64,000 bases of DNA, taken from the NCBI GenBank assembly GCA_028282725.1, contig JANQHF010000107.1, positions 62,001-126,000 on the forward strand, written 5' to 3'. Both the position numbers and the translations under genes were made by a program. Shown piece by piece: positions 1-64,000 of this stretch. Numbering within the stretch: the first letter of the stretch is position 1; the number at the start of each line of letters is the position of its first letter. The DNA is from Saprospiraceae bacterium (lineage in GTDB: Bacteria; Bacteroidota; Bacteroidia; Chitinophagales; Saprospiraceae). Under the pieces are notes generated by a model. The model worked only from the letters and a program-made list of their open reading frames with translations. It was not told where the DNA came from and did not search any database.

Positions 1-955
1 CCCGAACCTTTGTGAAGATTACACCTTTCAGCCGGCCATCTTCAATGACGAATTCCTTTGGAGGCATATTATTCAGAATCGGTATGTCTTCTTCTATGGC
101 ATCTTCTATTTCCCAGGGGGATGCTTTCATAGTTTTAAACGGACTTCGTACAACCACCTTGACTTCTGTTCCGCCAAGTCTTCTGGACGTTCGGCAACAG
201 TCCATGGCCGTATTGCCACCGCCTAAAACGATTACTTTTTTTCCAATACTCGTGATGTGTTCAAAAGCTACACCTGCCAGCCATTCAATTCCAATATGGA
301 TATTGGCATCTCCCTCTTCCCGGCCTGGTATGTTCAAGTTTCGCCCTTTCGGTGCACCGGTTCCAACAAAGATGGCATCATAGTCCTTCTCCAGTGTTTC
401 TTTCATGCTGCTCACATAGTGATTGAAATGGGTGGTAATGCCCATATCAAGTATGTAGTCAACTTCTTCTTCAAGCACTTCAATGGGCAATCGAAATGCA
501 GGTATCTGGGTGCGCATCATACCTCCTCCTGCATGCCATTCATCGTACAAGTCCATTTCGTATCCCAGGGGAGCCAGGTCTCTTGCCACCGTTAGTGAGG
601 CAGGACCTCCACCAATCAGAGCAATCCTCTTTCCGTTTTTGATTAACGGAATCTCAGGCATCAGGTGTTTGACCTCTTCTTTATTGTCTGCTGCCACTCT
701 CTTGAGCCGACAGATTGCTACCGGTTCTTCTTCTACCCGGCCTCTCCGGCATGCAGGCTCGCAGGGACGGTCGCAGGTACGCCCAAGGATTCCGGGGAAC
801 ACATTGGACTCCCAATTGATCATATATGCCTCGGTATACTTCTTTTGGGCAATCAGTCTGATATACTCCGGTACAGGGGTGTGGGCTGGACATGCATACT
901 GGCAGTCAACTACCTTATGGAAATACTCGGGATCAGCAATATTCGTGGGTTTCAT
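1..955 (-). CDS. GltD-like Fe-S/FAD NAD(P)H oxidoreductase (3' end outside window)
   Basis: The reading frame starts at the ATG at 955 and is open to the window edge, giving about 318 residues without a stop. The first 90 residues carry two cysteine clusters (Cys18/Cys22 in CQYACP and Cys61/65/69 in CDRPCEPAC), typical of the 4Fe-4S domain of the glutamate synthase small subunit and the dihydropyrimidine dehydrogenase N-terminus. An FAD-binding GGGPAS motif follows near residue 115 and an NAD(P)H-binding GGGNTAMD motif near residue 225. The family passes electrons from NAD(P)H through FAD and Fe-S clusters. Whether this is a true GltD or one of the many related oxidoreductases of Bacteroidota cannot be decided because no large subunit is in view. 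Its 5' side faces about 520 bp of non-coding DNA. Confidence 0.82.
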   Translation of the reverse strand, partial: MKPTNIADPEYFHKVVDCQYACPAHTPVPEYIRLIAQKKYTEAYMINWESNVFPGILGRTCDRPCEPACRRGRVEEEPVAICRLKRVAADNKEEVKHLMPEIPLIKNGKRIALIGGGPASLTVARDLAPLGYEMDLYDEWHAGGGMMRTQIPAFRLPIEVLEEEVDYILDMGITTHFNHYVSSMKETLEKDYDAIFVGTGAPKGRNLNIPGREEGDANIHIGIEWLAGVAFEHITSIGKKVIVLGGGNTAMDCCRTSRRLGGTEVKVVVRSPFKTMKASPWEIEDAIEEDIPILNNMPPKEFVIEDGRLKGVIFTKVR

Positions 956-1238
956 TCAATCACGATTATATATCACCGCTAAATATTGTACATATTTATT
1001 AATCGGCAAAATTTATACTTGTTAACTTATATAATCAGGTGGTGTGGCTATCGTCAAAAACGCAATTAAACAAATCAAGTTGTTCAGTCAGATTTTTTTT
1101 ACCCGCTATAGAGGCCCGGTCCATTGTCGTATGAGTTCGCTTTCCCTAACCGGGTATCATTATTAATCGTCCAAAGTCTGCCAAAGTAGAACAAGGGTTG
1201 AATAAGAGGGGAAAATGTTTAATTATAAAGCGGGCGAT

Positions 1239-1310
1239 AACTTTAAGTAAGGTGACGGCTTAAAGCAAGGTGATAACTTTAAGTAAGGTGACTCTTTTAA
1301 GTAACCCTCT
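1239..1310 (+). repeat. 18-bp tandem repeat, about four units
   Basis: Four adjacent 18-bp units lie at 1239-1256, 1257-1274, 1275-1292 and 1293-1310. Units 1 and 3 are identical (AACTTTAAGTAAGGTGAC). Unit 2 differs at several bases and unit 4 keeps only the TTTAAGTAA core. The rest of the 956-1476 intergenic stretch shows no convincing gene, RNA or terminator. The repeat ends about 165 bp upstream of the first glycosyltransferase. Confidence 0.85.
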
Positions 1311-1476
1311 CGATTACCTGCATCTACTACGCGCTTCCCCAACAAGATCACTTCGGACTTGTTTAATTTCCGTGATTAGGCTATGTAGGAAAATGTTTTT
1401 ATTGAGATGCCTGAATGCTATAATTTGTTTGAATGTAAATTTGTAGTGTTTCGGTATCGTAAGGAAGGATATACAA

Positions 1477-2685
1477 TTGAGATTATTACAACTGACCAAG
1501 AAATTTCCTTTTCCATTAAAAGATGGTGAAGCATGGGCCGTAAAGGCGATTTCAGAGGGGCTGAAGAATGCAGGGGCGTCCTTGGATCTTTTTTCACTGA
1601 ATACCAAAAAACACTTTTCCGAAGAATGGGAGATACAACATCTCCAGAAAAAAGGCATTTATCACGATATTTTCGTTATTGATCATGTTTCTGCCAATCC
1701 TTATTTAAGAATTTTGCAAAGCATTATTACTAATCAACCTTTTCAGACAGTTGGTCATCTGTCCGGCATCGGGCTGTCCGATATGTCGAGTAAAGTGGAT
1801 CCATCTAAGTACGATGCACTGCTGGTGGAAAGTGTTTTTATGATACCTTACGCCAAGAGGTTGAAAAAGGAGAATACCAAACTAAAAATTGTGCTCAGAG
1901 CGCACAATGTGGAACATTTGATCTGGTCTCGCTATTCTGGTCTCTTTAATGGTCTCAACTCCTACATTTATCGCAGCCAGTCTCAAAAGTTAAAAAACTT
2001 TGAATTGGACCAATTAGAAGTAATTGATGGGTTGATTGCAATGTCGGATGTGGATCTGGACTATTTCAAAAAACTCTCTGCATCAATCGATTCCAATAAT
2101 TCAATAAAAGGAGTTATAGGCATGCATATGGACGAATTGGCAATATTCGAAAGGGAAGACAAGCCATTTATCCTCGGTTACATTGGATCAATCGATTGGA
2201 AGCCGAACGCAGAGGGACTTCGATGGTTTCTCGATACAATCTGGCCGAGACGGCAATCAATTAATACCGAAGTGGTCTTCATGGTAGCCGGGAGCAATAG
2301 TGACAAGGTAAAGAACATGCCATTGGTTCAAAATGTAAATTACCTGGGCGAAGTGGATGATAGTGACCAATTCTTGAAAAATATTGATTGTCTGATTGTT
2401 CCGCTTCGGGCGGGAAGTGGTACGAGGGTGAAGATTTTACAGGCATTTAAAAATGGAACGCCGGTAATAACGTCACCTCTTGGGATGGAGGGACTTGATG
2501 TAAAACACAAAAGGGAATTGTTGATCTCTGAAGGTGTAGAAGAATGGACAGACTCTATAGAGACCATTATAGACGGTCCGGACTTTGCTAATCAACTCGC
2601 AAGTAATGCATCAAAATACCTGAAACGCTATCACGATAGGAACACCATCGGCAGGGAGATCTATGAATTTGTTGAAAAATTATGA
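1477..2685 (+). CDS. Glycosyltransferase, GT4-like (first of pair)
   Basis: 402 residues with the two-Rossmann GT-B layout. An N-terminal acceptor-side domain opens with MRLLQLTKKFPFPLKDGE. The C-terminal donor domain contains ILGYIGSIDWKPN and the family motif VPLRAGSGTRVKILQAF followed by GTPVITSPLGMEGL. The enzyme probably transfers a sugar from a nucleotide-sugar to a cell-surface glycan; donor and acceptor cannot be read from sequence. The only usable start is TTG at 1477, because an in-frame TAG lies at 1444 and no ATG intervenes; a purine-rich AAGGAAGG stretch lies 8-15 bases upstream. Its stop overlaps the ATG of the next glycosyltransferase (ATGA), so the two are probably co-translated. 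Confidence 0.88.
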   Translation: MRLLQLTKKFPFPLKDGEAWAVKAISEGLKNAGASLDLFSLNTKKHFSEEWEIQHLQKKGIYHDIFVIDHVSANPYLRILQSIITNQPFQTVGHLSGIGLSDMSSKVDPSKYDALLVESVFMIPYAKRLKKENTKLKIVLRAHNVEHLIWSRYSGLFNGLNSYIYRSQSQKLKNFELDQLEVIDGLIAMSDVDLDYFKKLSASIDSNNSIKGVIGMHMDELAIFEREDKPFILGYIGSIDWKPNAEGLRWFLDTIWPRRQSINTEVVFMVAGSNSDKVKNMPLVQNVNYLGEVDDSDQFLKNIDCLIVPLRAGSGTRVKILQAFKNGTPVITSPLGMEGLDVKHKRELLISEGVEEWTDSIETIIDGPDFANQLASNASKYLKRYHDRNTIGREIYEFVEKL

Positions 2686-3866
2686 AGCCAAAAGTCGTTA
2701 TCCTTGGGGCCCGTTTTCCCTATCCTGTTGAAAAAGGAGACACGCTTCGGCTGTACCACCATATCACGGAAATGGCTCCTCATTTCAGGCTGTTTCTAAT
2801 TTGTCTGAGTGAGCACAGACCGAAAGAAGATCACATCGAGGTGATCAGGGATTTGACAGAATCCGTGAGCACTTACGTGCTGCCTGTGAGACAAAGAAAA
2901 TTAAATGTAGCCAGGCATTTGATGAGTGATGTTCCCATGCAGGTTCGTTATTTTTTCGATCCACAGGTTTGCGATGAAATTGAGGATGAAATAGGCCTGA
3001 TCCAACCCGATCATATACATGTACACCTGCTCCGGATGGTGCCGTATATCTCTGCCTTGCCCTATGACATTCCGTTGACCATTGACTTCATGGATTCAAT
3101 GACCATGAATGATCTTGCCGGTCAATATTTAAATCGCGGACTTGCGAGAATGTTGATTTCTAAGGAACGTAAGGCCCTGAAGAAATATGAATGGCAGGCT
3201 TCACAAAAGACAAATGATCGATTCATCATTTCCGAAAGGGACAATGTATCTTTTCAAAAAGAACATGGGGTGAACTGTCATGTTTTGCCAAATGGCGTTG
3301 ATGCCGTGTATTTCAAATATCAGGTTCTCGAAGATTCAAAAGAATTTGACGTCGTGTTTTGCGGAAATCTCTCCTATACCCCAAATATCATGGCATCTGC
3401 ATTTATACTTGAAAAGTTGGCAGACCTCATGCCGCATATTCAGTTCCTCATAGCTGGTGCCAGTCCCTCGGATCGTTTGATGAGCACACAAAAGAAGAAT
3501 GTGAGGATTGAGGGATACCAGCCTGATATCAGGAATACGTATTACAAGGGTAAAATAATGATCGCCCCAATATTTAAGGGGTCAGGATTACAGAATAAAG
3601 TCCTTGAAGCCATGGCCTGCGGTACTCCCTGTATCGTAACGAGTTTTGTAAATGAAGCAATCGGTGCCCAGGTCGGAAAGCAATTATTGATCGCAGATAG
3701 CATCGATGACTTTGTATTGAATGTAAATGATTTAATTTCGCATCCTGATAAGCGCATGGCGCTGAGTCGCTCGGCAAGAAAATGGGTAGAAGAAGCCTAT
3801 CATTGGACGGACAAAACCCAGAAATTGATCGAGGTTGTAAAAAAAAGTGTGGATGTCAGAATTTGA
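2682..3866 (+). CDS. Glycosyltransferase, GT4-like (second of pair)
   Basis: 394 residues, GT-B type. The start (KVVILGARFPYPVEKGDTLR) resembles the sugar transferases associated with exopolysaccharide and exosortase-type loci. The donor domain carries FCGNLSYTPN, then IAPIFKGSGLQNKVLEAMAC with GTPCIVTS, where the family's nucleotide-sugar-binding Glu is expected. It starts inside the stop of the preceding transferase and its end overlaps the start of the riboflavin gene by 14 bases, so the three form one transcription unit. The pair likely acts successively on the same surface glycan; this is inference from order only. There is no wzx, wzy or other polysaccharide gene nearby. Confidence 0.88.
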   Translation: MKPKVVILGARFPYPVEKGDTLRLYHHITEMAPHFRLFLICLSEHRPKEDHIEVIRDLTESVSTYVLPVRQRKLNVARHLMSDVPMQVRYFFDPQVCDEIEDEIGLIQPDHIHVHLLRMVPYISALPYDIPLTIDFMDSMTMNDLAGQYLNRGLARMLISKERKALKKYEWQASQKTNDRFIISERDNVSFQKEHGVNCHVLPNGVDAVYFKYQVLEDSKEFDVVFCGNLSYTPNIMASAFILEKLADLMPHIQFLIAGASPSDRLMSTQKKNVRIEGYQPDIRNTYYKGKIMIAPIFKGSGLQNKVLEAMACGTPCIVTSFVNEAIGAQVGKQLLIADSIDDFVLNVNDLISHPDKRMALSRSARKWVEEAYHWTDKTQKLIEVVKKSVDVRI

Positions 3867-4965
3867 GCTAAATACAATAGAGGAGGCCATCAACGATATA
3901 CGTAACGGTAAGGTCATTATTGTGGTGGACGATGAGGGACGTGAGAATGAAGGTGACTTTATTTGCTCTGCCCAGGCAATCACGCCGGAAATCGTCAATT
4001 TCATGGCTACATATGGAAGAGGTTTGATTTGTGCCCCAATCCTGGAAGAAAAAGCGGATGATCTGGACCTTCCCCTAATGGTCAATAAAAATACAGCTTT
4101 ACATGAGACGGCATTTACGGTTTCGATTGATCTTGATGGCAATGGAGTGACGACAGGAATTTCGGCCTCAGACAGGGCACTTACCTTACAGAAATTAGCT
4201 TGTCGTGATTGTAAGGCAGATGATTTTGCCCGCCCTGGGCACATCTTTCCATTGAGGGCAAAGAAAGGCGGTGTGCTGAGACGAACAGGGCATACTGAGG
4301 CTGCCATTGACCTTGCATTACTGGCGGGTCATGAACCCGTAGGTGTTCTGGTAGAGATCCTGAATGAAGACGGATCGATGGCACGGCTACCGGATTTGTT
4401 TGCCATTTCGGAAAAGCATGATGTAAAAATCATCTCAATAGAGGATTTGGTTGCTTTTCGTATGAGTACGGAAAGCATAGTTGAAGAAATTTATCGCACC
4501 ACTATTTCCAGTCCTTACGGTGATTTTTCAATATGTGCTTTTGGGCAAGTCGATACGAGAGATGTTCATCTGGCACTGGTAAAAGGTTCTATCCAAGGAG
4601 ACAATGCCGTCCCTGTAAGAATGCATTCAGCTTTTGCCGGTGAGCACTTATACAATTTTCTGACAGATACACAATCTCCGATTCAGCGTGCCCTGAACTT
4701 CATCAGGGGCGAAGAGACCGGTGTTATTGTCATCATGCGACAGGGTAAACGCAATGCAGACTTGTTGAGCCAATTGAAGATGATTGACGGGGAGACAGGG
4801 AATATAAAGAAAACACAAAGCGAAATCCAAAAGGACTATGGTGTAGGTGCCCAGATCCTGCGAAGACTAGGTATTCAGAAAATCTCACTTCTTTCTAACT
4901 CACCAAAAAAAAGGATCGGTCTTGATGGTTACGGGTTGGAGATTGTTTCTTACCAGGAGTTTTAG
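3853..4965 (+). CDS. ribB: 3,4-dihydroxy-2-butanone 4-phosphate synthase fused to a degenerate GTP cyclohydrolase II domain
   Basis: 370 residues. Residues 1-205 are a complete RibB domain, which makes the four-carbon unit of riboflavin from ribulose 5-phosphate: DDEGRENEGD (26-36), TTGISASDRA, RPGHIFPLRA and RRTGHTEAAIDLA are all intact. Residues 205-370 align with GTP cyclohydrolase II, including the terminal YGVGAQILRRLG and GLDGYGLEIV. However, the zinc site C-x10-C-x-C is replaced (HSAFAGEH, then FLTDTQ) and the RQEGRGIGL motif reads RQGKRNADLL. The RibA half is therefore probably not a functional cyclohydrolase. Similar degenerate fusions are known to me from other Bacteroidota. The ATG at 3853 is preferred over a GTG two codons upstream. 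Confidence 0.92.
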   Translation: MSEFELNTIEEAINDIRNGKVIIVVDDEGRENEGDFICSAQAITPEIVNFMATYGRGLICAPILEEKADDLDLPLMVNKNTALHETAFTVSIDLDGNGVTTGISASDRALTLQKLACRDCKADDFARPGHIFPLRAKKGGVLRRTGHTEAAIDLALLAGHEPVGVLVEILNEDGSMARLPDLFAISEKHDVKIISIEDLVAFRMSTESIVEEIYRTTISSPYGDFSICAFGQVDTRDVHLALVKGSIQGDNAVPVRMHSAFAGEHLYNFLTDTQSPIQRALNFIRGEETGVIVIMRQGKRNADLLSQLKMIDGETGNIKKTQSEIQKDYGVGAQILRRLGIQKISLLSNSPKKRIGLDGYGLEIVSYQEF

Positions 4966-5005
4966 TCGACAAAAAGTTAGCATTCCTCTTTGATCCCGAC
5001 GAGAC

Positions 5006-6088
5006 CTAAAATTCAGGACATATATTGTTCTCATCCTGGTGCTCCCCGATATAAGAAATGCTGAATTCGAATGTCCCCCTGCCCAGCGGACTATTGGATA
5101 TTTTCCGAAGGAAATAATCGTAACTCAAACCGATGAGTAATCCGCTTTTTTCAAACCCTACGGTTGCAATGAAATCGGTAGGTTTAAAACTGCCAAGATC
5201 ACTGCTTCCCCGCAACCACCCACCAAGATGAAAGGCAACACCTTCGCTGTCAATCATCCTGTATTTCAGATTGGTACCTGCAATGGCAGTATTGGCCTGT
5301 CCTTGTTGTATAAATATAATCCTGGGTTGGATGACCAAAAGGTCACTTCGCTCAAAAGACATCCCACCGTGAATACTCAACTTGCTTTGCAATTTGAATG
5401 GCTCATAATTGTCGGTAATAGTCAGATCACGGTCGAAAAATGAGATATTGGGTTGATTCCAATGATGATAGGCGACACCCAGATAAAATCCTCTCTCCGG
5501 TTTAGGTTGAATCGAATAATGGATGCCCAGTGCGAGATCCGGATAAGCGATGGAATTGGCAGGAAGTGATTCCTGGGTCGGAAAATTGTATTGATCCACT
5601 CCGTCAAATTGATCCTGAAATGTCAGGTCCTCATAATTTACTCCTCTTTGTCCAAGTCCTAATTGAAAACCTGCACTGAGGTATTGGTTGCTGTCATCAT
5701 CCAATAATTTGTGAAATGCTCCAAACAAAGCGAGATGATTCACATCGTAGTCAAATTGGCTGACCCGATCGGAGAAAAATTGAATACCGACAGCCGCAAC
5801 ATCATTCCCCGTTGTATATGATCCGCGATCATTTCTCAGTGTGAATCGAATATCACCTCCCGCTGTGTAAGTGGTAAATGGGTTGTCCAATGCGGCTGCC
5901 CATTGACTGCGATAACTCGTCATTACCCGGAAAGTGCCCGAATGGGATCCGGTCAGCGCGGGATTGAGATACAAAGGATTCGCATAAAATTGGCTGAATT
6001 GAGCATCTTGACCGTTACTATCGCAGGTGAAGAATACAACAGAGAATATGCATACGATTAAGCGATTAAGCCTTTTGTGCCTTTGCAT
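5006..6088 (-). CDS. PorP/SprF family type IX secretion membrane protein
   Basis: 360 residues with a signal peptide (residues 1-27, ending near CDSNGQ), then the family's diagnostic opening DAQFSQFYANPLYLNPALTG. The rest is a predicted outer-membrane beta-barrel rich in alternating aromatic and polar strands. PorP/SprF proteins work with T9SS, as outer-membrane partners that retain or present secreted proteins. The gene is the last of a minus-strand run after yggS (58 bp gap). A large T9SS cargo protein lies 3.4 kb away on the other strand, a plausible but unproved partner. It converges with ribB, with only 40 bp between stops and no obvious terminator. Confidence 0.92.
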   Translation of the reverse strand: MQRHKRLNRLIVCIFSVVFFTCDSNGQDAQFSQFYANPLYLNPALTGSHSGTFRVMTSYRSQWAAALDNPFTTYTAGGDIRFTLRNDRGSYTTGNDVAAVGIQFFSDRVSQFDYDVNHLALFGAFHKLLDDDSNQYLSAGFQLGLGQRGVNYEDLTFQDQFDGVDQYNFPTQESLPANSIAYPDLALGIHYSIQPKPERGFYLGVAYHHWNQPNISFFDRDLTITDNYEPFKLQSKLSIHGGMSFERSDLLVIQPRIIFIQQGQANTAIAGTNLKYRMIDSEGVAFHLGGWLRGSSDLGSFKPTDFIATVGFEKSGLLIGLSYDYFLRKISNSPLGRGTFEFSISYIGEHQDENNICPEF

Positions 6089-6146
6089 GGGGATTTAACG
6101 AAGCAGCCATTAAAAGAGTATTTGTGCTGAATAAGAATTATTGACC

Positions 6147-6812
6147 TCAAATTCTCGGTCCAAAAATCAAACTTCCAATCCTCACCATATTCGATCCTTC
6201 CTCGATTGCAATTTTGTAGTCTCCTGACATGCCAATGGATAAAATGGGTTGATCAGAAAACAAATCCGGGTATTGTTCGCTTGTTTGTTTACAAATGCTC
6301 ATGAAGTGCTGAAACTCTTGTCGAATGATCGTTTCGTCATCGGTAAACGTGCCCATTCCCATGAAGCCTCTGATATCGACGTGACCATATGAGTTTTGGG
6401 TATATGTTTCCAGGATCTCTTTCAATTCGGGTAAAGGAAGACCACTTTTTGAATCCTCGCTGGCTATTTTGACCTGGAGTAATACCCGAATGACCCGGTA
6501 GTTTTTTCCGGCTTCCTTATCGATAGTCTTTAAAAGAGCATGTGATGAGACCGAATGTATCAGGTATACGAATGGAGCTATGTATTTGACTTTGTTTCGC
6601 TGAAGGTTTCCGATCATATGCCACCTGATGTCGCCGGGAAGTTGAGGTAATTTTTCCACCAATTCCTGCACCCTGTTCTCGCCGAAATCACGTACACCTA
6701 ATTCATAGACATCGCGTATTTGCTGAACCGACTTGGTTTTAGACACTGCAACGAGGTCTACATTTTGCTTCTGTAATTCTTCCAGAAGATGCATCAAATC
6801 AGTTGTTGACAT
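6147..6812 (-). CDS. yggS: YggS family pyridoxal-phosphate homeostasis protein
   Basis: 221 residues, the usual length for the single-domain PLP-binding TIM-barrel family. The PLP lysine sits in VAVSKTKS near residue 24. Further family signatures are DFGENRVQELVEK, WHMIGNLQRNKVK, IHSV and, near the C-terminus, LSIGMSGDYKIAIEEGSNMVRIGSLIFG, quoted here in shortened form as SIGMSGDY and MVRIGS. The protein buffers pyridoxal phosphate in the cytoplasm and influences amino and keto acid balance. Its start lies one base after the stop of gatB, indicating translational coupling. Confidence 0.95.
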   Translation of the reverse strand: MSTTDLMHLLEELQKQNVDLVAVSKTKSVQQIRDVYELGVRDFGENRVQELVEKLPQLPGDIRWHMIGNLQRNKVKYIAPFVYLIHSVSSHALLKTIDKEAGKNYRVIRVLLQVKIASEDSKSGLPLPELKEILETYTQNSYGHVDIRGFMGMGTFTDDETIIRQEFQHFMSICKQTSEQYPDLFSDQPILSIGMSGDYKIAIEEGSNMVRIGSLIFGPRI

Positions 6813-6813
6813 G

Positions 6814-8247
6814 TTACCCGGATAATTGTTCTTCTAAGATGGTTTTGAGCTCTTTTGGGTTTATGGCCTCTTTAGATGACCTTTTGACGGCTCCTATAAA
6901 AAAACCGATCAATGCCTTCTTTCCTTTTTGGTATTCATTTGCCTGCCTGGGATTGGAAGCAATGATTTCCTGGACCAATTGCACCAATTCATCTCCCTTT
7001 GTTTGAATGATCAATCCCATTTTCTCTGCCAGGTCTTCAGGAGATTTTTGGGGATTGTTCAAAAGTGCCGGCCATAGCTGCTGATGTGCTTGTGAGGCAC
7101 TCAATTTCCCCTGATCAATCAATTGGAGGTAGGATGTACATTGATCCAAACTCAGAGCGAATTCAGAGATTGATTGACCCTCTGTCAGCGAAGGTAATAC
7201 TTGATTGACCAGGAGATTCGCGCAGGGCCTGGCATCGGAGCCCAGGGAAACCAGGTCTTTGAAATAATCATATATATCTACAGACTGCGTGATTTGCTCC
7301 GCATAATCTCTGGAAAGGCCTAACTCTTGGGTAAGACGTCTTTTAATTTTCCATGGAAGCTCGGGCATATGATCCTGAATACCTCGTAAAGTCTCATCAG
7401 AAATCTGAATCGGCGGCAGGTCCGGGTCCGGGAAATAGCGATAATCCGCAATTCCTTCCTTCTTCCTCATAATTTTGGTAGATCCGGTTATGGGATCAAA
7501 ATGTAGCGTCTGTTTAGAGAATGTCTGTCCATCTTCGATCATTTCGATTTGGCGGGCTGATTCAAATCGAACCGCTTCCCTTGCAAATCTCTTGCTATTG
7601 AGGTTTTTGATTTCGCATCGTTCGCCCAATTCTATTCTTCCGGCAGGTTTTACGGAGACATTGCAATCACAGCGCATCGAGCCCTTTTCCATGTCTGCAT
7701 CGGACACCTCAATGAATCGAAGCAGCTTTTGAAGTTCCGCAATAAACTCAAATACCTCATCACCGTTCGACAGATCAGGTTCTGTTACCAGTTCAAGAAG
7801 TGGTGTGCCCGCTCTGTTTAAGTCAATAAGGGAGTATTCGGGGTGAATGTCATGAATGGTTTTGCCCGCATCTTCTTCCATATGAATATGATGGATGCGA
7901 ATCTTTTTAGTCCCGTTGTTGAGGCGAATGTTCAAGTGGCCTCCTACACAAATAGGTCGATGATCCTGGGTGATCTGGTAACCCTTGGGCAAGTCGGGAT
8001 AAAAATAGTGTTTCCGGTCAAAGAAACTGGTCTGATTGATCTTGCAGCCCAATGCCAGTCCAAGCCTGATTGCTTTTTCGATATGAAGCATATTGGGTAC
8101 CGGAAGTGTCCCGGGATGTGCAGCAGAGATAGCCGAAACATGTGTGTTTGCCTCATCTCCAAAGACATTTCCATCCGGGCAAAACGCTTTGGAAGCAGTG
8201 TTCATTTGAATATGAACCTCCAATCCGATGACAGTGTCGTATGTCAT
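6814..8247 (-). CDS. gatB: Aspartyl/glutamyl-tRNA(Asn/Gln) amidotransferase subunit B
   Basis: 477 residues, full length. It opens with YDTVIGLEVHIQMNT, followed by the GatB signature region around DLPKGYQITQDHRPI and the conserved EDAGKTIHD, DLNRAGTPLLELVTEPD and MRCDCNVSV segments. The C-terminal helical YqeY-like tail ends at the stop. GatB binds the mischarged Glu-tRNA(Gln) or Asp-tRNA(Asn) and phosphorylates the acyl group before amidation, in complex with GatA and GatC. gatC is on this window at 51.4 kb; gatA is not present. The gene sits between a DUF3667 protein (8 bp gap) and yggS (1 bp gap). Confidence 0.97.
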   Translation of the reverse strand: MTYDTVIGLEVHIQMNTASKAFCPDGNVFGDEANTHVSAISAAHPGTLPVPNMLHIEKAIRLGLALGCKINQTSFFDRKHYFYPDLPKGYQITQDHRPICVGGHLNIRLNNGTKKIRIHHIHMEEDAGKTIHDIHPEYSLIDLNRAGTPLLELVTEPDLSNGDEVFEFIAELQKLLRFIEVSDADMEKGSMRCDCNVSVKPAGRIELGERCEIKNLNSKRFAREAVRFESARQIEMIEDGQTFSKQTLHFDPITGSTKIMRKKEGIADYRYFPDPDLPPIQISDETLRGIQDHMPELPWKIKRRLTQELGLSRDYAEQITQSVDIYDYFKDLVSLGSDARPCANLLVNQVLPSLTEGQSISEFALSLDQCTSYLQLIDQGKLSASQAHQQLWPALLNNPQKSPEDLAEKMGLIIQTKGDELVQLVQEIIASNPRQANEYQKGKKALIGFFIGAVKRSSKEAINPKELKTILEEQLSG

Positions 8248-8255
8248 ATGAAATG

Positions 8256-9302
8256 TTAGTTAAAAAAGAGAAAGCTGATGAGGCTTACCATGACGACCAT
8301 AGTGATCAGCAAACTTAAATATATAAAACCTGTCATAACAAACTTAATAAACGTTTTAATCCATCCCTGTTGGTAATAATATTTCATGGATAAGAAAAGG
8401 AACAATACGATTATGAAATAGGCAGCATCATCCAGATTATTATCAGGGCCAATGAATCTGAAACCCGCCCATAGACCTATAGTTGCAATCAGGAAAGAAA
8501 ATGTGTGAATATTGAAAAGAAGAACGAGATGTTCTACGTAATATCTATTTCGTCTGATATACAAGAGCTTCAGAAAAAGTCCAATCAGCAAGATGACTGA
8601 GAAAATAATCCAAATGAGGTTACCTACTGCAAAACGTACGGCTCCGGAAGGATCTCTTGCTGCCCGGAGCACCTGGGTTGATATAACGCGTTCCCAATAC
8701 GTAGTCAGGCTATACCTATCCATAAAAGTATCAATCGGCATGTCGTAAATATCAGCCCTCCTGAACTTATATTTCTTTTCGGTCAAGGTAGTCCTGAAGG
8801 TGGTTCCTCCCGAGGATTGCGAATCATTTACCGTAATTGAATCACCTGAGGTACGGATTTCCTTGAAAATAGCTTGCTCAAGACTGTCGATATCCGAAAT
8901 GGCAAATTGTGAAGCAAGAGAATCCTTCATGGCTATGAAATCGTAGTGCATTTTGGCCTGACCCAGCTTTTCCAGGGATTCAATATTTTCCCTGTTCAAG
9001 GTATCCAATGGAATCAGGTTGGTAATCACGGCAATATGAATGACCAGGGCAACAAGGAAAAAGCGAATGGGATTAAGAAATCTCTTCCGTTTTCCCTCCA
9101 TGAATTTCCGGCTTAAATAACCAGGTACCGGTAAATAAAATAAGGATCGGTACAGACTGCTATCAAGATCAAATAAGCTGGCAAAAAATTCGGCTACCAG
9201 AGACCATACGCTGAGCTTGGAATAGTGGATCTTTTGACCACATTCCGGGCAAAATAAGTGACTTTCTTCCAGCTGAAATCCGCAGTTCAGACACTCCCCC
9301 AT
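8256..9302 (-). CDS. DUF3667 family zinc-ribbon membrane protein
   Basis: 348 residues from the ATG at 9302. A zinc ribbon at the N-terminus has Cys4/Cys7 and Cys18/Cys21 (CLNCG, CPECGQ). A segment with RKRFLNPIRFFLVALVIH starts the first membrane helix; an extramembrane region of about 120 residues follows, then three or four further helices to the C-terminus. This is the architecture of DUF3667, a Bacteroidota family of unknown function. An in-frame ATG at 9377 would add 25 residues before the first Cys, which looks less likely because the family begins just before the ribbon. It heads the minus-strand run that includes gatB, yggS and porP/sprF. Confidence 0.8.
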   Translation of the reverse strand: MGECLNCGFQLEESHLFCPECGQKIHYSKLSVWSLVAEFFASLFDLDSSLYRSLFYLPVPGYLSRKFMEGKRKRFLNPIRFFLVALVIHIAVITNLIPLDTLNRENIESLEKLGQAKMHYDFIAMKDSLASQFAISDIDSLEQAIFKEIRTSGDSITVNDSQSSGGTTFRTTLTEKKYKFRRADIYDMPIDTFMDRYSLTTYWERVISTQVLRAARDPSGAVRFAVGNLIWIIFSVILLIGLFLKLLYIRRNRYYVEHLVLLFNIHTFSFLIATIGLWAGFRFIGPDNNLDDAAYFIIVLFLFLSMKYYYQQGWIKTFIKFVMTGFIYLSLLITMVVMVSLISFLFFN

Positions 9303-9533
9303 ATCATCGTGCCGGACTCCTTTTTTCCTGAAATTTGCCTTGGAAGCTAACCAAACAAAAATAAAGTCCCACCTCATATGTAAATCCTTGTGTTTCAGGG
9401 GCTAAACTACGCAAAGAGCCGCAGTAATTATATTATAATTTTTGATAATACATCTCATAAAAGAAAGTGGTATGACTTTTGGTATAAAATATATAATCAA
9501 TTAGTGTAATACGTGCAAATACGGCTCACAAAT

Positions 9534-12500
9534 ATGCGCCTTCGTATGATCCTCCTTATGTTCAGGTCATTCCTGATCTTAGGATCTGTTTGCACCGTCC
9601 AACAAGGTATTCAAGCCCAATGTGCTCTGAACTCCTTTGTTCCCCCGGACACCTTGAGATTCACAAATAAGCTTGGAGACTGTATGATCCGTGCATCTGA
9701 AGTCCTGGACAGTCTAGGTCTTGAAAACTGTAATCAGGTGCAGCTCATCCCATCGGGACCCTATGCAGTCGGAGATACCAGATCTGTGGTAGTCTATGAT
9801 CGGGACAAAGATTCGATCTATACCCCATTCATTCTCGTCAGCACTCCTATGGACATTACTCAGCTCAGTGGAGTGAGTAAGAATCCCTCCGGAAAGCTCT
9901 TTATCGAATTTCCATTGGGAGCCGGAGAATGTACAGCCACGAAAAATATGCTCCTGGATCAATTAAATGTGGACAGCAGCTCTATTGTGCGTTCACAGAT
10001 CCAATTGATCCAGGGAGCTACAAGAATTACGGATTTTCCAATCAATGATACCGTGCACCTGGACGCCATAATCTGTGATGGAACTGTTTTTTACGAAAAT
10101 ATTGACGTCCTGTTCAAACCAACCGCAGGTACTTTTTCCGGAATTATGAATTTCGAAATTGGCCTGACCACTTGCCCGGTTTCTATTGAGGATGTCCTTG
10201 ATAGACTGGGCTATGACGTCAATACCTGTCCGATCAGCAGGTTTTCCATTTCAGATTCGGGTCCTTTTAATTATGGAGAAAAGTTCATTGATTTTATCCG
10301 CCTGGATGGATATGACGTCCTGGTAAATTCGATCATCCAGGTGACGTCTTTCACGGGGTGCAACATTAGTGATATGGATTTTGGGGCACTTGACCAGGGA
10401 AAATGTGCTTTAAACGAATTCGACATTATTGAGCGATTGGGACTGACAACGATAGGCTGCCCATTTGAAAATGTACGCCTTGAACCTCCCGGTCCGTATG
10501 AATCTTCCCCGGTCAGGATCCAAAAGATCATTATTGGAGGACATATGGCATGTACCAATTCTTTTGATGTTGAGTTTCTTCGTGATACGACGACTTCAGA
10601 ACAAGGTGCTTTGATTTGTCACCAGGATCTGAACATTGCCATGGGGCCTGATTGCCAGGTACGAATGAATGCAGATGTCATTCTGGCTGAAGGAAACTAT
10701 TGTTACCTGAATTATTTCATCGAATTGTCTTATGCAGACGACCCGGCCAATGTCATTGCCAGTGGACATGAGGTGGTCATCTCTTCACCTGGTATTTATA
10801 GTCTGGTTATTTCCAATCCTACAACTGGAAATTCATGCTGGGCGGAATTTACGGTAGAAGATAAATTCATAGAGGACATTCGCTGTGTGCCGGATACGAT
10901 CTGGTGTTATGAATCACTTGATCTCCTACCGGATTATGATACTACAGGTGGGGGACCCGATTTTCCTTATCTGGGTCCCGGCATAATTTATACCCCGACG
11001 GGGATTCAAGGGGAGTACAATGTCTCAACTGCTACACTATGTGATGTAGCTTTTGCTCGTTATGAAGATGATGTTATCGATTTTTGTACCAACGATTTCA
11101 AAGAGATTATTGACAGGCTTTGGACCTTCCGGGACAACTTCGGGAATATCGATACCTGTATCCAAAAGTTGTATGTCCGAAATACCACCATCGACCTGAT
11201 TGAAAGATTTGACAGGCTTGAAGTGAATTGTCTTGATGACTTTGCATTTTTTGATGCCAATGGCCATCCTTCACCGGAATCTTCCGGATACCCCCTCATT
11301 CCCGGTAACAGAAATGCGGATATCTGCGGGACATTAAAAATGACATATACCGATGCCTCATTTCCTCTTTGCGGGAACGGTCAAAAGATCATCAGGAGAT
11401 GGGTGATCATCGACTGGTGTTCAGACCAGGTGATGGAACAAGATCAGACCATCCGAATCGAAGACAAGGAGGCACCGGTTCTATTGGAAATGTTAGAGGA
11501 TCTTTCCATAGATAGTGATCCTTTCGTCTGTGGTGCAACCAATATTGATTTGCCGTTGCCAAATTTTACAGACTGTAATCTGGATGAGGTTGATCTCGAA
11601 ATCCTTTATGAAACTTATAATGAACAGGGAGAGAGAATCGTAAAGTCCAATGGATCCAGCCTTTTGATCAACGAAATTTTGACAAACGATATCGTTTCTT
11701 CATTTCTCGTAGAATATGTCCTTACGGATCCATGTGGTAATGAGACGAGAGATTCCCTTACAATTACCATCAGCGACAACGAACCTCCTGTTGCCGTCTG
11801 TGATGAATACACCGTCATTTCAGTTGCTGGAAATGGTCAGGCTTCTGTCATTGCTAAGACCTTTGACGACTTAAGCGTCGATAATTGCGGGATTGCGAAA
11901 TACGAAGCTCGAAAACTGGATGGTGATTGCCACGTCTATGAATATTTCTCAGAACGAATCAAGTTCTGTTGTGCGGAAGTAGGAGATACGATCCTGGTAG
12001 AATTCAGGGTAACAGACCTGGCGGGAAACTATAACACTTGTATGGTCCTCGTGAACATTCAGGACAAGTTCAGACCTATTATCACGTGCCCACCGGATAT
12101 AACCCTGGACTGTGGTGTGGATCACAAAAATCTTGAAATGACGGGACGCGCAGAAGCAAGAGATAACTGTAATCCCTTCGAATTGACCTATGAAGATGAG
12201 GAAGACATAGACCAGTGTTACCAGGGCGAAATCAGGAGGACCTGGATCGTTCGGGACGCTGGCGGATTTGAAGAGACATGCGTACAAATCATAACCATTC
12301 GGGAAGACCGGCCTTTCGATATGGATCAGGCTATGTTTCCAGCGGATACAACGGTCATTGGTTGCTCTGCTTCTTTAGAGCCGGAATACGTCGGATCACC
12401 GAAGATCCTTACTACGAGTTGTGCCAAGGTAGATGCCACCTACAACGATCTCTATTTCTATGATGTGGAAAATGCATGTGTGAAAATTTTGAGAGAATGG

Positions 12501-14414
12501 ACAGTTATTGACTGGTGCCAGAGAAATGCAAGCAATTCCGGAATCTGGAAAGAGGATCAGATCATACGACTGATTAGTGAAACGGGGCCGTTGTTCCAAA
12601 ATGAGGACCTCCAGCGTACCTTTTGCATTGTGAACAGTAGTTGTTCGGCCGAAGTTTCATTGATTGGGAAGGCAATAGATGGTGATTTCTGTACACCTGC
12701 CCACGAATTGGATTGGTACTTCGAAATAATCAATGAAAGCGGTGTATCACTTGCTTCAGGTCCGGGAGCAACGATCAATGAGCAACTGGGGGCGGGACAA
12801 TATGCCATTGTGTTTGAAGCGATAGATGGTTGTGACAATACGACCTTTGACACGCTGAATATAGAAGTCATAGATTGCGCTCCGCCTGTAATTTCCTGTC
12901 CTGGTGTTCAACCTTCTATGGTTCTGGATCAAAATGGAGAAGCCGGCATGCATGTCAATGATATTGTCGATGTTTCTGTCCGTGATAATTGTGAGTCTTC
13001 TGATGACATACTTTTATCCTTTAGTAAAGTGGATACTGTGAATGAAATCACGATCACATGTGCCGATCTTGTAGATGGGTTCTTCAATCAGTTTGTCAAA
13101 TTATATGCAATTGACAGTCGTGGAAATATTGATTCCTGCGATTTGTTTGTGGAAGTGAGAGACAATAGTGATAAAATTTGTTCTACTGACCCGGGAGACT
13201 CTCTTTCCATTTCAGGGATCCTTATGACAGAGGAATTCAATGAAGTGGAAAACGTCGTGGTCACTCTCATGAGTCCGACATCTTCATCACAAATGATGAC
13301 GGGCGCAGACGGGACCTTTAAGTTTAGCCGGCTAAAATTAGGGCTCAACTACAACCTGGACTTTGAAAAAAATACCGGTCATGACGATGGAGTAACGACA
13401 CTGGATATTCTGACTACTCAAAGACATATTCTGGCCATAAAGAATTTTGATACTCCTTACCAAACGATCGCTGCAGATACAGACAATAATGGAAAGGTGT
13501 CAGTGATTGATCTCGTCAGGATGCGACGACTTGTTCTTGGGCTGGATTCAACATTCACGGCAAACGGACAACAAAGCTGGAGATTTGTAAAGGTTGATCA
13601 GGTCTTTGAAAATCCACAATCACCATTTCCTTTTGAGGATCATTTGGAGGTTATGACGCTGGATCACTCCTTGAAAAATATGGATTTCATGGCCGTAAAA
13701 ATTGGTGATGTCAACGGTACAAATTCGATTAGTTCAAGATTCAAATCTCATTCAAGGAATTCTTCTATGCCACTGATTGTGCGAAAAGACGCAAACAGAC
13801 TTCACTTTATTTCTTCAACAGATGTCGAATTAAGTGGCCTTCAATTAGCATTCGCTGATTTTGCGGATCATTCAGTTCAGAGAATAGAGGCCGCTAATCT
13901 CAATCTTGGTGAAGATCACTACAACCTGGGCAAACAATCCTTAAAAGTGAGCTGGACTGAGGATCAATTTGGAACATCCATTCAAAAAGGAGACATCTTG
14001 TTTTCAATCGTATTGAATGAATCTTCATCAGGAGACAAGTTCTTAAACTCGTTTAACGCTGAACAAAGTGAATGGATCAATTCTGCATTACAGTCATCAA
14101 GGATTATTTTTCAGGATTATTCATCTCCTAAAAGAACTACAAATCCGGCCATACATGCGCTTCAAAATTTCCCGAATCCTTTTACTGATTATTCGATCGT
14201 ACAATTCGAATTGAATGAACGATCATTTTTGGAAATTGATCTTTTGGACATCTCCGGAAGAAGAATTTCAAATTTATCAGGGTGGTATGCAAAAGGAAAG
14301 AATTCGATAACCATTAATAGCGCACAATTCAGAGATACTGCAGGGCTCTATATTCTGAAAATCAAAAACGAATTGCAAAGTACCACATTGAAGTTGAGCT
14401 ATGTCCGTCAATAG
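9534..14414 (+). CDS. Very large secreted HYR-like adhesin with dockerin-type repeat and T9SS sorting domain
   Basis: 1626 residues from the ATG at 9534; a GTG 21 bases upstream is a weaker alternative. The order is: signal peptide (1-29, cleavage after QGIQAQ); four tandem ~80-residue repeats, each opening with a Cys followed by a hydrophobic LD-x-LG helix and a GPY/GPF turn (about 50-350); a long Cys-rich series of beta-sandwich modules with HYR-like signatures such as DNEPPVAVCD and CPPDITLDCG; a dockerin-like calcium pair near 1280-1340 (ADTDNNGKVSVIDLVRMRR); and a C-terminal type-A sorting domain (LQNFPNPFTDYS...). It should be exported by Sec, passed through T9SS and attached to the cell surface. 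The function is probably adhesive; no enzyme domain is visible. Confidence 0.9.
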   Translation: MRLRMILLMFRSFLILGSVCTVQQGIQAQCALNSFVPPDTLRFTNKLGDCMIRASEVLDSLGLENCNQVQLIPSGPYAVGDTRSVVVYDRDKDSIYTPFILVSTPMDITQLSGVSKNPSGKLFIEFPLGAGECTATKNMLLDQLNVDSSSIVRSQIQLIQGATRITDFPINDTVHLDAIICDGTVFYENIDVLFKPTAGTFSGIMNFEIGLTTCPVSIEDVLDRLGYDVNTCPISRFSISDSGPFNYGEKFIDFIRLDGYDVLVNSIIQVTSFTGCNISDMDFGALDQGKCALNEFDIIERLGLTTIGCPFENVRLEPPGPYESSPVRIQKIIIGGHMACTNSFDVEFLRDTTTSEQGALICHQDLNIAMGPDCQVRMNADVILAEGNYCYLNYFIELSYADDPANVIASGHEVVISSPGIYSLVISNPTTGNSCWAEFTVEDKFIEDIRCVPDTIWCYESLDLLPDYDTTGGGPDFPYLGPGIIYTPTGIQGEYNVSTATLCDVAFARYEDDVIDFCTNDFKEIIDRLWTFRDNFGNIDTCIQKLYVRNTTIDLIERFDRLEVNCLDDFAFFDANGHPSPESSGYPLIPGNRNADICGTLKMTYTDASFPLCGNGQKIIRRWVIIDWCSDQVMEQDQTIRIEDKEAPVLLEMLEDLSIDSDPFVCGATNIDLPLPNFTDCNLDEVDLEILYETYNEQGERIVKSNGSSLLINEILTNDIVSSFLVEYVLTDPCGNETRDSLTITISDNEPPVAVCDEYTVISVAGNGQASVIAKTFDDLSVDNCGIAKYEARKLDGDCHVYEYFSERIKFCCAEVGDTILVEFRVTDLAGNYNTCMVLVNIQDKFRPIITCPPDITLDCGVDHKNLEMTGRAEARDNCNPFELTYEDEEDIDQCYQGEIRRTWIVRDAGGFEETCVQIITIREDRPFDMDQAMFPADTTVIGCSASLEPEYVGSPKILTTSCAKVDATYNDLYFYDVENACVKILREWTVIDWCQRNASNSGIWKEDQIIRLISETGPLFQNEDLQRTFCIVNSSCSAEVSLIGKAIDGDFCTPAHELDWYFEIINESGVSLASGPGATINEQLGAGQYAIVFEAIDGCDNTTFDTLNIEVIDCAPPVISCPGVQPSMVLDQNGEAGMHVNDIVDVSVRDNCESSDDILLSFSKVDTVNEITITCADLVDGFFNQFVKLYAIDSRGNIDSCDLFVEVRDNSDKICSTDPGDSLSISGILMTEEFNEVENVVVTLMSPTSSSQMMTGADGTFKFSRLKLGLNYNLDFEKNTGHDDGVTTLDILTTQRHILAIKNFDTPYQTIAADTDNNGKVSVIDLVRMRRLVLGLDSTFTANGQQSWRFVKVDQVFENPQSPFPFEDHLEVMTLDHSLKNMDFMAVKIGDVNGTNSISSRFKSHSRNSSMPLIVRKDANRLHFISSTDVELSGLQLAFADFADHSVQRIEAANLNLGEDHYNLGKQSLKVSWTEDQFGTSIQKGDILFSIVLNESSSGDKFLNSFNAEQSEWINSALQSSRIIFQDYSSPKRTTNPAIHALQNFPNPFTDYSIVQFELNERSFLEIDLLDISGRRISNLSGWYAKGKNSITINSAQFRDTAGLYILKIKNELQSTTLKLSYVRQ

Positions 14415-15616
14415 TCAGGATGAAAGAATTTCACGCAGACCGGGCTCGATAAATCATCCAATATGGCCGGTTGCTCCAATAGACCGTTTTGCTGATTGAT
14501 TCGAAATGAGACGAGGTTATCAGAATGCTGATTTGCAACAACAAGAACACTGTTATCAGGACTTATGGCAAAGTCCCTGGGAGTTAAACCAATCGCTGAT
14601 CGGTGACCCTGGGTCGTTAAATTGCCAGTAACGTCTACTGAATATATTGCAATGTTGCTGACGTCTCCTCGATTGCTGGCATATAGAAAGCGGCCATCCG
14701 AAGTGATCTTTATTGCAGCACAATCAATTCTCTCTATTTGATCATTTGGCACAGTAGACAATTCCTCTTTCATTTCATACTCGCCGGTATCATTCTGTTC
14801 AAAGGAAATGATCGTCCCACTCAATTCATTGAGTACGTAAATGATCGGAAGAGTGGGGTGCTCCACGAGGTGTCTGGGACCTGAACCGGGTGGTAAGCTG
14901 ATTTTTCGTTCAGTGGGTTGAAGCCGACTCCCTGACAGCTCGTGTAAGTGTATTGCATCCGTGCCCAAATCGCAAACTGCTATTTCTTGGCTTTTCAATT
15001 GAGTGATAAAGTGGGCATGTGGTTTGTTCTGGTTTTTATGAGGGCCTTGTCCGGAATATGCAAGGTTGGATTGCGCCGATGAAAGCTTTCCTTCAAGATT
15101 GAAAGCATAGGACGATACGCTTCCACCGCCATAATTGGCAACGAAAACGTAGGTCTGGTCTCTGTTGAAATCGACATGACAGGGAGCTCCTCCTTCCGCA
15201 GATTGAGAATTCACCCTGGTCAGATTCCTGTTTTCATCAACCAAAAAAGACGAAATCCGTCCATGAAGGAGATCATCAGAAGATCCGATCTCGTTGACGG
15301 CAAAAACGTACTTATTATTCCTGTGAATAGCCAGGTAGGAGGGATTGTTACCGCTCAGAAAGGAATTTTCTCTTTGCATCAGCCCCGTTTCAGGATTCAA
15401 TCTGACCTTGTGAATGCCCTCAGTAACGCCTGCGGCAGTATAGGATCCGATGAGCATCCATAAGTCATTTTCCGATGGCTCGAATGCTCCCTGTTGTTTC
15501 AATATAGTCTGTTGTTCCGCCTTGATTTGAGAATTGTTTTGTTCGGATCTCTGATTGCAAGCTCCCATCAGAATAGAGCCAAAGGCAAGTGAAAAAATAT
15601 AAAATTCAACTTTCAT
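14408..15616 (-). CDS. Lactonase-family (6-phosphogluconolactonase-like) beta-propeller lipoprotein
   Basis: 402 residues. The N-terminus is a lipoprotein signal with lipobox LMGAC (Cys20). It is followed by a seven-bladed propeller of the YbhE/Pgl lactonase family: WMLIGSYTAAGVTEGIH, NPSYLAIHRNNKYVFAVNE, GGAPCHVDFNRD, FVANYGGGSVSSY and GSGPRHLVEHP are family motifs. Cytoplasmic relatives hydrolyse 6-phosphogluconolactone; a lipidated envelope version more probably acts on another lactone, so the substrate is open. The 3' end overlaps the adhesin stop by seven bases, and the gene follows the DNA methyltransferase by 21 bp on the same strand. Confidence 0.88.
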   Translation of the reverse strand: MKVEFYIFSLAFGSILMGACNQRSEQNNSQIKAEQQTILKQQGAFEPSENDLWMLIGSYTAAGVTEGIHKVRLNPETGLMQRENSFLSGNNPSYLAIHRNNKYVFAVNEIGSSDDLLHGRISSFLVDENRNLTRVNSQSAEGGAPCHVDFNRDQTYVFVANYGGGSVSSYAFNLEGKLSSAQSNLAYSGQGPHKNQNKPHAHFITQLKSQEIAVCDLGTDAIHLHELSGSRLQPTERKISLPPGSGPRHLVEHPTLPIIYVLNELSGTIISFEQNDTGEYEMKEELSTVPNDQIERIDCAAIKITSDGRFLYASNRGDVSNIAIYSVDVTGNLTTQGHRSAIGLTPRDFAISPDNSVLVVANQHSDNLVSFRINQQNGLLEQPAILDDLSSPVCVKFFHPDY

Positions 15617-15637
15617 GGATCTAATGGTCTACATTCA

Positions 15638-16741
15638 TTAAGTATTCATCGTTATTTCCAGACTTTTCGAAATAATTTCAGCCAGCTCTTCTTTCTTCAA
15701 TTTCCTGTAGTTGACAATTACTTCATGTTCTGCTTCATTTTTTGAAATCGACTTGATCGGATAAATGGTCAATTGTTTCTCCTGGTTGGTCTTGACAGGC
15801 ATTTTCAAAAGTTCATTTTTATACCGGAAGAACAACATATTCTTATCGTTGACATTCTCCATATGTTTTCTGAGCCGGTTGATGTTGATTTGGTTGAGGT
15901 CAGATTTCAATCCATGCATAGTCGGTATCTTGAAGGAAGCATTCAGGAGATTTTGATCCGCATCAATATTGATGCTGTTTCTTCCAAAGGTCATTGCAGC
16001 AAGGGCGGTTGTACCCGTGCCGGAGAATGGGTCGAGCACAACATCGCCATATTGACTGTACATCAGGATGAGCCGATAGGGTATTTCGATGGGAAATGCA
16101 CCAGATCTTTTGCGCAAGCTGTCGATGTGCATCTTTTGGCGGGTGCCAATCACATCTGTCCATAGATCAGAAAACCATATATTTCGTTCTTCCCAAAACA
16201 CGGCACTATTACTTCGAATCATTTTCTCCTGAGGACTATGCAATCTTTTGCCTCTTTTTCTGAAGATGAGAATATGTTCATGTTCAAGGGTCACATAGGC
16301 ACCTCCAGGCAACATTCCCGAACCCATAAATTTGTTAGGTGCATTGGTGGGCTTACGCCAAATAACACTGGGCAGAACATCAAACCCCAGCTTGGAGAAG
16401 GCAGAGACGATCCGGCTATGATTGCTGAATAGTTGAAAATGATTTTGAATATTCCGGGTTGCATCTCCAACATTGATACAGGCAAACCCACCCGGTTTGA
16501 TAATAGTGTACAGCTGTTGCCAACATTGATCCAGAAGGCAGTGCATCCTTTCAAAGGCTTCCGCGCCTCTTCCATTTTGGATCAATCCATCAATCTCATC
16601 ATCGAATGAAGAATAAATTTGATCCCACATCTCAACCATGGGGTAAGGTGGAGATGTCACAACAAGATGTACAGACTCTTCTTCACAGGGAAGAGGACCA
16701 AAGGAGTCTGCCTCGAGATATGAATGATTCGTTTTCTTCAC
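15638..16741 (-). CDS. Orphan site-specific DNA methyltransferase (beta class, N4/N6 amino)
   Basis: 367 residues. The catalytic motif IV TSPPYP is near residues 28-33, and the AdoMet-binding motif I (LDPFSGTGTTALAA) comes after it near residue 238, the order of the beta class of N4-cytosine/N6-adenine methyltransferases; TSPPY is most frequent in N4-cytosine enzymes. The last ~90 residues are lysine-rich and match no catalytic motif I recognise. No restriction endonuclease, specificity subunit or Vsr lies next to it: the downstream gene is a lactonase lipoprotein and the upstream side is a 334-bp gap. It is therefore probably a solitary methyltransferase, either regulatory or a restriction-modification relic. 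Confidence 0.88.
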   Translation of the reverse strand: MKKTNHSYLEADSFGPLPCEEESVHLVVTSPPYPMVEMWDQIYSSFDDEIDGLIQNGRGAEAFERMHCLLDQCWQQLYTIIKPGGFACINVGDATRNIQNHFQLFSNHSRIVSAFSKLGFDVLPSVIWRKPTNAPNKFMGSGMLPGGAYVTLEHEHILIFRKRGKRLHSPQEKMIRSNSAVFWEERNIWFSDLWTDVIGTRQKMHIDSLRKRSGAFPIEIPYRLILMYSQYGDVVLDPFSGTGTTALAAMTFGRNSINIDADQNLLNASFKIPTMHGLKSDLNQININRLRKHMENVNDKNMLFFRYKNELLKMPVKTNQEKQLTIYPIKSISKNEAEHEVIVNYRKLKKEELAEIISKSLEITMNT

Positions 16742-17005
16742 GGCGCTAATATAAAGGATCGAAACTAGTTTGGACCGGTTCTCTTTCTGACCGTACCGGA
16801 CAGGGACGGTGTATGATCTTTTACATTTATTTTGATGAATTTATTGTCTCTAATATCGCGTATGAAAAGGAAGAGCTGATCATTCGAGGATCGAATAAAT
16901 AATCGAATACTGCTTGCCCCGGATTGGCCAGGTTTCAAAGAGGCTACCTGGGTCGTACCACATTGGAAGGATAGACTTAAAGATCTGAAATTATTTCAAG
17001 GTCCG

Positions 17006-17029
17006 GAATTCCTTTTTTGTCAGGAATTC
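17006..17029 (+). repeat. 8-bp inverted repeat in leader of propeller gene
   Basis: GAATTCCT at 17006-17013 and AGGAATTC at 17022-17029 form a perfect stem with an 8-base T-rich loop, 46 bp before the ATG at 17076. It could be a leader hairpin or an operator. The rest of the 16742-17075 gap holds nothing else I can support. Confidence 0.5.
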
Positions 17030-17075
17030 GCAGAGTCCATCCAATTCACTACCTTTTCTATCAAAAGCAAAATCA

Positions 17076-20000
17076 ATGAAAAACACTGCTTATTTCTTTG
17101 CCTGTATCCTACTTTTTTTATTTGATCAAGTTTCAATCGCGCAGGAGATTGAAGGCATTCCTGAATATTTTTACGCGAACATGGAATGGAGGAATATCGG
17201 ACCGAACCGGGGTGGCCGTTCCCTGGGATGTACCGGAAGTCCTGGCAGGCCACTTGAATATTATTTTGGAGCCACTGGCGGAGGCTTATGGAAGACAGTG
17301 GACGGTGGAAATGAGTGGTTCCCGGTCACGGATGGTCAGGTGACCTCTTCCTCTGTCGGAGCGGTTGCGGTGGCAGAAACCAATCCGGATATTGTCTTTA
17401 TTGGAATGGGTGAAGTCCAGCTGAGAGGAAGCATCACGCAGGGTGACGGTGTTTATAAATCATCTGACGGAGGGAAGACCTGGAGACATCTTGGTCTTAA
17501 AGAAACACAGGCAATTGCCCGGATAAGAATTCATCCGACTAATCCGGATATTGTATATGTAGCTGCCTTGGGACATCCTTATGGTGACAATGAGGAAAGA
17601 GGAGTATTTCGTTCGATGGATGGGGGAAATACGTGGGAGAAGGTCTTATATGTTAGCGATAAGGCAGGTGCCGTCGATTTGATCATCGACCGGACCAATC
17701 CAAAAGTCATCTATGCAAGTACATGGCAGGTATATCGGAAGGCATGGAAAATGTGGGGAGGTGGGCCAGGTTGCAAGCTTTGGAAGTCTCTTGATGGCGG
17801 AGATTCCTGGATCGATCTTACCGAAAATCCGGGAATGCCTGAAGGCCCGATCGGTAAAATCGGAGTCACGGTATCTCCCGCTGATCCCAATAGAGTCTGG
17901 GCCATTGTTGAAGCCAATAATGGTGGTGTGTTTCGATCAGAAGACGGAGGATGGACATGGAAGCATGTCAATGACGAACGCAAGCTCAGACAACGTGCTT
18001 TTTATTATTCAAGAATTTATGCTGATCCGTGGGACAAGGACATTGTTTATTGTCTGAATACTGGTTTATACAGGTCCAGGGATGGAGGGAAAACATTTGA
18101 CGAACAGATCAGGGTGCCGCATGGCGATAATCACGATCTCTGGATTGATCCAAATAATCCTGACCGAATGATCAATGCAAATGATGGTGGAGGAAATGTT
18201 TCTCTGAACGGAGGCAAGACCTGGACGGAGCAGGACTATTGCACCACCCAGTTTTATCACGTAACAACGACGAGCGATGTCCCCTATCACGTCGCAGGGG
18301 CACAACAGGACAACAGTACCCTGGCAATGCCAAGCGATGGCTGGGGGCATATGCAGGCAAGGGGGCCTAATCACGGGTGGTATTATGCCGTCGGTGGAGG
18401 AGAAAGTGGTTATATCACTCAGCATCCAACTGATCCTGATATATTCTATGCGGGAAGTCAGGGAGCCCTGTTGACAAGATATGACAGGAGCAATGGACAG
18501 ATTCGTGATATCCAGGTATATCCCAGGTTCTTTTCAGGTGATCCTGCCGAAGATCTTCCCGAGCGCTGGCAATGGACCTTTCCCATCATCTTTGCACCCC
18601 AGGATCCGGAGGTCATGTATACCTGTTCACAACACGTCTGGAGGACTACGAATGATGGACAAAGTTGGGAGAAGATCAGCCCGGACCTGACTTACGCGGA
18701 CCCCGAAACATTAGGTAAGACAGGCGGAATCATTACGATGGATATGAATGGACCTGAAATCTACGCGACGGTGTTTGCCTTGGCCCCTTCTTTTCATGAC
18801 ATCAATACCATATGGGCGGGATCGGATGATGGCAAGGTGCACATAACCCGTGATGGCGGAAAAAATTGGACGGACATTACACCTGAAGAACTTCCGAAGT
18901 TTTCGCGGATCAGTATCATAGACGAATCCCGGCATAGTCCGGGTACTCTATACCTTGCTGCCAACAGGTACCAGGTGGATGACAGGCTACCCTACGTTTT
19001 CAAAACAACCGATTACGGAAAGTCATGGATCAAGATCATTTCCGGTATCCGCGACGGACATTTCGCAAGAGCGATACGGGAAGATCACAGGAAAGAAGGA
19101 TTGCTTTTTCTGGCAACCGAACACGGTGTCTACGTGTCTTTTGACGCCGGATCATCATGGAATTCCATCCAATTGAACCTTCCTGATACACCTGTAAGGG
19201 ATCTTGTGATCAAGGATGATGATATAGTATTGGGTACACACGGAAGGGGATTCTGGATCCTGGATGATATCGGTCCGCTACGTGAAGTTTCTTCAAATGT
19301 GCTCAATGAGGAATGGACTTTGTTTCAGCCCTCCGATGCGATCAGGGGGATTAAGAATTCTATTGTGCAATATTACCTCAGTGAAATTGTCGATTCGGTC
19401 GCCATCGAGATTCTTGATGATTCCGGGAATTTAATAGAGCGCTTTATCGGTAGTGAGCCTGAATACAAAATCGACCCGAATATTCCTTGGTGGCGCAGAG
19501 GGGGGTCGTCAACGCCTACGACTGCACAAGGCTTAAATCAGTTTACCTGGGATCTGAGATACAAAGGTGCAACTGACTTTGAGGGCATGATCATCTGGAG
19601 TGCTCGTCCAACGAGAGGTCCTAAAGCATCGACTGGTAATTACCAGGTGAGGATGACAATAGGAGGCATATCAAAGACCAGGGATTTTGCGGTGTTGATG
19701 AATCCAAATCTAAAAGGGATAACAACAGGAGATCTGGATCAGCAATTCGAATTGGCGAGCAGGATACGGGATAAGACCAGTGAAACCAACGAAAAAGTTA
19801 TTGAAATCAGGGCGATCAAGAAAACAATTAAAGAAGCCGGAAATGAAGAGCTGACAAAAGCTTCAGAGGCCTTTATTGAAGAAATCTCAGCTATTGAGCA
19901 GGAATTGTACCAGGTAAAAAATCAGAGTAACCAGGACCCGCTAAATTTCCCGATCAAGTTGAATAACCGTTTTGCTTCCTTGCGTCGCAGCGTAGAAAAC

Positions 20001-20156
20001 GGGGATGCAAGACCCACCGATGGAGCCTATAAGGTCTTTGATGAATTATGTGCGGAATTAGAGGGCCATTTAAAGAATTATGAGCAGTCAAGAAAACGTC
20101 ATCTTGATAAGATCAATGAATTGATGAGTCAATTGGGTAAGGATCTGATTGAATAA
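17076..20156 (+). CDS. Secreted BNR/VPS10-like beta-propeller protein
   Basis: 1026 residues with a signal peptide (1-22, ending SIAQ). The opening WRNIGPNRGGRSLG and ATGGGLWKTVDGG is typical of the Bacteroidota 'glycosyl hydrolase' BNR proteins. I count about ten Asp-box hairpins (SSDGGKTW, SMDGGNTW, SLDGGDSW, SEDGGWTW, SRDGGKTF, SLNGGKTW, TNDGQSW, TRDGGKNW, TTDYGKSW, SFDAGSSW), forming one or two propellers up to about residue 730. A beta-rich segment follows, then a charged coiled-coil-like tail (about 880-1026). The annotation as hydrolase is by family only; no catalytic residues are established. There is no T9SS sorting domain. It stands alone between convergent neighbours. Confidence 0.88.
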   Translation: MKNTAYFFACILLFLFDQVSIAQEIEGIPEYFYANMEWRNIGPNRGGRSLGCTGSPGRPLEYYFGATGGGLWKTVDGGNEWFPVTDGQVTSSSVGAVAVAETNPDIVFIGMGEVQLRGSITQGDGVYKSSDGGKTWRHLGLKETQAIARIRIHPTNPDIVYVAALGHPYGDNEERGVFRSMDGGNTWEKVLYVSDKAGAVDLIIDRTNPKVIYASTWQVYRKAWKMWGGGPGCKLWKSLDGGDSWIDLTENPGMPEGPIGKIGVTVSPADPNRVWAIVEANNGGVFRSEDGGWTWKHVNDERKLRQRAFYYSRIYADPWDKDIVYCLNTGLYRSRDGGKTFDEQIRVPHGDNHDLWIDPNNPDRMINANDGGGNVSLNGGKTWTEQDYCTTQFYHVTTTSDVPYHVAGAQQDNSTLAMPSDGWGHMQARGPNHGWYYAVGGGESGYITQHPTDPDIFYAGSQGALLTRYDRSNGQIRDIQVYPRFFSGDPAEDLPERWQWTFPIIFAPQDPEVMYTCSQHVWRTTNDGQSWEKISPDLTYADPETLGKTGGIITMDMNGPEIYATVFALAPSFHDINTIWAGSDDGKVHITRDGGKNWTDITPEELPKFSRISIIDESRHSPGTLYLAANRYQVDDRLPYVFKTTDYGKSWIKIISGIRDGHFARAIREDHRKEGLLFLATEHGVYVSFDAGSSWNSIQLNLPDTPVRDLVIKDDDIVLGTHGRGFWILDDIGPLREVSSNVLNEEWTLFQPSDAIRGIKNSIVQYYLSEIVDSVAIEILDDSGNLIERFIGSEPEYKIDPNIPWWRRGGSSTPTTAQGLNQFTWDLRYKGATDFEGMIIWSARPTRGPKASTGNYQVRMTIGGISKTRDFAVLMNPNLKGITTGDLDQQFELASRIRDKTSETNEKVIEIRAIKKTIKEAGNEELTKASEAFIEEISAIEQELYQVKNQSNQDPLNFPIKLNNRFASLRRSVENGDARPTDGAYKVFDELCAELEGHLKNYEQSRKRHLDKINELMSQLGKDLIE

Positions 20157-20231
20157 GGAGTTAAAAGGAAAAAAGCCTTGTAATTGATTCGATTGTAAGA
20201 ATACAAATGTGTACAATTTTTGAGTGACTGG

Positions 20232-21116
20232 CTAGTCAATGCAAGTTGCTTCAATGGTGAATGTGTATGTTAAAATTGAAAGTCCAGGAACACCCGGAAC
20301 CACTGTAGTCAGTATTTGATTAAGAGTATTACCTTGATCCGTGCAAGCAATTTGAAGTGACGCTGTATCAAATCCAAAGAATGGTGGAAATGGAGTAGGC
20401 ATTAATGATTGACAATTTAATTGTATTGGAATGGTGCCACAATTACATCCAACTATTTCAAATTCTAATGTTCGGCCTGGTCTTCTGGTCCACTCATCAT
20501 CAGGCATCCACAAGTACTGAACAGAATCGGAATTACTATTTCCTCCTACAAGAGCATTCCATGTAAGAATCCAGTTATTTCCAGCCGGTGGCGTACTGGG
20601 TCCATCTTCATGTGAGATTTCATCCAGAGTAATTAAAACTCTACATCGCGGCGGGTCAGTTTCGACCAACCAATGCTGAAGTCCTGCTTCCTTTGCAAAA
20701 TGTATTCTTCCTTCCTTTCTATATCTTATTACGTTTCCTAAATTATCACAGAATAGAACCGACACCTCGCTCAATTCACCAAAATCATCTGAACTTGCGT
20801 ATTGTCCTCCATATTTCCTGAGGTATACGTATTCAATATCTTCTAATTCAATTGGGTTGAGCAGTGGATCGTTATGGGATAAATTTTGCGAGTTATCAAT
20901 CTGTAAATAATTAACACCTTCTTTGTTACAGCAGCTAGTACCTAGTACTAAATTGATCGTTGCACCAATCGTGTTTATTGGTGAATCTCCGTTTACCTGT
21001 AAAGGAAATTCTCTTCCTCCGTTTTTACCGTACACTCCAAGGTATATTGGGTCTTTGGAATCTGCCCAGGAACCTGAGCCTACTGTAATATCAATATTTA
21101 CACCAGATACAGTCAT
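20232..21116 (-). CDS. Uncharacterised beta-rich protein, possibly PLAT/LH2-like
   Basis: 294 residues, no signal peptide or membrane segment. The first 40 residues (VNIDITVGSGSWADSKDP, then IYLGVYGKNGGREFPL) resemble the first strands of PLAT/LH2 beta-sandwich domains, and a second similar stretch (DDFGELSEVSVLFCDN) would fit the later strands. The C-terminal half is rich in Cys and Pro (VGCNCGTIPIQLNCQS) and is not recognised. Base composition is more AT-rich than the flanking genes, and the 184 bp upstream is strongly AT-rich, which suggests acquisition. The PLAT assignment is weak; no function is claimed. Confidence 0.6.
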   Translation of the reverse strand: MTVSGVNIDITVGSGSWADSKDPIYLGVYGKNGGREFPLQVNGDSPINTIGATINLVLGTSCCNKEGVNYLQIDNSQNLSHNDPLLNPIELEDIEYVYLRKYGGQYASSDDFGELSEVSVLFCDNLGNVIRYRKEGRIHFAKEAGLQHWLVETDPPRCRVLITLDEISHEDGPSTPPAGNNWILTWNALVGGNSNSDSVQYLWMPDDEWTRRPGRTLEFEIVGCNCGTIPIQLNCQSLMPTPFPPFFGFDTASLQIACTDQGNTLNQILTTVVPGVPGLSILTYTFTIEATCID

Positions 21117-21300
21117 TTCAAATTGTATTTTGATCTAATAATTCACCATATGTGGGTATAAATGTTTGATGAAAATTATAATTATCATAGCATTTCAATT
21201 GATATAATTGGAAAATACCTAGAATATGTTATATAATTATTGGTATATCTTGATATTATTTATACATCAAAATTCCTGCGAGCAGACTATCCTCAGAATT

Positions 21301-22716
21301 TTAAATGAAGATGTATTTGAGCAGAAAAAGCAAGACGAGGGCATAAAGAATGGGATGAACATTTCGGGCCTTGCCCAATGATATTTGAATCAATACATGG
21401 AAAAGAAGGCCAAATGCAATGCCATTTGCTATGCTGTACGTAAATGGCATGATGATGATCATGGTGACTGCCGGAATGATTGATTCCAGGTTGGACAGAT
21501 CAATCTTCCTGATTCCGTCAAACATGAGGATTCCGACCATAATCAAAACGGGAGAAGTGGCTGCTACAGGTACTATACCTGCGATGGGTGCCAGGATGAT
21601 TCCCAGCATGAAAAGAAGTGCGGTAACAACAGATGTCAGCCCGGTTCTGCCGCCTGCAATAATACCCGAACTGCTTTCGATATAAGTAGTGACAGAACTG
21701 GTACCCAGGACTGCACCTATCGTCGTAGCTGTCGCATCGGAGAATAGAGCTTTTTGCATTTGTGGGAGATTACCTTCTTCGTCAAGGAGATCTCCTTTAC
21801 TAGCTGTCCCGAGTAAGGTTCCCAGAGTGTCCAAAAGGTCTACCATCGTAAAACTGATAATGACGATGACAACTGAAATGACAACGCTGATCAAAGTCTC
21901 ACCTTCATTGGCAGTGATTAAACCACCAAAGTCCAATTGAAATGCAGTTGGTGATAGCGAAATCTGCGTTAGATCGTAGGACTGCGGAATATTGGTCACC
22001 CCAATGGGTATGCCAATGATCGTGGTTATTGCAATGGCCCAGATCATGGCTGAATTGATTCTTTTGACCATTAAAATTGTCAAAATGACAAAACCGGTCA
22101 TCGCCAGTAGCACAGAAGGATCAGAGAATTTGCCAAACTGGATAATTTGAGGTGGAGCGTTATTGATTTGATCGATGAGTGATTCCATTTCGAGAGAGTT
22201 GCTGCCCATGATCAGGTCAATAATTGGCCCCTGGTTGACATCAATGAGACCGGCGTTGTTCAATCCGATAAGGGCAATAAATAACCCAATGCCCGGGGCG
22301 ATGGCATATTTCAGGTTTTTGGGAATGGCCTCGATAATTTTGGCCCTGATACCTGTGATCGTACACAGTAAGAACAGTATGCCTGATAAATAGACAATAG
22401 TCAGCGCCTGTTGCCACGAATATCCAAGACTAAAGACGACGGTGTAGGTAAAAAATGCATTGAGTCCCATCCCTGGTGCCTGTGCCATAGGATAGTTAGA
22501 AAGCAATCCCATTAATGCAGTACCAATGGCAGCCGCCAGACAAGTGGCAATGAATACCGAGCTGTATTCCATACCCGTCTGGCTGAGAATCGATGGATTC
22601 ACAAACAAGATATAGGACATCGTGAGAAAAGTGGTCGTCCCGGCGAGGACCTCAGTCCGCACATCGGTATTCCTGTCTCTTAATTTGAAAAATCGGTGTA
22701 TCATGAATTTTGCCAA
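21301..22716 (-). CDS. NCS2-family purine (adenine/guanine/hypoxanthine) permease
   Basis: 471 residues with 12-14 hydrophobic segments. AzgA/PbuG-subfamily motifs are present: TEVLAGTTTFLTMSYILFVNP at the start (shortened here to LAGTTTFLTMSYI), QAPGMGLNAFFTY in helix 3, GIGLFIALIGLNNAGL, FTMVDLLDTLGTLLG and SSGIIAGGRTGLTSVV. The family imports purine bases with protons across the inner membrane. The exact base cannot be assigned from sequence. No purine-salvage gene is adjacent and no purine-riboswitch-like leader is evident. Confidence 0.93.
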   Translation of the reverse strand: MAKFMIHRFFKLRDRNTDVRTEVLAGTTTFLTMSYILFVNPSILSQTGMEYSSVFIATCLAAAIGTALMGLLSNYPMAQAPGMGLNAFFTYTVVFSLGYSWQQALTIVYLSGILFLLCTITGIRAKIIEAIPKNLKYAIAPGIGLFIALIGLNNAGLIDVNQGPIIDLIMGSNSLEMESLIDQINNAPPQIIQFGKFSDPSVLLAMTGFVILTILMVKRINSAMIWAIAITTIIGIPIGVTNIPQSYDLTQISLSPTAFQLDFGGLITANEGETLISVVISVVIVIISFTMVDLLDTLGTLLGTASKGDLLDEEGNLPQMQKALFSDATATTIGAVLGTSSVTTYIESSSGIIAGGRTGLTSVVTALLFMLGIILAPIAGIVPVAATSPVLIMVGILMFDGIRKIDLSNLESIIPAVTMIIIMPFTYSIANGIAFGLLFHVLIQISLGKARNVHPILYALVLLFLLKYIFI

Positions 22717-22810
22717 TCACCGAAATGTACGATTTAATCGTGGAACACAGCGGGGTGCTGCCCGATGGCTTGATGAGCTTCGATTATGTGAGGGGATTCA
22801 TAAATGAAAT

Positions 22811-23071
22811 CTATTCTATCCATTGAAAAAGGTATTTATTGTCGTATTCAATTTTGTAAGATTCAAGATATTCAACGTATTCAGATCTGAATGATCTGAT
22901 TCGATGATGTTCTTCTTGTTTATCAATGTATTTAATTACGTTGTCAACATGAGATTCACTATAAGAGAAGACCCCGTATCCCTCCTGCCATGCAAATTTT
23001 CCCTTTACCCATTGCTTTTGATTAATAAAATTGGAAGAATTGTTTTTTATGTCCCGAACTAATTCAGACAC
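22811..23071 (-). pseudogene. C-terminal remnant of an IS200-like / REP-associated Y1 transposase
   Basis: The fragment carries the conserved C-terminal half of the Y1_Tnp family: VRDIKNNSSNFINQ, FAWQEGYGVFSYS, VIKYIDKQEEHH, and EYLESYKIEYDNKYLFQW. Homology can be followed a few codons upstream of the GTG at 23071 (RPSIAVSEL, to about 23086). The HUH metal motif that should precede it is absent, so the protein cannot be active. The 5' part has been replaced by the unrelated coding sequence on the plus strand, which overlaps the fragment. This is an insertion-sequence scar. Confidence 0.8.
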
Positions 23072-23522
23072 CGCAATGGAAGGCCTTAAAGCCGGTATTA
23101 AGGCATTGAAATCATTCAGAAACGCTTCCAGGGTAGAAAAGCTATTGGCAGAAGAGGCGGAATTCAGTGATTTAACTCCTCCTTACACTACAGAAGATAT
23201 TAGGACTCTCATGTCCAGGATGCCGAGACAAGTACTTGACGAATTGGTCAATAGCAGTATGGAGTTATACGATATTATGTTTGATGGGCCACTGGTGAGC
23301 AAAGTCGCTGAAGTAATAGCACATCTTGTCAAAAAGATGAAAAAGCGACCTGAAGTATATTCCCACGCCGAAGTGAATGGAATGGAACTGGGTCATTCTA
23401 TTGTATCTGAGGCTTATCGATTATTTAATGCCCTTTCTCATTTCGAACAAAGGCAGATGGTAGCTTTAATTGAAGAAGTCGAGCGGGATGCTGTGGAAGA
23501 GGTTGTTGCAATGAAAGGGTAG
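23049..23522 (+). CDS. Hypothetical helical protein
   Basis: 157 residues from the ATG at 23049. The composition is helical and charged (RVEKLLAEEAEFSD, AEVIAHLVKKMKKRPE, ALIEEVERDAVEEV); there is no signal peptide or membrane segment. I recognise no family. The first nine codons are antisense to the conserved core of the IS200-type remnant, so the original start may be the ATG at 23076 (MEGLKAGIKALKSF), with the upstream codons contributed by the insertion scar. It stands immediately before the tRNA gene. Confidence 0.6.
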   Translation: MSRTNSDTAMEGLKAGIKALKSFRNASRVEKLLAEEAEFSDLTPPYTTEDIRTLMSRMPRQVLDELVNSSMELYDIMFDGPLVSKVAEVIAHLVKKMKKRPEVYSHAEVNGMELGHSIVSEAYRLFNALSHFEQRQMVALIEEVERDAVEEVVAMKG

Positions 23523-23620
23523 TGGGGAGTTGATATGTTTTATAGATTTGTTTACAAACTATACACAAAAAATAAAACAATTAATATATAAACGATTGTC
23601 TGTCAGTTAGTTAGGTCGTT

Positions 23621-23692
23621 GGCCCCATAATTCAAGGGATAGAATAGTGGTTTCCTAAACCATAGATCCAGGTTCGAGTCCTGGTGGGCTAC
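23621..23692 (+). tRNA. tRNA-Arg (anticodon CCU) with imperfect acceptor stem
   Basis: The cloverleaf can be traced: acceptor 5' strand GGCCCCA, D-arm ATTC...GAAT, anticodon arm GTGGT-TTCCTAA-ACCAT with anticodon CCT, 4-base variable loop, T-arm CCAGG-TTCGAGT-CCTGG. The 3' acceptor strand reads TGGGCTA rather than the expected TGGGGCC. The lower four pairs form, but the upper three pair only if C3 is bulged, in which case A23691 becomes the discriminator. This could be a one-base deletion, a sequencing error or decay. No CCA is encoded. It is the only tRNA I find in the window. Confidence 0.72.
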
Positions 23693-23767
23693 TGCTGACG
23701 CTCTCTTCTTTCGGTCAGCACCTTGTACTGAAAGCTCTCTTCGTTCGGTCAGCACCTTGTACTGAAA
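23693..23767 (+). repeat. 34-bp tandem duplication and hairpin directly after the tRNA
   Basis: Two consecutive 34-bp copies (23700-23733 and 23734-23767) differ at a single base (CTTCTTTCGG versus CTTCGTTCGG). A 7-bp stem, TGCTGAC at 23693-23699 with GTCAGCA at 23714-23720, starts directly after the tRNA, and the second copy repeats the GTCAGCA arm. No T-run follows, so it is not a standard terminator. The next 247 bases to 24014 contain no gene I can support. Confidence 0.75.
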
Positions 23768-24014
23768 GTAGACACAACTGGGCGAGAAGCAAGGTCCCGA
23801 ATGGCAGTCCATGACAAAAGCATTAACCAGAACACGATCCATTTTGCCTTTCCTATTGTTCGTAGCATGTGGGAGGTAGAAACGTTCGACGATGCTAATC
23901 AAAGTAGTCATGATGACGAATGCACATTTACCTCCGTTTTTATAAGTATTTCTAAATGTCAAAGTGTTAAGAAAGGCAGGTGAATTTTGTAAATTAGCAC
24001 AAATTATTCCTGCC

Positions 24015-25388
24015 GTGAAGTCATTAAAACTATTCGTCCCTTTTCTTTTTTCAGTACTCTTTCATCCCATGCTTGCTCAGCAAAATCACCTCGAGGTATT
24101 AGGTCACTCCAGGATTATCGGAAACCTTGATATTAGGGCTGCGGAAACTGATTCATCAATATTTATTGGAACAAATGCTGGCGTCAATGATGACGGGGAT
24201 AACCTAAATACGATAATCGGAGTGAGAAGTGCGATGTCTAACTCATCAGGAAGTTTGAATGTGTCTATCGGATTTGAATCATTCCTTAATAACATCGAAG
24301 GTACACGCAATACGTCAACTGGCACTTTTTCGATGTATGACAATCTATCAGGATATGACAATACCGCTAATGGCTTTAACAGCATGGTTAAGAATACTAC
24401 AGGCCGACGAAACACTGCAGTTGGTGCAAATGCTTTAAGGGGCAATGAAAATGGTCATTTTAATGTGGCAATAGGATATGGGACATTATTCTCTGCTGAT
24501 AGTGTTATGGCAAATACGACCGTTGGATTTCAGGCCGGAGCCACGAGTTCGGGAGCATACAATACTATGATAGGGTACAATACTGGATTTGAAAATTCCG
24601 GTGGATCAAAAAATACATATTTGGGTGCCCTATCGAATGCACAATATCCAGGATTAACCAATGCAATCGCGATAGGGTATAATGCTAATGTCACCTGCTC
24701 TAATTGTGCCACGATTGGCGGAGTAGGAGGTGATGCCGTTAAATTGGGAATCGGTACGGATACTCCAGAAAAGACTTTGGACATACATGGTGAACTCATT
24801 GTGCGGGAACATTCTAAAATCGCCGTATTCGAGTCATCAGGAAATAATGCTTTTGTCGAAATTGTTCCGAACAGTGCCATGAGCGGGACATCTGTTGGTT
24901 ATTTTGATGATATTGATGACAAATACTTCTTCGTGAACACACCAGAGGGAGGTTTTGGTGAATTTATTATCCGAGCCGACGGCAAAACGGGTATCGGTGT
25001 TTTAGATCCTTCAAGTCAATTCCAGGTAGGTACAAATGGGGATGGAACGGTGGCTACTGCCAATGCGTGGAATACCTTTAGTGATGCCCGTTGGAAGAAA
25101 GATATTCGGCGTTTAAATAATGCTAGTCAATTGATTGAAAATATCCATGCCTATTCTTATCTCTGGAAGGATGGTGACGATCAAAAAAGACAGATCGGCG
25201 TAATCGCTCAAGAAGTTGAAAAGGCGTTACCCGAATTAGTTGTTACTGATGCAAATGGCTACAAATCAGTGGATTATGGCAAACTTTCTGCAGTATTAAT
25301 TGAGACTGTTAAGGAACAGCAAACAAGGATCAATGCGCTGGAGAAAAGACTATCTGCCATTGAAAATCAATCTGCAGACTATCATTAA
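24015..25388 (+). CDS. Secreted tail-fiber-like protein with S74 intramolecular chaperone domain
   Basis: 457 residues from the GTG at 24015, chosen because it places a clean signal peptide at the N-terminus (KSLKLFVPFLFSVLFHP, ending MLAQ); a GTG 51 bases upstream is possible. Residues ~50-260 are a run of short head-type repeats as in trimeric adhesins (NTIIGVRSAM, NTAVGANALRG, NVAIGYGT, NTMIGYNTG), forming a left-handed helical fibre. The C-terminus is a peptidase S74 / endosialidase chaperone domain (FSDARWKKDIRRL, IGVIAQEVEKALPELV), which in phage proteins assists trimer folding and then cleaves itself off, followed by a coiled coil. It is a surface fibre, not evidence of a phage. Confidence 0.85.
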   Translation: MKSLKLFVPFLFSVLFHPMLAQQNHLEVLGHSRIIGNLDIRAAETDSSIFIGTNAGVNDDGDNLNTIIGVRSAMSNSSGSLNVSIGFESFLNNIEGTRNTSTGTFSMYDNLSGYDNTANGFNSMVKNTTGRRNTAVGANALRGNENGHFNVAIGYGTLFSADSVMANTTVGFQAGATSSGAYNTMIGYNTGFENSGGSKNTYLGALSNAQYPGLTNAIAIGYNANVTCSNCATIGGVGGDAVKLGIGTDTPEKTLDIHGELIVREHSKIAVFESSGNNAFVEIVPNSAMSGTSVGYFDDIDDKYFFVNTPEGGFGEFIIRADGKTGIGVLDPSSQFQVGTNGDGTVATANAWNTFSDARWKKDIRRLNNASQLIENIHAYSYLWKDGDDQKRQIGVIAQEVEKALPELVVTDANGYKSVDYGKLSAVLIETVKEQQTRINALEKRLSAIENQSADYH

Positions 25389-25459
25389 TTTTATAATTAT
25401 TCGATACAGATTATCATCATACCAAATTTTTATTAGGTCATATTAATTCTGGACAAGTC

Positions 25460-25682
25460 ATGAGACATATTTCACAAGTTAGCTTATCCACGTTTATCAT
25501 ATTAATCATTTTAACGATCCAACTCCAAGCTCGAGATGTCGATATTAACGAGAAGTTGACCATCGCCGGATGCAGACGGTGATATCGAATTCAAGGAAGA
25601 CCTGGGGACACTTCAATTCGTGTGCTCCGTGGGTATCAATGATCCAATGATCAATATGTTTCTTGAGTTTGACACGATATAG
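25460..25682 (+). pseudogene. Frameshifted remnant of a small secreted S74-type surface protein
   Basis: An ATG at 25460 opens a signal peptide (STFIILIILTIQLQAR) followed by DVDINEKLTIAG, the typical beginning of S74 'tail fiber' proteins. The frame then stops at TGA after CRR. A one-base shift at about 25568 restores DADGDIEFKEDLGTLQF and about 37 residues to a TAG at 25680-25682. The S74 chaperone domain is missing. It lies directly behind the intact S74 gene and before the truncated transposase, so it is probably a decayed paralogue. Confidence 0.6.
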
Positions 25683-25742
25683 GCATAATTAATTGACAAT
25701 CAATCAGTTGTCTTTTTGATTTTCGCAATACTATTTTTATAA

Positions 25743-26891
25743 CTATCTGATAGTCAGTGATTTATGTGTCAGTGGTGAAACTTTCTTCAGTTTAAAGATC
25801 TTGCTGAGCGTTTGTTGTTCATCGGTGCATTTACTTCTCATATAATAGGACTGGTCATCTTGTTGAATATGGCTGATCTGCATCTTGTCTAATGTGCGCA
25901 GGATGTGCTTTTCTGACCAATAGTGGCCAGCTTTGTTTAAGCGCAGTTGTATGTTTGTAAGCATGGTTAAGCTTATAAAGCACATGCAAATGTGCCCTCG
26001 TATTCTTTTATCTGTCCAGTGAAACATAGGTCGCACTTCCAAGATGCTTTTCATGGTTCTGAAGCTATGTTCTATATGAAACAGATGTTTGTATTGATTA
26101 AGCACTTCTATTTCGCTAAGTGTTTCGACATTGGTGCTGATGGCTAATAGGCCATCGAACAACTCATCACGTTTGATTTTTTCTTCGTTGAGTTGAAAAG
26201 TATTTTTCTCTTTTTTGGTCAGGTAGTGGTAGCGTGCTTTTCTATTTAACTGAGAAGGGTTTTTTAATAATTGTTTTGCTTTATCTACGCGCTGTTGTCT
26301 ATCATGCCGATCTTTTCTGGCTCTTTTCTCACTGTATGTGCATATGACTTTACGCTCTTCATAGTAGGCTGTATAATATTGTAAGCTTACTTGCACTCCA
26401 TTTTTATCATAGCTCCATTGCTGATCATATTTTTCCAGGTCTAAAAAAATGTCCTGAGCACCTTTGGGCATAGCCTTAAGACGCTCTCCGAAGATGTAGC
26501 AAAGACCTAATTCTGTAACAACTAATTCAATGTTAGATTGACAAAGCATCCCTCTGTCTGCTACCACTATTACATTTTCTATTTTGTATTTGTTCTTTAA
26601 ATCTTGTAATGCAACTTTGAGTGTATGCCCTTCAAAGGTGTTCCCTTCAAATATCTGATAGCCTACCGGTTGTTTGTATTTATCTATTAGAAGCCCTAAT
26701 ACGATTTGTGTTTTCCCAATCTTGCCGTCTTTGGAAAATCCTTTTTGTCTTAAGTGTCCAGGGTTTTCCACTTCACTATCAAAGTAAAAAGTGGTTACAT
26801 CATAAAAGACGATGTCTAATTTTTGATTAAATAAATGCCGACCTTTTTTATAGATCAGGGTTGGGACTGCTACTACATCAATTGATCCCAT
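25743..26891 (-). CDS. 5'-truncated IS1634-type (IS4-like) DDE transposase
   Basis: 382 residues. The DDE core is visible: first Asp in IVFYDVTTFYFDSE, second in VIVVADRGM, and Glu in LFHIEHSFRTMKS. Full-length IS1634-family transposases are about 500 residues or more; here an in-frame TAG lies directly before the ATG at 26891, so the N-terminal DNA-binding part is missing. Only about 30 bp separate this start from the stop of the ROK gene, so the element end on that side has been lost, and I cannot find a matched pair of terminal inverted repeats. Probably inactive alone. Confidence 0.82.
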   Translation of the reverse strand: MGSIDVVAVPTLIYKKGRHLFNQKLDIVFYDVTTFYFDSEVENPGHLRQKGFSKDGKIGKTQIVLGLLIDKYKQPVGYQIFEGNTFEGHTLKVALQDLKNKYKIENVIVVADRGMLCQSNIELVVTELGLCYIFGERLKAMPKGAQDIFLDLEKYDQQWSYDKNGVQVSLQYYTAYYEERKVICTYSEKRARKDRHDRQQRVDKAKQLLKNPSQLNRKARYHYLTKKEKNTFQLNEEKIKRDELFDGLLAISTNVETLSEIEVLNQYKHLFHIEHSFRTMKSILEVRPMFHWTDKRIRGHICMCFISLTMLTNIQLRLNKAGHYWSEKHILRTLDKMQISHIQQDDQSYYMRSKCTDEQQTLSKIFKLKKVSPLTHKSLTIR

Positions 26892-26920
26892 CTAAAAAGG
26901 GCAGGAGCTGCACTCACCCA

Positions 26921-27787
26921 TCACAGGTCGAGACAGAGTGCTGCTGCACCAAGGACGTGGATATCGGCATTGTCCGACACATCAATTTTGATATTTGCAG
27001 ACATCGTGCGATAGACATTTCTATGGATAACCGCCCACATTGCCTCCCTGAAAAACTCATATCCTTTACAGACGGAACCTCCCAGGATGATTATTTCCGG
27101 ATCAATGGCATACAATATTGTATTGATTGCGTGGCCAAGATGATTTCCAAACTCAGCAAACATTGCCAATGCCTTTGCCTGACCATGGAGACAGGACTGA
27201 TAGACATCTGGTCCATTCTCACCATGTACATTTTTAAAGAACTGGCCACTACAGTAGTATTCGTAATAGTGATCCAGGTAGGGGATCATGCCAAATTCTC
27301 CCGCCCCACAATTCGGTCCGTTATATATTTTATTGTTAATAACAATTCCGGCAGCCATCCCTGTCCCGATGATCAGCCCGATCATATTTGCATGACCTTT
27401 TCCTTTTCCGAAGTATCTTTCTCCCAAGGCAAAGCAGTTGGCATCGTTATTCAGATGGACAGGTACATCATACCGATCTGATAACAGTCCTCCCAGGTGC
27501 ACTTCCTTCCAGGAGGGGATATTTTGCACATCATAAACAATTCCCATAGCAATATCAACGACGCTAGGTACTCCAATACCCATGCCACTAATTGTCCCGT
27601 CCAAAACCTCATCAATAGCATTGTACACAGCATGTAATACGTCTCGCTCAGATCCATTTTTCGGAATGAGAAATTGTGCACTTCGAGTGACCTTCATATC
27701 CTGAATCTTGGACGCGCGCACCTTGGTACCTCCGATGTCTACTCCAAGGATGGGTTCGTGATTAATGTTGTCCTGAATCTTTGTCAT
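26921..27787 (-). CDS. ROK-family sugar kinase-like protein
   Basis: 288 residues. The phosphate-binding LGVDIGGTKVRASK opens the ATPase fold, GIGVPSVVD and LNNDANCFALGERYFG with the catalytic Asp follow, and IIGTGMAAGIVINNKIYNG and IIILGGSVCKG complete it. The usual ROK zinc site (a Gly-His pair followed by CxCGxxGCxE) is absent: the segment reads GEFGMIPYLDHYYEYYCSGQFF. Zinc-less ROK kinases exist, so activity is possible. Its start overlaps the stop of the sugar transporter (ATGA). With the deacetylase and transporter this suggests phosphorylation of an imported hexose or hexosamine. The truncated transposase sits directly behind its stop. Confidence 0.87.
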   Translation of the reverse strand: MTKIQDNINHEPILGVDIGGTKVRASKIQDMKVTRSAQFLIPKNGSERDVLHAVYNAIDEVLDGTISGMGIGVPSVVDIAMGIVYDVQNIPSWKEVHLGGLLSDRYDVPVHLNNDANCFALGERYFGKGKGHANMIGLIIGTGMAAGIVINNKIYNGPNCGAGEFGMIPYLDHYYEYYCSGQFFKNVHGENGPDVYQSCLHGQAKALAMFAEFGNHLGHAINTILYAIDPEIIILGGSVCKGYEFFREAMWAVIHRNVYRTMSANIKIDVSDNADIHVLGAAALCLDL

Positions 27788-29043
27788 TCACCTGCTATCT
27801 CTTTTCGCAAACGAATCACTTCATTGTTGATGATAGGTTTTGACCAGAATCCAATGCTCAGTACATATGCCAGAGTAACAAAAAGAAAGAAGAGCCCGGC
27901 CTTCAGTCCCAACAGATCTCCCAATGCACCGACAATCAGGGGAATCACCGCACCTCCGGCTATACCTGTTACGAGAATACCTGAGAATGAACCGTGATGT
28001 TCCGCAACCGAATTTAAAGCCAGGGATATGATGATGGACCACATCACTGAAATAAAGAAACCAATGGCAGGAAAAGCCATCAATGCGACTCCTCTCGATC
28101 CTGTCAAAGCGATAAATAGAGTAATGATTGTGGCCAGGGAAAATCCAATTAAAACTTTTCTGCTATCTACGAACTTGAGCAGGATCAAGCCCAATATTGT
28201 ACCGGCGGTCATCATACCCCAGAAATATGAAACTGTGCTGGCACCTAATGTCTGCGGATCAACATCGTGGTATGTCTGAAGAAATTTGGAAATCCAATTC
28301 GCCACTCCCTGCTCGGTACCAACGTAGGTGAATATTCCCAGGAAATATAGAAGCACCAGTGGCTTTTTGAGCAATTCAAGATGCGTTTGCCAGGCTCCGG
28401 CTCGTTCATCTTCCTGTAATTCCACTTTTGGAAATTTTGCAATCCAAATGATGAGGACCATTAATAGTGAAAATACTGCAAAAAGCCAGTAAAGAGAAAT
28501 CCAGGGTAATTGATCCGGAACCAAGGGTCCGAATATCCCCTTGATCCAATGCGGATTGACTCCATCACGCGTCATATTGACCACTATGAAAGAATAGACC
28601 AGAGGACTTAAAAATGATGCAAGTCCAAAAAACAACTGCCCCAGTACAGAGTTGAACGCAAAATGCTTTTCACCTCCCGCTACTCTGAGCAAGGGATTGA
28701 TGGCCACTTGCAGCATTGCCATCCCTGTTCCGATGAGAAAAAGCGATAAAATGTACAACGCGAAAGATGGTGCACAGGCAAAAAACAATGCGCCCAGGCT
28801 GGAGATGAAGAAGGCGATAATCATTACTTTCTTTTCACCAATCTTTTCTACGAGCATCCCTGCCGGAACCGACATGATTCCGTAAGCTATAAAAAACGCA
28901 AATGGCAGAACGGCAACGGTGCTCAGGCTCAGGTCAAAACTGTCGATGATATCAGGCACTAACGGACCGATGATATTGGTCAGGAATGAAATGACAAAGA
29001 AGGTGATCAGGATCAATAGAACTAGTGCCGTATTGTGCTTCAT
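27784..29043 (-). CDS. FucP/GluP-like MFS sugar:proton symporter
   Basis: 419 residues, 12 predicted membrane helices. FHS-family features include IIGPLVPDIIDSFDLS in the first loop, FAFFIAYGIMSVPAGMLVEKIGEKK (shortened: FAYGIMSVPAG-like) in helix 2, and QVAINPLLRVAGGEKHFAFN in helices 4-5, where the N-P-L motif replaces the N-P of FucP. The family imports fucose, glucose, galactose or N-acetylglucosamine with protons. Coupled on both sides: 2 bp after the PIG-L deacetylase and overlapping the ROK kinase by 4 bp. The substrate is probably the deacetylated or intact amino sugar; this is inference from neighbours. Confidence 0.88.
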   Translation of the reverse strand: MKHNTALVLLILITFFVISFLTNIIGPLVPDIIDSFDLSLSTVAVLPFAFFIAYGIMSVPAGMLVEKIGEKKVMIIAFFISSLGALFFACAPSFALYILSLFLIGTGMAMLQVAINPLLRVAGGEKHFAFNSVLGQLFFGLASFLSPLVYSFIVVNMTRDGVNPHWIKGIFGPLVPDQLPWISLYWLFAVFSLLMVLIIWIAKFPKVELQEDERAGAWQTHLELLKKPLVLLYFLGIFTYVGTEQGVANWISKFLQTYHDVDPQTLGASTVSYFWGMMTAGTILGLILLKFVDSRKVLIGFSLATIITLFIALTGSRGVALMAFPAIGFFISVMWSIIISLALNSVAEHHGSFSGILVTGIAGGAVIPLIVGALGDLLGLKAGLFFLFVTLAYVLSIGFWSKPIINNEVIRLRKEIAGE

Positions 29044-29045
29044 TC

Positions 29046-29948
29046 TTATGGCTTGATCTCTTTTAGCATAGGAAAGAAATTATAAATCTCTTCCTCAGAT
29101 GGTTGATAGCCATATTCAGCGATTTCAAAAGCCTCGGTAAAACGTATTGCTCCTGCTTTCGAACCGTAATATTTATTCAGGGCAGCTCTTTTGGCACCGG
29201 TCATTTGTCCTCCGTATCCTTCCAGGTTTTTGGCCAGCCATTCCTTGCGCTCTTTCTTGCCCTTGGGTACGAGAGCGACACTGGCATCACCGCCATTGGT
29301 CCAAGGTCCCCATTCATACATTTGTGATTCATGAGCATCGAGTGCGGCTACCTTCTTGTCCCAGACATTATCGATTCCGATGACTATGTCCGGTTCATGG
29401 GGATAGGGTTTTTGAAATCGGTCTTGCATGTATAGAAACAGAGGATTCTTTGATAAAGGAGGCGTATCCGGACATACATTAGGTACGATGACCATATAGG
29501 ACGCATCCTGAACTACTTTTCCGGCATTGCGATGATCGGGATGGTAGTCATTTGGTCGGAGTCCTAATACGATATCCGCTTTCCACTTTCTGATTGCTCT
29601 GATGACCTGGTGTCTGACCTGAAGGGTGGGGAGCAGTTCGCCATCATGGTTATCCAAAGTTTCATATTCGGCAATACCCAGTCGATTTCCGGCTTCTTTA
29701 GCCTCTGCACGTCGTCGATTACCCAGCGCTCCACCTCCCTGGCTCTGATGCCCGGCATCTCCGCTTGTGAGGGACAAGAACTTTACATTATGACCCATTT
29801 GAGCAAAAAGCGCAGCGGTCCCGCCAAACTTGTAATCACAGTCATCGGGATGAGCACCGATGGCAATAATGTTCAAGGGACGATCCTGGCTACAGAGAAC
29901 TAAAGGAAAGAGGATGCAAAAAATTGAAGTGAGTCTTATTTGTTTCAT
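29046..29948 (-). CDS. Secreted PIG-L/LmbE-family N-acetyl-sugar deacetylase
   Basis: 300 residues with a signal peptide (1-19, ending LVLCSQ). The zinc motif AIGAHPDDCDYKFGG lies at about 31-45 and the second motif HPDHRNAGK near residue 149. The family removes acetyl groups from N-acetylglucosaminyl groups; the export signal places it in the periplasm or outside. It is the first gene of a tight three-gene operon with an MFS sugar importer and a ROK kinase, so it probably prepares an amino sugar for uptake. An ATG at the signal start is unambiguous. Confidence 0.9.
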   Translation of the reverse strand: MKQIRLTSIFCILFPLVLCSQDRPLNIIAIGAHPDDCDYKFGGTAALFAQMGHNVKFLSLTSGDAGHQSQGGGALGNRRRAEAKEAGNRLGIAEYETLDNHDGELLPTLQVRHQVIRAIRKWKADIVLGLRPNDYHPDHRNAGKVVQDASYMVIVPNVCPDTPPLSKNPLFLYMQDRFQKPYPHEPDIVIGIDNVWDKKVAALDAHESQMYEWGPWTNGGDASVALVPKGKKERKEWLAKNLEGYGGQMTGAKRAALNKYYGSKAGAIRFTEAFEIAEYGYQPSEEEIYNFFPMLKEIKP

Positions 29949-30107
29949 AAATCCAATTTACTCAGAATCCATTGATCCGTCATGAATATTTAGTAAATTC
30001 AGGATAACAGGTTGAATCATTCAACCAATTGAAGTTTTGCCAATCACGTCCGTGTAGCATGGGCATACGACTCATACAATGAAATTTCTAACCTAACCTT
30101 ATCTATT

Positions 30108-30944
30108 ATGAAATATTTCAATTTGTTTTTTCTTCTTTTTCTTACCTATCAATTTTCGGTTGCCCAGGTAGCCTCGGAGATATATGCATTGTCAAATGGA
30201 AGCTCCCAAATAAACTTTGTCTCAAATAATGAGCTGGAGATTTGGGGTTTTAGAATGGACAACGACGGCATTCTGCGATTCATGGCCAATGGTAATGACG
30301 AAGTAATGACCATCGACGATGATAACGGCAGAAATATTGGTATGGGAGTAGATCCTTCGGATGCATATCAGTTGTCCGTTGTGAATAACGAATCGTCAAG
30401 TAGTTGGAGATATGGCATTTGGTCAAGAGCAGGGGGTACTGGCACCGGAAGCAGAGTCGGCGTTCTTGGATGGGCAACAGCAAATTCTGGCCCTCGTTAC
30501 GGAATATATGGTTCAGCCGCACAACAAAACGATTCCTGGGGAGTCTATTGTAGCGGCAACTTATGGTATACCGGAAGTTTGACATCCATATCGGATAGAA
30601 GACAAAAACGAGATATCAAAAGTTTTAAGAACGGTCTCGACCTTGTTATGGGTTTGCAACCCCGGACCTATTTTTATCGGCAAGAGGAAAGTGGTCTGAA
30701 TCTCCCTAAGAGCGCACAGTTTGGTTTTGTTGCCCAGGAATTGGAAAAAGTACTCCCGGAATTGGTCGAAACCAATGAGCACGATGTTTTCACAGATATT
30801 GAAGAGAACGAGCATACCAGGATGGAATTGAAAGGTGTCAACTACATAGGATTGATCCCTCTGTTAACACAAGCGATCCAGGAACAACAGGATATCATCA
30901 AGCAATTGGAAGCCAGGATCGCAATACTGGAAAATGAAGATTGA
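30108..30944 (+). CDS. Second secreted S74 tail-fiber-like surface protein
   Basis: 278 residues. Signal peptide 1-19 (FFLLFLTYQFSVAQ). A short beta-structured stalk (GNDEVMTIDDDNGRNIGMG; GVLGWATANSGPRYGIYG) precedes a C-terminal S74 intramolecular chaperone domain (SISDRRQKRDIKSF, FGFVAQELEKVLPELV), ending in a coiled coil (QEQQDIIKQLEARIAILE). The DR/KRD segment corresponds to the DARWKKDI segment of the first S74 gene at 24.0 kb. It is predicted to be a trimeric surface fibre. It is divergent from the deacetylase operon and converges on the lipocalin-like lipoprotein, with 17 bp between stops. Confidence 0.87.
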   Translation: MKYFNLFFLLFLTYQFSVAQVASEIYALSNGSSQINFVSNNELEIWGFRMDNDGILRFMANGNDEVMTIDDDNGRNIGMGVDPSDAYQLSVVNNESSSSWRYGIWSRAGGTGTGSRVGVLGWATANSGPRYGIYGSAAQQNDSWGVYCSGNLWYTGSLTSISDRRQKRDIKSFKNGLDLVMGLQPRTYFYRQEESGLNLPKSAQFGFVAQELEKVLPELVETNEHDVFTDIEENEHTRMELKGVNYIGLIPLLTQAIQEQQDIIKQLEARIAILENED

Positions 30945-30961
30945 ATATCAGCATTGATCGT

Positions 30962-31492
30962 TCAATTGACTTTGCGCCAAACGAGCGTTTGATGGACGGC
31001 CTGGCTTCGGGTGCCTTGTACCGCGATAGGAGGTGTGGAAAGTATGAGATTGCCATTTTCAAAAGAGAAAAATCGCTTTTGTTCACGTCCCACCCAATTT
31101 GGATTGATACATGCTTCCACCCGATGAATGACATATGAAGAATCGCGATTGATCTCGTAAGGACCCGCATATGCAAAGAATGAGTTGAAGGCTGTCAAAG
31201 CCTCTTCGGCAATTCTTGTTCCTACGTCATCTGTCGACATTTTCGCACGGTTATCCGCCATCAGGATACCATTCATCTCTCCCGACTCTTCATAGATCAA
31301 TTTGCCATAAGCAGCCGTTCCGTATGGATAGATCTCGGAGCCATCTGCAAGCTTAGCTGTCCATTTTTCCAGTTTCCACGAACCAATGAAATCGGCATTC
31401 GGATGTTCTTCTCCCAATTCTATCTGGCAGGAAATTAAGATGGCAACAACACCAATGAGCATTAGCTTGGAAAAACTCTTATTGTATTTCAT
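30962..31492 (-). CDS. Lipocalin-like (Lipocalin_5) lipoprotein
   Basis: 176 residues with a lipobox ILISC (Cys22). The mature part follows the Lipocalin_5 pattern: FIGSWKLEKWTAKLADGSE, YPYGTAAYGKLIYEESGEM, FFAYAGPYEINRDSSYVIH and NPNWVGREQKRFFSFENG, an eight-stranded calyx that may bind a small lipophile. The ligand is unknown. It follows the M29 peptidase-like lipoprotein by 18 bp and is probably in the same operon. Confidence 0.82.
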   Translation of the reverse strand: MKYNKSFSKLMLIGVVAILISCQIELGEEHPNADFIGSWKLEKWTAKLADGSEIYPYGTAAYGKLIYEESGEMNGILMADNRAKMSTDDVGTRIAEEALTAFNSFFAYAGPYEINRDSSYVIHRVEACINPNWVGREQKRFFSFENGNLILSTPPIAVQGTRSQAVHQTLVWRKVN

Positions 31493-31510
31493 CGATTCTG
31501 GTTATTGTAC

Positions 31511-32698
31511 TTACCGGACGAGAAAACCATCTACAACCCAGGTCTTATCCCCGACAAAGACACTCGCATTGGTAAAGAAATTCCATCGCACATAACCACC
31601 TCCCACATTACCACCCAATTCGGTATTGTCCCCCAATGACAAGCGCACTACGCCCGCACCATATCCATAGTAAGGTATCCATGGAATCGAATCCGTTTGC
31701 ACAGATATCACAGGATTGAATCCGAGTGCGAATTCCCTGAATGAAATCGCAGCCTCACCCGCTTTTTCAATTTCACTGATTACCGCCTCTGTACCTCCGT
31801 TGGTCTCGATTCCCGATATTTTTCCATTTTCTATACTCACAATCAAATCCCGTACCCTTTGTCCATCCCAATCTGCATCGGGAAAAGCGATTATTCCATT
31901 GACTGTTTCTTCTAATGGCGCAACGCGTATGACTCCACTGGGCATTTCAATTTCCCGGTCGATCAGATTGCGTGCCCTGGAAGCCCTTTGTGCCGATGCA
32001 TTTCCGTCCTGTTTTGTAACGGGTCGATCACCTATTCGAAAAGAAAGGTCCGTTCCTTCCGGTGTAGTGACCCGTACGATGTTATCCCGCATTTCATTTT
32101 CAAACTCATATTGAATTCCTCCAAGATCATTGTAATCCGTTTGCAGAACGGCTTGCTGGTAGAGAAGAGCCTTTGACCCATCAATCTCTAAGAGCTCTCC
32201 GTTCAAGTTGTACGCACCGGCCCAATGAAAGTGAATCGTACGTCTTGATCCTTGTTCTAAAATGGACTGCAGCACTTTATAAGGCAAGTGGTTTGGAATG
32301 GCACCTGGCAACATAATTCCCAGGTCAACTGTCTGGAAGATAGCTGCCAGTTGAGAAGAGTCTTTGCCTACAGTTGCCGTAGTGAATTCCGTAGACCAAT
32401 CATCAGGTTGTACATCACCGACACTAATCGCACCGAGATATTCAGCTCCTTTTGCAATAATTGCATTCTTGATCACATCGACTATGGGATTGAATCCTCC
32501 GGGCTGCATGACAAGGAGCACCCGCTCTCCGGGTTGAAGTCTCGAAAGTTCAATGATTTTGTTTCCCAATGCGTTAAAGTCGAGTGAATAGGGGAGTGCC
32601 TCGAAACGGGGAGAGGAAGTTTTACTATTGTTTTGACACGAGAAGGCCATGAAAACACTCAGGATGATCAGCAGGTATTTCACTTTACTAAGAGCCAT
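31511..32698 (-). CDS. M29-like aminopeptidase (AmpS/PepS-type) lipoprotein
   Basis: 395 residues. Lipobox FMAFSC (Cys21). The mature protein follows the thermophilic M29 aminopeptidase layout: LQPGERVLLVMQPG at the N-terminal domain, RVTTPEGTDLSFRIGDRPV in the middle, then IEKAGEAAISFREFALGFNPV and GNVGGGYVRWNF near the metal-binding C-terminal region. The canonical metal ligands are only partly recognisable, so a non-peptidase role is possible. It is divergent from the DUF1080 gene (106 bp apart) and leads the lipocalin-like gene. Confidence 0.75.
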   Translation of the reverse strand: MALSKVKYLLIILSVFMAFSCQNNSKTSSPRFEALPYSLDFNALGNKIIELSRLQPGERVLLVMQPGGFNPIVDVIKNAIIAKGAEYLGAISVGDVQPDDWSTEFTTATVGKDSSQLAAIFQTVDLGIMLPGAIPNHLPYKVLQSILEQGSRRTIHFHWAGAYNLNGELLEIDGSKALLYQQAVLQTDYNDLGGIQYEFENEMRDNIVRVTTPEGTDLSFRIGDRPVTKQDGNASAQRASRARNLIDREIEMPSGVIRVAPLEETVNGIIAFPDADWDGQRVRDLIVSIENGKISGIETNGGTEAVISEIEKAGEAAISFREFALGFNPVISVQTDSIPWIPYYGYGAGVVRLSLGDNTELGGNVGGGYVRWNFFTNASVFVGDKTWVVDGFLVR

Positions 32699-32804
32699 GT
32701 TTTAGGATCATTTTTGGTGATGTCTATTCCATTTGATGAATTCTGTCTCAAATATCGTCTGGATTCTCAATGGAGTCGATATATTTATTTCAAAAGATTT
32801 TGAG

Positions 32805-33584
32805 ATGAAATTTTCCGTAAAAATGCTTAATTCTGTATTCCTAGTTTCATTTATCGCAATTTTTTATTCCCTTGGCCATGCTCAGGTCGGGGTAGGAGTT
32901 CAGCCACCGATTGATGCCGAACTGTTGCTTGATGGTAGTCGACAAATGCTGGAAGCCAAGTGGATGTATTGGAAGGGACCCAGGTTTTCCTCTCAGGATC
33001 CGATCAAATGGAAGATCGTTGCTGATCCCGTTGAGAGTGGAACAGTCGTCAATAGCAATGATCCTGCAGCAACAGGAGGCAAATATGGTGCGGCAGACAT
33101 CGTGACCAAGAAAGAGTATCGAGATTTCAGACTGCATGTCGAATTTCTGGTTGCCAATGAAGGTGGGAATAGTGGGGTCTATTTACAAAACAGGTATGAA
33201 ATACAAATATTGGATGGCGATCAATCCAAACACGGCATGGGAGCGGTCATCAACGAAACGGAATCTCCATATCATGCGTACTATGGTCAGGGTCAGTGGA
33301 ATGCCTACGACGTCGTATTCAGAGCGGCGAGGTTCGAAAATGATGTGCGGACAGAAAAGGCTCTTGTGACAGTTTATTTCAATGGGGTTAAGGTGCATAC
33401 CAACCAGGAAATCAACCAGGTGTGGGGTGGACCTAATTCCGGACTTGACGGGGGAAATGATGGTGGCAGAGGAATCACTGATACTCCCGGGGGGATCAAA
33501 TTACAGGCAGAGGGGCATAATGTACTTTATCGAAATATATGGATCAAAGGTTTAAATCTGACAACAGCAGATACTGATTTTTAG
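32805..33584 (+). CDS. Secreted DUF1080 / 3-keto-disaccharide hydrolase domain protein
   Basis: 259 residues from the ATG at 32805 (KFSVKMLNSVFLVSF... signal peptide ending GHAQ); a longer frame from 32733 would bury the signal. The concanavalin-like sandwich is recognised by DPIKWKIVADPVESGT, DFRLHVEFLV, GNSGVYLQNRYEIQILD and GGIKLQAEGHNVLYRNIWIK. Members cleave 3-keto-glycosides in several Bacteroidota; others only bind sugars. The likely location is the periplasm or cell surface. A small membrane protein follows 24 bp downstream. Confidence 0.88.
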   Translation: MKFSVKMLNSVFLVSFIAIFYSLGHAQVGVGVQPPIDAELLLDGSRQMLEAKWMYWKGPRFSSQDPIKWKIVADPVESGTVVNSNDPAATGGKYGAADIVTKKEYRDFRLHVEFLVANEGGNSGVYLQNRYEIQILDGDQSKHGMGAVINETESPYHAYYGQGQWNAYDVVFRAARFENDVRTEKALVTVYFNGVKVHTNQEINQVWGGPNSGLDGGNDGGRGITDTPGGIKLQAEGHNVLYRNIWIKGLNLTTADTDF

Positions 33585-33608
33585 TAACCTTAAGTCAAAC
33601 CTATAAGT

Positions 33609-34115
33609 TTGAGAGGGATTATTCAGCACGCAAATCTTTGGGGAATTTACCTGGGAGTCGCAGTCTGGCTGAGTACACAGATCCTGACTTGGTTGGGCAT
33701 GGGATTAATCAATTGGTTTGTCATACTGACCTGCTTGCCGGTGATTCTATTCGCCTGGTTTGGATTTACCAACTATTTAAATACTAATGACCAAAAGGTT
33801 GGATATCTGCAAGGAATCTTTTGGACGCTGATAGTTATAATCATGGGCCATTCCGTCTTTCAATGCTACATGTTCCTTTATGCGTGTTATATAAGTCAGG
33901 ACCGGGCTGATAATGTTGTAGTCATGTGGGCAGACCATCTGAGCACTACTAGCCTTTCGGAAGAAGAATTTACGAAAGGAATAGAAGGGGTTAGAAAGCC
34001 CTGCGAAGCGATTCCAATATTTACGATTGAAATTGTTACGTATGGATTATCGCAATTCGTCCCGGCCATGATGATCATCTTTTTTAAAGTCTGCAAGAGC
34101 AGGAGAGTACCCTGA
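33609..34115 (+). CDS. Small membrane protein, DUF4199-like
   Basis: 168 residues from a TTG start at 33609, which is the only start near the first hydrophobic segment. Four hydrophobic segments are visible: WGIYLGVAVWLSTQILTW, WFVILTCLPVILFAWFGF, IFWTLIVIIMGHSVFQCYMF and, at the end, FVPAMMIIFFKV. Length and topology fit DUF4199, a Bacteroidota inner-membrane family without known function; the sequence match is loose. It probably shares a transcript with the DUF1080 gene. Confidence 0.65.
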   Translation: MRGIIQHANLWGIYLGVAVWLSTQILTWLGMGLINWFVILTCLPVILFAWFGFTNYLNTNDQKVGYLQGIFWTLIVIIMGHSVFQCYMFLYACYISQDRADNVVVMWADHLSTTSLSEEEFTKGIEGVRKPCEAIPIFTIEIVTYGLSQFVPAMMIIFFKVCKSRRVP

Positions 34116-34157
34116 ACCATCGTTTTCCTCGATGAAAGAAGAAGAGAAAAAGTTGAT

Positions 34158-36962
34158 TTAGGAAATACCATTCTTAGCAGACATCCTGCGACTGATCAAA
34201 CTCATCACAATACCCCCTAACATCATAAGACAACCCAGCCACACCAGGTTGATTCCAGGGAAAATATTGGCCTCTACAATCAGAATATCCGAGCGTGGCA
34301 CATCTTCAGCGATCAATAATTCTATCGCTTCCTGGGATCGATCATCCCTGGCTACGCGAAAGGTCATAGTCTCCGAATTGGGATCAATATTGCTGAACCT
34401 TATGTGCAAACTACTTTCCGGACTGTAATCCTTAATGCTGAATTGTTGCGCATTGCGCAAGATGAACAAAGGATTCTGGCTGATCACCATGCCGTCAGGC
34501 GTAGTGATCTCCAACTCTGCTGCCAGTGCTATATCACCTTCCCTTGGAGTGTAGTTCCTATAATTACCGCTTCGGTCAAATCCCTTCAACTGTATCTTGT
34601 AATCATTCCACACGATGAATTCATCCTGTCTGAGCCTGATGTCCTCATATTTCAGTTTGTCCTCTTCGGTAAAGATTTCGCTAAAGGCGGCTTCGGGAAT
34701 CTTTATCTTAATACCCAGCTCATTGATGACGACGGGAAACTGAAAAACCAGGGCATTTTTTAATCCTAGTCCGGGGACGACACGCATTTGCTCCCCGGTC
34801 CTTTTGATGACCACATCCAGGGGAATGCCCAGGGTCAGGTCATATTGGGTCGTATCACCGTGATCTTCCTCGCCAAAATCATAGTTAAAAATGGGTGTAC
34901 CCACAGTTGCCAGGTATTTCGATTCTTCAAATGTTTCACCGGTTTCAACCAGGTGGGAAAGGTATTTTAATGAATCTTCCAAAGCTTTTACATTCGCAAT
35001 ATCCCACATATGAGGAGGAGGGCCTGCTGCAGTGAAAACATCATAGAGCAACGTACGGTGATTACCCGGATTGGGAGCCTCTATTTTCGTAAAGTCATTG
35101 GAATAAATGACATTAGGTCTTGTGGTAAACTGGCGCAGGGGTACATTATTGGAATCAACCTTGGTAAATTCGATTTCATATTTCCTGAGATTATGCACCA
35201 AGGTGTCATCTTTATAATGCATCCAATATCCGGATGAATACCGGGGTTCATCTTTGATCAGGATCACTGCTTTATCTGCTGCGTCACCTTCGGCAAAATC
35301 ACTTTGTTCAAAGAAGGAGGAAGTAATCGTTCGATTATTCAAACCACTGATCATAATACCCAGGATCAGTACTCCGAATCCCATATGGGAAAATGCAGCA
35401 CCCGCGGTCTTCATATTTCCTTTGACAAAGACGACCAGGTAATCCAGGTTGGCGATAATGGCAAACAATCCGGCGAGCAGAAAGAAATATTGCTGCCATC
35501 CTATGATCCGAATTGCCTGACTTATTAAGATGGTCAGCACGAGACTAATGCCCAGCGTTATTCCCGTATGCTTCAGGTATTTCCTGGAATATTGCGCCCA
35601 GTTGGCTCCATGGTATCTCAGGAGGATCGCCAACCCGGTGAGCAGACCGATAAAGACGCCTATCCAGATCTGGTACTTATTGTGATGATGCATTGGATCA
35701 TCAATAGCTAAGGGTATATGATTGGGATTAAATAATTCGACAATCTTATTGTAGACCGGAAGAGAAGTGGAAGCGGTCATCAGAAAGCCGGAAAAGAACA
35801 ATATCAGTGCCCCGACAAACATCCAGAACTCACGACTCTGGATCGACTCTTCTTTTTGTATCCTGGGAATTGAACTCCTCCCGGACAAATATTTAAATAA
35901 ACCCAAACCGATAAAAAACAAGATGAACATGACGAGTTGTGTCTCGAGACCCATCGTCGTAAACGCGTGCACAGACGTATCTCCGAGAATACCGCTCCGT
36001 GTCAAGAAGGTTGAGTACAACAGCGTGAAAAACGCAAGCATGTAATAGACATAAGTTGTCTTGATCGAATACCGGGTTGAGATTGCGATCAAATTGGTAT
36101 GTATACCTGCCATAAGAAGTAGCCAGGGGACGAGCGATGTGTTTTCCACAGGATCCCATGCCCAATAGCCTCCGAAGGTCAAAGCTTCATAGGCCCATGC
36201 ACCTCCCATTAAAATTCCCAGTCCGAGGATGAAGGCATTGAAAAGGGTCCATTTGAGCAAGGGTTTTAAGATAGGGAGGTGCTCCCTGGTTGACAAACTT
36301 GCAATACTCATACAAAACGGAATGGAAGTGCTGGCAAAACCCAGGAATATAACAGGAGGATGGATGGTCATCCAGTAATTCTGTAGCAATGGATTTAATC
36401 CGCGTCCTTCGATCAGGCCCAGGTAGTCTGCATTACTGAATATTGGTGCATCATAGACATCTCGTACTAGTATGAAGGGATTGCTACCGATCTTGAAATC
36501 GTCGCCAAACGGCAGATAGATGCCGAGCAACATACTGATCAGAAATGCTTGAATGAGGATAAGAGTTACCATCGTTGGCGCTACCCACCTTCCATCTTTT
36601 TGCATGAAAATCCATCCAAGGATGACATGCCAGAACATCCAAAGCAGGAAACTGCCTTCCTGGTCCGCCCAAAATGCGGCCAAAAGATAGTGGGTCAGTG
36701 ATTCATCGGCTACCGTTCGGTATACATAGTCGTATTCATAGTAGTGATTGAACATGGCATAAAGGATCAGCCCGAATACTGTAATGATGCTAATGCCGTG
36801 AATGTGATATCCGAATTTGGCAAGTTTGGCCCAAGAATCATCCTTTTGAGATTGATAAAAGGACCAGGCGGCAAAAAGGGAACTAACAAATGCGAGTACT
36901 ACGAGAAAATGACCCAATTGGCCGAGCCATAAGTGTTCACCTATGTATGAGATTTCATCCAT
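34158..36962 (-). CDS. ccmF: Cytochrome c biogenesis heme lyase subunit CcmF (CcsA-like)
   Basis: 934 residues. About 14 membrane helices occupy residues 1-540, and the heme-handling WWD-type loop reads GGYWAWDPVENTSLVPWL near residue 270. The protein works with CcmE and CcmH to attach heme to apocytochrome c at the periplasmic face. A large soluble domain spans about 550-895 before a last helix, making the protein much longer than E. coli CcmF (about 650). This extension appears usual in Bacteroidota. It follows ccmE by 7 bp; ccmA, B, C, G and H are not in the window. Confidence 0.94.
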   Translation of the reverse strand: MDEISYIGEHLWLGQLGHFLVVLAFVSSLFAAWSFYQSQKDDSWAKLAKFGYHIHGISIITVFGLILYAMFNHYYEYDYVYRTVADESLTHYLLAAFWADQEGSFLLWMFWHVILGWIFMQKDGRWVAPTMVTLILIQAFLISMLLGIYLPFGDDFKIGSNPFILVRDVYDAPIFSNADYLGLIEGRGLNPLLQNYWMTIHPPVIFLGFASTSIPFCMSIASLSTREHLPILKPLLKWTLFNAFILGLGILMGGAWAYEALTFGGYWAWDPVENTSLVPWLLLMAGIHTNLIAISTRYSIKTTYVYYMLAFFTLLYSTFLTRSGILGDTSVHAFTTMGLETQLVMFILFFIGLGLFKYLSGRSSIPRIQKEESIQSREFWMFVGALILFFSGFLMTASTSLPVYNKIVELFNPNHIPLAIDDPMHHHNKYQIWIGVFIGLLTGLAILLRYHGANWAQYSRKYLKHTGITLGISLVLTILISQAIRIIGWQQYFFLLAGLFAIIANLDYLVVFVKGNMKTAGAAFSHMGFGVLILGIMISGLNNRTITSSFFEQSDFAEGDAADKAVILIKDEPRYSSGYWMHYKDDTLVHNLRKYEIEFTKVDSNNVPLRQFTTRPNVIYSNDFTKIEAPNPGNHRTLLYDVFTAAGPPPHMWDIANVKALEDSLKYLSHLVETGETFEESKYLATVGTPIFNYDFGEEDHGDTTQYDLTLGIPLDVVIKRTGEQMRVVPGLGLKNALVFQFPVVINELGIKIKIPEAAFSEIFTEEDKLKYEDIRLRQDEFIVWNDYKIQLKGFDRSGNYRNYTPREGDIALAAELEITTPDGMVISQNPLFILRNAQQFSIKDYSPESSLHIRFSNIDPNSETMTFRVARDDRSQEAIELLIAEDVPRSDILIVEANIFPGINLVWLGCLMMLGGIVMSLISRRMSAKNGIS

Positions 36963-36969
36963 TCAACAT

Positions 36970-37374
36970 CTACATCGCAGCTGCCTGCTTTCGGAGGGCA
37001 AGCTCTTCTTCTTTGTATTTTGAAGGACACTTCAATAACATCTCCGTGGCCTCAAATTCATTTTTATCATTCATCTTGCCTGTAACAACGATTTGCTCTG
37101 ATCGTTCAAAATCGCGTCTTTTGGGTTCGTTGATGACTACTTTTCGCTTGTTGCCCTTTTCATCCACCATGAAAAATGAAAAGAAATTAGGATCCTTCTC
37201 GGGATCATAGAGTATAGGATCCGAAAGAGAGAGTTGACCGGCGATCTTAACTCGTTTTCCCGATTTTTGAGCAGATTCAAATGATGCAAATGTGCTGAAA
37301 TCATTTGACGCGAAGACCAGGAAGACGATCCCAAGACCAAGAATCAATATTGCTGCTAAGTGAGTCCTTTTCAT
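36970..37374 (-). CDS. ccmE: Heme chaperone CcmE, CxxxY variant
   Basis: 134 residues from the ATG at 37374. One N-terminal membrane anchor (HLAAILILGLGIVFLVFA) is followed by the OB-fold domain (GKRVKIAGQLSL, VTGKMNDKNEFEATEMLLKC). CcmE normally ligates heme covalently through His in H-x3-Y (E. coli His130). Here the motif is CPSKY, Cys116 and Tyr120, the C-x3-Y form described for archaea and Desulfovibrio and, I believe, common in Bacteroidota. The covalent link would then be to Cys. Directly upstream of ccmF in one operon. Confidence 0.93.
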   Translation of the reverse strand: MKRTHLAAILILGLGIVFLVFASNDFSTFASFESAQKSGKRVKIAGQLSLSDPILYDPEKDPNFFSFFMVDEKGNKRKVVINEPKRRDFERSEQIVVTGKMNDKNEFEATEMLLKCPSKYKEEELALRKQAAAM

Positions 37375-37610
37375 GTAGAAGGTCAAATTCAATTACAAAT
37401 TTAATGTATATGACGTATGGCAAGTACCATTTATTTTGCTTTAGACGTAATCTAAATAGTAGTCTCATCTCTGGTTCCTTCCAACATGCAGGGTCTTATT
37501 GCTGAAAAATTTGACATAACAATGCGATTTTAACGATCTATATAGCCTTTATGGCAGAAATATTTTGGTGGCATGCACTCATCTTTGAGTAATATTTGGA
37601 AATTTGTAAT

Positions 37611-38291
37611 ATGAATGCATTTAATAAAGTCGTTCATCTTGAAGATGTTTCAGTTATAGCACGTGACCAGATCATTCTCAAAGAGATTCACATGGTCATC
37701 AATACCGGTGAATTCTGTTACTTACAAGGCGACACAGGATCTGGAAAATCTTCATTTCTTCAGGGGATCTATGGGTTGATGGAAATGACGGGCGCCAAGA
37801 TGAGAGTAGTCGGATTTGATTATCTTGAATTGACTTCTCAGACATTACCGGAATATCGACGTAAAATTGGTTTTATTTCCGGTAGCTATCCGTTGTTTAC
37901 GGACCAATCCGTATTCAAAAACCTGGACCGCATTCTCGCCCTAATGGATTGGGCTATTGCCAGCGAACGGGAAAAGCGGGTTAATGAGGTTCTGGATCAA
38001 TTGGGATTGAATACATATCAAGGCGAACAATTATCCGATCTTCCATCAGGGTTGCGTCAAAAAGTCGCAATCGCCCGGTCGGTGCTGAATAAACCAAGTC
38101 TCATCCTTGCCGATAATCCGATGGTTTATCTCGATAATAAAAGCACTGAGGACATTATGAATCTGTTCATTGACCTTGTAAAGAATAACAAGACCTCCAT
38201 TTTATGTTCGGTATCTGACGATTCTTTACCTTCCAAATATCCTGCAAGATCCTATCTATGTGCTGATGGAACTATTACAGAGAGTAAATGA
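37611..38291 (+). CDS. FtsE-like ABC protein lacking key catalytic residues
   Basis: 226 residues from the ATG at 37611. Overall length, order and the N-terminal VVHLEDVSVIARDQIIL match Bacteroidota FtsE, the ATPase that with FtsX controls cell-wall hydrolases at division. Walker A (GDTGSGKSS, 40-48) is intact. The Q-loop region reads IGFISGSYPL with no Gln; the signature is LPSGLRQK instead of LSGGEQQR; the Walker B Glu is Asn169 in LILADNP; and the H-loop His is Ser202 (VSDDS). ATP may bind but hydrolysis should be impaired. No ftsX is near. A possible promoter is TTTG at 37564 with TAATATTTG at 37590. Confidence 0.85.
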   Translation: MNAFNKVVHLEDVSVIARDQIILKEIHMVINTGEFCYLQGDTGSGKSSFLQGIYGLMEMTGAKMRVVGFDYLELTSQTLPEYRRKIGFISGSYPLFTDQSVFKNLDRILALMDWAIASEREKRVNEVLDQLGLNTYQGEQLSDLPSGLRQKVAIARSVLNKPSLILADNPMVYLDNKSTEDIMNLFIDLVKNNKTSILCSVSDDSLPSKYPARSYLCADGTITESK

Positions 38292-38305
38292 CAATGAGGG
38301 CCGGA

Positions 38306-38854
38306 TTATCCATCCACAGGTCGCCTGGAGTTGAACTTTAATGGAATTTTAAAATAGGGATCCAATTGATCCTTGTAAAGGATAATGAACTTGATCAGAG
38401 CCCTGCTTTCCTTATACAGGCAAAGCATTCTTGCATTCGGAAATGACGTGAGACTCTCCTTCGGTGTAAAATCCGCATACATCACGAGGTCCGCGCCGAA
38501 ATAATTGTGAGCATAGCTGGCAGGATACCTGGTAAATTCTACGTATTCATTTTCGTCATTAGTTGCCAGGTGAGCAACTGTCCTCTGGATCTCAACTGTG
38601 GGAACAAACTTTTTGTGATCACTGTCTATATCAATTCTGATCTCGATATCAGGAGGACTGTGGAGAACGAGGTCATATTGCATAAAATCATCCCTGGTAT
38701 ATGGCGCAGGCTTTAACCAGCGTTCCACGGGTAAGAAGAATTCTATATCATACCGTTCCAATTTCTGGTTGAACGACTTGGTAAAGACCAGACCTGACTG
38801 ACCCGATCCGGTTATTGAAAAGAGAAGGAGTACATTTATGATTCCCGACTTCAT
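38306..38854 (-). CDS. Secreted protein of unknown function
   Basis: 182 residues. The N-terminus is a signal peptide (KSGIINVLLLFSITGSGQ). The mature part is mixed alpha/beta with several Tyr-rich strands (YDIEFFLPVERWLKPAPY, YPASYAHNYFGADLVMYADF), reminiscent of small Bacteroidota envelope proteins, but no family is recognised. It is 7 bp downstream of the DUF255 lipoprotein on the same strand, so it is probably co-transcribed, and it converges with the FtsE-like gene (14 bp). Confidence 0.75.
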   Translation of the reverse strand: MKSGIINVLLLFSITGSGQSGLVFTKSFNQKLERYDIEFFLPVERWLKPAPYTRDDFMQYDLVLHSPPDIEIRIDIDSDHKKFVPTVEIQRTVAHLATNDENEYVEFTRYPASYAHNYFGADLVMYADFTPKESLTSFPNARMLCLYKESRALIKFIILYKDQLDPYFKIPLKFNSRRPVDG

Positions 38855-38861
38855 AACGCGA

Positions 38862-40961
38862 TCATTCTAACAGTTTCCACGCCTCTTCGACATCATCTAC
38901 CGGTAATTTGCACGTTTTATTCTGACACACATAGATCATGGTCTTACCCTCCATGTACTTGTATTTTAAAAGCGGAAGTTCGCTATCAGCCGTAGATCCC
39001 ATAAAGACGGCGTTTGGGATGTATTCCTGTATCATATCGTTCCGCCTTTCATTTGCTGCAGCACCCATAATGGCAATCTCAAATGGCGGATGTACGCGAT
39101 CAATCTGAAGTTGAAGCCAATTAGAATAAAAGCTCGGTTGATTTTGTACTTCAATCTTCGTCCACATACTCGATAACATCTGGTCCGACTTTTTCAAAAA
39201 ATCCTCGTCATAAAATAGTTCACCAAGACGGTGCAGATTTCTTGCCATCACAGAATTGGAGGCGGGAATCACATTATCAGATAATTCCATCTTCCGTGCA
39301 ACCAGTGGAGGATCAAGATCCGAAGTATAGAAAAACATTTGGGAATCTTCATCGAAAAAGTGTTTGATGGAATAACGCATTAAATCCCTCGCCATGTTGA
39401 CCCAGCTTTCATCAAAGGTCACTTCGTAGAGATTGGTAAAGGCCTGAATCGTCAAGGCATAGTCATCGAGGAAACCATTTATGGATGAAGTACCATCTTT
39501 ATGATTTCTCAATAGCCTGAAATCATCCTGCATTTGATCCTTTGTCAACTCATGTGCACATTTCAAAGCTGTACTTAGAAATTGATCTTCTCCAAAGGCC
39601 TTATAGGCATCGACATAGCCATTGATTATCAGGGCATTCCAGGAGGTTAGAATCTTGTCATCGAGACCAGGTCGAATTCTTGTACTTCTCGCCTCCAACA
39701 ATCGGGCATCCGCCTCTTTGATCAGATGATCCAGCTCTTGTTCACTTATCGAGAATTGTCCTGCAACATTTTGTGAGGATTCTGAAACGTGGAGGATATT
39801 CTTACCATGCTCCCAATTGCCCTCTTCGGACACATTGTAATATCCTTTTACAATGGCACGCGTCCCTTTGTCTTCGAAGATCTCATCGATCTCTTCGCTC
39901 TTCCACACGTAGAATTTCCCTTCTTCTCCTTCACTATCAGCATCAAGTGAAGAATAAAACCTTCCATCACCATTCATCAGTTCGCGTTGCAGGAATTCTG
40001 TCGTCTGTTGGACGACATGCTTATAAAGCGGATTTTTGGTAAATCTATATGCATTGCTGTATAGCGACAGGAGTTGAGCATTGTCATACAACATTTTTTC
40101 AAAATGCGGAACGAGCCAATTGGCATCGACGGAATAACGCGCGAATCCTCCGCCTGCATGATCATAAATACCACCATTGGCCATATTATCCAGGGTTGTC
40201 AACAACGCTTCCCTGGCGGAAGCATCGTTGTACAATACAGTATACTTCAGTAAATAATCATAATTATTGGGCATGGGAAATTTAGGAGCTCCACGCCTTC
40301 CTCCCTTGATTCCGTCAATTTGCGATACGAAGGTCTTTGCCATTTTTGAAATATCATCTTTGGCATAGGTTCGAACTTCGCCCGGATCGATTTCATCCAG
40401 ACTTTTAATCCCCATGACTAATTGCCTGGCACTTCGTTCCAACCGTTCAAAGTTGTTTTGCTTGAGGTCTACAAATTGGTTGAGAATCTTTAACCATTGT
40501 TCCTTAGGGAAATAAGTACCGGCCCAGACCGGGCTTCCATCGGGAAGTGCAAAGGCATTGAGCGGCCATCCTCCGCGTCCACTTACTAACTGGGCAGCAG
40601 ACATGTACACGTCATCCACATCGGGGCGTTCCTCACGGTCCACCTTGACCGGAATAAAAAATTCATTCATTACACGGGCTACGGTACTGTCTTCAAATGA
40701 TTCATGCTCCATGACATGGCACCAGTGACAGGCCGCATAGCCTATGCTTACGATCAATAACTTGTTCTCATCTTTGGCCTTTTGGAGTGCTTCTTCTCCC
40801 CAGGGATGCCAATCAACTGGATTATAGGCATGTTGCAGTAAATAAGGACTACTCTCATTGATCAGCCGATTAGCTGCTTTTTGTGATACCACCTGACTAG
40901 TATTTGTACAACCCCAAAAGGTTATTAGTAATAAAAACCCGAGACGCGTGAATCGCTTCAT
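38862..40961 (-). CDS. DUF255/YyaL-type thioredoxin-domain lipoprotein
   Basis: 699 residues. Lipobox WGC (Cys18). The N-terminal thioredoxin-like DUF255 domain shows [32 protein letters not shown] (a CHWC redox pair) and [15 protein letters not shown]. An (alpha/alpha)6-barrel-like region follows, with [26 protein letters not shown] and [14 protein letters not shown]. The family (YyaL, human SPATA20) has no firm activity; glycosidase-like and redox roles have been proposed. This one is lipidated, which is seen in several Bacteroidota members, and sits in the envelope. Confidence 0.92.
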
Positions 40962-41049
40962 GCTACAAATCTAATCCTGTTGGACGTTCATTCCTAAAGA
41001 AAAAATGGGATATCTCTCTTATAATATTATGAAAAGTCATAATTTAAAG

Positions 41050-41073
41050 GCTGGCAATATCATGGTTGCCAGC
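41050..41073 (+). promoter_or_regulatory. 8-bp stem-loop just upstream of the ykuK start
   Basis: GCTGGCAA at 41050-41057 pairs perfectly with TTGCCAGC at 41066-41073, with an 8-base loop. The second arm ends 4 bases before the ATG at 41078, so the hairpin would cover the ribosome-binding region and could tune translation. No T-run follows, so it is not a terminator. Confidence 0.5.
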
Positions 41074-41077
41074 TGAT

Positions 41078-41569
41078 ATGGAAGAAAGTTTGATTTACAA
41101 AAGGTGGCGAAGGCTTGATGGGCGTCGTCTGAAAGATGGCTTGATTTCTGTTGTCGAGAAAACCTTGATTCGGGAGAAATCAGCAGGTCACAGACTCAAA
41201 TTATGCATTGGAAGCGATTCCCAGGTGCGTGGAGGAATTATTGAGTTTGCTACGGTGATCGTGTTTTTACGTGAAAAGAAGGGAGGATTCATGTTTATCC
41301 AGAATGAAAAAGTGGAGCAGGATATGAATTTGAAAGAACGACTGATTACAGAAGTTGCCAGGAGTGTCGAGGTGGCCTATGGACTTTGTGATCTTCTGGA
41401 TCAGTATAATATTGAGCTCGAAGTACATGCCGATATCAATACGGATCCATCCTTTAAATCCAACACCGCATTAAAAGAGGCCATGGGTTATATACTTGGA
41501 ATGGGTTTTGTGTTTAAGGCAAAACCCGATGCATTTGCCAGCACCTCCTGTGCGGATAAGGTGATATAA
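41078..41569 (+). CDS. YkuK-family ribonuclease H-like protein
   Basis: 163 residues from the ATG at 41078; a TTG 12 bases upstream lies inside the hairpin and is less likely. It is a member of the DUF458/YkuK family: LKLCIGSDSQVRGGIIEFATVIVF gives the first RNase H strands with Asp, and ELEVHADINTDPSFKSN carries two further acidic residues in positions expected for a metal site. Function in the family is unproved; nucleic-acid processing is suggested by fold. It stands alone between the divergent lipoprotein gene and a 12-bp inverted repeat. Confidence 0.85.
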   Translation: MEESLIYKRWRRLDGRRLKDGLISVVEKTLIREKSAGHRLKLCIGSDSQVRGGIIEFATVIVFLREKKGGFMFIQNEKVEQDMNLKERLITEVARSVEVAYGLCDLLDQYNIELEVHADINTDPSFKSNTALKEAMGYILGMGFVFKAKPDAFASTSCADKVI

Positions 41570-41634
41570 ACTGCCGGATTCCTGCATTCTGGCCGCAGAT
41601 TTATAGTTAACAGTTGATGGTCAATGGTTATTAG

Positions 41635-41676
41635 TTATTAGTTCATGTATAAACAGATAAACGAATGAACTAATAA
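41635..41676 (+). repeat. 12-bp perfect inverted repeat in 215-bp intergenic region
   Basis: TTATTAGTTCAT (41635-41646) and ATGAACTAATAA (41665-41676) are exact complements across an 18-base spacer, with extra TTATTAGTTATTAG-type reiteration just upstream. It lies between ykuK and the S41 peptidase. It may be a terminator-like structure or a small dispersed palindromic element; there is no T-run. Confidence 0.55.
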
Positions 41677-41784
41677 ACAGCAATAGAGAAGGGAGAAGAC
41701 TAACGGTTCATAATCAACACTATTTCCTTCGAATTTGAACACAATTACTTAACCTTGCTTTAATATTCTATCACAATTCGGGAT

Positions 41785-43245
41785 ATGGCCGCTCGTACGA
41801 TACTATTCCTGTTCGTTTATCTTCTGGGGACTATACCGGGTATGGGGCAGAAATTGAAAAAGATCAGCCAGGAGAATTTGTTGGTAGAGTATGATGGAAT
41901 GATGGAGCATTTGCAGACCCTCCATCCGGCTCTTTATCGCTTTACATCTGTTCAGGAATTGGACCTGCTTATCTCAAGCACGCGTTCTCAAATCAATCGA
42001 TCGATGAATGCTCTTGAATTTTACAGGATTGTTGCCCCGGTTTATGCCTCCATCAGGGACGGTCATACCAAGTTGTTAATCAATCCAAAGCTGTTCGACA
42101 AGGTATTCGAACATCGCGGAATCTTTCCTTATAAAGTCTGGATAGATGATGACAACAGGCTATTTGTGGTGGACTCTGAACTGGATCGCACCAATTTGGC
42201 AAAAAAGACTGAAATCCTGAAGATCAACGGTCTCACGGTCAACGATTTTCTGAAGAAGGCAGGATACTATGTCAACTATGAACAAGAAGAAACACGTAAG
42301 AGGGCAATTGAGGACAACTTTGACTGGATGTTGTCACTGACCACGGATTACGATTCTTTTGTCGATCTCGTTACGATGGGGAAGGATCATGGAGAGATAA
42401 GGATTGCACTGATCCCCTATAAAAAATGGAAGCGCCAAACTAGGAAAAATGAGAAAAAGGAATTGAAGAGGGTTTTGGCGCTCGAAAACAATGAATACAC
42501 AGAACTCAGTGAAGATGTAGGTTACTTGAGAATCTACCAATTTGGCTCTTATAATATTGGTAAATACATTTCGAACATCAGGAATATCTTTCGTTTTATT
42601 GAAGAACAGGAAATGAAATCGCTTGTAATAGATCTTCGCGGTAATTCAGGAGGGGATCCCAAATATGTTGAAGCTATTATCCACTATCTTTCGGATATTC
42701 CCTTTTGCAGGATTGAGATGATGTACCAAATGATGAAGGGTGCTCCGACGACCATTCATCATTTCCTGAGTGACAGTGAAGGCACTCCGGCATCTTTTAA
42801 TTCTCATCACATGATTTTCTTTGGAAATGATGACGCCCATAGAGAACCACTGGACTTTGAATTTGAATTTGAAGGCGATATCTATTTGCTAGTAGATGAG
42901 ACCTCTTATTCGGCAGCAGCAACACTAGCTTCTGTGATCAAGTGTTATAATCTTGGAGTGATCATAGGAAGAATGACAGGAGGTACAAGGATCTTCCAGG
43001 CCTACAGCAATGCGCAGAGTTTTCCCCGGACTGACTTCAAGTCCTTTGTATCGACTACTATGATATACACTTCCTGCTCAGGATTTGAGGACGAGACTGG
43101 CTCAAGGGAAGGAGTAGTTCCTCACATCGTTTTGGATCCTACTCTTGATGATATTGTGGATAAAAGAGATCTCGAATTGGACTTTCTGATGAATCACATA
43201 GAAAACGGCACATTGGAATCACTCCAGGAGTACATCAGGAATTAG
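41785..43245 (+). CDS. S41-family (C-terminal-processing-like) peptidase
   Basis: 486 residues with a signal peptide (FLFVYLLGTIPGMGQ). The N-terminal helical and PDZ-like parts (IRDGHTKLLINP; TEILKINGLTVNDFL) precede the S41 core: YLRIYQFGSY, SLVIDLRGNSGGD, and the nucleophile region LLVDETSYSAAATLASVIK, where Ser replaces the usual S-A-A/G context but the serine is kept. GRMTGGTRIF follows. Exported serine protease or peptide-processing enzyme; no substrate is known. Its stop overlaps the end of the VOC remnant on the other strand by 11 bp. Confidence 0.87.
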   Translation: MAARTILFLFVYLLGTIPGMGQKLKKISQENLLVEYDGMMEHLQTLHPALYRFTSVQELDLLISSTRSQINRSMNALEFYRIVAPVYASIRDGHTKLLINPKLFDKVFEHRGIFPYKVWIDDDNRLFVVDSELDRTNLAKKTEILKINGLTVNDFLKKAGYYVNYEQEETRKRAIEDNFDWMLSLTTDYDSFVDLVTMGKDHGEIRIALIPYKKWKRQTRKNEKKELKRVLALENNEYTELSEDVGYLRIYQFGSYNIGKYISNIRNIFRFIEEQEMKSLVIDLRGNSGGDPKYVEAIIHYLSDIPFCRIEMMYQMMKGAPTTIHHFLSDSEGTPASFNSHHMIFFGNDDAHREPLDFEFEFEGDIYLLVDETSYSAAATLASVIKCYNLGVIIGRMTGGTRIFQAYSNAQSFPRTDFKSFVSTTMIYTSCSGFEDETGSREGVVPHIVLDPTLDDIVDKRDLELDFLMNHIENGTLESLQEYIRN

Positions 43246-43623
43246 TCTGGCTGATTTCCATCCCAAAGGTGATTACATTTCCGTCAGGCTCCTGGATGTC
43301 AAAGTCACGCATGGCATATTCCCGGTCTGTTATCGGTGCCAACGACTGAATTCCCTTTGAGACGCATTCGGTATAAATGGCATCTACATCGTAGGTAAAA
43401 ACATAGATCGTCCTGAAGTCATTTTCATGCCCGGGGTGCGATCATTACACGCGAGATGAATCTTGATTTTATCTCTTTGGATCATGGTATAATCAACAGG
43501 TCCGCCCCATTTGAATACAACCTCAAAACCAAGTTGATTGGTATAAAAATTAAGGGAACGCTTCATATCCCGCATACGAAAAATGGAAACATAATGCGAT
43601 AATAATGGACCTTGTGTATTCAT
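43235..43623 (-). pseudogene. VOC-family (glyoxalase/dioxygenase-fold) protein, frameshifted
   Basis: The first frame starts at 43623 with HYVSIFRMRDMKRSLNFYTN and VVFKWGGPVDYTMIQRDKI, the first beta-alpha-beta-beta-beta module of the VOC fold, but ends at a stop at 43384. A one-base shift in a C3G4 run (43430-43436 on the plus strand) continues as HENDFRTIYVFTYDV, REYAMRDFDIQEPDG and ITFGMEI to a stop at 43235, giving about 129 residues in total. Its place 3 bp behind the flavin reductase in the homogentisate operon suggests a former or actual role there. The shift could be a sequencing error in the homopolymer. Confidence 0.8.
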
Positions 43624-43626
43624 AGT

Positions 43627-44520
43627 CTACACGGAGAATAATAGAACAAGTGCCTTTGAAACCTGATTCTCTTTGATCAGCTTTTGAGCTTCCTGGTGCA
43701 AGGATTGAACATTTCCCTGGAGAATCAAAGATCCAAAATCGTCAGAGTTCCTGACAGCCCGGATTTCGTCAATTGATGGCAACTTCTGATTTCCTCCCAA
43801 CTTCCCCAGGTCATTTCCCGTTAAAACCGTACTGTTTCTGACATGTTCCGGAAGGACATCAACTCCTATTCCTTCCGGAAGTGAAGGCTTGTCAATTTCA
43901 AAAATTGCATCTCCGCTCGCCCGGGAGTAATACATACCGCCCATTCGGCCAACAAGATCTAACCGGGGAGTCACTACATTGCCATTCTCATCCAAAATCG
44001 CCTTATTGATATGGAATGTAACTACCCGGGCGATCACCAAGTTTCCAGCTCCTCCTTCCGTCCCCAACTCGATTACATCATCGACGAGGCATTCGAATGC
44101 AACAGGGCTCTCCGCTACCCTGGGAGGCCGGATCAATTCTGATGGTATCTCGGTGAGTCCGGACTTGGTGAATTCATTCACTCCTTTCTTATATTCAGTA
44201 CTCGACAGGGAAACCTGTTGGACCATCTGATAAGTGACGATATTGATGGCTACCTCCGGAATTTCTTTGATGTTGAGATAAGTGTGTTTGTCTGAACTGT
44301 CCCTGCCGCGTTTTGCAGGAGAAAAGATCATAATCGGTGGGTTAGCGCTGAATACATTAAAAAAGCTAAAAGGACTGAGGTTTACATTTCCGTCCTGATC
44401 AACTGTACTGGCAAGAGCAATAGGACGGGGTGCCACCGAAGACAAAAGATAGAGATGCATTTGGCGCGTTGTTAACTCTTTTGGGTCAAGAGTCAGAAAA
44501 TCAGATTGGTTCATGTTCAT
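43627..44520 (-). CDS. Flavin reductase-like (FMN-binding split-barrel) protein
   Basis: 297 residues. The FMN-binding split barrel is evident in YLLSSVAPRPIALAST, NVNLSPFSFFNVFSANPPI, SSDKHTYLNIKEIPE and FTKSGLTEIPSELI. The C-terminal ~80 residues are helical and not assigned. The protein overlaps the stop of fumarylacetoacetase by 4 bp, so it is part of the homogentisate operon. It may supply reduced flavin or accept it, but no partner monooxygenase is visible; the homogentisate dioxygenase uses iron, so the connection is open. Confidence 0.87.
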   Translation of the reverse strand: MNMNQSDFLTLDPKELTTRQMHLYLLSSVAPRPIALASTVDQDGNVNLSPFSFFNVFSANPPIMIFSPAKRGRDSSDKHTYLNIKEIPEVAINIVTYQMVQQVSLSSTEYKKGVNEFTKSGLTEIPSELIRPPRVAESPVAFECLVDDVIELGTEGGAGNLVIARVVTFHINKAILDENGNVVTPRLDLVGRMGGMYYSRASGDAIFEIDKPSLPEGIGVDVLPEHVRNSTVLTGNDLGKLGGNQKLPSIDEIRAVRNSDDFGSLILQGNVQSLHQEAQKLIKENQVSKALVLLFSV

Positions 44521-45749
44521 TCAGTTGCTGGTAATATTTGTGTCCGTACTGCTCCGAATCCTACTCGTTTTCCTTCGCGTTCAGCATGACCATACATCGT
44601 AATGGTGTCGTAATCTTCGAGAAATTTTCGTTCTTGACCATCTTTCAAATGAACGGTTTTTTTGCCACCCCAGGAGAGCTCCAGCATCGAACCGTAAGAT
44701 CCCTTTTCCGTTCCACTGATCGTGCCCGAGGCCATCATGTCTCCGATGTTGACATTGCATCCATTGACGGTATGATGCGCCAGTTGCTGCACTGTGTTCC
44801 AATACATGTATTTATAATTGGAATGGCTGATGATGGTTTCTCTCGATCCCCGGGGGGTCAGTCCGACCTGTAATGAGATGTCATAGTGATGATTACCCGA
44901 ATATTGGAGGTAGGGGAGCACTTCAGGGTCCTGTTTGGGTCCTTCCACCTTTGCGAATGCCAATGCCTCCATTGTAACAATCCATGGCGAAACAGAACTT
45001 GCAAAACTCTTACCTAAGAAAGGGCCAAGTGGCACGTATTCCCATTTCTGGATATCCCTGGCAGACCAGTCATTAAACAGTACCATTCCAAAGATATGAT
45101 CTTCAGCTTCGCTTGTGGAAATAGAAGTTCCGAGTTCAGATTTCTTTCCAATGATAAAGGCCATCTCCAACTCAAAATCAAGGCGTCTGCTGGGTCCGTA
45201 GACAGGGGCTCCATCGCCAGGCTTGATTTGTCCCTTGGGACGATGCAGGTTGATCCCCGAAGGTATTATGGATGACGCCCTGCCATGATAGCCTACGGGA
45301 AGGTACTTCCAGTTGGGCAACAGGGCATTGTCCGGATCGCGAAACATCGCACCTACGTTGTAGGCATGATTTTCACTGCTATAAAAATCCGTATAATCCT
45401 TGATCTCTACAGGTAAATGCATGGTCACTTCTCCGGGAGAAATGAAAAGTCGTGGATAGTCCTTCAGTATTGAAGATTCGTCGTTTATGGTCTCCTGGAT
45501 CTTTGTTCGGACAGAATTTGTTATGGGTTTCCCAAGACTGATGAAAGGATTTAACACGGTTGATTTGAAGATGTCCGGATCAATTGAAAGGTGATCAAAC
45601 AGACCCAGGCTGGCCGTCTTTTCCAGATCTAGAATGTGGTCTCCTATCCTCGTGCCTATCCTTTTTCGTCCGTCAGGGCCTGAAAATATCCCGAAGGGTA
45701 TGTTATGAATACTAAAATCGGAATGATCGGGGATGTCAATCCATACCAT
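44517..45749 (-). CDS. fahA: Fumarylacetoacetase
   Basis: 410 residues, the usual length. Start IPDHSDFSIHNIPFGIFSG; active-site region FYSSENHAYNVGAMFRD with the catalytic His, PVGYHGRASSIIPSG, DFELEMAFIIGK with the metal-binding Glu, FNDWSARDIQKWEYVPLGP and GDMMASGTISGTEKGSYGSM. The enzyme splits fumarylacetoacetate into fumarate and acetoacetate, the last step of tyrosine degradation. It follows hmgA by 46 bp and leads the flavin reductase gene by overlap. Confidence 0.97.
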   Translation of the reverse strand: MVWIDIPDHSDFSIHNIPFGIFSGPDGRKRIGTRIGDHILDLEKTASLGLFDHLSIDPDIFKSTVLNPFISLGKPITNSVRTKIQETINDESSILKDYPRLFISPGEVTMHLPVEIKDYTDFYSSENHAYNVGAMFRDPDNALLPNWKYLPVGYHGRASSIIPSGINLHRPKGQIKPGDGAPVYGPSRRLDFELEMAFIIGKKSELGTSISTSEAEDHIFGMVLFNDWSARDIQKWEYVPLGPFLGKSFASSVSPWIVTMEALAFAKVEGPKQDPEVLPYLQYSGNHHYDISLQVGLTPRGSRETIISHSNYKYMYWNTVQQLAHHTVNGCNVNIGDMMASGTISGTEKGSYGSMLELSWGGKKTVHLKDGQERKFLEDYDTITMYGHAEREGKRVGFGAVRTQILPATE

Positions 45750-45795
45750 GAATACGCTTTTTTAACCTTCAAAAATTAGAAATATGACTGAGCAA

Positions 45796-46980
45796 TTATT
45801 CTTCATTGACTGTTGCCCGTACAGGATCTAACCATGACTGGTAATATTTACCATCGTCAATCGCCATGGCTTCTTCTGTTAATTGTAATGGCTTGAATGT
45901 GTCAATCATTACGGCCAATTCATCGGTTCCCTTTTTTCCAATACTTCTTTCATAGGCACCAGGATGAGGACCGTGGGGGATGCCTCCCGGATGTAAGGTC
46001 ATGTATCCTGGCCCAATATCATTGCGGCTCATGAAATCCCCATCTACATAATAGATCACTTCATCGCTGTCGATATTTGAGTGATTGTAGGGAGCAGGAA
46101 TGGCATCGGGATGATAGTCATACAACCTGGGACAAAAAGAACAAATCACAAAGGCCGATGTCTCGAAAGTCTGATGTACCGGTGGTGGTTGGTGTACACG
46201 ACCAGTAATGGGTTCGAAATTATGGATGGAAAATCCATAAGGATAGTTGTATCCATCCCAGCCGACAACATCGAATGGGTGGGTATTATAGACCAGTTCG
46301 TGCAAGGTGTCCTGCTTCTTGATCTTCAGAATAAATTCTCCTTTCTCATCGTAGGTTTCGAGTTGATCGGGAAGGATATAATCCCTTTCACAGAAGGGTG
46401 AATGCTCCAGCATTTGACCAAACCAATTCCTGTATCTCTTTGGTGTGTAGATGGGATGAAAACTTTCCGCATAGAGAATTTTGTTGTCCTCATTATCAAA
46501 TTCAATCTGATAGATCATCCCTCTTGGTAAGATCAGGTAATCCCCAAATTCGAATGGAATATTGCCCAGAAGAGTCCGCAATGTTCCGGAGCCTCTCTGG
46601 ATGAATAGCATCTCATCAGCATCGGCATTTTTGTAAAAATATTCCCGTAAAGAATATTGGGGAGCCGCAACTCCAATGTAAACATCCTTGTTGACCATCA
46701 GTGGAATACGACTTTCCAAAAAATCACTTTTGGCGGGAACATCATAGGAGATTAACTTCCGTGAAGTCATATTTCTGTCAACAGCAATCCTTGGAGAAAC
46801 GTCTTTGGGATCGCGAATTTCACGCACCATGGTGGGACGTTGAATATGATACAACAAGGAAGACATTCCATCAAAACCAATTGTGCCGAACAACTGCTCG
46901 TGATATAGGGCACCATCTGGTTTCCTGAATTGCGTATGTCGTTTCTGTGGAATTTTTCCAAGCCGGTGATAGATAGGCAT
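45796..46980 (-). CDS. hmgA: Homogentisate 1,2-dioxygenase
   Basis: 394 residues, somewhat shorter than the ~440 of most homologues. Cupin-type iron site: the TLHPGGIPHGPHPGAYE segment carries the conserved His ligands and Glu. Additional family markers are FIQRGSGTLRTLLGNI, YLILPRGMIYQIEF, VVGWDGYNYPY and HQTFETSAFVICSF. It opens the aromatic ring of homogentisate to maleylacetoacetate. First gene of a minus-strand operon followed by fahA, flavin reductase and VOC. hppD, maleylacetoacetate isomerase and tyrosine aminotransferase are not in the window. Confidence 0.96.
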   Translation of the reverse strand: MPIYHRLGKIPQKRHTQFRKPDGALYHEQLFGTIGFDGMSSLLYHIQRPTMVREIRDPKDVSPRIAVDRNMTSRKLISYDVPAKSDFLESRIPLMVNKDVYIGVAAPQYSLREYFYKNADADEMLFIQRGSGTLRTLLGNIPFEFGDYLILPRGMIYQIEFDNEDNKILYAESFHPIYTPKRYRNWFGQMLEHSPFCERDYILPDQLETYDEKGEFILKIKKQDTLHELVYNTHPFDVVGWDGYNYPYGFSIHNFEPITGRVHQPPPVHQTFETSAFVICSFCPRLYDYHPDAIPAPYNHSNIDSDEVIYYVDGDFMSRNDIGPGYMTLHPGGIPHGPHPGAYERSIGKKGTDELAVMIDTFKPLQLTEEAMAIDDGKYYQSWLDPVRATVNEE

Positions 46981-47075
46981 TCGAAAATAGTTTTATTAAC
47001 AATTGTTGCTAATGCAAATATATGGAAGCTTAATGCTTTATTCCTACCGATAAGCTGTTTCCCTTTGCGGAAAGA

Positions 47076-47822
47076 CTAGAAATTAAAATCAAAGATGACT
47101 CTCCATTCCGATCCTGTTTTCTCCCAGATCAGCATGTATTGATCCAAACCGCTGCTTCTATACCTCCCAATTTCAAATGCCCGGTCTTTGCTTAACATCA
47201 GGATCTTACCCGGTATCAACTCGATAGACCATTGCTCCCGATTCATATAACCATAGCGATCGATAATTGTTTTGCCCCGGCTCAATTGACCATTATTGTA
47301 ATAGAGGGCAGTAGAGGAATAAACATTCTCAACCAATTCTTTTGGTTGATGTTTATTAGACCAATCCACCCATTCAGCTCTCTTCTTATCAATGAGTGGG
47401 TCATGGACGAGGTTGACACCATCTGCTTTCCATATGAATTCGCACTCTTTCCGCAATCGGTCATCATCATTTCTCCATCCGGTAAGCGAGACATATTGCA
47501 TTTTGCCGTCCTGGTCTTCCAGGATTCCAATTTCCATGACGTGTCCATCATCACCTTTCTCCCTTCCCACGTATTCATAATTATCAAATCGATCTACGCT
47601 TGATTTAAGGTCAATCAACGAAGTGTAGATATCCGTTCTTCCATAGAAAAATCCATTGCCATAGTCTACACCGGCATTGGGATGATAAAAGTCGAGGATA
47701 TTGATATCCAGCCTTTGGCTGTTGTATTGGTCAACCCAGGAGACCTGTTGGTTGATTTGTGATAAAATTGATAGCGGTGCCAGTATACCGATCAGACCTG
47801 TAACATAGTTCACCAAAGTCAT
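47076..47822 (-). CDS. Secreted protein with two NTF2-like (SnoaL/DUF4440) domains
   Basis: 248 residues. Signal peptide-like N-terminus (VNYVTGLIGILAPLSILSQ). Two domains follow with the NTF2-like pattern of a helical cap, a small acid- or base-binding pocket and a twisted sheet: WVDQYNSQRLDINILDFY with YGNGFFYGRTDIYTSLID, and, in the second half, WSNKHQPKELVENVY and IDRYGYMNREQ, ending in LDQYMLIWEKTGSEWRVIFDF. A single-domain family may have been duplicated. The function is not predictable. It stands alone 95 bp downstream of hmgA's start. Confidence 0.72.
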   Translation of the reverse strand: MTLVNYVTGLIGILAPLSILSQINQQVSWVDQYNSQRLDINILDFYHPNAGVDYGNGFFYGRTDIYTSLIDLKSSVDRFDNYEYVGREKGDDGHVMEIGILEDQDGKMQYVSLTGWRNDDDRLRKECEFIWKADGVNLVHDPLIDKKRAEWVDWSNKHQPKELVENVYSSTALYYNNGQLSRGKTIIDRYGYMNREQWSIELIPGKILMLSKDRAFEIGRYRSSGLDQYMLIWEKTGSEWRVIFDFNF

Positions 47823-47964
47823 ACTCCTAAGTTATTGAATTTGTGGGTTATCTTCTGAAGAATTTAGGGAATTGAAGTCAATGAGATCAACGAATTGCCA
47901 ATAATCTGAGACCACGGATTTCCAGAGTAATGATTCTTGATATACATTCGACAAAAATTTTTAA

Positions 47965-49146
47965 ATGTCATTGGAAAATTTCAGATCTGAAGTTGTCGAA
48001 TTTCTTCAGAACAATTGCCCCGAATCCATGCGTCAACCCGTGCGTGAAGAAAGCGACACTTTCTGGGGAGGCAGAAATGCAACTTTCAAGAATGCCGATC
48101 AGGAAAAGTGGTTTCACGTCATGGCCGAAAGGGGTTGGACCACACCTGGTTGGCCGAAGGAATATGGAGGTGGTGGATTGAGCAAAGATGAAGCTTCAAT
48201 CCTTCACCAGGAAATGAGAAGACTCAATTGCCGGCCACCATTGTTCAGCTTTGGCATTTGGATGTTAGGGCCCGCGCTCCTTCGATTTGGGAGTGAAGAA
48301 CAACGCCTTAAGTATCTGCCGGATATCGTCAATGGTCGGACCTGGTGGTGCCAGGGTTATTCAGAGCCAGGTTCGGGTTCAGACCTCGCCAGTCTGCAGA
48401 CATCTGCCGTCTCTGATGGTGACCATTACATTGTGAACGGTCAGAAGGTTTGGACATCCTATGCTGATAAGGCAGATATGATCTTCGCTCTGGTACGTAC
48501 GGACAATACCCAAAAGAAACAAATCGGGATTACCTTCCTGCTCATTGATATGGAGTGGGAGGGTATTTCTACGAGACCGATCAAACTCATCAGTGGAAAG
48601 TCGCCTTTTTGTGAAACCTTCTTTGACAATGTACGCGTGCCCAAAACCAATGTAGTAGGAGAGGAGCATGGCGGCTGGTCAGTAGCAAAATACCTACTGA
48701 CCCATGAGCGCTCTAACATCAGCACGGCGGTGGATTCCGATGTAATGACTCCTTTATCTTTCTATGCCAAAAAATCTCTGGGTATTGGCAATGATGGCAT
48801 TTTAAAAGACCCGGCCATCCGCGCCAAGGTTGCGGAATGGGAAATCGATGGTGCAGCCTTCAAATTTACCCTGGATCGCATCAACCAGGAGATGAAGGCC
48901 GGACATTCCGCAGGAGCGAAATCCTCATTCATGAAGTATTATGCAAGTGAATTGAATAAGAGAAAATATGAGCTCAGGTTGGAATGCCAGGGGAAGCGCG
49001 CATTGGCATGGGAAGGAGAAGATTATGATGAAGGTAAGATTGCACGTCAGTTCTGCCGGTCAAAAGGTAATTCGATCGAAGGAGGAACCAGTGAGATACA
49101 ACTAAACATAGTGGCCAAACATATTCTTGGATTGCCCGGTAAATAA
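47965..49146 (+). CDS. Acyl-CoA dehydrogenase, catalytic-type subunit
   Basis: 393 residues. FAD-binding and substrate motifs: GWPKEYGGGGLSKDEAS, GYSEPGSGSDLASLQT, FFDNVRVPKTNVVG and SIEGGTSEIQLNI, which carries the Glu at the position of the usual catalytic base. The closest analogues are the alpha subunits of two-gene acyl-CoA dehydrogenases (FadE28/29- and FadE26/27-like) of steroid and bulky-acyl catabolism. The start at 47965 has the ATG directly after an AT-rich leader. It is followed 6 bp later by a second, catalytically atypical subunit. Confidence 0.93.
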   Translation: MSLENFRSEVVEFLQNNCPESMRQPVREESDTFWGGRNATFKNADQEKWFHVMAERGWTTPGWPKEYGGGGLSKDEASILHQEMRRLNCRPPLFSFGIWMLGPALLRFGSEEQRLKYLPDIVNGRTWWCQGYSEPGSGSDLASLQTSAVSDGDHYIVNGQKVWTSYADKADMIFALVRTDNTQKKQIGITFLLIDMEWEGISTRPIKLISGKSPFCETFFDNVRVPKTNVVGEEHGGWSVAKYLLTHERSNISTAVDSDVMTPLSFYAKKSLGIGNDGILKDPAIRAKVAEWEIDGAAFKFTLDRINQEMKAGHSAGAKSSFMKYYASELNKRKYELRLECQGKRALAWEGEDYDEGKIARQFCRSKGNSIEGGTSEIQLNIVAKHILGLPGK

Positions 49147-49152
49147 GAGATT

Positions 49153-50265
49153 ATGGCATATGTAATAACAGAAGAACAACAACTTTTACAAGAGTCCGCT
49201 GCGGATGTATTGAAAAAGGCACCTGTTGCCACGGTTCGCCAGTTGAGGGACTCCCGGGACGACAAAGGTTTTTCTCACCCTTTGTGGGATGATATTGTTC
49301 AAATGGGTTGGCCCGGGATAGCTGCATCTGAAGAATTGGGGGGGCTTGATTTTGGTTTTAGAAGCCTGGGTTTGGTCATGGAAGAAAAAGGACGATCTCT
49401 TTCGGCATCTCCCTTGTTGAGCGTTTGCCTGTCATCCCGGATTCTTCAGAAATTTGGCACAGATCAGCAAAAGGAAATAGTTCAAAAAATAAATGCGGAA
49501 GGTACTGTAGTCGCCTGTGCGGTACAGGAGGGTGATTTTTACCAACCCCTGGATGTCCGGTGTGCTGCTATTCCAGAAAAAGAAGGCTATGTGATCAGTG
49601 GACAGAAGGATTTTGTAGCGGATGCTCATGTAGCGGATTATCTGCTCGTAAGTGCGCATTCTGATGAGGGATTGATGACGGTGATACTCAATAAAGAGCA
49701 GGCTGGTGTTTCCGTAGAAAAAGAATTCATGATGGACAGCAGGTACTATAGCAAGGTTGCCCTGGACAATGTACGCATTGAGAAAGACGACGTGGTCGGA
49801 TCCGTTGGAAAGGGCAAAGAAGTATTGAATGATCTCACCAATGTGGGTAATGCCTTGCTTTCTGCAGAATTATTGGGCCTGGCAATGGAGACATTTGAAC
49901 GAACGAATGAATACCTGAAAGAACGCAGACAGTTTGATCGTCCGATAGGATCATTCCAGGCCCTGCAGCATCGGGCAGCAGATCTATTCGGAGAACTCGA
50001 AATTGCGAAAAGTATCTCAATCAAAGCCCTGGATGCGCTGGATGAGCAAGATTTCATGACACCTGCACTATGTAGTATGGCCAAGGCAAAATGTGTGCAG
50101 GTGGCACAGAGAGCAACGAACGAAGCCATCCAGATGTTTGGCGGGATTGGAATGACCGATGACGAAGAAATTGGCTTTTTCCTGAAGCGCGCCCGGGTCG
50201 CAGCACAGCAATTCGGAGGATATAGCTATCACCTGGATCGATTTGCCCGCATGAGTGGGTATTGA
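49153..50265 (+). CDS. Acyl-CoA dehydrogenase partner subunit lacking the usual catalytic Glu
   Basis: 370 residues, clearly of the family (WPGIAASEELGGLDFGF, ERRQFDRPIGSFQALQH, GGIGMTDDEEIGFFLKRAR), but where the canonical YEGTSEI carries the base, this protein has QQFGGYSYH. In two-subunit acyl-CoA dehydrogenases one subunit supplies the base and the other completes the flavin and CoA sites; the 6-bp spacing and sequence pattern fit an alpha2beta2 enzyme. No thioesterase, thiolase or CoA ligase of the pathway is in the window, so the acyl substrate is not indicated. Confidence 0.92.
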   Translation: MAYVITEEQQLLQESAADVLKKAPVATVRQLRDSRDDKGFSHPLWDDIVQMGWPGIAASEELGGLDFGFRSLGLVMEEKGRSLSASPLLSVCLSSRILQKFGTDQQKEIVQKINAEGTVVACAVQEGDFYQPLDVRCAAIPEKEGYVISGQKDFVADAHVADYLLVSAHSDEGLMTVILNKEQAGVSVEKEFMMDSRYYSKVALDNVRIEKDDVVGSVGKGKEVLNDLTNVGNALLSAELLGLAMETFERTNEYLKERRQFDRPIGSFQALQHRAADLFGELEIAKSISIKALDALDEQDFMTPALCSMAKAKCVQVAQRATNEAIQMFGGIGMTDDEEIGFFLKRARVAAQQFGGYSYHLDRFARMSGY

Positions 50266-50391
50266 TTAATTATGAATGTTGAATGATTGAATCTGTGCTC
50301 ATCTGTGGTGAATCTTCAGTTTTGAGTTTTGTCCCGATGATCATGCACAGTATGATATACGGGATGCCGCACAAGTCGAATGGCTTACACT

Positions 50392-50733
50392 CTATAATTC
50401 TTCCAGACGATCGCTCAATGCTTTGAGCCGATGCAGTGTTACTTTCAGCCTTTCCTTTACCTCTTCTGAGTCTGCACCTGAACTCGTCTTTTTGCTCAAT
50501 TCCTTTTTAGCTCCCTCTATGGTAAATCCCCTGACCTTAAGGAGGGTGTAGATGCGATCGATCCGTTCGATGTCCTTGGAGGTATATCGTCTGACGCCAC
50601 CACGATCCTTCCTGGGGCGGATATTCTTGAATTCACTTTCCCAATACCGGAGCAGGGACTTCGCCACTCCAAATAATTCGCTTACTTCGGAGATGGTGTA
50701 GTATCGTTTTGTTAGCGTTCTGGTATCGATCAT
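50392..50733 (-). CDS. MerR-family transcriptional regulator
   Basis: 113 residues. Winged-helix start RYYTISEVSELFGVAKSLLRYWE, then IRPRKDRGGVRRYTSKDIERIDRIYTLL and a helical dimerisation tail. MerR proteins bind between -35 and -10 of responsive promoters. No cysteines suitable for metal sensing are seen. It lies 3 bp downstream of the deoxynucleoside kinase gene on the same strand. Confidence 0.9.
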   Translation of the reverse strand: MIDTRTLTKRYYTISEVSELFGVAKSLLRYWESEFKNIRPRKDRGGVRRYTSKDIERIDRIYTLLKVRGFTIEGAKKELSKKTSSGADSEEVKERLKVTLHRLKALSDRLEEL

Positions 50734-50736
50734 AGC

Positions 50737-51360
50737 TTAAAACAGTCCATGCAATATGGAGTCAATTTGCTCCAGAATTTTGGCAAAATCTTCAGGGTTA
50801 TCCTTCAAATCCATATTGTCAATATCAATAACCAATTTTTGTCCTTCATAGTTCTTGATCCAGTTTTCGTACCGGTCGTTCAGGTTTCTCAGGTAATCCA
50901 GTGACATGTTGCCTTCGTATTCCCTGCCGCGGTCCTGGATATGCGCCACCAATGTTGGAATACTGGCTTTGAGATAGATCAAGAGGTCAGGCGGACCAAT
51001 TTGGCGTAACATAGACTTGAATAATGAGAAGTAGTTATTGAAATCACGCTGCTCCATAAGTCCCATCTCGTACAAATTTGGTGCGAATATGTAAGCATCC
51101 TCATAGATCGTACGATCCTGGATCACAACTTTTTGTCCATTCTTGATATTGTAGATTTGGTTGTACCGGCTATTGAGGAAGTAAATCTGAAGATTGAAGG
51201 ACCAGCGCTTCATATTGTGATAGAAATCGTCGAGATACGGATTGGCTTCGGCTTCTTCGTACTGCACCTCCCATTTGTAGTGTTTGGACAGCTTCTCGCA
51301 TAAAGTAGTCTTTCCAGCACCGATATTTCCTGTCACCGCAATGTGGCGTAGCTTACTCAA
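50737..51360 (-). CDS. Deoxynucleoside kinase (dNK/dGK/dAK family)
   Basis: 207 residues if the TTG at 51360 is used (LSKLRHIAVTGNIGAGKTTL); an in-frame ATG at 51417 would add 19 unlikely, Cys-rich residues and leave only 19 bp to the divergent gatC. P-loop VTGNIGAGKTT, the dNK DRTIYEDAYIFA motif and the LID region VAHIQDRGREYEGNMS are present. It phosphorylates deoxyribonucleosides in salvage; the exact nucleoside is not predictable. Confidence 0.9.
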   Translation of the reverse strand: MSKLRHIAVTGNIGAGKTTLCEKLSKHYKWEVQYEEAEANPYLDDFYHNMKRWSFNLQIYFLNSRYNQIYNIKNGQKVVIQDRTIYEDAYIFAPNLYEMGLMEQRDFNNYFSLFKSMLRQIGPPDLLIYLKASIPTLVAHIQDRGREYEGNMSLDYLRNLNDRYENWIKNYEGQKLVIDIDNMDLKDNPEDFAKILEQIDSILHGLF

Positions 51361-51436
51361 GTTAGTACATTTACAACCGCAAATGGCTCTATATGTGCCA
51401 TTTGGCGAATTCCTCAATCATTATGTCTAATCAAAG

Positions 51437-51733
51437 ATGACTAAAATAGACGAAAACTTAATTTCAAAGCTTGAAAAGCTGTCGAAGCTCCGGTTGAATG
51501 AACAGGAAAAGAAGCAAATCACAAAAGATTTGAAAGATATTGTTGAGATGTTTGATAAATTACAAGAGGTTGATACATCCGATGTTGAGCCATTGCGACA
51601 TATCGTCAGGCATCGGTCACCGATGCGGAAGGACGAGGTTAAAAATGAATTGAGCAACGAAGAAGTCTTAAAGAATGCACCCGAAGCCAAAGACGGATTT
51701 TTCGCAGTACCTAAATTTCTAAAGCCTAAATAA
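51437..51733 (+). CDS. gatC: Aspartyl/glutamyl-tRNA(Asn/Gln) amidotransferase subunit C
   Basis: 98 residues, standard for GatC: LISKLEKLSKLRLNEQEKK, DIVEMFDKLQEVDTSDVEPL, RKDEVKNELSNEEVLKNAPE and a terminal FFAVPKFLKPK. The subunit wraps around GatA and GatB and stabilises the complex. gatB lies 43 kb away, and gatA is not in view. It starts a tight plus-strand operon with an ABC ATPase (5 bp) and a cobalamin adenosyltransferase (6 bp). Confidence 0.96.
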   Translation: MTKIDENLISKLEKLSKLRLNEQEKKQITKDLKDIVEMFDKLQEVDTSDVEPLRHIVRHRSPMRKDEVKNELSNEEVLKNAPEAKDGFFAVPKFLKPK

Positions 51734-51738
51734 ATTGA

Positions 51739-52470
51739 ATGCAACCAATTATACGGACACATGATTTAGCCAAAACCTTTATAATGGGTACGGAAAAAGT
51801 GCGTGCCTTAAAATCAATAACCATAGACATTCACAAGAATGAATTTGTAGCCTTAATGGGTGCATCCGGATCGGGAAAGTCCACTTTAATGAACTTACTG
51901 GGTTGTCTGGACACACCTACAGGAGGCACTTATATCTTGAATGGTGAAGATGTTTCGGATTTAACAGATAATGAATTGGCCGATATTCGCAACAAGGAAA
52001 TTGGATTTGTCTTCCAGACTTTCAACTTGCTGCCCAGGCTCACAGCACTTGAAAATGTTGCTCTTCCGCTGGTCTATGGCGGGCTGAATAAATCCCGCAG
52101 AGATCAAAAGGCCGAGAATGCCCTGGTCAATGTTGGGCTTGCCGATCGAATGGACCACAAACCCAATGAGTTATCCGGTGGTCAGCGACAACGTGTGGCC
52201 ATAGCGCGTGCCATTGTCAATGATCCTGCCATCATACTTGCCGATGAGCCGACCGGTAACCTGGATACGAAGACGTCCATTGAGATCATGACGATATTTG
52301 AGAAGATTCATAGTCTCGGGAATACGATCATACTCGTTACACACGAACCGGATATTGCCGAACATGCCAGTCGCATCATTAAACTAAGGGATGGCCTTGT
52401 GGAATCCGACATCATAAATGAGAATGTGGTCAGGGCAGATGATCCCAGTCATAAGTATAACTTATCTTAA
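51739..52470 (+). CDS. MacB/LolD-type ABC transporter ATP-binding protein
   Basis: 243 residues. All motifs intact: Walker [11 protein letters not shown]-loop [18 protein letters not shown], signature [14 protein letters not shown], Walker [13 protein letters not shown] and switch VTHEPD. The family drives MacB-, LolCDE- or FtsX-type permeases that move lipoproteins or peptides or transmit mechanical force. No permease is adjacent, so its partner must be encoded elsewhere. Between gatC and pduO homologues by 5-6 bp, an unusual neighbourhood. Confidence 0.95.
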
Positions 52471-52476
52471 AGAGCT

Positions 52477-53016
52477 TTGAAGATATATACCAAACGAGGG
52501 GACAAAGGAAAGACTTCGTTGGCCAGCGGCCGAAGAGTCGTCAAGAGTGATCCGCTCATCGAAGCTTATGGTTCTGTTGATGAGTTGAATAGCTTTATCG
52601 GCGACCTGCTCAATAAGATTGATGACCAAAAAGTTCGTGACACACTTACCTGGATTCAGAATTCATTGTTCAATATTGGTTCTTTGCTGGCACGGGATGG
52701 TGCTGATTTTACGGAATATCCCACACTGACAGATGATCACGTACTGAAGCTGGAATCTACAATCGATCAAATGAATGAAATCCTTCCGCCCATGACAGCA
52801 TTTATTCTGCCTGGTGGATCCGAGACAATATCCAAGGCTCATATCTGCAGGACGATTTGCAGACGTACAGAACGCAGGGTCCAGGAAGTAGCGGAAGAAC
52901 TCGAATCCTCCATCATCTTAAAGTTCCTCAACCGACTGAGTGACTACTTTTTTGTTTTGGCACGATGGCTCCATCAACAGGATGACATCGCTGAAGTGAA
53001 TTGGGGAAAAAACTAA
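52477..53016 (+). CDS. PduO-type cob(I)yrinic acid a,c-diamide adenosyltransferase
   Basis: 179 residues from a TTG at 52477 (MKIYTKRGDKGKTSLA). PduO-type motifs are clear: GDKGKTSLASGRRV, EAYGSVDELNSFIG, LPGGSETISKAHICRTICRRTER and LNRLSDYFFVLAR. It converts cob(I)alamin to adenosylcobalamin, for example for methylmalonyl-CoA mutase. Last gene of the gatC run; converges with a small hypothetical gene. Confidence 0.93.
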   Translation: MKIYTKRGDKGKTSLASGRRVVKSDPLIEAYGSVDELNSFIGDLLNKIDDQKVRDTLTWIQNSLFNIGSLLARDGADFTEYPTLTDDHVLKLESTIDQMNEILPPMTAFILPGGSETISKAHICRTICRRTERRVQEVAEELESSIILKFLNRLSDYFFVLARWLHQQDDIAEVNWGKN

Positions 53017-53027
53017 ACCGGCCTTAT

Positions 53028-53378
53028 CTATTTTCGGATGGCTACAAGAGGCAATTCCATTCCTTCTACAGAAACGACGCCCTTGAGCTTATCACTTTCA
53101 AAGGTCCCGGTAACTGAGCACTGATATCCCATAACCACCATTTTGAAACTTAAATCATTTCCTTCAATTACCACCTCATCCATTGGAATTTCGGTCCCTT
53201 GAGAGACGAGTTTTCCGGTCAGGCCCTCATCGGATTCGGACAATTCCATTATGCCTGAATAAGTCATATCGGGAGCCTCTACCTCATATTTCCATTGGCC
53301 TAAAAATTCGCTATTGACAGTAACAAGAAATTCACTATCGGTCAGAAAAAAACTTAGAGCAAATAATAAGATTGTCAT
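53028..53378 (-). CDS. Small secreted beta-barrel-like protein
   Basis: 116 residues. The short hydrophobic N-terminus (TILLFALSFFLT) may be a signal. Mature part GQWKYEVEAPDMTYSGIM, LTGKLVSQGTEIPMDEV, KMVVMGYQCSVTGTFES is a meander of short strands, as in lipocalin-like domains that accompany Bacteroidota amidohydrolases and other enzymes. The specific role is unknown. Nothing else is between it and coaE but a 66-bp gap. Confidence 0.7.
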   Translation of the reverse strand: MTILLFALSFFLTDSEFLVTVNSEFLGQWKYEVEAPDMTYSGIMELSESDEGLTGKLVSQGTEIPMDEVVIEGNDLSFKMVVMGYQCSVTGTFESDKLKGVVSVEGMELPLVAIRK

Positions 53379-53444
53379 GATGTAATTTTAAAAATACACC
53401 TATAAGATTAAGACAAAATTTTCATCGATCAAAACAATTATATC

Positions 53445-54038
53445 TTAACGGATCTCGTCCAGTAAATTTCGGTGAATATCAAGAACCTGTCTTATCAACG
53501 AATGTTGCCCGTCATTCTCAATGATAAAATCAGCTTTTTTCATGTTGTCCTCCTGGGGATTTTGGTTATCCATTCTTTGTCTTACTTCGGTGTGGGATAC
53601 CTGGTCGCGTTGCATGACCCGTTCAATTCGTACATCATCCGGGGCAACCACAAGGATGGTAAAGTCCATAAACTGGTCTAGCCCTGTTTCAAATATGAGC
53701 GCACTTTCCTGTACGATATATGGCTCATCAATGTGACTCTGTCCCCATTTTATAAAATCCATTCGTACTGCCGGATGGACGATACCATTGATCTTTTTCA
53801 GGTTCTTGGGATTGTCGAAGACCCGGGCGGCCAGATATTTACGATTGGGAAGTCCTTCGCTGGTATAGCTTTTCTGTCCAAAAGCATCAATGATGGCTTT
53901 TTTGACACCCGGATCTTCTGCCAACAGGTGTTTTGCCGCTATATCGCTGATATATACAGGTACATCCAGGCATTCGAAAATGGTGCTGCACACTGATTTA
54001 CCCGCTCCGATGCCACCGGTTAAGCCGACAATCAACAT
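53445..54038 (-). CDS. coaE: Dephospho-CoA kinase
   Basis: 197 residues. P-loop GLTGGIGAGKS at the start, DIAAKHLLAED with the conserved Asp, the HPAVR segment and ESALIFETGLDQFMD, VVAPDDVRIERVMQRD. It catalyses the last step of CoA synthesis, phosphorylating the 3'-OH of dephospho-CoA. The start lies 6 bp after panB, so the first committed step of pantothenate synthesis and the last step of CoA synthesis share one operon. Confidence 0.96.
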   Translation of the reverse strand: MLIVGLTGGIGAGKSVCSTIFECLDVPVYISDIAAKHLLAEDPGVKKAIIDAFGQKSYTSEGLPNRKYLAARVFDNPKNLKKINGIVHPAVRMDFIKWGQSHIDEPYIVQESALIFETGLDQFMDFTILVVAPDDVRIERVMQRDQVSHTEVRQRMDNQNPQEDNMKKADFIIENDGQHSLIRQVLDIHRNLLDEIR

Positions 54039-54044
54039 CGGGAA

Positions 54045-54863
54045 TTAATACTGTTCTTTCTCATTTGGAAAATCACCATCCTTGACATCCCGGGAATATT
54101 GACGGACAGCCTCTTTGATCGTGTCGTACAAGTTCACGTACCTTCTGAGAAACCGTGGGTTAAAATCTTTTGTAATCCCCAGCATATCATGGGTGACTAG
54201 TACCTGGCCATCTGTATGGGGTCCTGCACCAATGCCAATGGTAGGGGTATTGATCAAACGGGAGACCTCCATGCCTAACTTAGCCGGTATTTTCTCAAGT
54301 ACAATCGCATAACAGCCTGCTTCATCCAGTAGCCGGGCATCTTTCTTCAGTTTATTCGCTTCATCTTCCTCCTTGGCACGTACCGTATAGGTCCCGAATT
54401 TATAGATTGACTGCGGGGTCAATCCCAAGTGACCCATGACGGGTATACCGGCTGAAAGAATGCGGGCAACGGATTCTAGGATCTCTTCTCCGCCTTCCAG
54501 TTTTACGGAATGTGCTCCGCTCTCTTTCATGATCCGAATGGCAGAATCAAGGGCCTTCATTGGATTTCCCTGGTAGGATCCAAAGGGAAGATCGACAACA
54601 ACCAGGGATCTTTTCACTGCGCGAATCACAGACTGAGCGTGATAGATCATTTGCTCCAACGTGATGGGCAGGGTAGTTTCATGGCCTGCCATTACATTGG
54701 AAGCGCTATCACCAACCAGGAGTATATCAATACCGGCTTCATCCAGGATCCTTGCCATAGAGTAATCATAGGCTGTTAACATAGATATCTTCTCTTTCCC
54801 GGACTTCATATTTCGGATGACATGGGTGGTCACCCGCTTGACTTCTTTTACAGCTGCTGACAT
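54045..54863 (-). CDS. panB: 3-methyl-2-oxobutanoate hydroxymethyltransferase
   Basis: 272 residues, standard length. TIM-barrel motifs: [42 protein letters not shown] with the metal-binding Asp, [31 protein letters not shown] and [20 protein letters not shown]. It makes ketopantoate, the first committed step to pantothenate. Divergent from dnaK with a 191-bp promoter region between. Confidence 0.97.
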
Positions 54864-54991
54864 AGAGTTATCGTCATTTATGGCAGTTTTTTATGCCGTC
54901 ACACCGATTTCCTGACAATTTGACTGCCGTTTTGTCATAGACAATATTCGTAATATGAATTATCGGCAGCTCAAACGTACAAAAAATGTAT

Positions 54992-55006
54992 TGGCACATG
55001 GATTGA
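54992..55006 (+). promoter_or_regulatory. Candidate sigma-54-like promoter of dnaK
   Basis: TGGCAC at 54992-54997 and TTGA at 55003-55006, separated by five bases, match the sigma-54 -24/-12 form TGGCAC-N5-TTGC except for the last base. A start site about 10 bases downstream would leave a leader of some 40 bases before the dnaK ATG. Similar boxes precede heat-shock genes of some Bacteroidota in my recollection. No CIRCE element is visible in the 54864-55054 region. Confidence 0.4.
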
Positions 55007-55054
55007 CAATAATTAGAAGAATCGAAATTTTAAAACAAGTAGAAAATAAATTCA

Positions 55055-56983
55055 ATGGGTAAAATTATAGGAATTGATCTCGGTACCACGAATTCTTGTG
55101 TGGCCGTGATGGAAGGTAAAGAACCTGTAGTCATTCCGAATGATGAGGGTAGAAGAACGACCCCATCTGTGGTGGCATTCCTGGACAACGGCGAACGTAA
55201 AATCGGTGATCCTGCCAAGCGACAGGCCATTACCAATCCAGAGCGTACGGTCTCTTCAATAAAGAGGTACATGGGTCGTAGGTTCAGCGAGGTAGGAACT
55301 GATGCTCAAAAAGCTGCCTACAAAATCGTGAAAGGAGACAATGATACAGTTCGTGTCCGGATTGATGACAGAAAATATAGTCCGCAGGAAATCAGTGCAA
55401 TGGTCTTGCAAAAAATGAAAAAGACGGCTGAGGACTTCCTGGGACAGACTGTGACTGAAGCCGTTATTACGGTTCCTGCATATTTCAATGATTCTCAGAG
55501 ACAAGCCACAAAAGAGGCAGGTGAAATTGCCGGACTTGATGTCAAGAGGATCATCAATGAGCCAACTGCTGCTGCTCTTGCCTACGGTCTCGATAAAGGA
55601 GGCAAGGATTCCACGATTGCAGTGTACGATCTCGGTGGAGGTACATTCGATATCTCCATACTCGAATTGGGTGAAGGTGTATTTGAAGTAAAGTCGACCA
55701 ATGGCGATACGCGGTTGGGCGGTGATGATTTTGATGAGGTCATAATCGATCACCTGGCAGAATCATTTAAGAGCCAGGAAGCCATTGATCTCAGGAAGGA
55801 TCCGATGGCTTTGCAACGTCTGAAGGATGCAGCCGAAAAGGCTAAGATTGAGCTGTCATCTTCGACGGAAACAGAGGTAAACCTGCCGTATATCACAGCA
55901 GTAGACGGTGTGCCAAAACACCTGGTACTTAAATTGTCAAGGGCAAAGTTTGAGCAATTGTCCGATCAATTGGTCGCACGCACCCTTAAGCCTTGCGCTG
56001 ATGCATTAAAGGATGCTGGTTTGAATAAAAGTGAGATCGATGAGATCATCTTAGTAGGTGGGTCAACGAGGATACCAAGAATCCAGGAAGAAGTAGAGAA
56101 ATTTTTTGGAAAGAAACCCAACAGAAGCGTGAACCCCGATGAGGTAGTTGCCGTAGGTGCAAGTATCCAGGGAGGTGTCTTGAGCGGGGATGTTCAGGAT
56201 GTATTGTTGCTTGATGTCACGCCACTATCACTGGGTATCGAAACCATGGGCGGTGTGTATGACGTGGTAATAGAATCGAATTCTACGATTCCTACCAAAA
56301 AGGCAAAAACCTATTCTACTGCCGCTGATGATCAACCTTCTGTGGAAATCCATATTCTTCAGGGAGAGCGTCCGATGGCGGCCCATAACCGATCAGTAGG
56401 TCGGTTTATTTTGGATGGGATCCCACCTGCACCGAGAGGTGTACCACAGATTGAAGTTTCCTTTGATATTGATGCCAATGGGATCCTGAGTGTTTCTGCC
56501 AAGGATAAAGGCACGGGCAAAGAACAAAACATTCGAATTGAGGCATCTACCGGTTTGTCACAGGAAGAAATAGATCGAATGAAGGCAGAAGCTGAGGTCA
56601 ATGCTGAGAAAGACAAGGAAGCCCGTGAAAAGGTGGATAAACTGAATGCTGCTGACTCCCTCATCTTCTCTACAGAGAAACAGTTGAATGAATATGGAGA
56701 CAAGATCCCTGCAGATAAGAAGGAAGCCATAGAAAAGGCTATAGCAGAATTGAAAGAAGCACACAAGGCGCAGGACCTGGGTAAAATCGATGAGGCGTCC
56801 AATGCCCTGAACACAGCATGGCAGGCCGCGAGCCAGGATATCTATGCTGCTCAACAGGCAGCAGGTGGTAACGGGGCAGGAGCTGATCCTACCGCAAGTA
56901 CCGAAGGCGCCAATGGGACAGAAGGTTCGTCAGGAGAGGATGTGACAGACGTGGAATTCGAAGAGGTCGACGACTCGAAATAA
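55055..56983 (+). CDS. dnaK: Chaperone protein DnaK (Hsp70)
   Basis: 642 residues, full length. ATPase start [20 protein letters not shown], phosphate loops [18 protein letters not shown] and [17 protein letters not shown], DnaK signature [14 protein letters not shown], linker and substrate-binding domain [19 protein letters not shown], and an acidic Gly-rich tail ending [14 protein letters not shown]. It binds hydrophobic stretches of unfolded proteins in an ATP cycle with DnaJ and GrpE. Neither cochaperone gene is adjacent. A clear terminator follows 23 bp downstream. Confidence 0.98.
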
Positions 56984-57005
56984 ATTTTGATTCAATTAGA
57001 TATTC

Positions 57006-57039
57006 AAGCACCTGCTCTATTCAGACCAGGTGCTTTTTT
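57006..57039 (+). terminator. Rho-independent terminator of dnaK
   Basis: A 9-bp perfect stem, AAGCACCTG at 57006-57014 with CAGGTGCTT at 57027-57035, closes a 12-base loop and runs into six T residues (57034-57039). It starts 23 bp after the dnaK stop. Confidence 0.9.
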
Positions 57040-57092
57040 GTTTGATCAGGATTCAAAAGTGACCTTTTTGTATGGATTCATTTTATCTTTAA

Positions 57093-57340
57093 AAGACCGT
57101 CTTAAGACCGATTTTTATCAAGTCTCCGGTCTTATTAAATCGGTTTGAAATCCATTTCCCTTCAATCCTGCAAAATCTTCTGTTCCAAACTCTCCAACCT
57201 TTAATATTTAATTTTTTAATATAAGCTTTTTCTCTTATGTTAGACCGTTGATTTAACGTATGACTAGTCGCTATGCCAGTTATTCATTTCTTCTGATGGT
57301 ATGAACATCTTGCCCTCATGATCTAATTGTCGTGATCATG
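57093..57340 (+). promoter_or_regulatory. Region with heptamer repeats and two dyads upstream of an MFS gene
   Basis: The 345-bp stretch between the dnaK terminator and the MFS start has no gene. AAGACCG occurs directly at 57093-57099 and 57104-57110, and inverted (CGGTCTT) at 57127-57133; TAAGACCG/CGGTCTTA form an 8-bp dyad with a 16-base spacer. A second dyad, CATGATC (57317-57323) and GATCATG (57334-57340), lies 45 bp before the start codon. These are candidate operators; no regulator gene is near. Confidence 0.4.
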
Positions 57341-57384
57341 CGATTGTCCTGCTTTAGATTCACTTAACCAAAACGTCAAATTCA

Positions 57385-58599
57385 ATGGTAAATAAAAAGA
57401 AGCTTTTCTATGGTAGTTGTTTTGCACTGATTACAACTGCATTTTCATTCAGTATTCGAGCAGGTATCATGCCACAACTGGAAACGGACCTCGGGCTATC
57501 TGCAACACAACTTGGGTTTATCAATCAAATGTGGTTCTGGGGCTTTCCAATATCCATGATCATTGGTGGATTGATCTATCGCAGGGTTGGCGGAGGAGCA
57601 ATTATGAATTTTGCATTTTTCGCACATGCCGCAGGTATTCTGTTGACGATTTTCGCCGGCAGTTATGTCGTTCTCCTTTTATCTTCATTGTTGATCGGAT
57701 TGGGCAACGGGTGTACGGAAGCTGCCTGTAATCCAATGATAGCAGACGCTTATGAGGGCAATATGATGTCCAAGATGATGAACCGATTCCATATGTGGTT
57801 CCCGGGCGGTATTCTTCTCGGTAGTTTATTGTCCCAGGGCATGACTACCCTGAACTGGAGTTGGCAGATGCAGGTTGGCATCATCCTTATACCTACACTT
57901 CTATACGCATATTATTTCTTCAACGAAAAATGGCCGGGCGCCGGCACTGTAGAAGAAGCATCGCTTGATGTGAACTTCAAGGCCATGTTGACACCGTTGT
58001 TCATCTTTATGCTCATTTGTATGGGATTGACTGCGATTTCAGAATTTGGACCAAACAATTGGGTCCCTCTTACCTTACAGGGAAGTGGTGCTACTCCAAT
58101 GCTCGTTATGGCCCTGACATTTGGTCTGATGGCAGTGGCAAGATACTTCGGTGGTGAGGTGGTTGCTAAATTCAATACGACCGGAGTCCTTTGGGGGTCT
58201 GCAATCCTTGCAAGTATCGGTCTTTACTTATTGAGCAGCACTTCCGGTGGAATGGTATACCTTGCGGCCATAGTATACGGACTGGGAATCGCTTACTTCT
58301 GGCCCAATATGATTGGATTTGTGGCTGCTTATATACCAAAGAGTGGCGCGATTGGCCTGTCTATAGTAGGGGCGATGGGTATGTTTATGTCAGGATTGAT
58401 CATGCCTATTTATGGCGGACTTATTGATAGTAACCGGGTAAAGGCAGCTGCAGAAGGATTGAGCGGGGTGGATCTGGACGTAGCAACCGGTCAGATGACC
58501 TTGTCAACAATGACGTTACCACCACTTATTCTGATCGTATTATTTGGAATCCTGTATTTCTGGATGAGAGGAAAGACAAAAGTGGCTGTGGCTCATTAA
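57385..58599 (+). CDS. MFS transporter
   Basis: 404 residues, 12 hydrophobic segments. The first helix region FSFSIRAGIMPQLETDLGLS, loop 2-3 GFPISMIIGGLIYRRVGG with an R-x3-G pattern, and helix 4 LLIGLGNGCTEAACNPMIADAY are typical. The last helices contain AYFWPNMIGFVAAYIPKSGA, reminiscent of sugar and nucleoside MFS permeases. Substrate unknown. It has a long, repeat-containing leader and converges on gamma-glutamyltransferase with a shared terminator. Confidence 0.87.
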   Translation: MVNKKKLFYGSCFALITTAFSFSIRAGIMPQLETDLGLSATQLGFINQMWFWGFPISMIIGGLIYRRVGGGAIMNFAFFAHAAGILLTIFAGSYVVLLLSSLLIGLGNGCTEAACNPMIADAYEGNMMSKMMNRFHMWFPGGILLGSLLSQGMTTLNWSWQMQVGIILIPTLLYAYYFFNEKWPGAGTVEEASLDVNFKAMLTPLFIFMLICMGLTAISEFGPNNWVPLTLQGSGATPMLVMALTFGLMAVARYFGGEVVAKFNTTGVLWGSAILASIGLYLLSSTSGGMVYLAAIVYGLGIAYFWPNMIGFVAAYIPKSGAIGLSIVGAMGMFMSGLIMPIYGGLIDSNRVKAAAEGLSGVDLDVATGQMTLSTMTLPPLILIVLFGILYFWMRGKTKVAVAH

Positions 58600-58635
58600 G
58601 CATAGCACATAAAGAATTACGCCGAATTAGTCGAG

Positions 58636-58672
58636 AAAGAGCATCTTGGTCATAACGATCAAGATGCTCTTT
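58636..58672. terminator. Bidirectional terminator between convergent MFS and ggt genes
   Basis: AAAGAGCATCTTG (58636-58648) and CAAGATGCTCTTT (58660-58672) form a 13-bp perfect stem with an 11-base loop. A-rich and T-rich flanks on each side suit termination from both directions. Its right arm overlaps the ggt stop codon at 58671-58673. Confidence 0.85.
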
Positions 58673-60359
58673 AGTAGCCGGCAGCTTGTCCGTCCTTTCT
58701 TGACTCGGATGCTCCGTAATAAACCTTATTTACATTGTCCCACATGATGGCCTGGTAGCCTCCATAGTTTCCAACTGAATATTGCACCTTATGACCCCTG
58801 ATGACGAGTTCGCGAATGGATTCGTAGTCAATGCCATTTTCAAGATTCAGCGTTCCGCCATTTCTCATGACATTGCCCATGGGTTGTGAAGAACCCACAT
58901 GTCTCATCCGTGGTGCATCACCTGCCTCCTGCAGATTCATACCAAAGTCCACCAGGTTCACAATGATTTGTGCATGACCTTGCGGTTGCATGGCTCCTCC
59001 CATTAATCCAAAGCTGATATATGGTTGATTGCCCTTCGTCACAAAAGCGGGTATGATGGTATGGAATGGACGCTTTCCGGGTTCGTAGTAGTTAAAGTGA
59101 TCAGAATCCTTGATATTAAACATGTTGCCCCGATTCTGAAGAACAAACCCTAGTCCATCGGGACACATACCAGATCCAAATCCTGCATAAATGCTCTGGA
59201 TCAAAGAAATCATGTTTCCATCTTTGTCGGCAACAGTGAGATAGATCGTATTTCCCCTCTCTATTTCACCTGCGTCGTATTGTCGTGCTGCCCTGTTCAT
59301 ATCGATCAATGACCGCCTCTGGTTGGCGTATTCTTTGGAAATCAATCGTTCTGGTATATCATTAAATGACATATCCGAATAGAATTTTGCCCGGTCTTCG
59401 AATGCCAGCTTTTTTGCTTCTGTGAGTACGTGCAAATAATCTGTCGAACCAGGCCCCATTCCACTTATGTCAAATCCTTCGAGGATATTCAACATTTGTA
59501 ATGCAGCAATGCCCTGTCCATTGGGTGGTAATTCCCATATATCATAGCCCCGGTAATTGACACTTACCGGGTCCACCCAGTTGGAAGTGTGAGCGGCCAG
59601 ATCGTCATACGAAAGAAAGCCATCGTGTTCTTCCATGTATCGATCAATAGTTCTGGCAATATCTCCTTTATAAAATGCATCCCCGCCTTCACTTGCGATC
59701 ATTTCATAGGTTCTGGCCAATCCTGTATTCTTAAATATTTCTCCTTTTGCCGGAGTCCGCCCCGACGGCATATAAGTTTTCTGAAACCCCGGTCTGTCTA
59801 CTCTCGATCTTGCACCGACCATCATTTCAGCCGCAATGACCTCGGTTACGGGAAATCCATTGTTGGCATAGTCAATGGCCGGTTGAAGTATTTCTTTCCA
59901 TGAGAGCTGACCATACTCTTTGTGCAGCATGTCCCAACCATCAACGCATCCGGGCACGGACACGGACAGCGGCCCGGTGAAAGGGATATATTCCATACCC
60001 CTGTCAATAAAGTGATCCACCTTCAAATCCCTGGGAGACCTCCCGCTTGCATTCAATCCTACAAGCTTTCCTGATTTCGCATCCCACAGAATGGCAAAGA
60101 GGTCGCCGCCTATGCCACAACTGGCGGGTTCAACAAGACCGAGCATGGCGTTCGCCGCAATGGCAGCATCTATGGCGTTACCACCTTTTTTCAATATATC
60201 CAAAGCGACCTGAGTGGCAAGAGGTTGACTGGTTGCAGCCATCCCATTTTGAGCGATTACCTCAGATCTTGTAGTGTGTGCTTTTCCCGTGATGCGGTTT
60301 TGAGACATGAGGACCGAATTCAATAATATTATAAGGATAAAAATATGGAGAGTCTTCAT
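58671..60359 (-). CDS. ggt: Gamma-glutamyltransferase
   Basis: 562 residues from the ATG at 60359, which places a signal peptide (KTLHIFILIILLNSVLMSQ) at the start. An in-frame ATG at 60410 overlaps the rdgB stop (ATGA) and would add 17 residues in front; it cannot be excluded. Large subunit: NGMAATSQPLATQVALDIL, GLNASGRSPRDL. Auto-cleavage region GNTIYLTVADKDGN, where the Thr aligned with E. coli Thr391 becomes the nucleophile of the small subunit, and GGAMQPQGHAQI. It hydrolyses or transfers the gamma-glutamyl group of glutathione in the periplasm. Confidence 0.93.
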   Translation of the reverse strand: MKTLHIFILIILLNSVLMSQNRITGKAHTTRSEVIAQNGMAATSQPLATQVALDILKKGGNAIDAAIAANAMLGLVEPASCGIGGDLFAILWDAKSGKLVGLNASGRSPRDLKVDHFIDRGMEYIPFTGPLSVSVPGCVDGWDMLHKEYGQLSWKEILQPAIDYANNGFPVTEVIAAEMMVGARSRVDRPGFQKTYMPSGRTPAKGEIFKNTGLARTYEMIASEGGDAFYKGDIARTIDRYMEEHDGFLSYDDLAAHTSNWVDPVSVNYRGYDIWELPPNGQGIAALQMLNILEGFDISGMGPGSTDYLHVLTEAKKLAFEDRAKFYSDMSFNDIPERLISKEYANQRRSLIDMNRAARQYDAGEIERGNTIYLTVADKDGNMISLIQSIYAGFGSGMCPDGLGFVLQNRGNMFNIKDSDHFNYYEPGKRPFHTIIPAFVTKGNQPYISFGLMGGAMQPQGHAQIIVNLVDFGMNLQEAGDAPRMRHVGSSQPMGNVMRNGGTLNLENGIDYESIRELVIRGHKVQYSVGNYGGYQAIMWDNVNKVYYGASESRKDGQAAGY

Positions 60360-60406
60360 CGCTAAAAAATTAATTGAGACAACAAGATAGCTTTCAAGAC
60401 GTACAT

Positions 60407-60997
60407 TCATGAAAGATGGCTCAAAAGCATCTTCCTGAATTGTTTGAGAGCCTTAAAGCGATGACTAATTTGATTCTTAACGGAAGGTGGAAGTACACCA
60501 AACGTGTCCTGGTAACCTTCCGGGATAAAGATCGGATCGTAGCCGAAACCTCCGGAACCAATTCTCTCTTTGGTCAGTCTGCCCTTCACGATGCCTTCAA
60601 ATGTGTACTGATGGTCGTCATACCATACTGCCAGGACGGACCGATATTGAGCTCCCCGGTTATTCTCTGATTCCATGTTCTGTAGCACTTTTTCAATGTT
60701 GTCATCATCATTCCTCTGAGGTCCGGCATATCTTGCACTAAAAATCCCAGGAGCGCCATCCAAGGCATCAACTTCCAAACCCGAGTCTTCTCCAATGATA
60801 TTTCCACCAACTTTTTGACGAATGTTGTTGGCTTTGATCCATGCATTTTCCTTCATCGTTTTCCCATCTTCGATGATTTCATCACTTATTCCTACATCTT
60901 TTAGGGTAACAATTTCCAGTTCAGCCAAATTCAACATGGCCATCACTTCCTCAACCTTATGTTGATTATGAGTGGCAAATACAAATCTCCTCTTCAT
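60407..60997 (-). CDS. rdgB: XTP/dITP (non-canonical purine NTP) pyrophosphatase
   Basis: 196 residues from the ATG at 60997 (KRRFVFATHNQHKVEEV); an ATG 30 bases upstream is less fitting. RdgB/HAM1 motifs: FATHNQHKVEE, ENAWIKANNIRQK, GEDSGLEVDALDGAPGIFSARYAG and GSGGFGYDPIFIPEG, SHRFKALKQF. The enzyme removes deaminated purine nucleotides. Its ATG overlaps the stop of the upstream hypothetical gene (ATGA), so translation is coupled. Confidence 0.95.
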   Translation of the reverse strand: MKRRFVFATHNQHKVEEVMAMLNLAELEIVTLKDVGISDEIIEDGKTMKENAWIKANNIRQKVGGNIIGEDSGLEVDALDGAPGIFSARYAGPQRNDDDNIEKVLQNMESENNRGAQYRSVLAVWYDDHQYTFEGIVKGRLTKERIGSGGFGYDPIFIPEGYQDTFGVLPPSVKNQISHRFKALKQFRKMLLSHLS

Positions 60998-61536
60998 GAA
61001 TGAAAGTATACCTTCAGTGCTTGCCATAAGGCGCGCTTTCCATTCACATCCCCGGATAGAGTAACCAGGTCTTGTGAAAAAAGAAGAGCAAACCTGGGGA
61101 GACGCATGATTTGAAAAAGCCGTTTGTCCAACTGAAGACCCAATTGTTCGGGCCGAATACCGAATGCAATGATCAGAGGTCTTTGCTCAGAAGAAGTTGC
61201 AATTTGATAGTGAAGGATCTGTTTTGTAGTGATCAGTTGTATTTGTTCAATTGTAGCATCTACGGCCTTGAGAACCTTTTCCAACAGTTCCTTTTCTTCC
61301 GGGCCGTATTCGTCATCATTGACCAGGACAATCAATTGATGGGTCAGATCAATGACTTGAGTCTCCTTTTCAGAAGGAATGCTATAAATGGGAAAATCAA
61401 AAAATGTCAAACTTGGATTTTCACAATTCAAAAATTCAAATATAGACTTCGAAAAGCTTAAATATGGGCAAGATGCTTCATTAATGCATAACTTTGAGTG
61501 ATTAATTGATATAAGATGAGCATAAAGATTAAACAC
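60994..61536 (-). CDS. Conserved-type hypothetical alpha/beta protein
   Basis: 180 residues as drawn, with an uncertain start: the ATG at 61536 lies inside the divergent ilvE gene, and the first ~35 residues are not convincing; a TTG at about 61431 (LNCENPSLTFFDF) is an alternative. The central part is a Rossmann-like alternation: QVIDLTHQLIVLVNDDEYGPEEK, RPLIIAFGIRPEQLGLQ, FALLFSQDLVTLSGDVNGK and RALWQALKVYF. Similar short proteins are found in Bacteroidota without assigned function. Overlaps rdgB by 4 bp. Confidence 0.6.
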   Translation of the reverse strand: MFNLYAHLISINHSKLCINEASCPYLSFSKSIFEFLNCENPSLTFFDFPIYSIPSEKETQVIDLTHQLIVLVNDDEYGPEEKELLEKVLKAVDATIEQIQLITTKQILHYQIATSSEQRPLIIAFGIRPEQLGLQLDKRLFQIMRLPRFALLFSQDLVTLSGDVNGKRALWQALKVYFHS

Positions 61537-62586
61537 ACAGAAAACTCGAGCTTCTCAAAGGTGGATTTTGACAATTTGCCTTTCGGTCAAATTGTGAGCG
61601 ATCACATGTTTGAAATGGATTTTAAAGACGGAAAATGGCAAGAACCCATAATTCGTCCGGTAGAAAAGTTTTCCATTCATCCTGCCAATCTTACACTGCA
61701 TTATGGCCAGTCGATCTTTGAGGGCATGAAAGCATCCAGGCATCACGATGGCACGCCTCTATTATTTCGATTGGACAAACATGCCGAAAGATTGAATGCA
61801 TCTGCGGACAGGATGTGTATGCCAATGGTTGCTGAAGATCTGTTTTATGAAGCAATAGAGACTTTGGTAGACCTTGACCGCGCCTGGATACCCCTCAGGG
61901 ATGGAAGTGCCTTATACATCCGGCCATTCATGTTTGCCACGGACGAATTTATAGGAGTCCGGCCTTCACTTGATTACAAATTTGTCATTTTTACCTGTCC
62001 TGTCGGTCCGTATTATTCCCGACCTGTCAGTTTGATCGCTGAAGAGAAGTATGTGAGGGCAACGCCCGGAGGAGTGGGAGAGGCCAAAACAGCCGGTAAT
62101 TATGCTGCTTCTCTATATCCGGTCAAAGTGGCGAAAGAAAAAGGGTACGACCAGGTAATGTGGATGGATCCATTTGAATTCAAATACATACAGGAAGTGG
62201 GTACCATGAATATCTTTTTCAAGATGGGCGGGAAGGTATATACCCCCGATTTAAATGGGACTATACTCAAGGGTGTCACCCGTGACACAGTGATCCATAT
62301 CCTGAATGATGAGGGCTATGAAGTCATTGAAGGCCCACTTTCGAAAGACCAGGTCCTGGAGGCGCACAAGAATGGAACATTGGAGGAGGTGTTTGGCAGT
62401 GGAACTGCAGCTGTCATATCCTTTGTCAATAAGTTGGCATTTGGAGACACAATAATCCATCTTGACCCTGAAGCGTTCAAAACAGCTCCATTCCTCAAGT
62501 CCTATATTGAAGGATTGAGATCGGGTCGCAAGATGGATAGATTTGGCTGGATCAAGAGAGTAGAGTCCCTGGAAATGGCTCATTAA
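61516..62586 (+). CDS. ilvE: Branched-chain amino acid aminotransferase
   Basis: 356 residues, fold type IV PLP enzyme. ANLTLHYGQSIFEGMKASR, LFRLDKHAERLNASADRM, RPFMFATDEFIGV, the PLP lysine in GEAKTAGNYAAS, QVMWMDPFEFKYIQEVGTMN and FGSGTAAVISFV are family motifs. It interconverts Val, Leu and Ile with their 2-keto acids. The start lies 20 bp inside the 5' end drawn for the divergent hypothetical gene. A patatin-like gene follows 27 bp downstream on the same strand. Confidence 0.96.
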   Translation: MSIKIKHTENSSFSKVDFDNLPFGQIVSDHMFEMDFKDGKWQEPIIRPVEKFSIHPANLTLHYGQSIFEGMKASRHHDGTPLLFRLDKHAERLNASADRMCMPMVAEDLFYEAIETLVDLDRAWIPLRDGSALYIRPFMFATDEFIGVRPSLDYKFVIFTCPVGPYYSRPVSLIAEEKYVRATPGGVGEAKTAGNYAASLYPVKVAKEKGYDQVMWMDPFEFKYIQEVGTMNIFFKMGGKVYTPDLNGTILKGVTRDTVIHILNDEGYEVIEGPLSKDQVLEAHKNGTLEEVFGSGTAAVISFVNKLAFGDTIIHLDPEAFKTAPFLKSYIEGLRSGRKMDRFGWIKRVESLEMAH

Positions 62587-62613
62587 TATCTTTTCCAGAA
62601 CCGGAACCTCTTC

Positions 62614-63684
62614 ATGCAAAAACTGATTTTTCGCGCTGGTCGTGAAGCCTTTCAAAGAATTCGTTCGCATAAATTTAACCGAAAGGACATCAAGGCCGTC
62701 GTATCGGCAGCAGGAGGACCTAAGTGGTTTACTACTTACGGATTGACCAGGTACATCATCTCCGATTTAATTGATCATCACGACCATGAAATGCACTTCA
62801 TTGGTTCCTCTGTCGGATCCTGGCAAATGACTTCGGCACTGACAAAAGATCCGGCCGCTGCTATTGACCGGCTCCAGGATGCATATTGCAATTTTTTGTA
62901 TTCTGACAAGCCGGATGGTCGCGAGATATCTGAAGCATGCGCCTCAATCATCAGTACCATGTTGAACAATGAACATGATCATATCCTGAATCATACCAGT
63001 CGCAGGCTGCATATCGTGACTTCCCGGGGGAAAGGTTGGTTAGGTCGTGATAATAGATTTACGATGGGAGCGGGCTTTGCCTTCTCCTTTATGGGAAATG
63101 CTTTACATCGTACCCGGCTCAAACACACATTTGAGCGAGTCATCTTCAGCAATCATATCGATCTGCCCTACAATGGACAACACGATCTTCTTCCAACCAC
63201 CTTCATACCCTTGACAGAGAAAAATCTACTGTCTTCTCTGCGGGCCAGCGGAACCATTCCTTATTTGATGCGATCCATACGTGATGTACCAGGAGGGCCG
63301 ACAGGATGTTATTGGGACGGAGGAATTACGGATTACCATATGACCTTCCCTTATTCCATTGATGGCATTGTCCTGCATCCCCACTTCTTACCATATGTAT
63401 TGCCGGGATGGTTTGATAAAAAATTACCCTGGAAAAGAAAGGCAAGCGAGAACTTTATGTCCAAGGTACTGCTCGTCACACCTTCCGAAGAATTTGTCAA
63501 GAGTCTTCCCAGGAAGAAAATTTCCGAACTTGGCGATTTGAAATATTTCGGCTTGGATCAACAGGGACGCATTGACTATTGGTCCGAGATCTCAAAAAGA
63601 AGTCTTGAATTAGGGCAGGAAATGAAGGAGATCATAGAAAGTGGTTCACTGGCTGAGGTGGTACGTCCATATGGTATGGATTGA
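62614..63684 (+). CDS. Patatin-like acyl hydrolase
   Basis: 356 residues. The serine-hydrolase nucleophile elbow is GSSVGSW (about residues 63-69), preceded by the oxyanion loop AVVSAAGGPKW and followed by the catalytic Asp motif DGGITDYH (about 233-240), the patatin dyad pattern. The region between contains a helical insertion (SHKF... AAAIDRLQDAYCNFLYS). It probably hydrolyses phospholipid or another acyl ester; cytoplasmic, as no signal is present. Likely co-transcribed with ilvE, though no metabolic link is evident. Confidence 0.75.
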   Translation: MQKLIFRAGREAFQRIRSHKFNRKDIKAVVSAAGGPKWFTTYGLTRYIISDLIDHHDHEMHFIGSSVGSWQMTSALTKDPAAAIDRLQDAYCNFLYSDKPDGREISEACASIISTMLNNEHDHILNHTSRRLHIVTSRGKGWLGRDNRFTMGAGFAFSFMGNALHRTRLKHTFERVIFSNHIDLPYNGQHDLLPTTFIPLTEKNLLSSLRASGTIPYLMRSIRDVPGGPTGCYWDGGITDYHMTFPYSIDGIVLHPHFLPYVLPGWFDKKLPWKRKASENFMSKVLLVTPSEEFVKSLPRKKISELGDLKYFGLDQQGRIDYWSEISKRSLELGQEMKEIIESGSLAEVVRPYGMD

Positions 63685-63753
63685 ATTCTTAATTAGACGG
63701 ACATACGGGTACAGCCTGTTTTTAGTCAAGTTCTTATGTTAACTTTAGTTGTC

Positions 63754-64000
63754 ATGTTCCTGAAAAGGTGTTATTTCTTAGCCCTAACTACGAATCTATT
63801 TTTTGCTTTAGGGGCGCAATCAGACTTTGACGATATCAGATTGTATAAGATTCATTTCCAACAGGAGGGAGAAAAAATGCAGGATGCATTCCTCATGGAT
63901 GTAATCGATGATAATATCCTGATCATCAACAATCGAAAATTATTAAAGAAAAGTCTCTTGAGTGGATGTGATGAGTGCCTCAGAATCTCTGTGGATGAAA
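63754..64000 (+). CDS. Secreted protein, N-terminal part (continues beyond window)
   Basis: The ATG at 63754 opens a signal peptide (KRCYFLALTTNLFFALGAQ) and 82 residues are visible before the window end. An in-frame ATG at 63736 would add six residues. The mature start (DFDDIRLYKIHFQQEGE, MDVIDDNILIINNRK, CDECLRISVDE) is not recognised. It lies 69 bp after the patatin-like gene and may be part of the same unit. Confidence 0.6.
   Translation, partial: MFLKRCYFLALTTNLFFALGAQSDFDDIRLYKIHFQQEGEKMQDAFLMDVIDDNILIINNRKLLKKSLLSGCDECLRISVDE

Follow-up and report, generated by a model that had tools for sequence, protein, structure and literature searches.

The window (the whole stretch of DNA that was analysed, 64,000 nucleotides) carries on its forward strand, at 37611-38291, an ORF of 226 amino acids without internal stops, whose product has an ABC nucleotide-binding domain as its single domain. 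The features of the locus are the following:

34158..36962, reverse strand: ccmF, a conserved neighbour by which the orthologous ftsE locus is recognised and which lies outside the FtsEX system
36970..37392, reverse strand: ccmE, likewise a conserved neighbour marking the orthologous ftsE locus and outside the FtsEX system
37611..38291, forward strand: ftsE orthologue, 226 amino acids, ABC nucleotide-binding domain without the hydrolysis residues
37725..37754, forward strand: Walker A, QGDTGSGKSS, intact, with Lys46 at 37746-37748
37881..37883, forward strand: Q-loop position, Gly91 for Gln (FISGSYPL as compared to IVFQDFNL)
38040..38063, forward strand: signature, LPSGLRQK (residues 144-151) as compared to LSGGEQQR
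38112..38117, forward strand: end of Walker B, Asp168 kept and Asn169 for the catalytic Glu (LADNP)
38130..38135, forward strand: D-loop Leu-Asp, kept, including Asp175
38214..38216, forward strand: H-loop position, Ser202 for His (SVSDDS as compared to ATHDYR)

The window protein is an FtsE orthologue: its nearest relatives are FtsE proteins, its gene stands in the orthologous position and FtsX is encoded in the same genome. FtsE is its top NCBIfam model, with a score of 127 bits that is below the curated cut-off of 265, as are those of canonical FtsE proteins from the same family (232-235 bits). In a tree it clusters with FtsE, separately from the LolD-like ATPases, with a support of 0.86. 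Structure prediction from an alignment of 51 sequences gave a confident nucleotide-binding domain (pLDDT 92.5), for which FtsE of S. pneumoniae provided the best PDB matches, at a TM of about 0.9; this model replaced a first one, built from six sequences, which was useless (pLDDT 40). The ccmF-ccmE-ftsE order is shared by four further species of the genus and by two species belonging to a neighbouring genus. The source genome is a draft of 5.06 Mb in 139 contigs, 98.7% complete, and its named relatives within the genus are metagenome-assembled Saprospiraceae or Bacteroidetes. Adjoining ftsE, at 38306-38854 on the reverse strand, is a gene for a predicted secreted protein of 182 amino acids without a match in Pfam, a homologue of which occupies the same position in another genome (L072 in G004).

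Motif residues of FtsE in the genus and in the family

The initial annotation, made from the letters of the window, had reported an intact Walker A motif (GDTGSGKSS, residues 40-48 of the protein) together with replaced Q-loop, signature, Walker B and H-loop residues, and all of these residues were borne out at their positions in 37611-38291. To place them in the family, 58 FtsE sequences were aligned, six from the genus and 52 from other genera of the family and the order. The Q-loop Gln, the catalytic Glu and the H-loop His are present in 52/52 proteins of the other genera and in none of the six of the genus. The same holds for the intact Ser-Gly-Gly of the signature, the Ser of which is kept in one genus protein and replaced by Pro in the other five. 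In ABC proteins, the Q-loop Gln is the residue that couples the nucleotide state to the membrane subunit. A shift of the motifs in the alignment is ruled out, because the columns concerned are canonical in 52/52 sequences and in 0/6; the canonical residues are thus truly replaced. Other residues, including those that hold Mg-nucleotide, are conserved throughout: the Walker A Lys (Lys46) in all six and in the 52 sequences from elsewhere, and both Asp168 of Walker B and Asp175 of the D-loop in 6/6 of the genus. The replacing residues vary from species to species (Gly, Asp or Pro in the Q-loop; Asn or Ala for Glu; Ser or Ala for His), the most divergent species (L006) having LSSGQIQK as signature and Ala in place of the Glu as well as of the His.

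There is one degenerate FtsE in each of the six genomes, with 62-67% identity to the window protein, or 45% for the most divergent species. An assembly error, or a single odd genome, is ruled out by these six separately assembled genomes, whose proteins are 45-67% identical to that of the window. Among 398 Saprospiraceae genomes, FtsE of the degenerate type was found only in the six of the genus (E ≤ 3e-115), the next match (E 9e-64) being a canonical FtsE; when one genome per species was scanned by pattern, identities above 35% were obtained only with the five relatives. Profile searches of the draft source genome revealed no second FtsE, canonical or other, the next best match being a LolD-like ATPase with canonical motifs and 34% identity, and a canonical second copy was found in none of the six genomes. 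The suggestion that the window gene might be a paralogue beside a normal FtsE is not supported, since it is the sole FtsE orthologue found and stands at the orthologous ccmF-ccmE-ftsE locus. Elsewhere in the window, at 51739-52470 on the forward strand, there is a second ABC ATPase, of the MacB/LolD-like kind, whose motifs are fully canonical; ATPases of the source genome are not degenerate in general.

Selection on ftsE

In the two closest species, FtsE differs by 10% at the protein level (90% identity) and has a dN/dS of 0.029; the dN/dS values rest on this one pair, dS being saturated in all the others, and they are approximate because dS is high here too. For the same two genomes, dN/dS is 0.025 for the canonical LolD-like ATPase and 0.017 for UppP; FtsX evolves faster, with a dN/dS of 0.10 and an identity of 76%, as against 90% for FtsE. 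Identity of FtsE to other species is close to what is seen for the adjacent CcmF and CcmE; FtsE is faster only on the branch leading to the most divergent species (45%, versus 61-70% for two neighbours). The view that hydrolysis residues were lost selectively, rather than through decay, was already put forward from the single sequence, and it stands up to the comparison of six species, to the dN/dS of the closest pair and to the intact predicted fold. As judged from these sequences, FtsE of the genus is a putative pseudo-ATPase maintained under strong purifying selection and not a decaying gene.

FtsX and EnvC

FtsX, which the initial annotation had proposed to look for, was found in 6/6 genomes of the genus with a full-length profile. 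The idea that it was absent was discarded; a Pfam ectodomain model had found it in only 3/6. FtsX of the source genome matches a solved FtsX directly (E 7e-4), and in the three genomes where the surroundings of the gene were read it is located upstream of uppP, a gene identified by eye. Parts of the protein have changed in the genus. Among them is the stretch from TM2 to TM3 that makes up the coupling helix, and the position of E. coli FtsX Phe267, where Phe is found in 15/15 relatives, is occupied in none of the six by Phe (Ala, Val, Lys or Asp instead). The Pro that follows this position is missing from five of the six, and all six lack the C-terminal Leu-Tyr. In E. coli, Phe267 is a contact to FtsE and its mutation lowers FtsE binding (PMC11139282).

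Full-length EnvC, with a coiled coil and a LytM domain, was detected in 29 of the 34 relatives from outside the genus (E < 1e-90) and, by profile search of the drafts, in 0/6 genomes of the genus, where at E ≤ 1e-8 only matches to the LytM part were obtained, so that a coiled-coil EnvC elsewhere in these genomes was rejected as a candidate. A short EnvC orthologue occupies the place that envC has in the relatives, between a DUF4292-type lipoprotein-like gene and hflX (both recognised by eye). Five such proteins could be compared, one of them cut by a contig end; from the remaining genome, which is 76% complete, no EnvC was recovered. Two parts are conserved in the short EnvC, namely a segment corresponding to the tip of the canonical N-terminal region and, joined to it by a Pro-rich linker, the LytM domain. 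The LytM domain, at the C-terminus, is complete in 4/5 (the fifth is the protein at the contig end), and Pro makes up 6-9% of the sequence preceding it, as compared to 0-3% in the relatives. The canonical N-terminal profile matches the genus proteins only around the tip (roughly positions 112 to 170 of 284), scoring 16-26 bits in 5/5, while the best shuffled sequence reached 10.5 (10,000 shuffles, 9,039 reported). Alignment with the solved EnvC places this segment on the FtsX-binding sites 114-128 and 141-160 of the E. coli protein, and the conservation of the tip suggests that FtsX and EnvC still meet. The restraining arm (222-278) has no recognisable counterpart in the genus. In E. coli this arm is the autoinhibitor that blocks the groove of LytM (PMC7668044); activation is blocked by the FtsE mutation E163Q or by removal of the N-terminus of EnvC, and LytM as an isolated domain does not require FtsEX (PMC12505981). 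The LytM domain is without the usual zinc-ligand pattern in the genus and in the relatives alike (as seen by eye), which fits the expectation for an activator.

On the sequence comparisons, the putative motor, lever and lock are lost on the same lineage; all of these changes fall on one stem branch of one genus, and the link between them is one that we infer from a single co-occurrence.

Amidases and the distribution of the system among relatives

None of the six genomes of the genus has the strong Amidase_3 type, detected at E 1e-46 or better in those FtsEX-bearing relatives that were tested. A second Amidase_3 type is present in all the groups, and in 5/6 genomes of the genus. This second type (L225-L240), of about 420-440 amino acids and with an SGHGGPDPGA motif, is family-wide and also occurs where FtsEX is absent. 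A strict link between FtsEX and the strong amidase is weakened by one relative, G022, which keeps this type, missing from the genus, without having FtsEX; the link is therefore a loose one.

G022 and two other nearly complete genomes of the same family, G009 and G011, lack FtsE, FtsX and full-length EnvC altogether and have FtsZ, which is also present in the genus. This joint absence indicates that FtsE, FtsX and EnvC behave as one system, and FtsEX-EnvC appears to be dispensable in parts of the Saprospiraceae. In a further genome of the same order, G037 (a draft, 93% complete), FtsX and full-length EnvC were found but there was no clear FtsE (the best match had an E value of 1.6e-19), due either to missing sequence or to a true loss.

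A neighbouring genus (g58) contains two informative genomes. G062 has a canonical FtsE and a coiled-coil EnvC. G162 has, at the ccmF-ccmE-ftsE locus (G162:C6; L245, L256), an FtsE with Asp in the Q-loop, LSNGEKRK as signature, Asp for the catalytic Glu and the His kept; the coiled coil is still present in its EnvC, which scores lower with the profile (94 bits versus 145). The FtsE tree groups G162 with the genus of the window (0.81), a grouping that we distrust because of the long branch: CcmF of G162 is closer to that of G062 (76%) than to that of the window genus (69-71%). Since CcmF thus places G162 with G062, its FtsE suggests a second, separate and partial degeneration, and that loss of the motor can precede loss of the lever.

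Interpretation and rival explanations

Binding and hydrolysis of ATP by FtsE are held to be necessary for the unlocking of EnvC and for the splitting of daughter cells. The altered FtsX, the short EnvC and the missing amidase type shift the reading of the window gene from an odd enzyme to a rebuilt complex. We consider it probable, from the residues and segments lost, that FtsEX-EnvC of this genus was once an ATP-cycled switch and has become a non-cycling tether, with FtsE as a pseudo-ATPase subunit. FtsE would still sit on FtsX, with nucleotide permanently bound or no longer needed; the complex, presumably unable to hydrolyse ATP given the residues replaced, would cease to cycle; EnvC would need no unlocking, because its lock is gone; and FtsEX would act as a fixed anchor placing the LytM domain, presumably functional, at the division site. 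It is the combination of losses (motor residues, lever and lock) with retention of the parts that would hold the complex together that points to a non-cycling FtsEX anchoring LytM. A constantly active state would require another control, because in E. coli a LytM domain that escapes regulation does harm (PMC7668044, PMC12505981). A more extended proposition, to which we would give an even chance, is that of a natural FtsEX-EnvC that may work without ATP hydrolysis, its ATPase, lever and autoinhibitory lock having been lost in one lineage with a fixed LytM tether left, and an intermediate, with a dead or weak motor and the lever still present, existing in the neighbouring genus.

Other explanations may be considered. 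One is that ATP is bound and released by FtsE but not hydrolysed, dimerisation upon binding still moving FtsX, so that the complex would sense the nucleotide or be switched by its exchange. The initial annotation had similarly proposed ATP binding without turnover in a structural or signalling protein, which would be compatible with the presence of the Walker A Lys and of the Walker B Asp in 6/6 proteins. The E163Q form of E. coli FtsE, which binds ATP and does not hydrolyse it, supports activation of AmiB in vitro, and activation in V. cholerae was reported to be nucleotide-independent (PMC11139282); moreover, degenerate sites of other ABC proteins retain ATP for minutes (PMC7756269). However, the change of the signature Ser to Pro in 5/6, the loss of the Q-loop Gln in 6/6 and the disappearance of the lever in EnvC by which the movement would be transmitted make such a switch unlikely, and in vivo E163Q stops EnvC function (PMC12505981).

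That the gene is the remnant of an FtsEX-EnvC system being lost from the lineage seems quite improbable. It is true that several relatives have no FtsE, FtsX or EnvC, that the common amidase type is missing in the genus, that FtsX evolves faster and that a second partial degeneration exists next door, but the ORFs are intact in six species, FtsE has a dN/dS of 0.029 and an identity to the window protein about like that of CcmF and CcmE, and the invariant Walker A Lys and Walker B Asp and the intact predicted fold also speak against decay. We hold it to be just as improbable that FtsEX now serves a partner other than EnvC, for instance in divisome assembly, with the short EnvC drifting on its own: in its favour are the missing amidase type, the changed FtsX C-terminus and the lower conservation of FtsX as compared to FtsE in the closest two species, and against it is the conservation, in the short EnvC, of the very segment that aligns with the FtsX-docking tip.

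Comparison with known systems

FtsEX-EnvC of E. coli, a type VII ABC mechanotransmission system, likewise comprises orthologues of FtsE and FtsX, and an EnvC with an FtsX-docking segment (assigned here by alignment) and a non-catalytic LytM domain. The system of the genus differs in that FtsE lacks the Q-loop Gln, the catalytic Glu and the H-loop His, that neither the long coiled coil nor the restraining-arm region is present in EnvC, and that the FtsX contact residues are changed. The laboratory mutant E163Q also has its catalytic Glu replaced and Walker A intact, but FtsE of the genus is natural and fixed, has in addition lost the Gln, the His and mostly the signature Ser, and has partners changed to match. 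The catalytic Glu is lost, often together with changes of the His and of the signature, in the degenerate sites of CFTR, TAP, ABCC and Pdr5 as well; these keep nucleotide binding, and only one of the two sites is degenerate, the other one being at work (PMC7756269). In contrast, the sole FtsE of the genome is the degenerate one, so that in a homodimer both sites would be so. The literature searched, which consisted of open-access papers, yielded no description of a naturally occurring FtsE like this one. The genus may be regarded as a natural experiment in which the parts of the machine that depend on the motor can be told from those that do not, and the prediction would be that, with the restraining arm lost, FtsEX is required for position and not for power. 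A further term of comparison is provided by the canonical FtsEX-EnvC systems of other Saprospiraceae: they belong to the same family, and the neighbouring genus shares the ccmF-ccmE-ftsE locus and the gene order around envC, but they have the FtsE motifs (52/52) and a coiled-coil EnvC.
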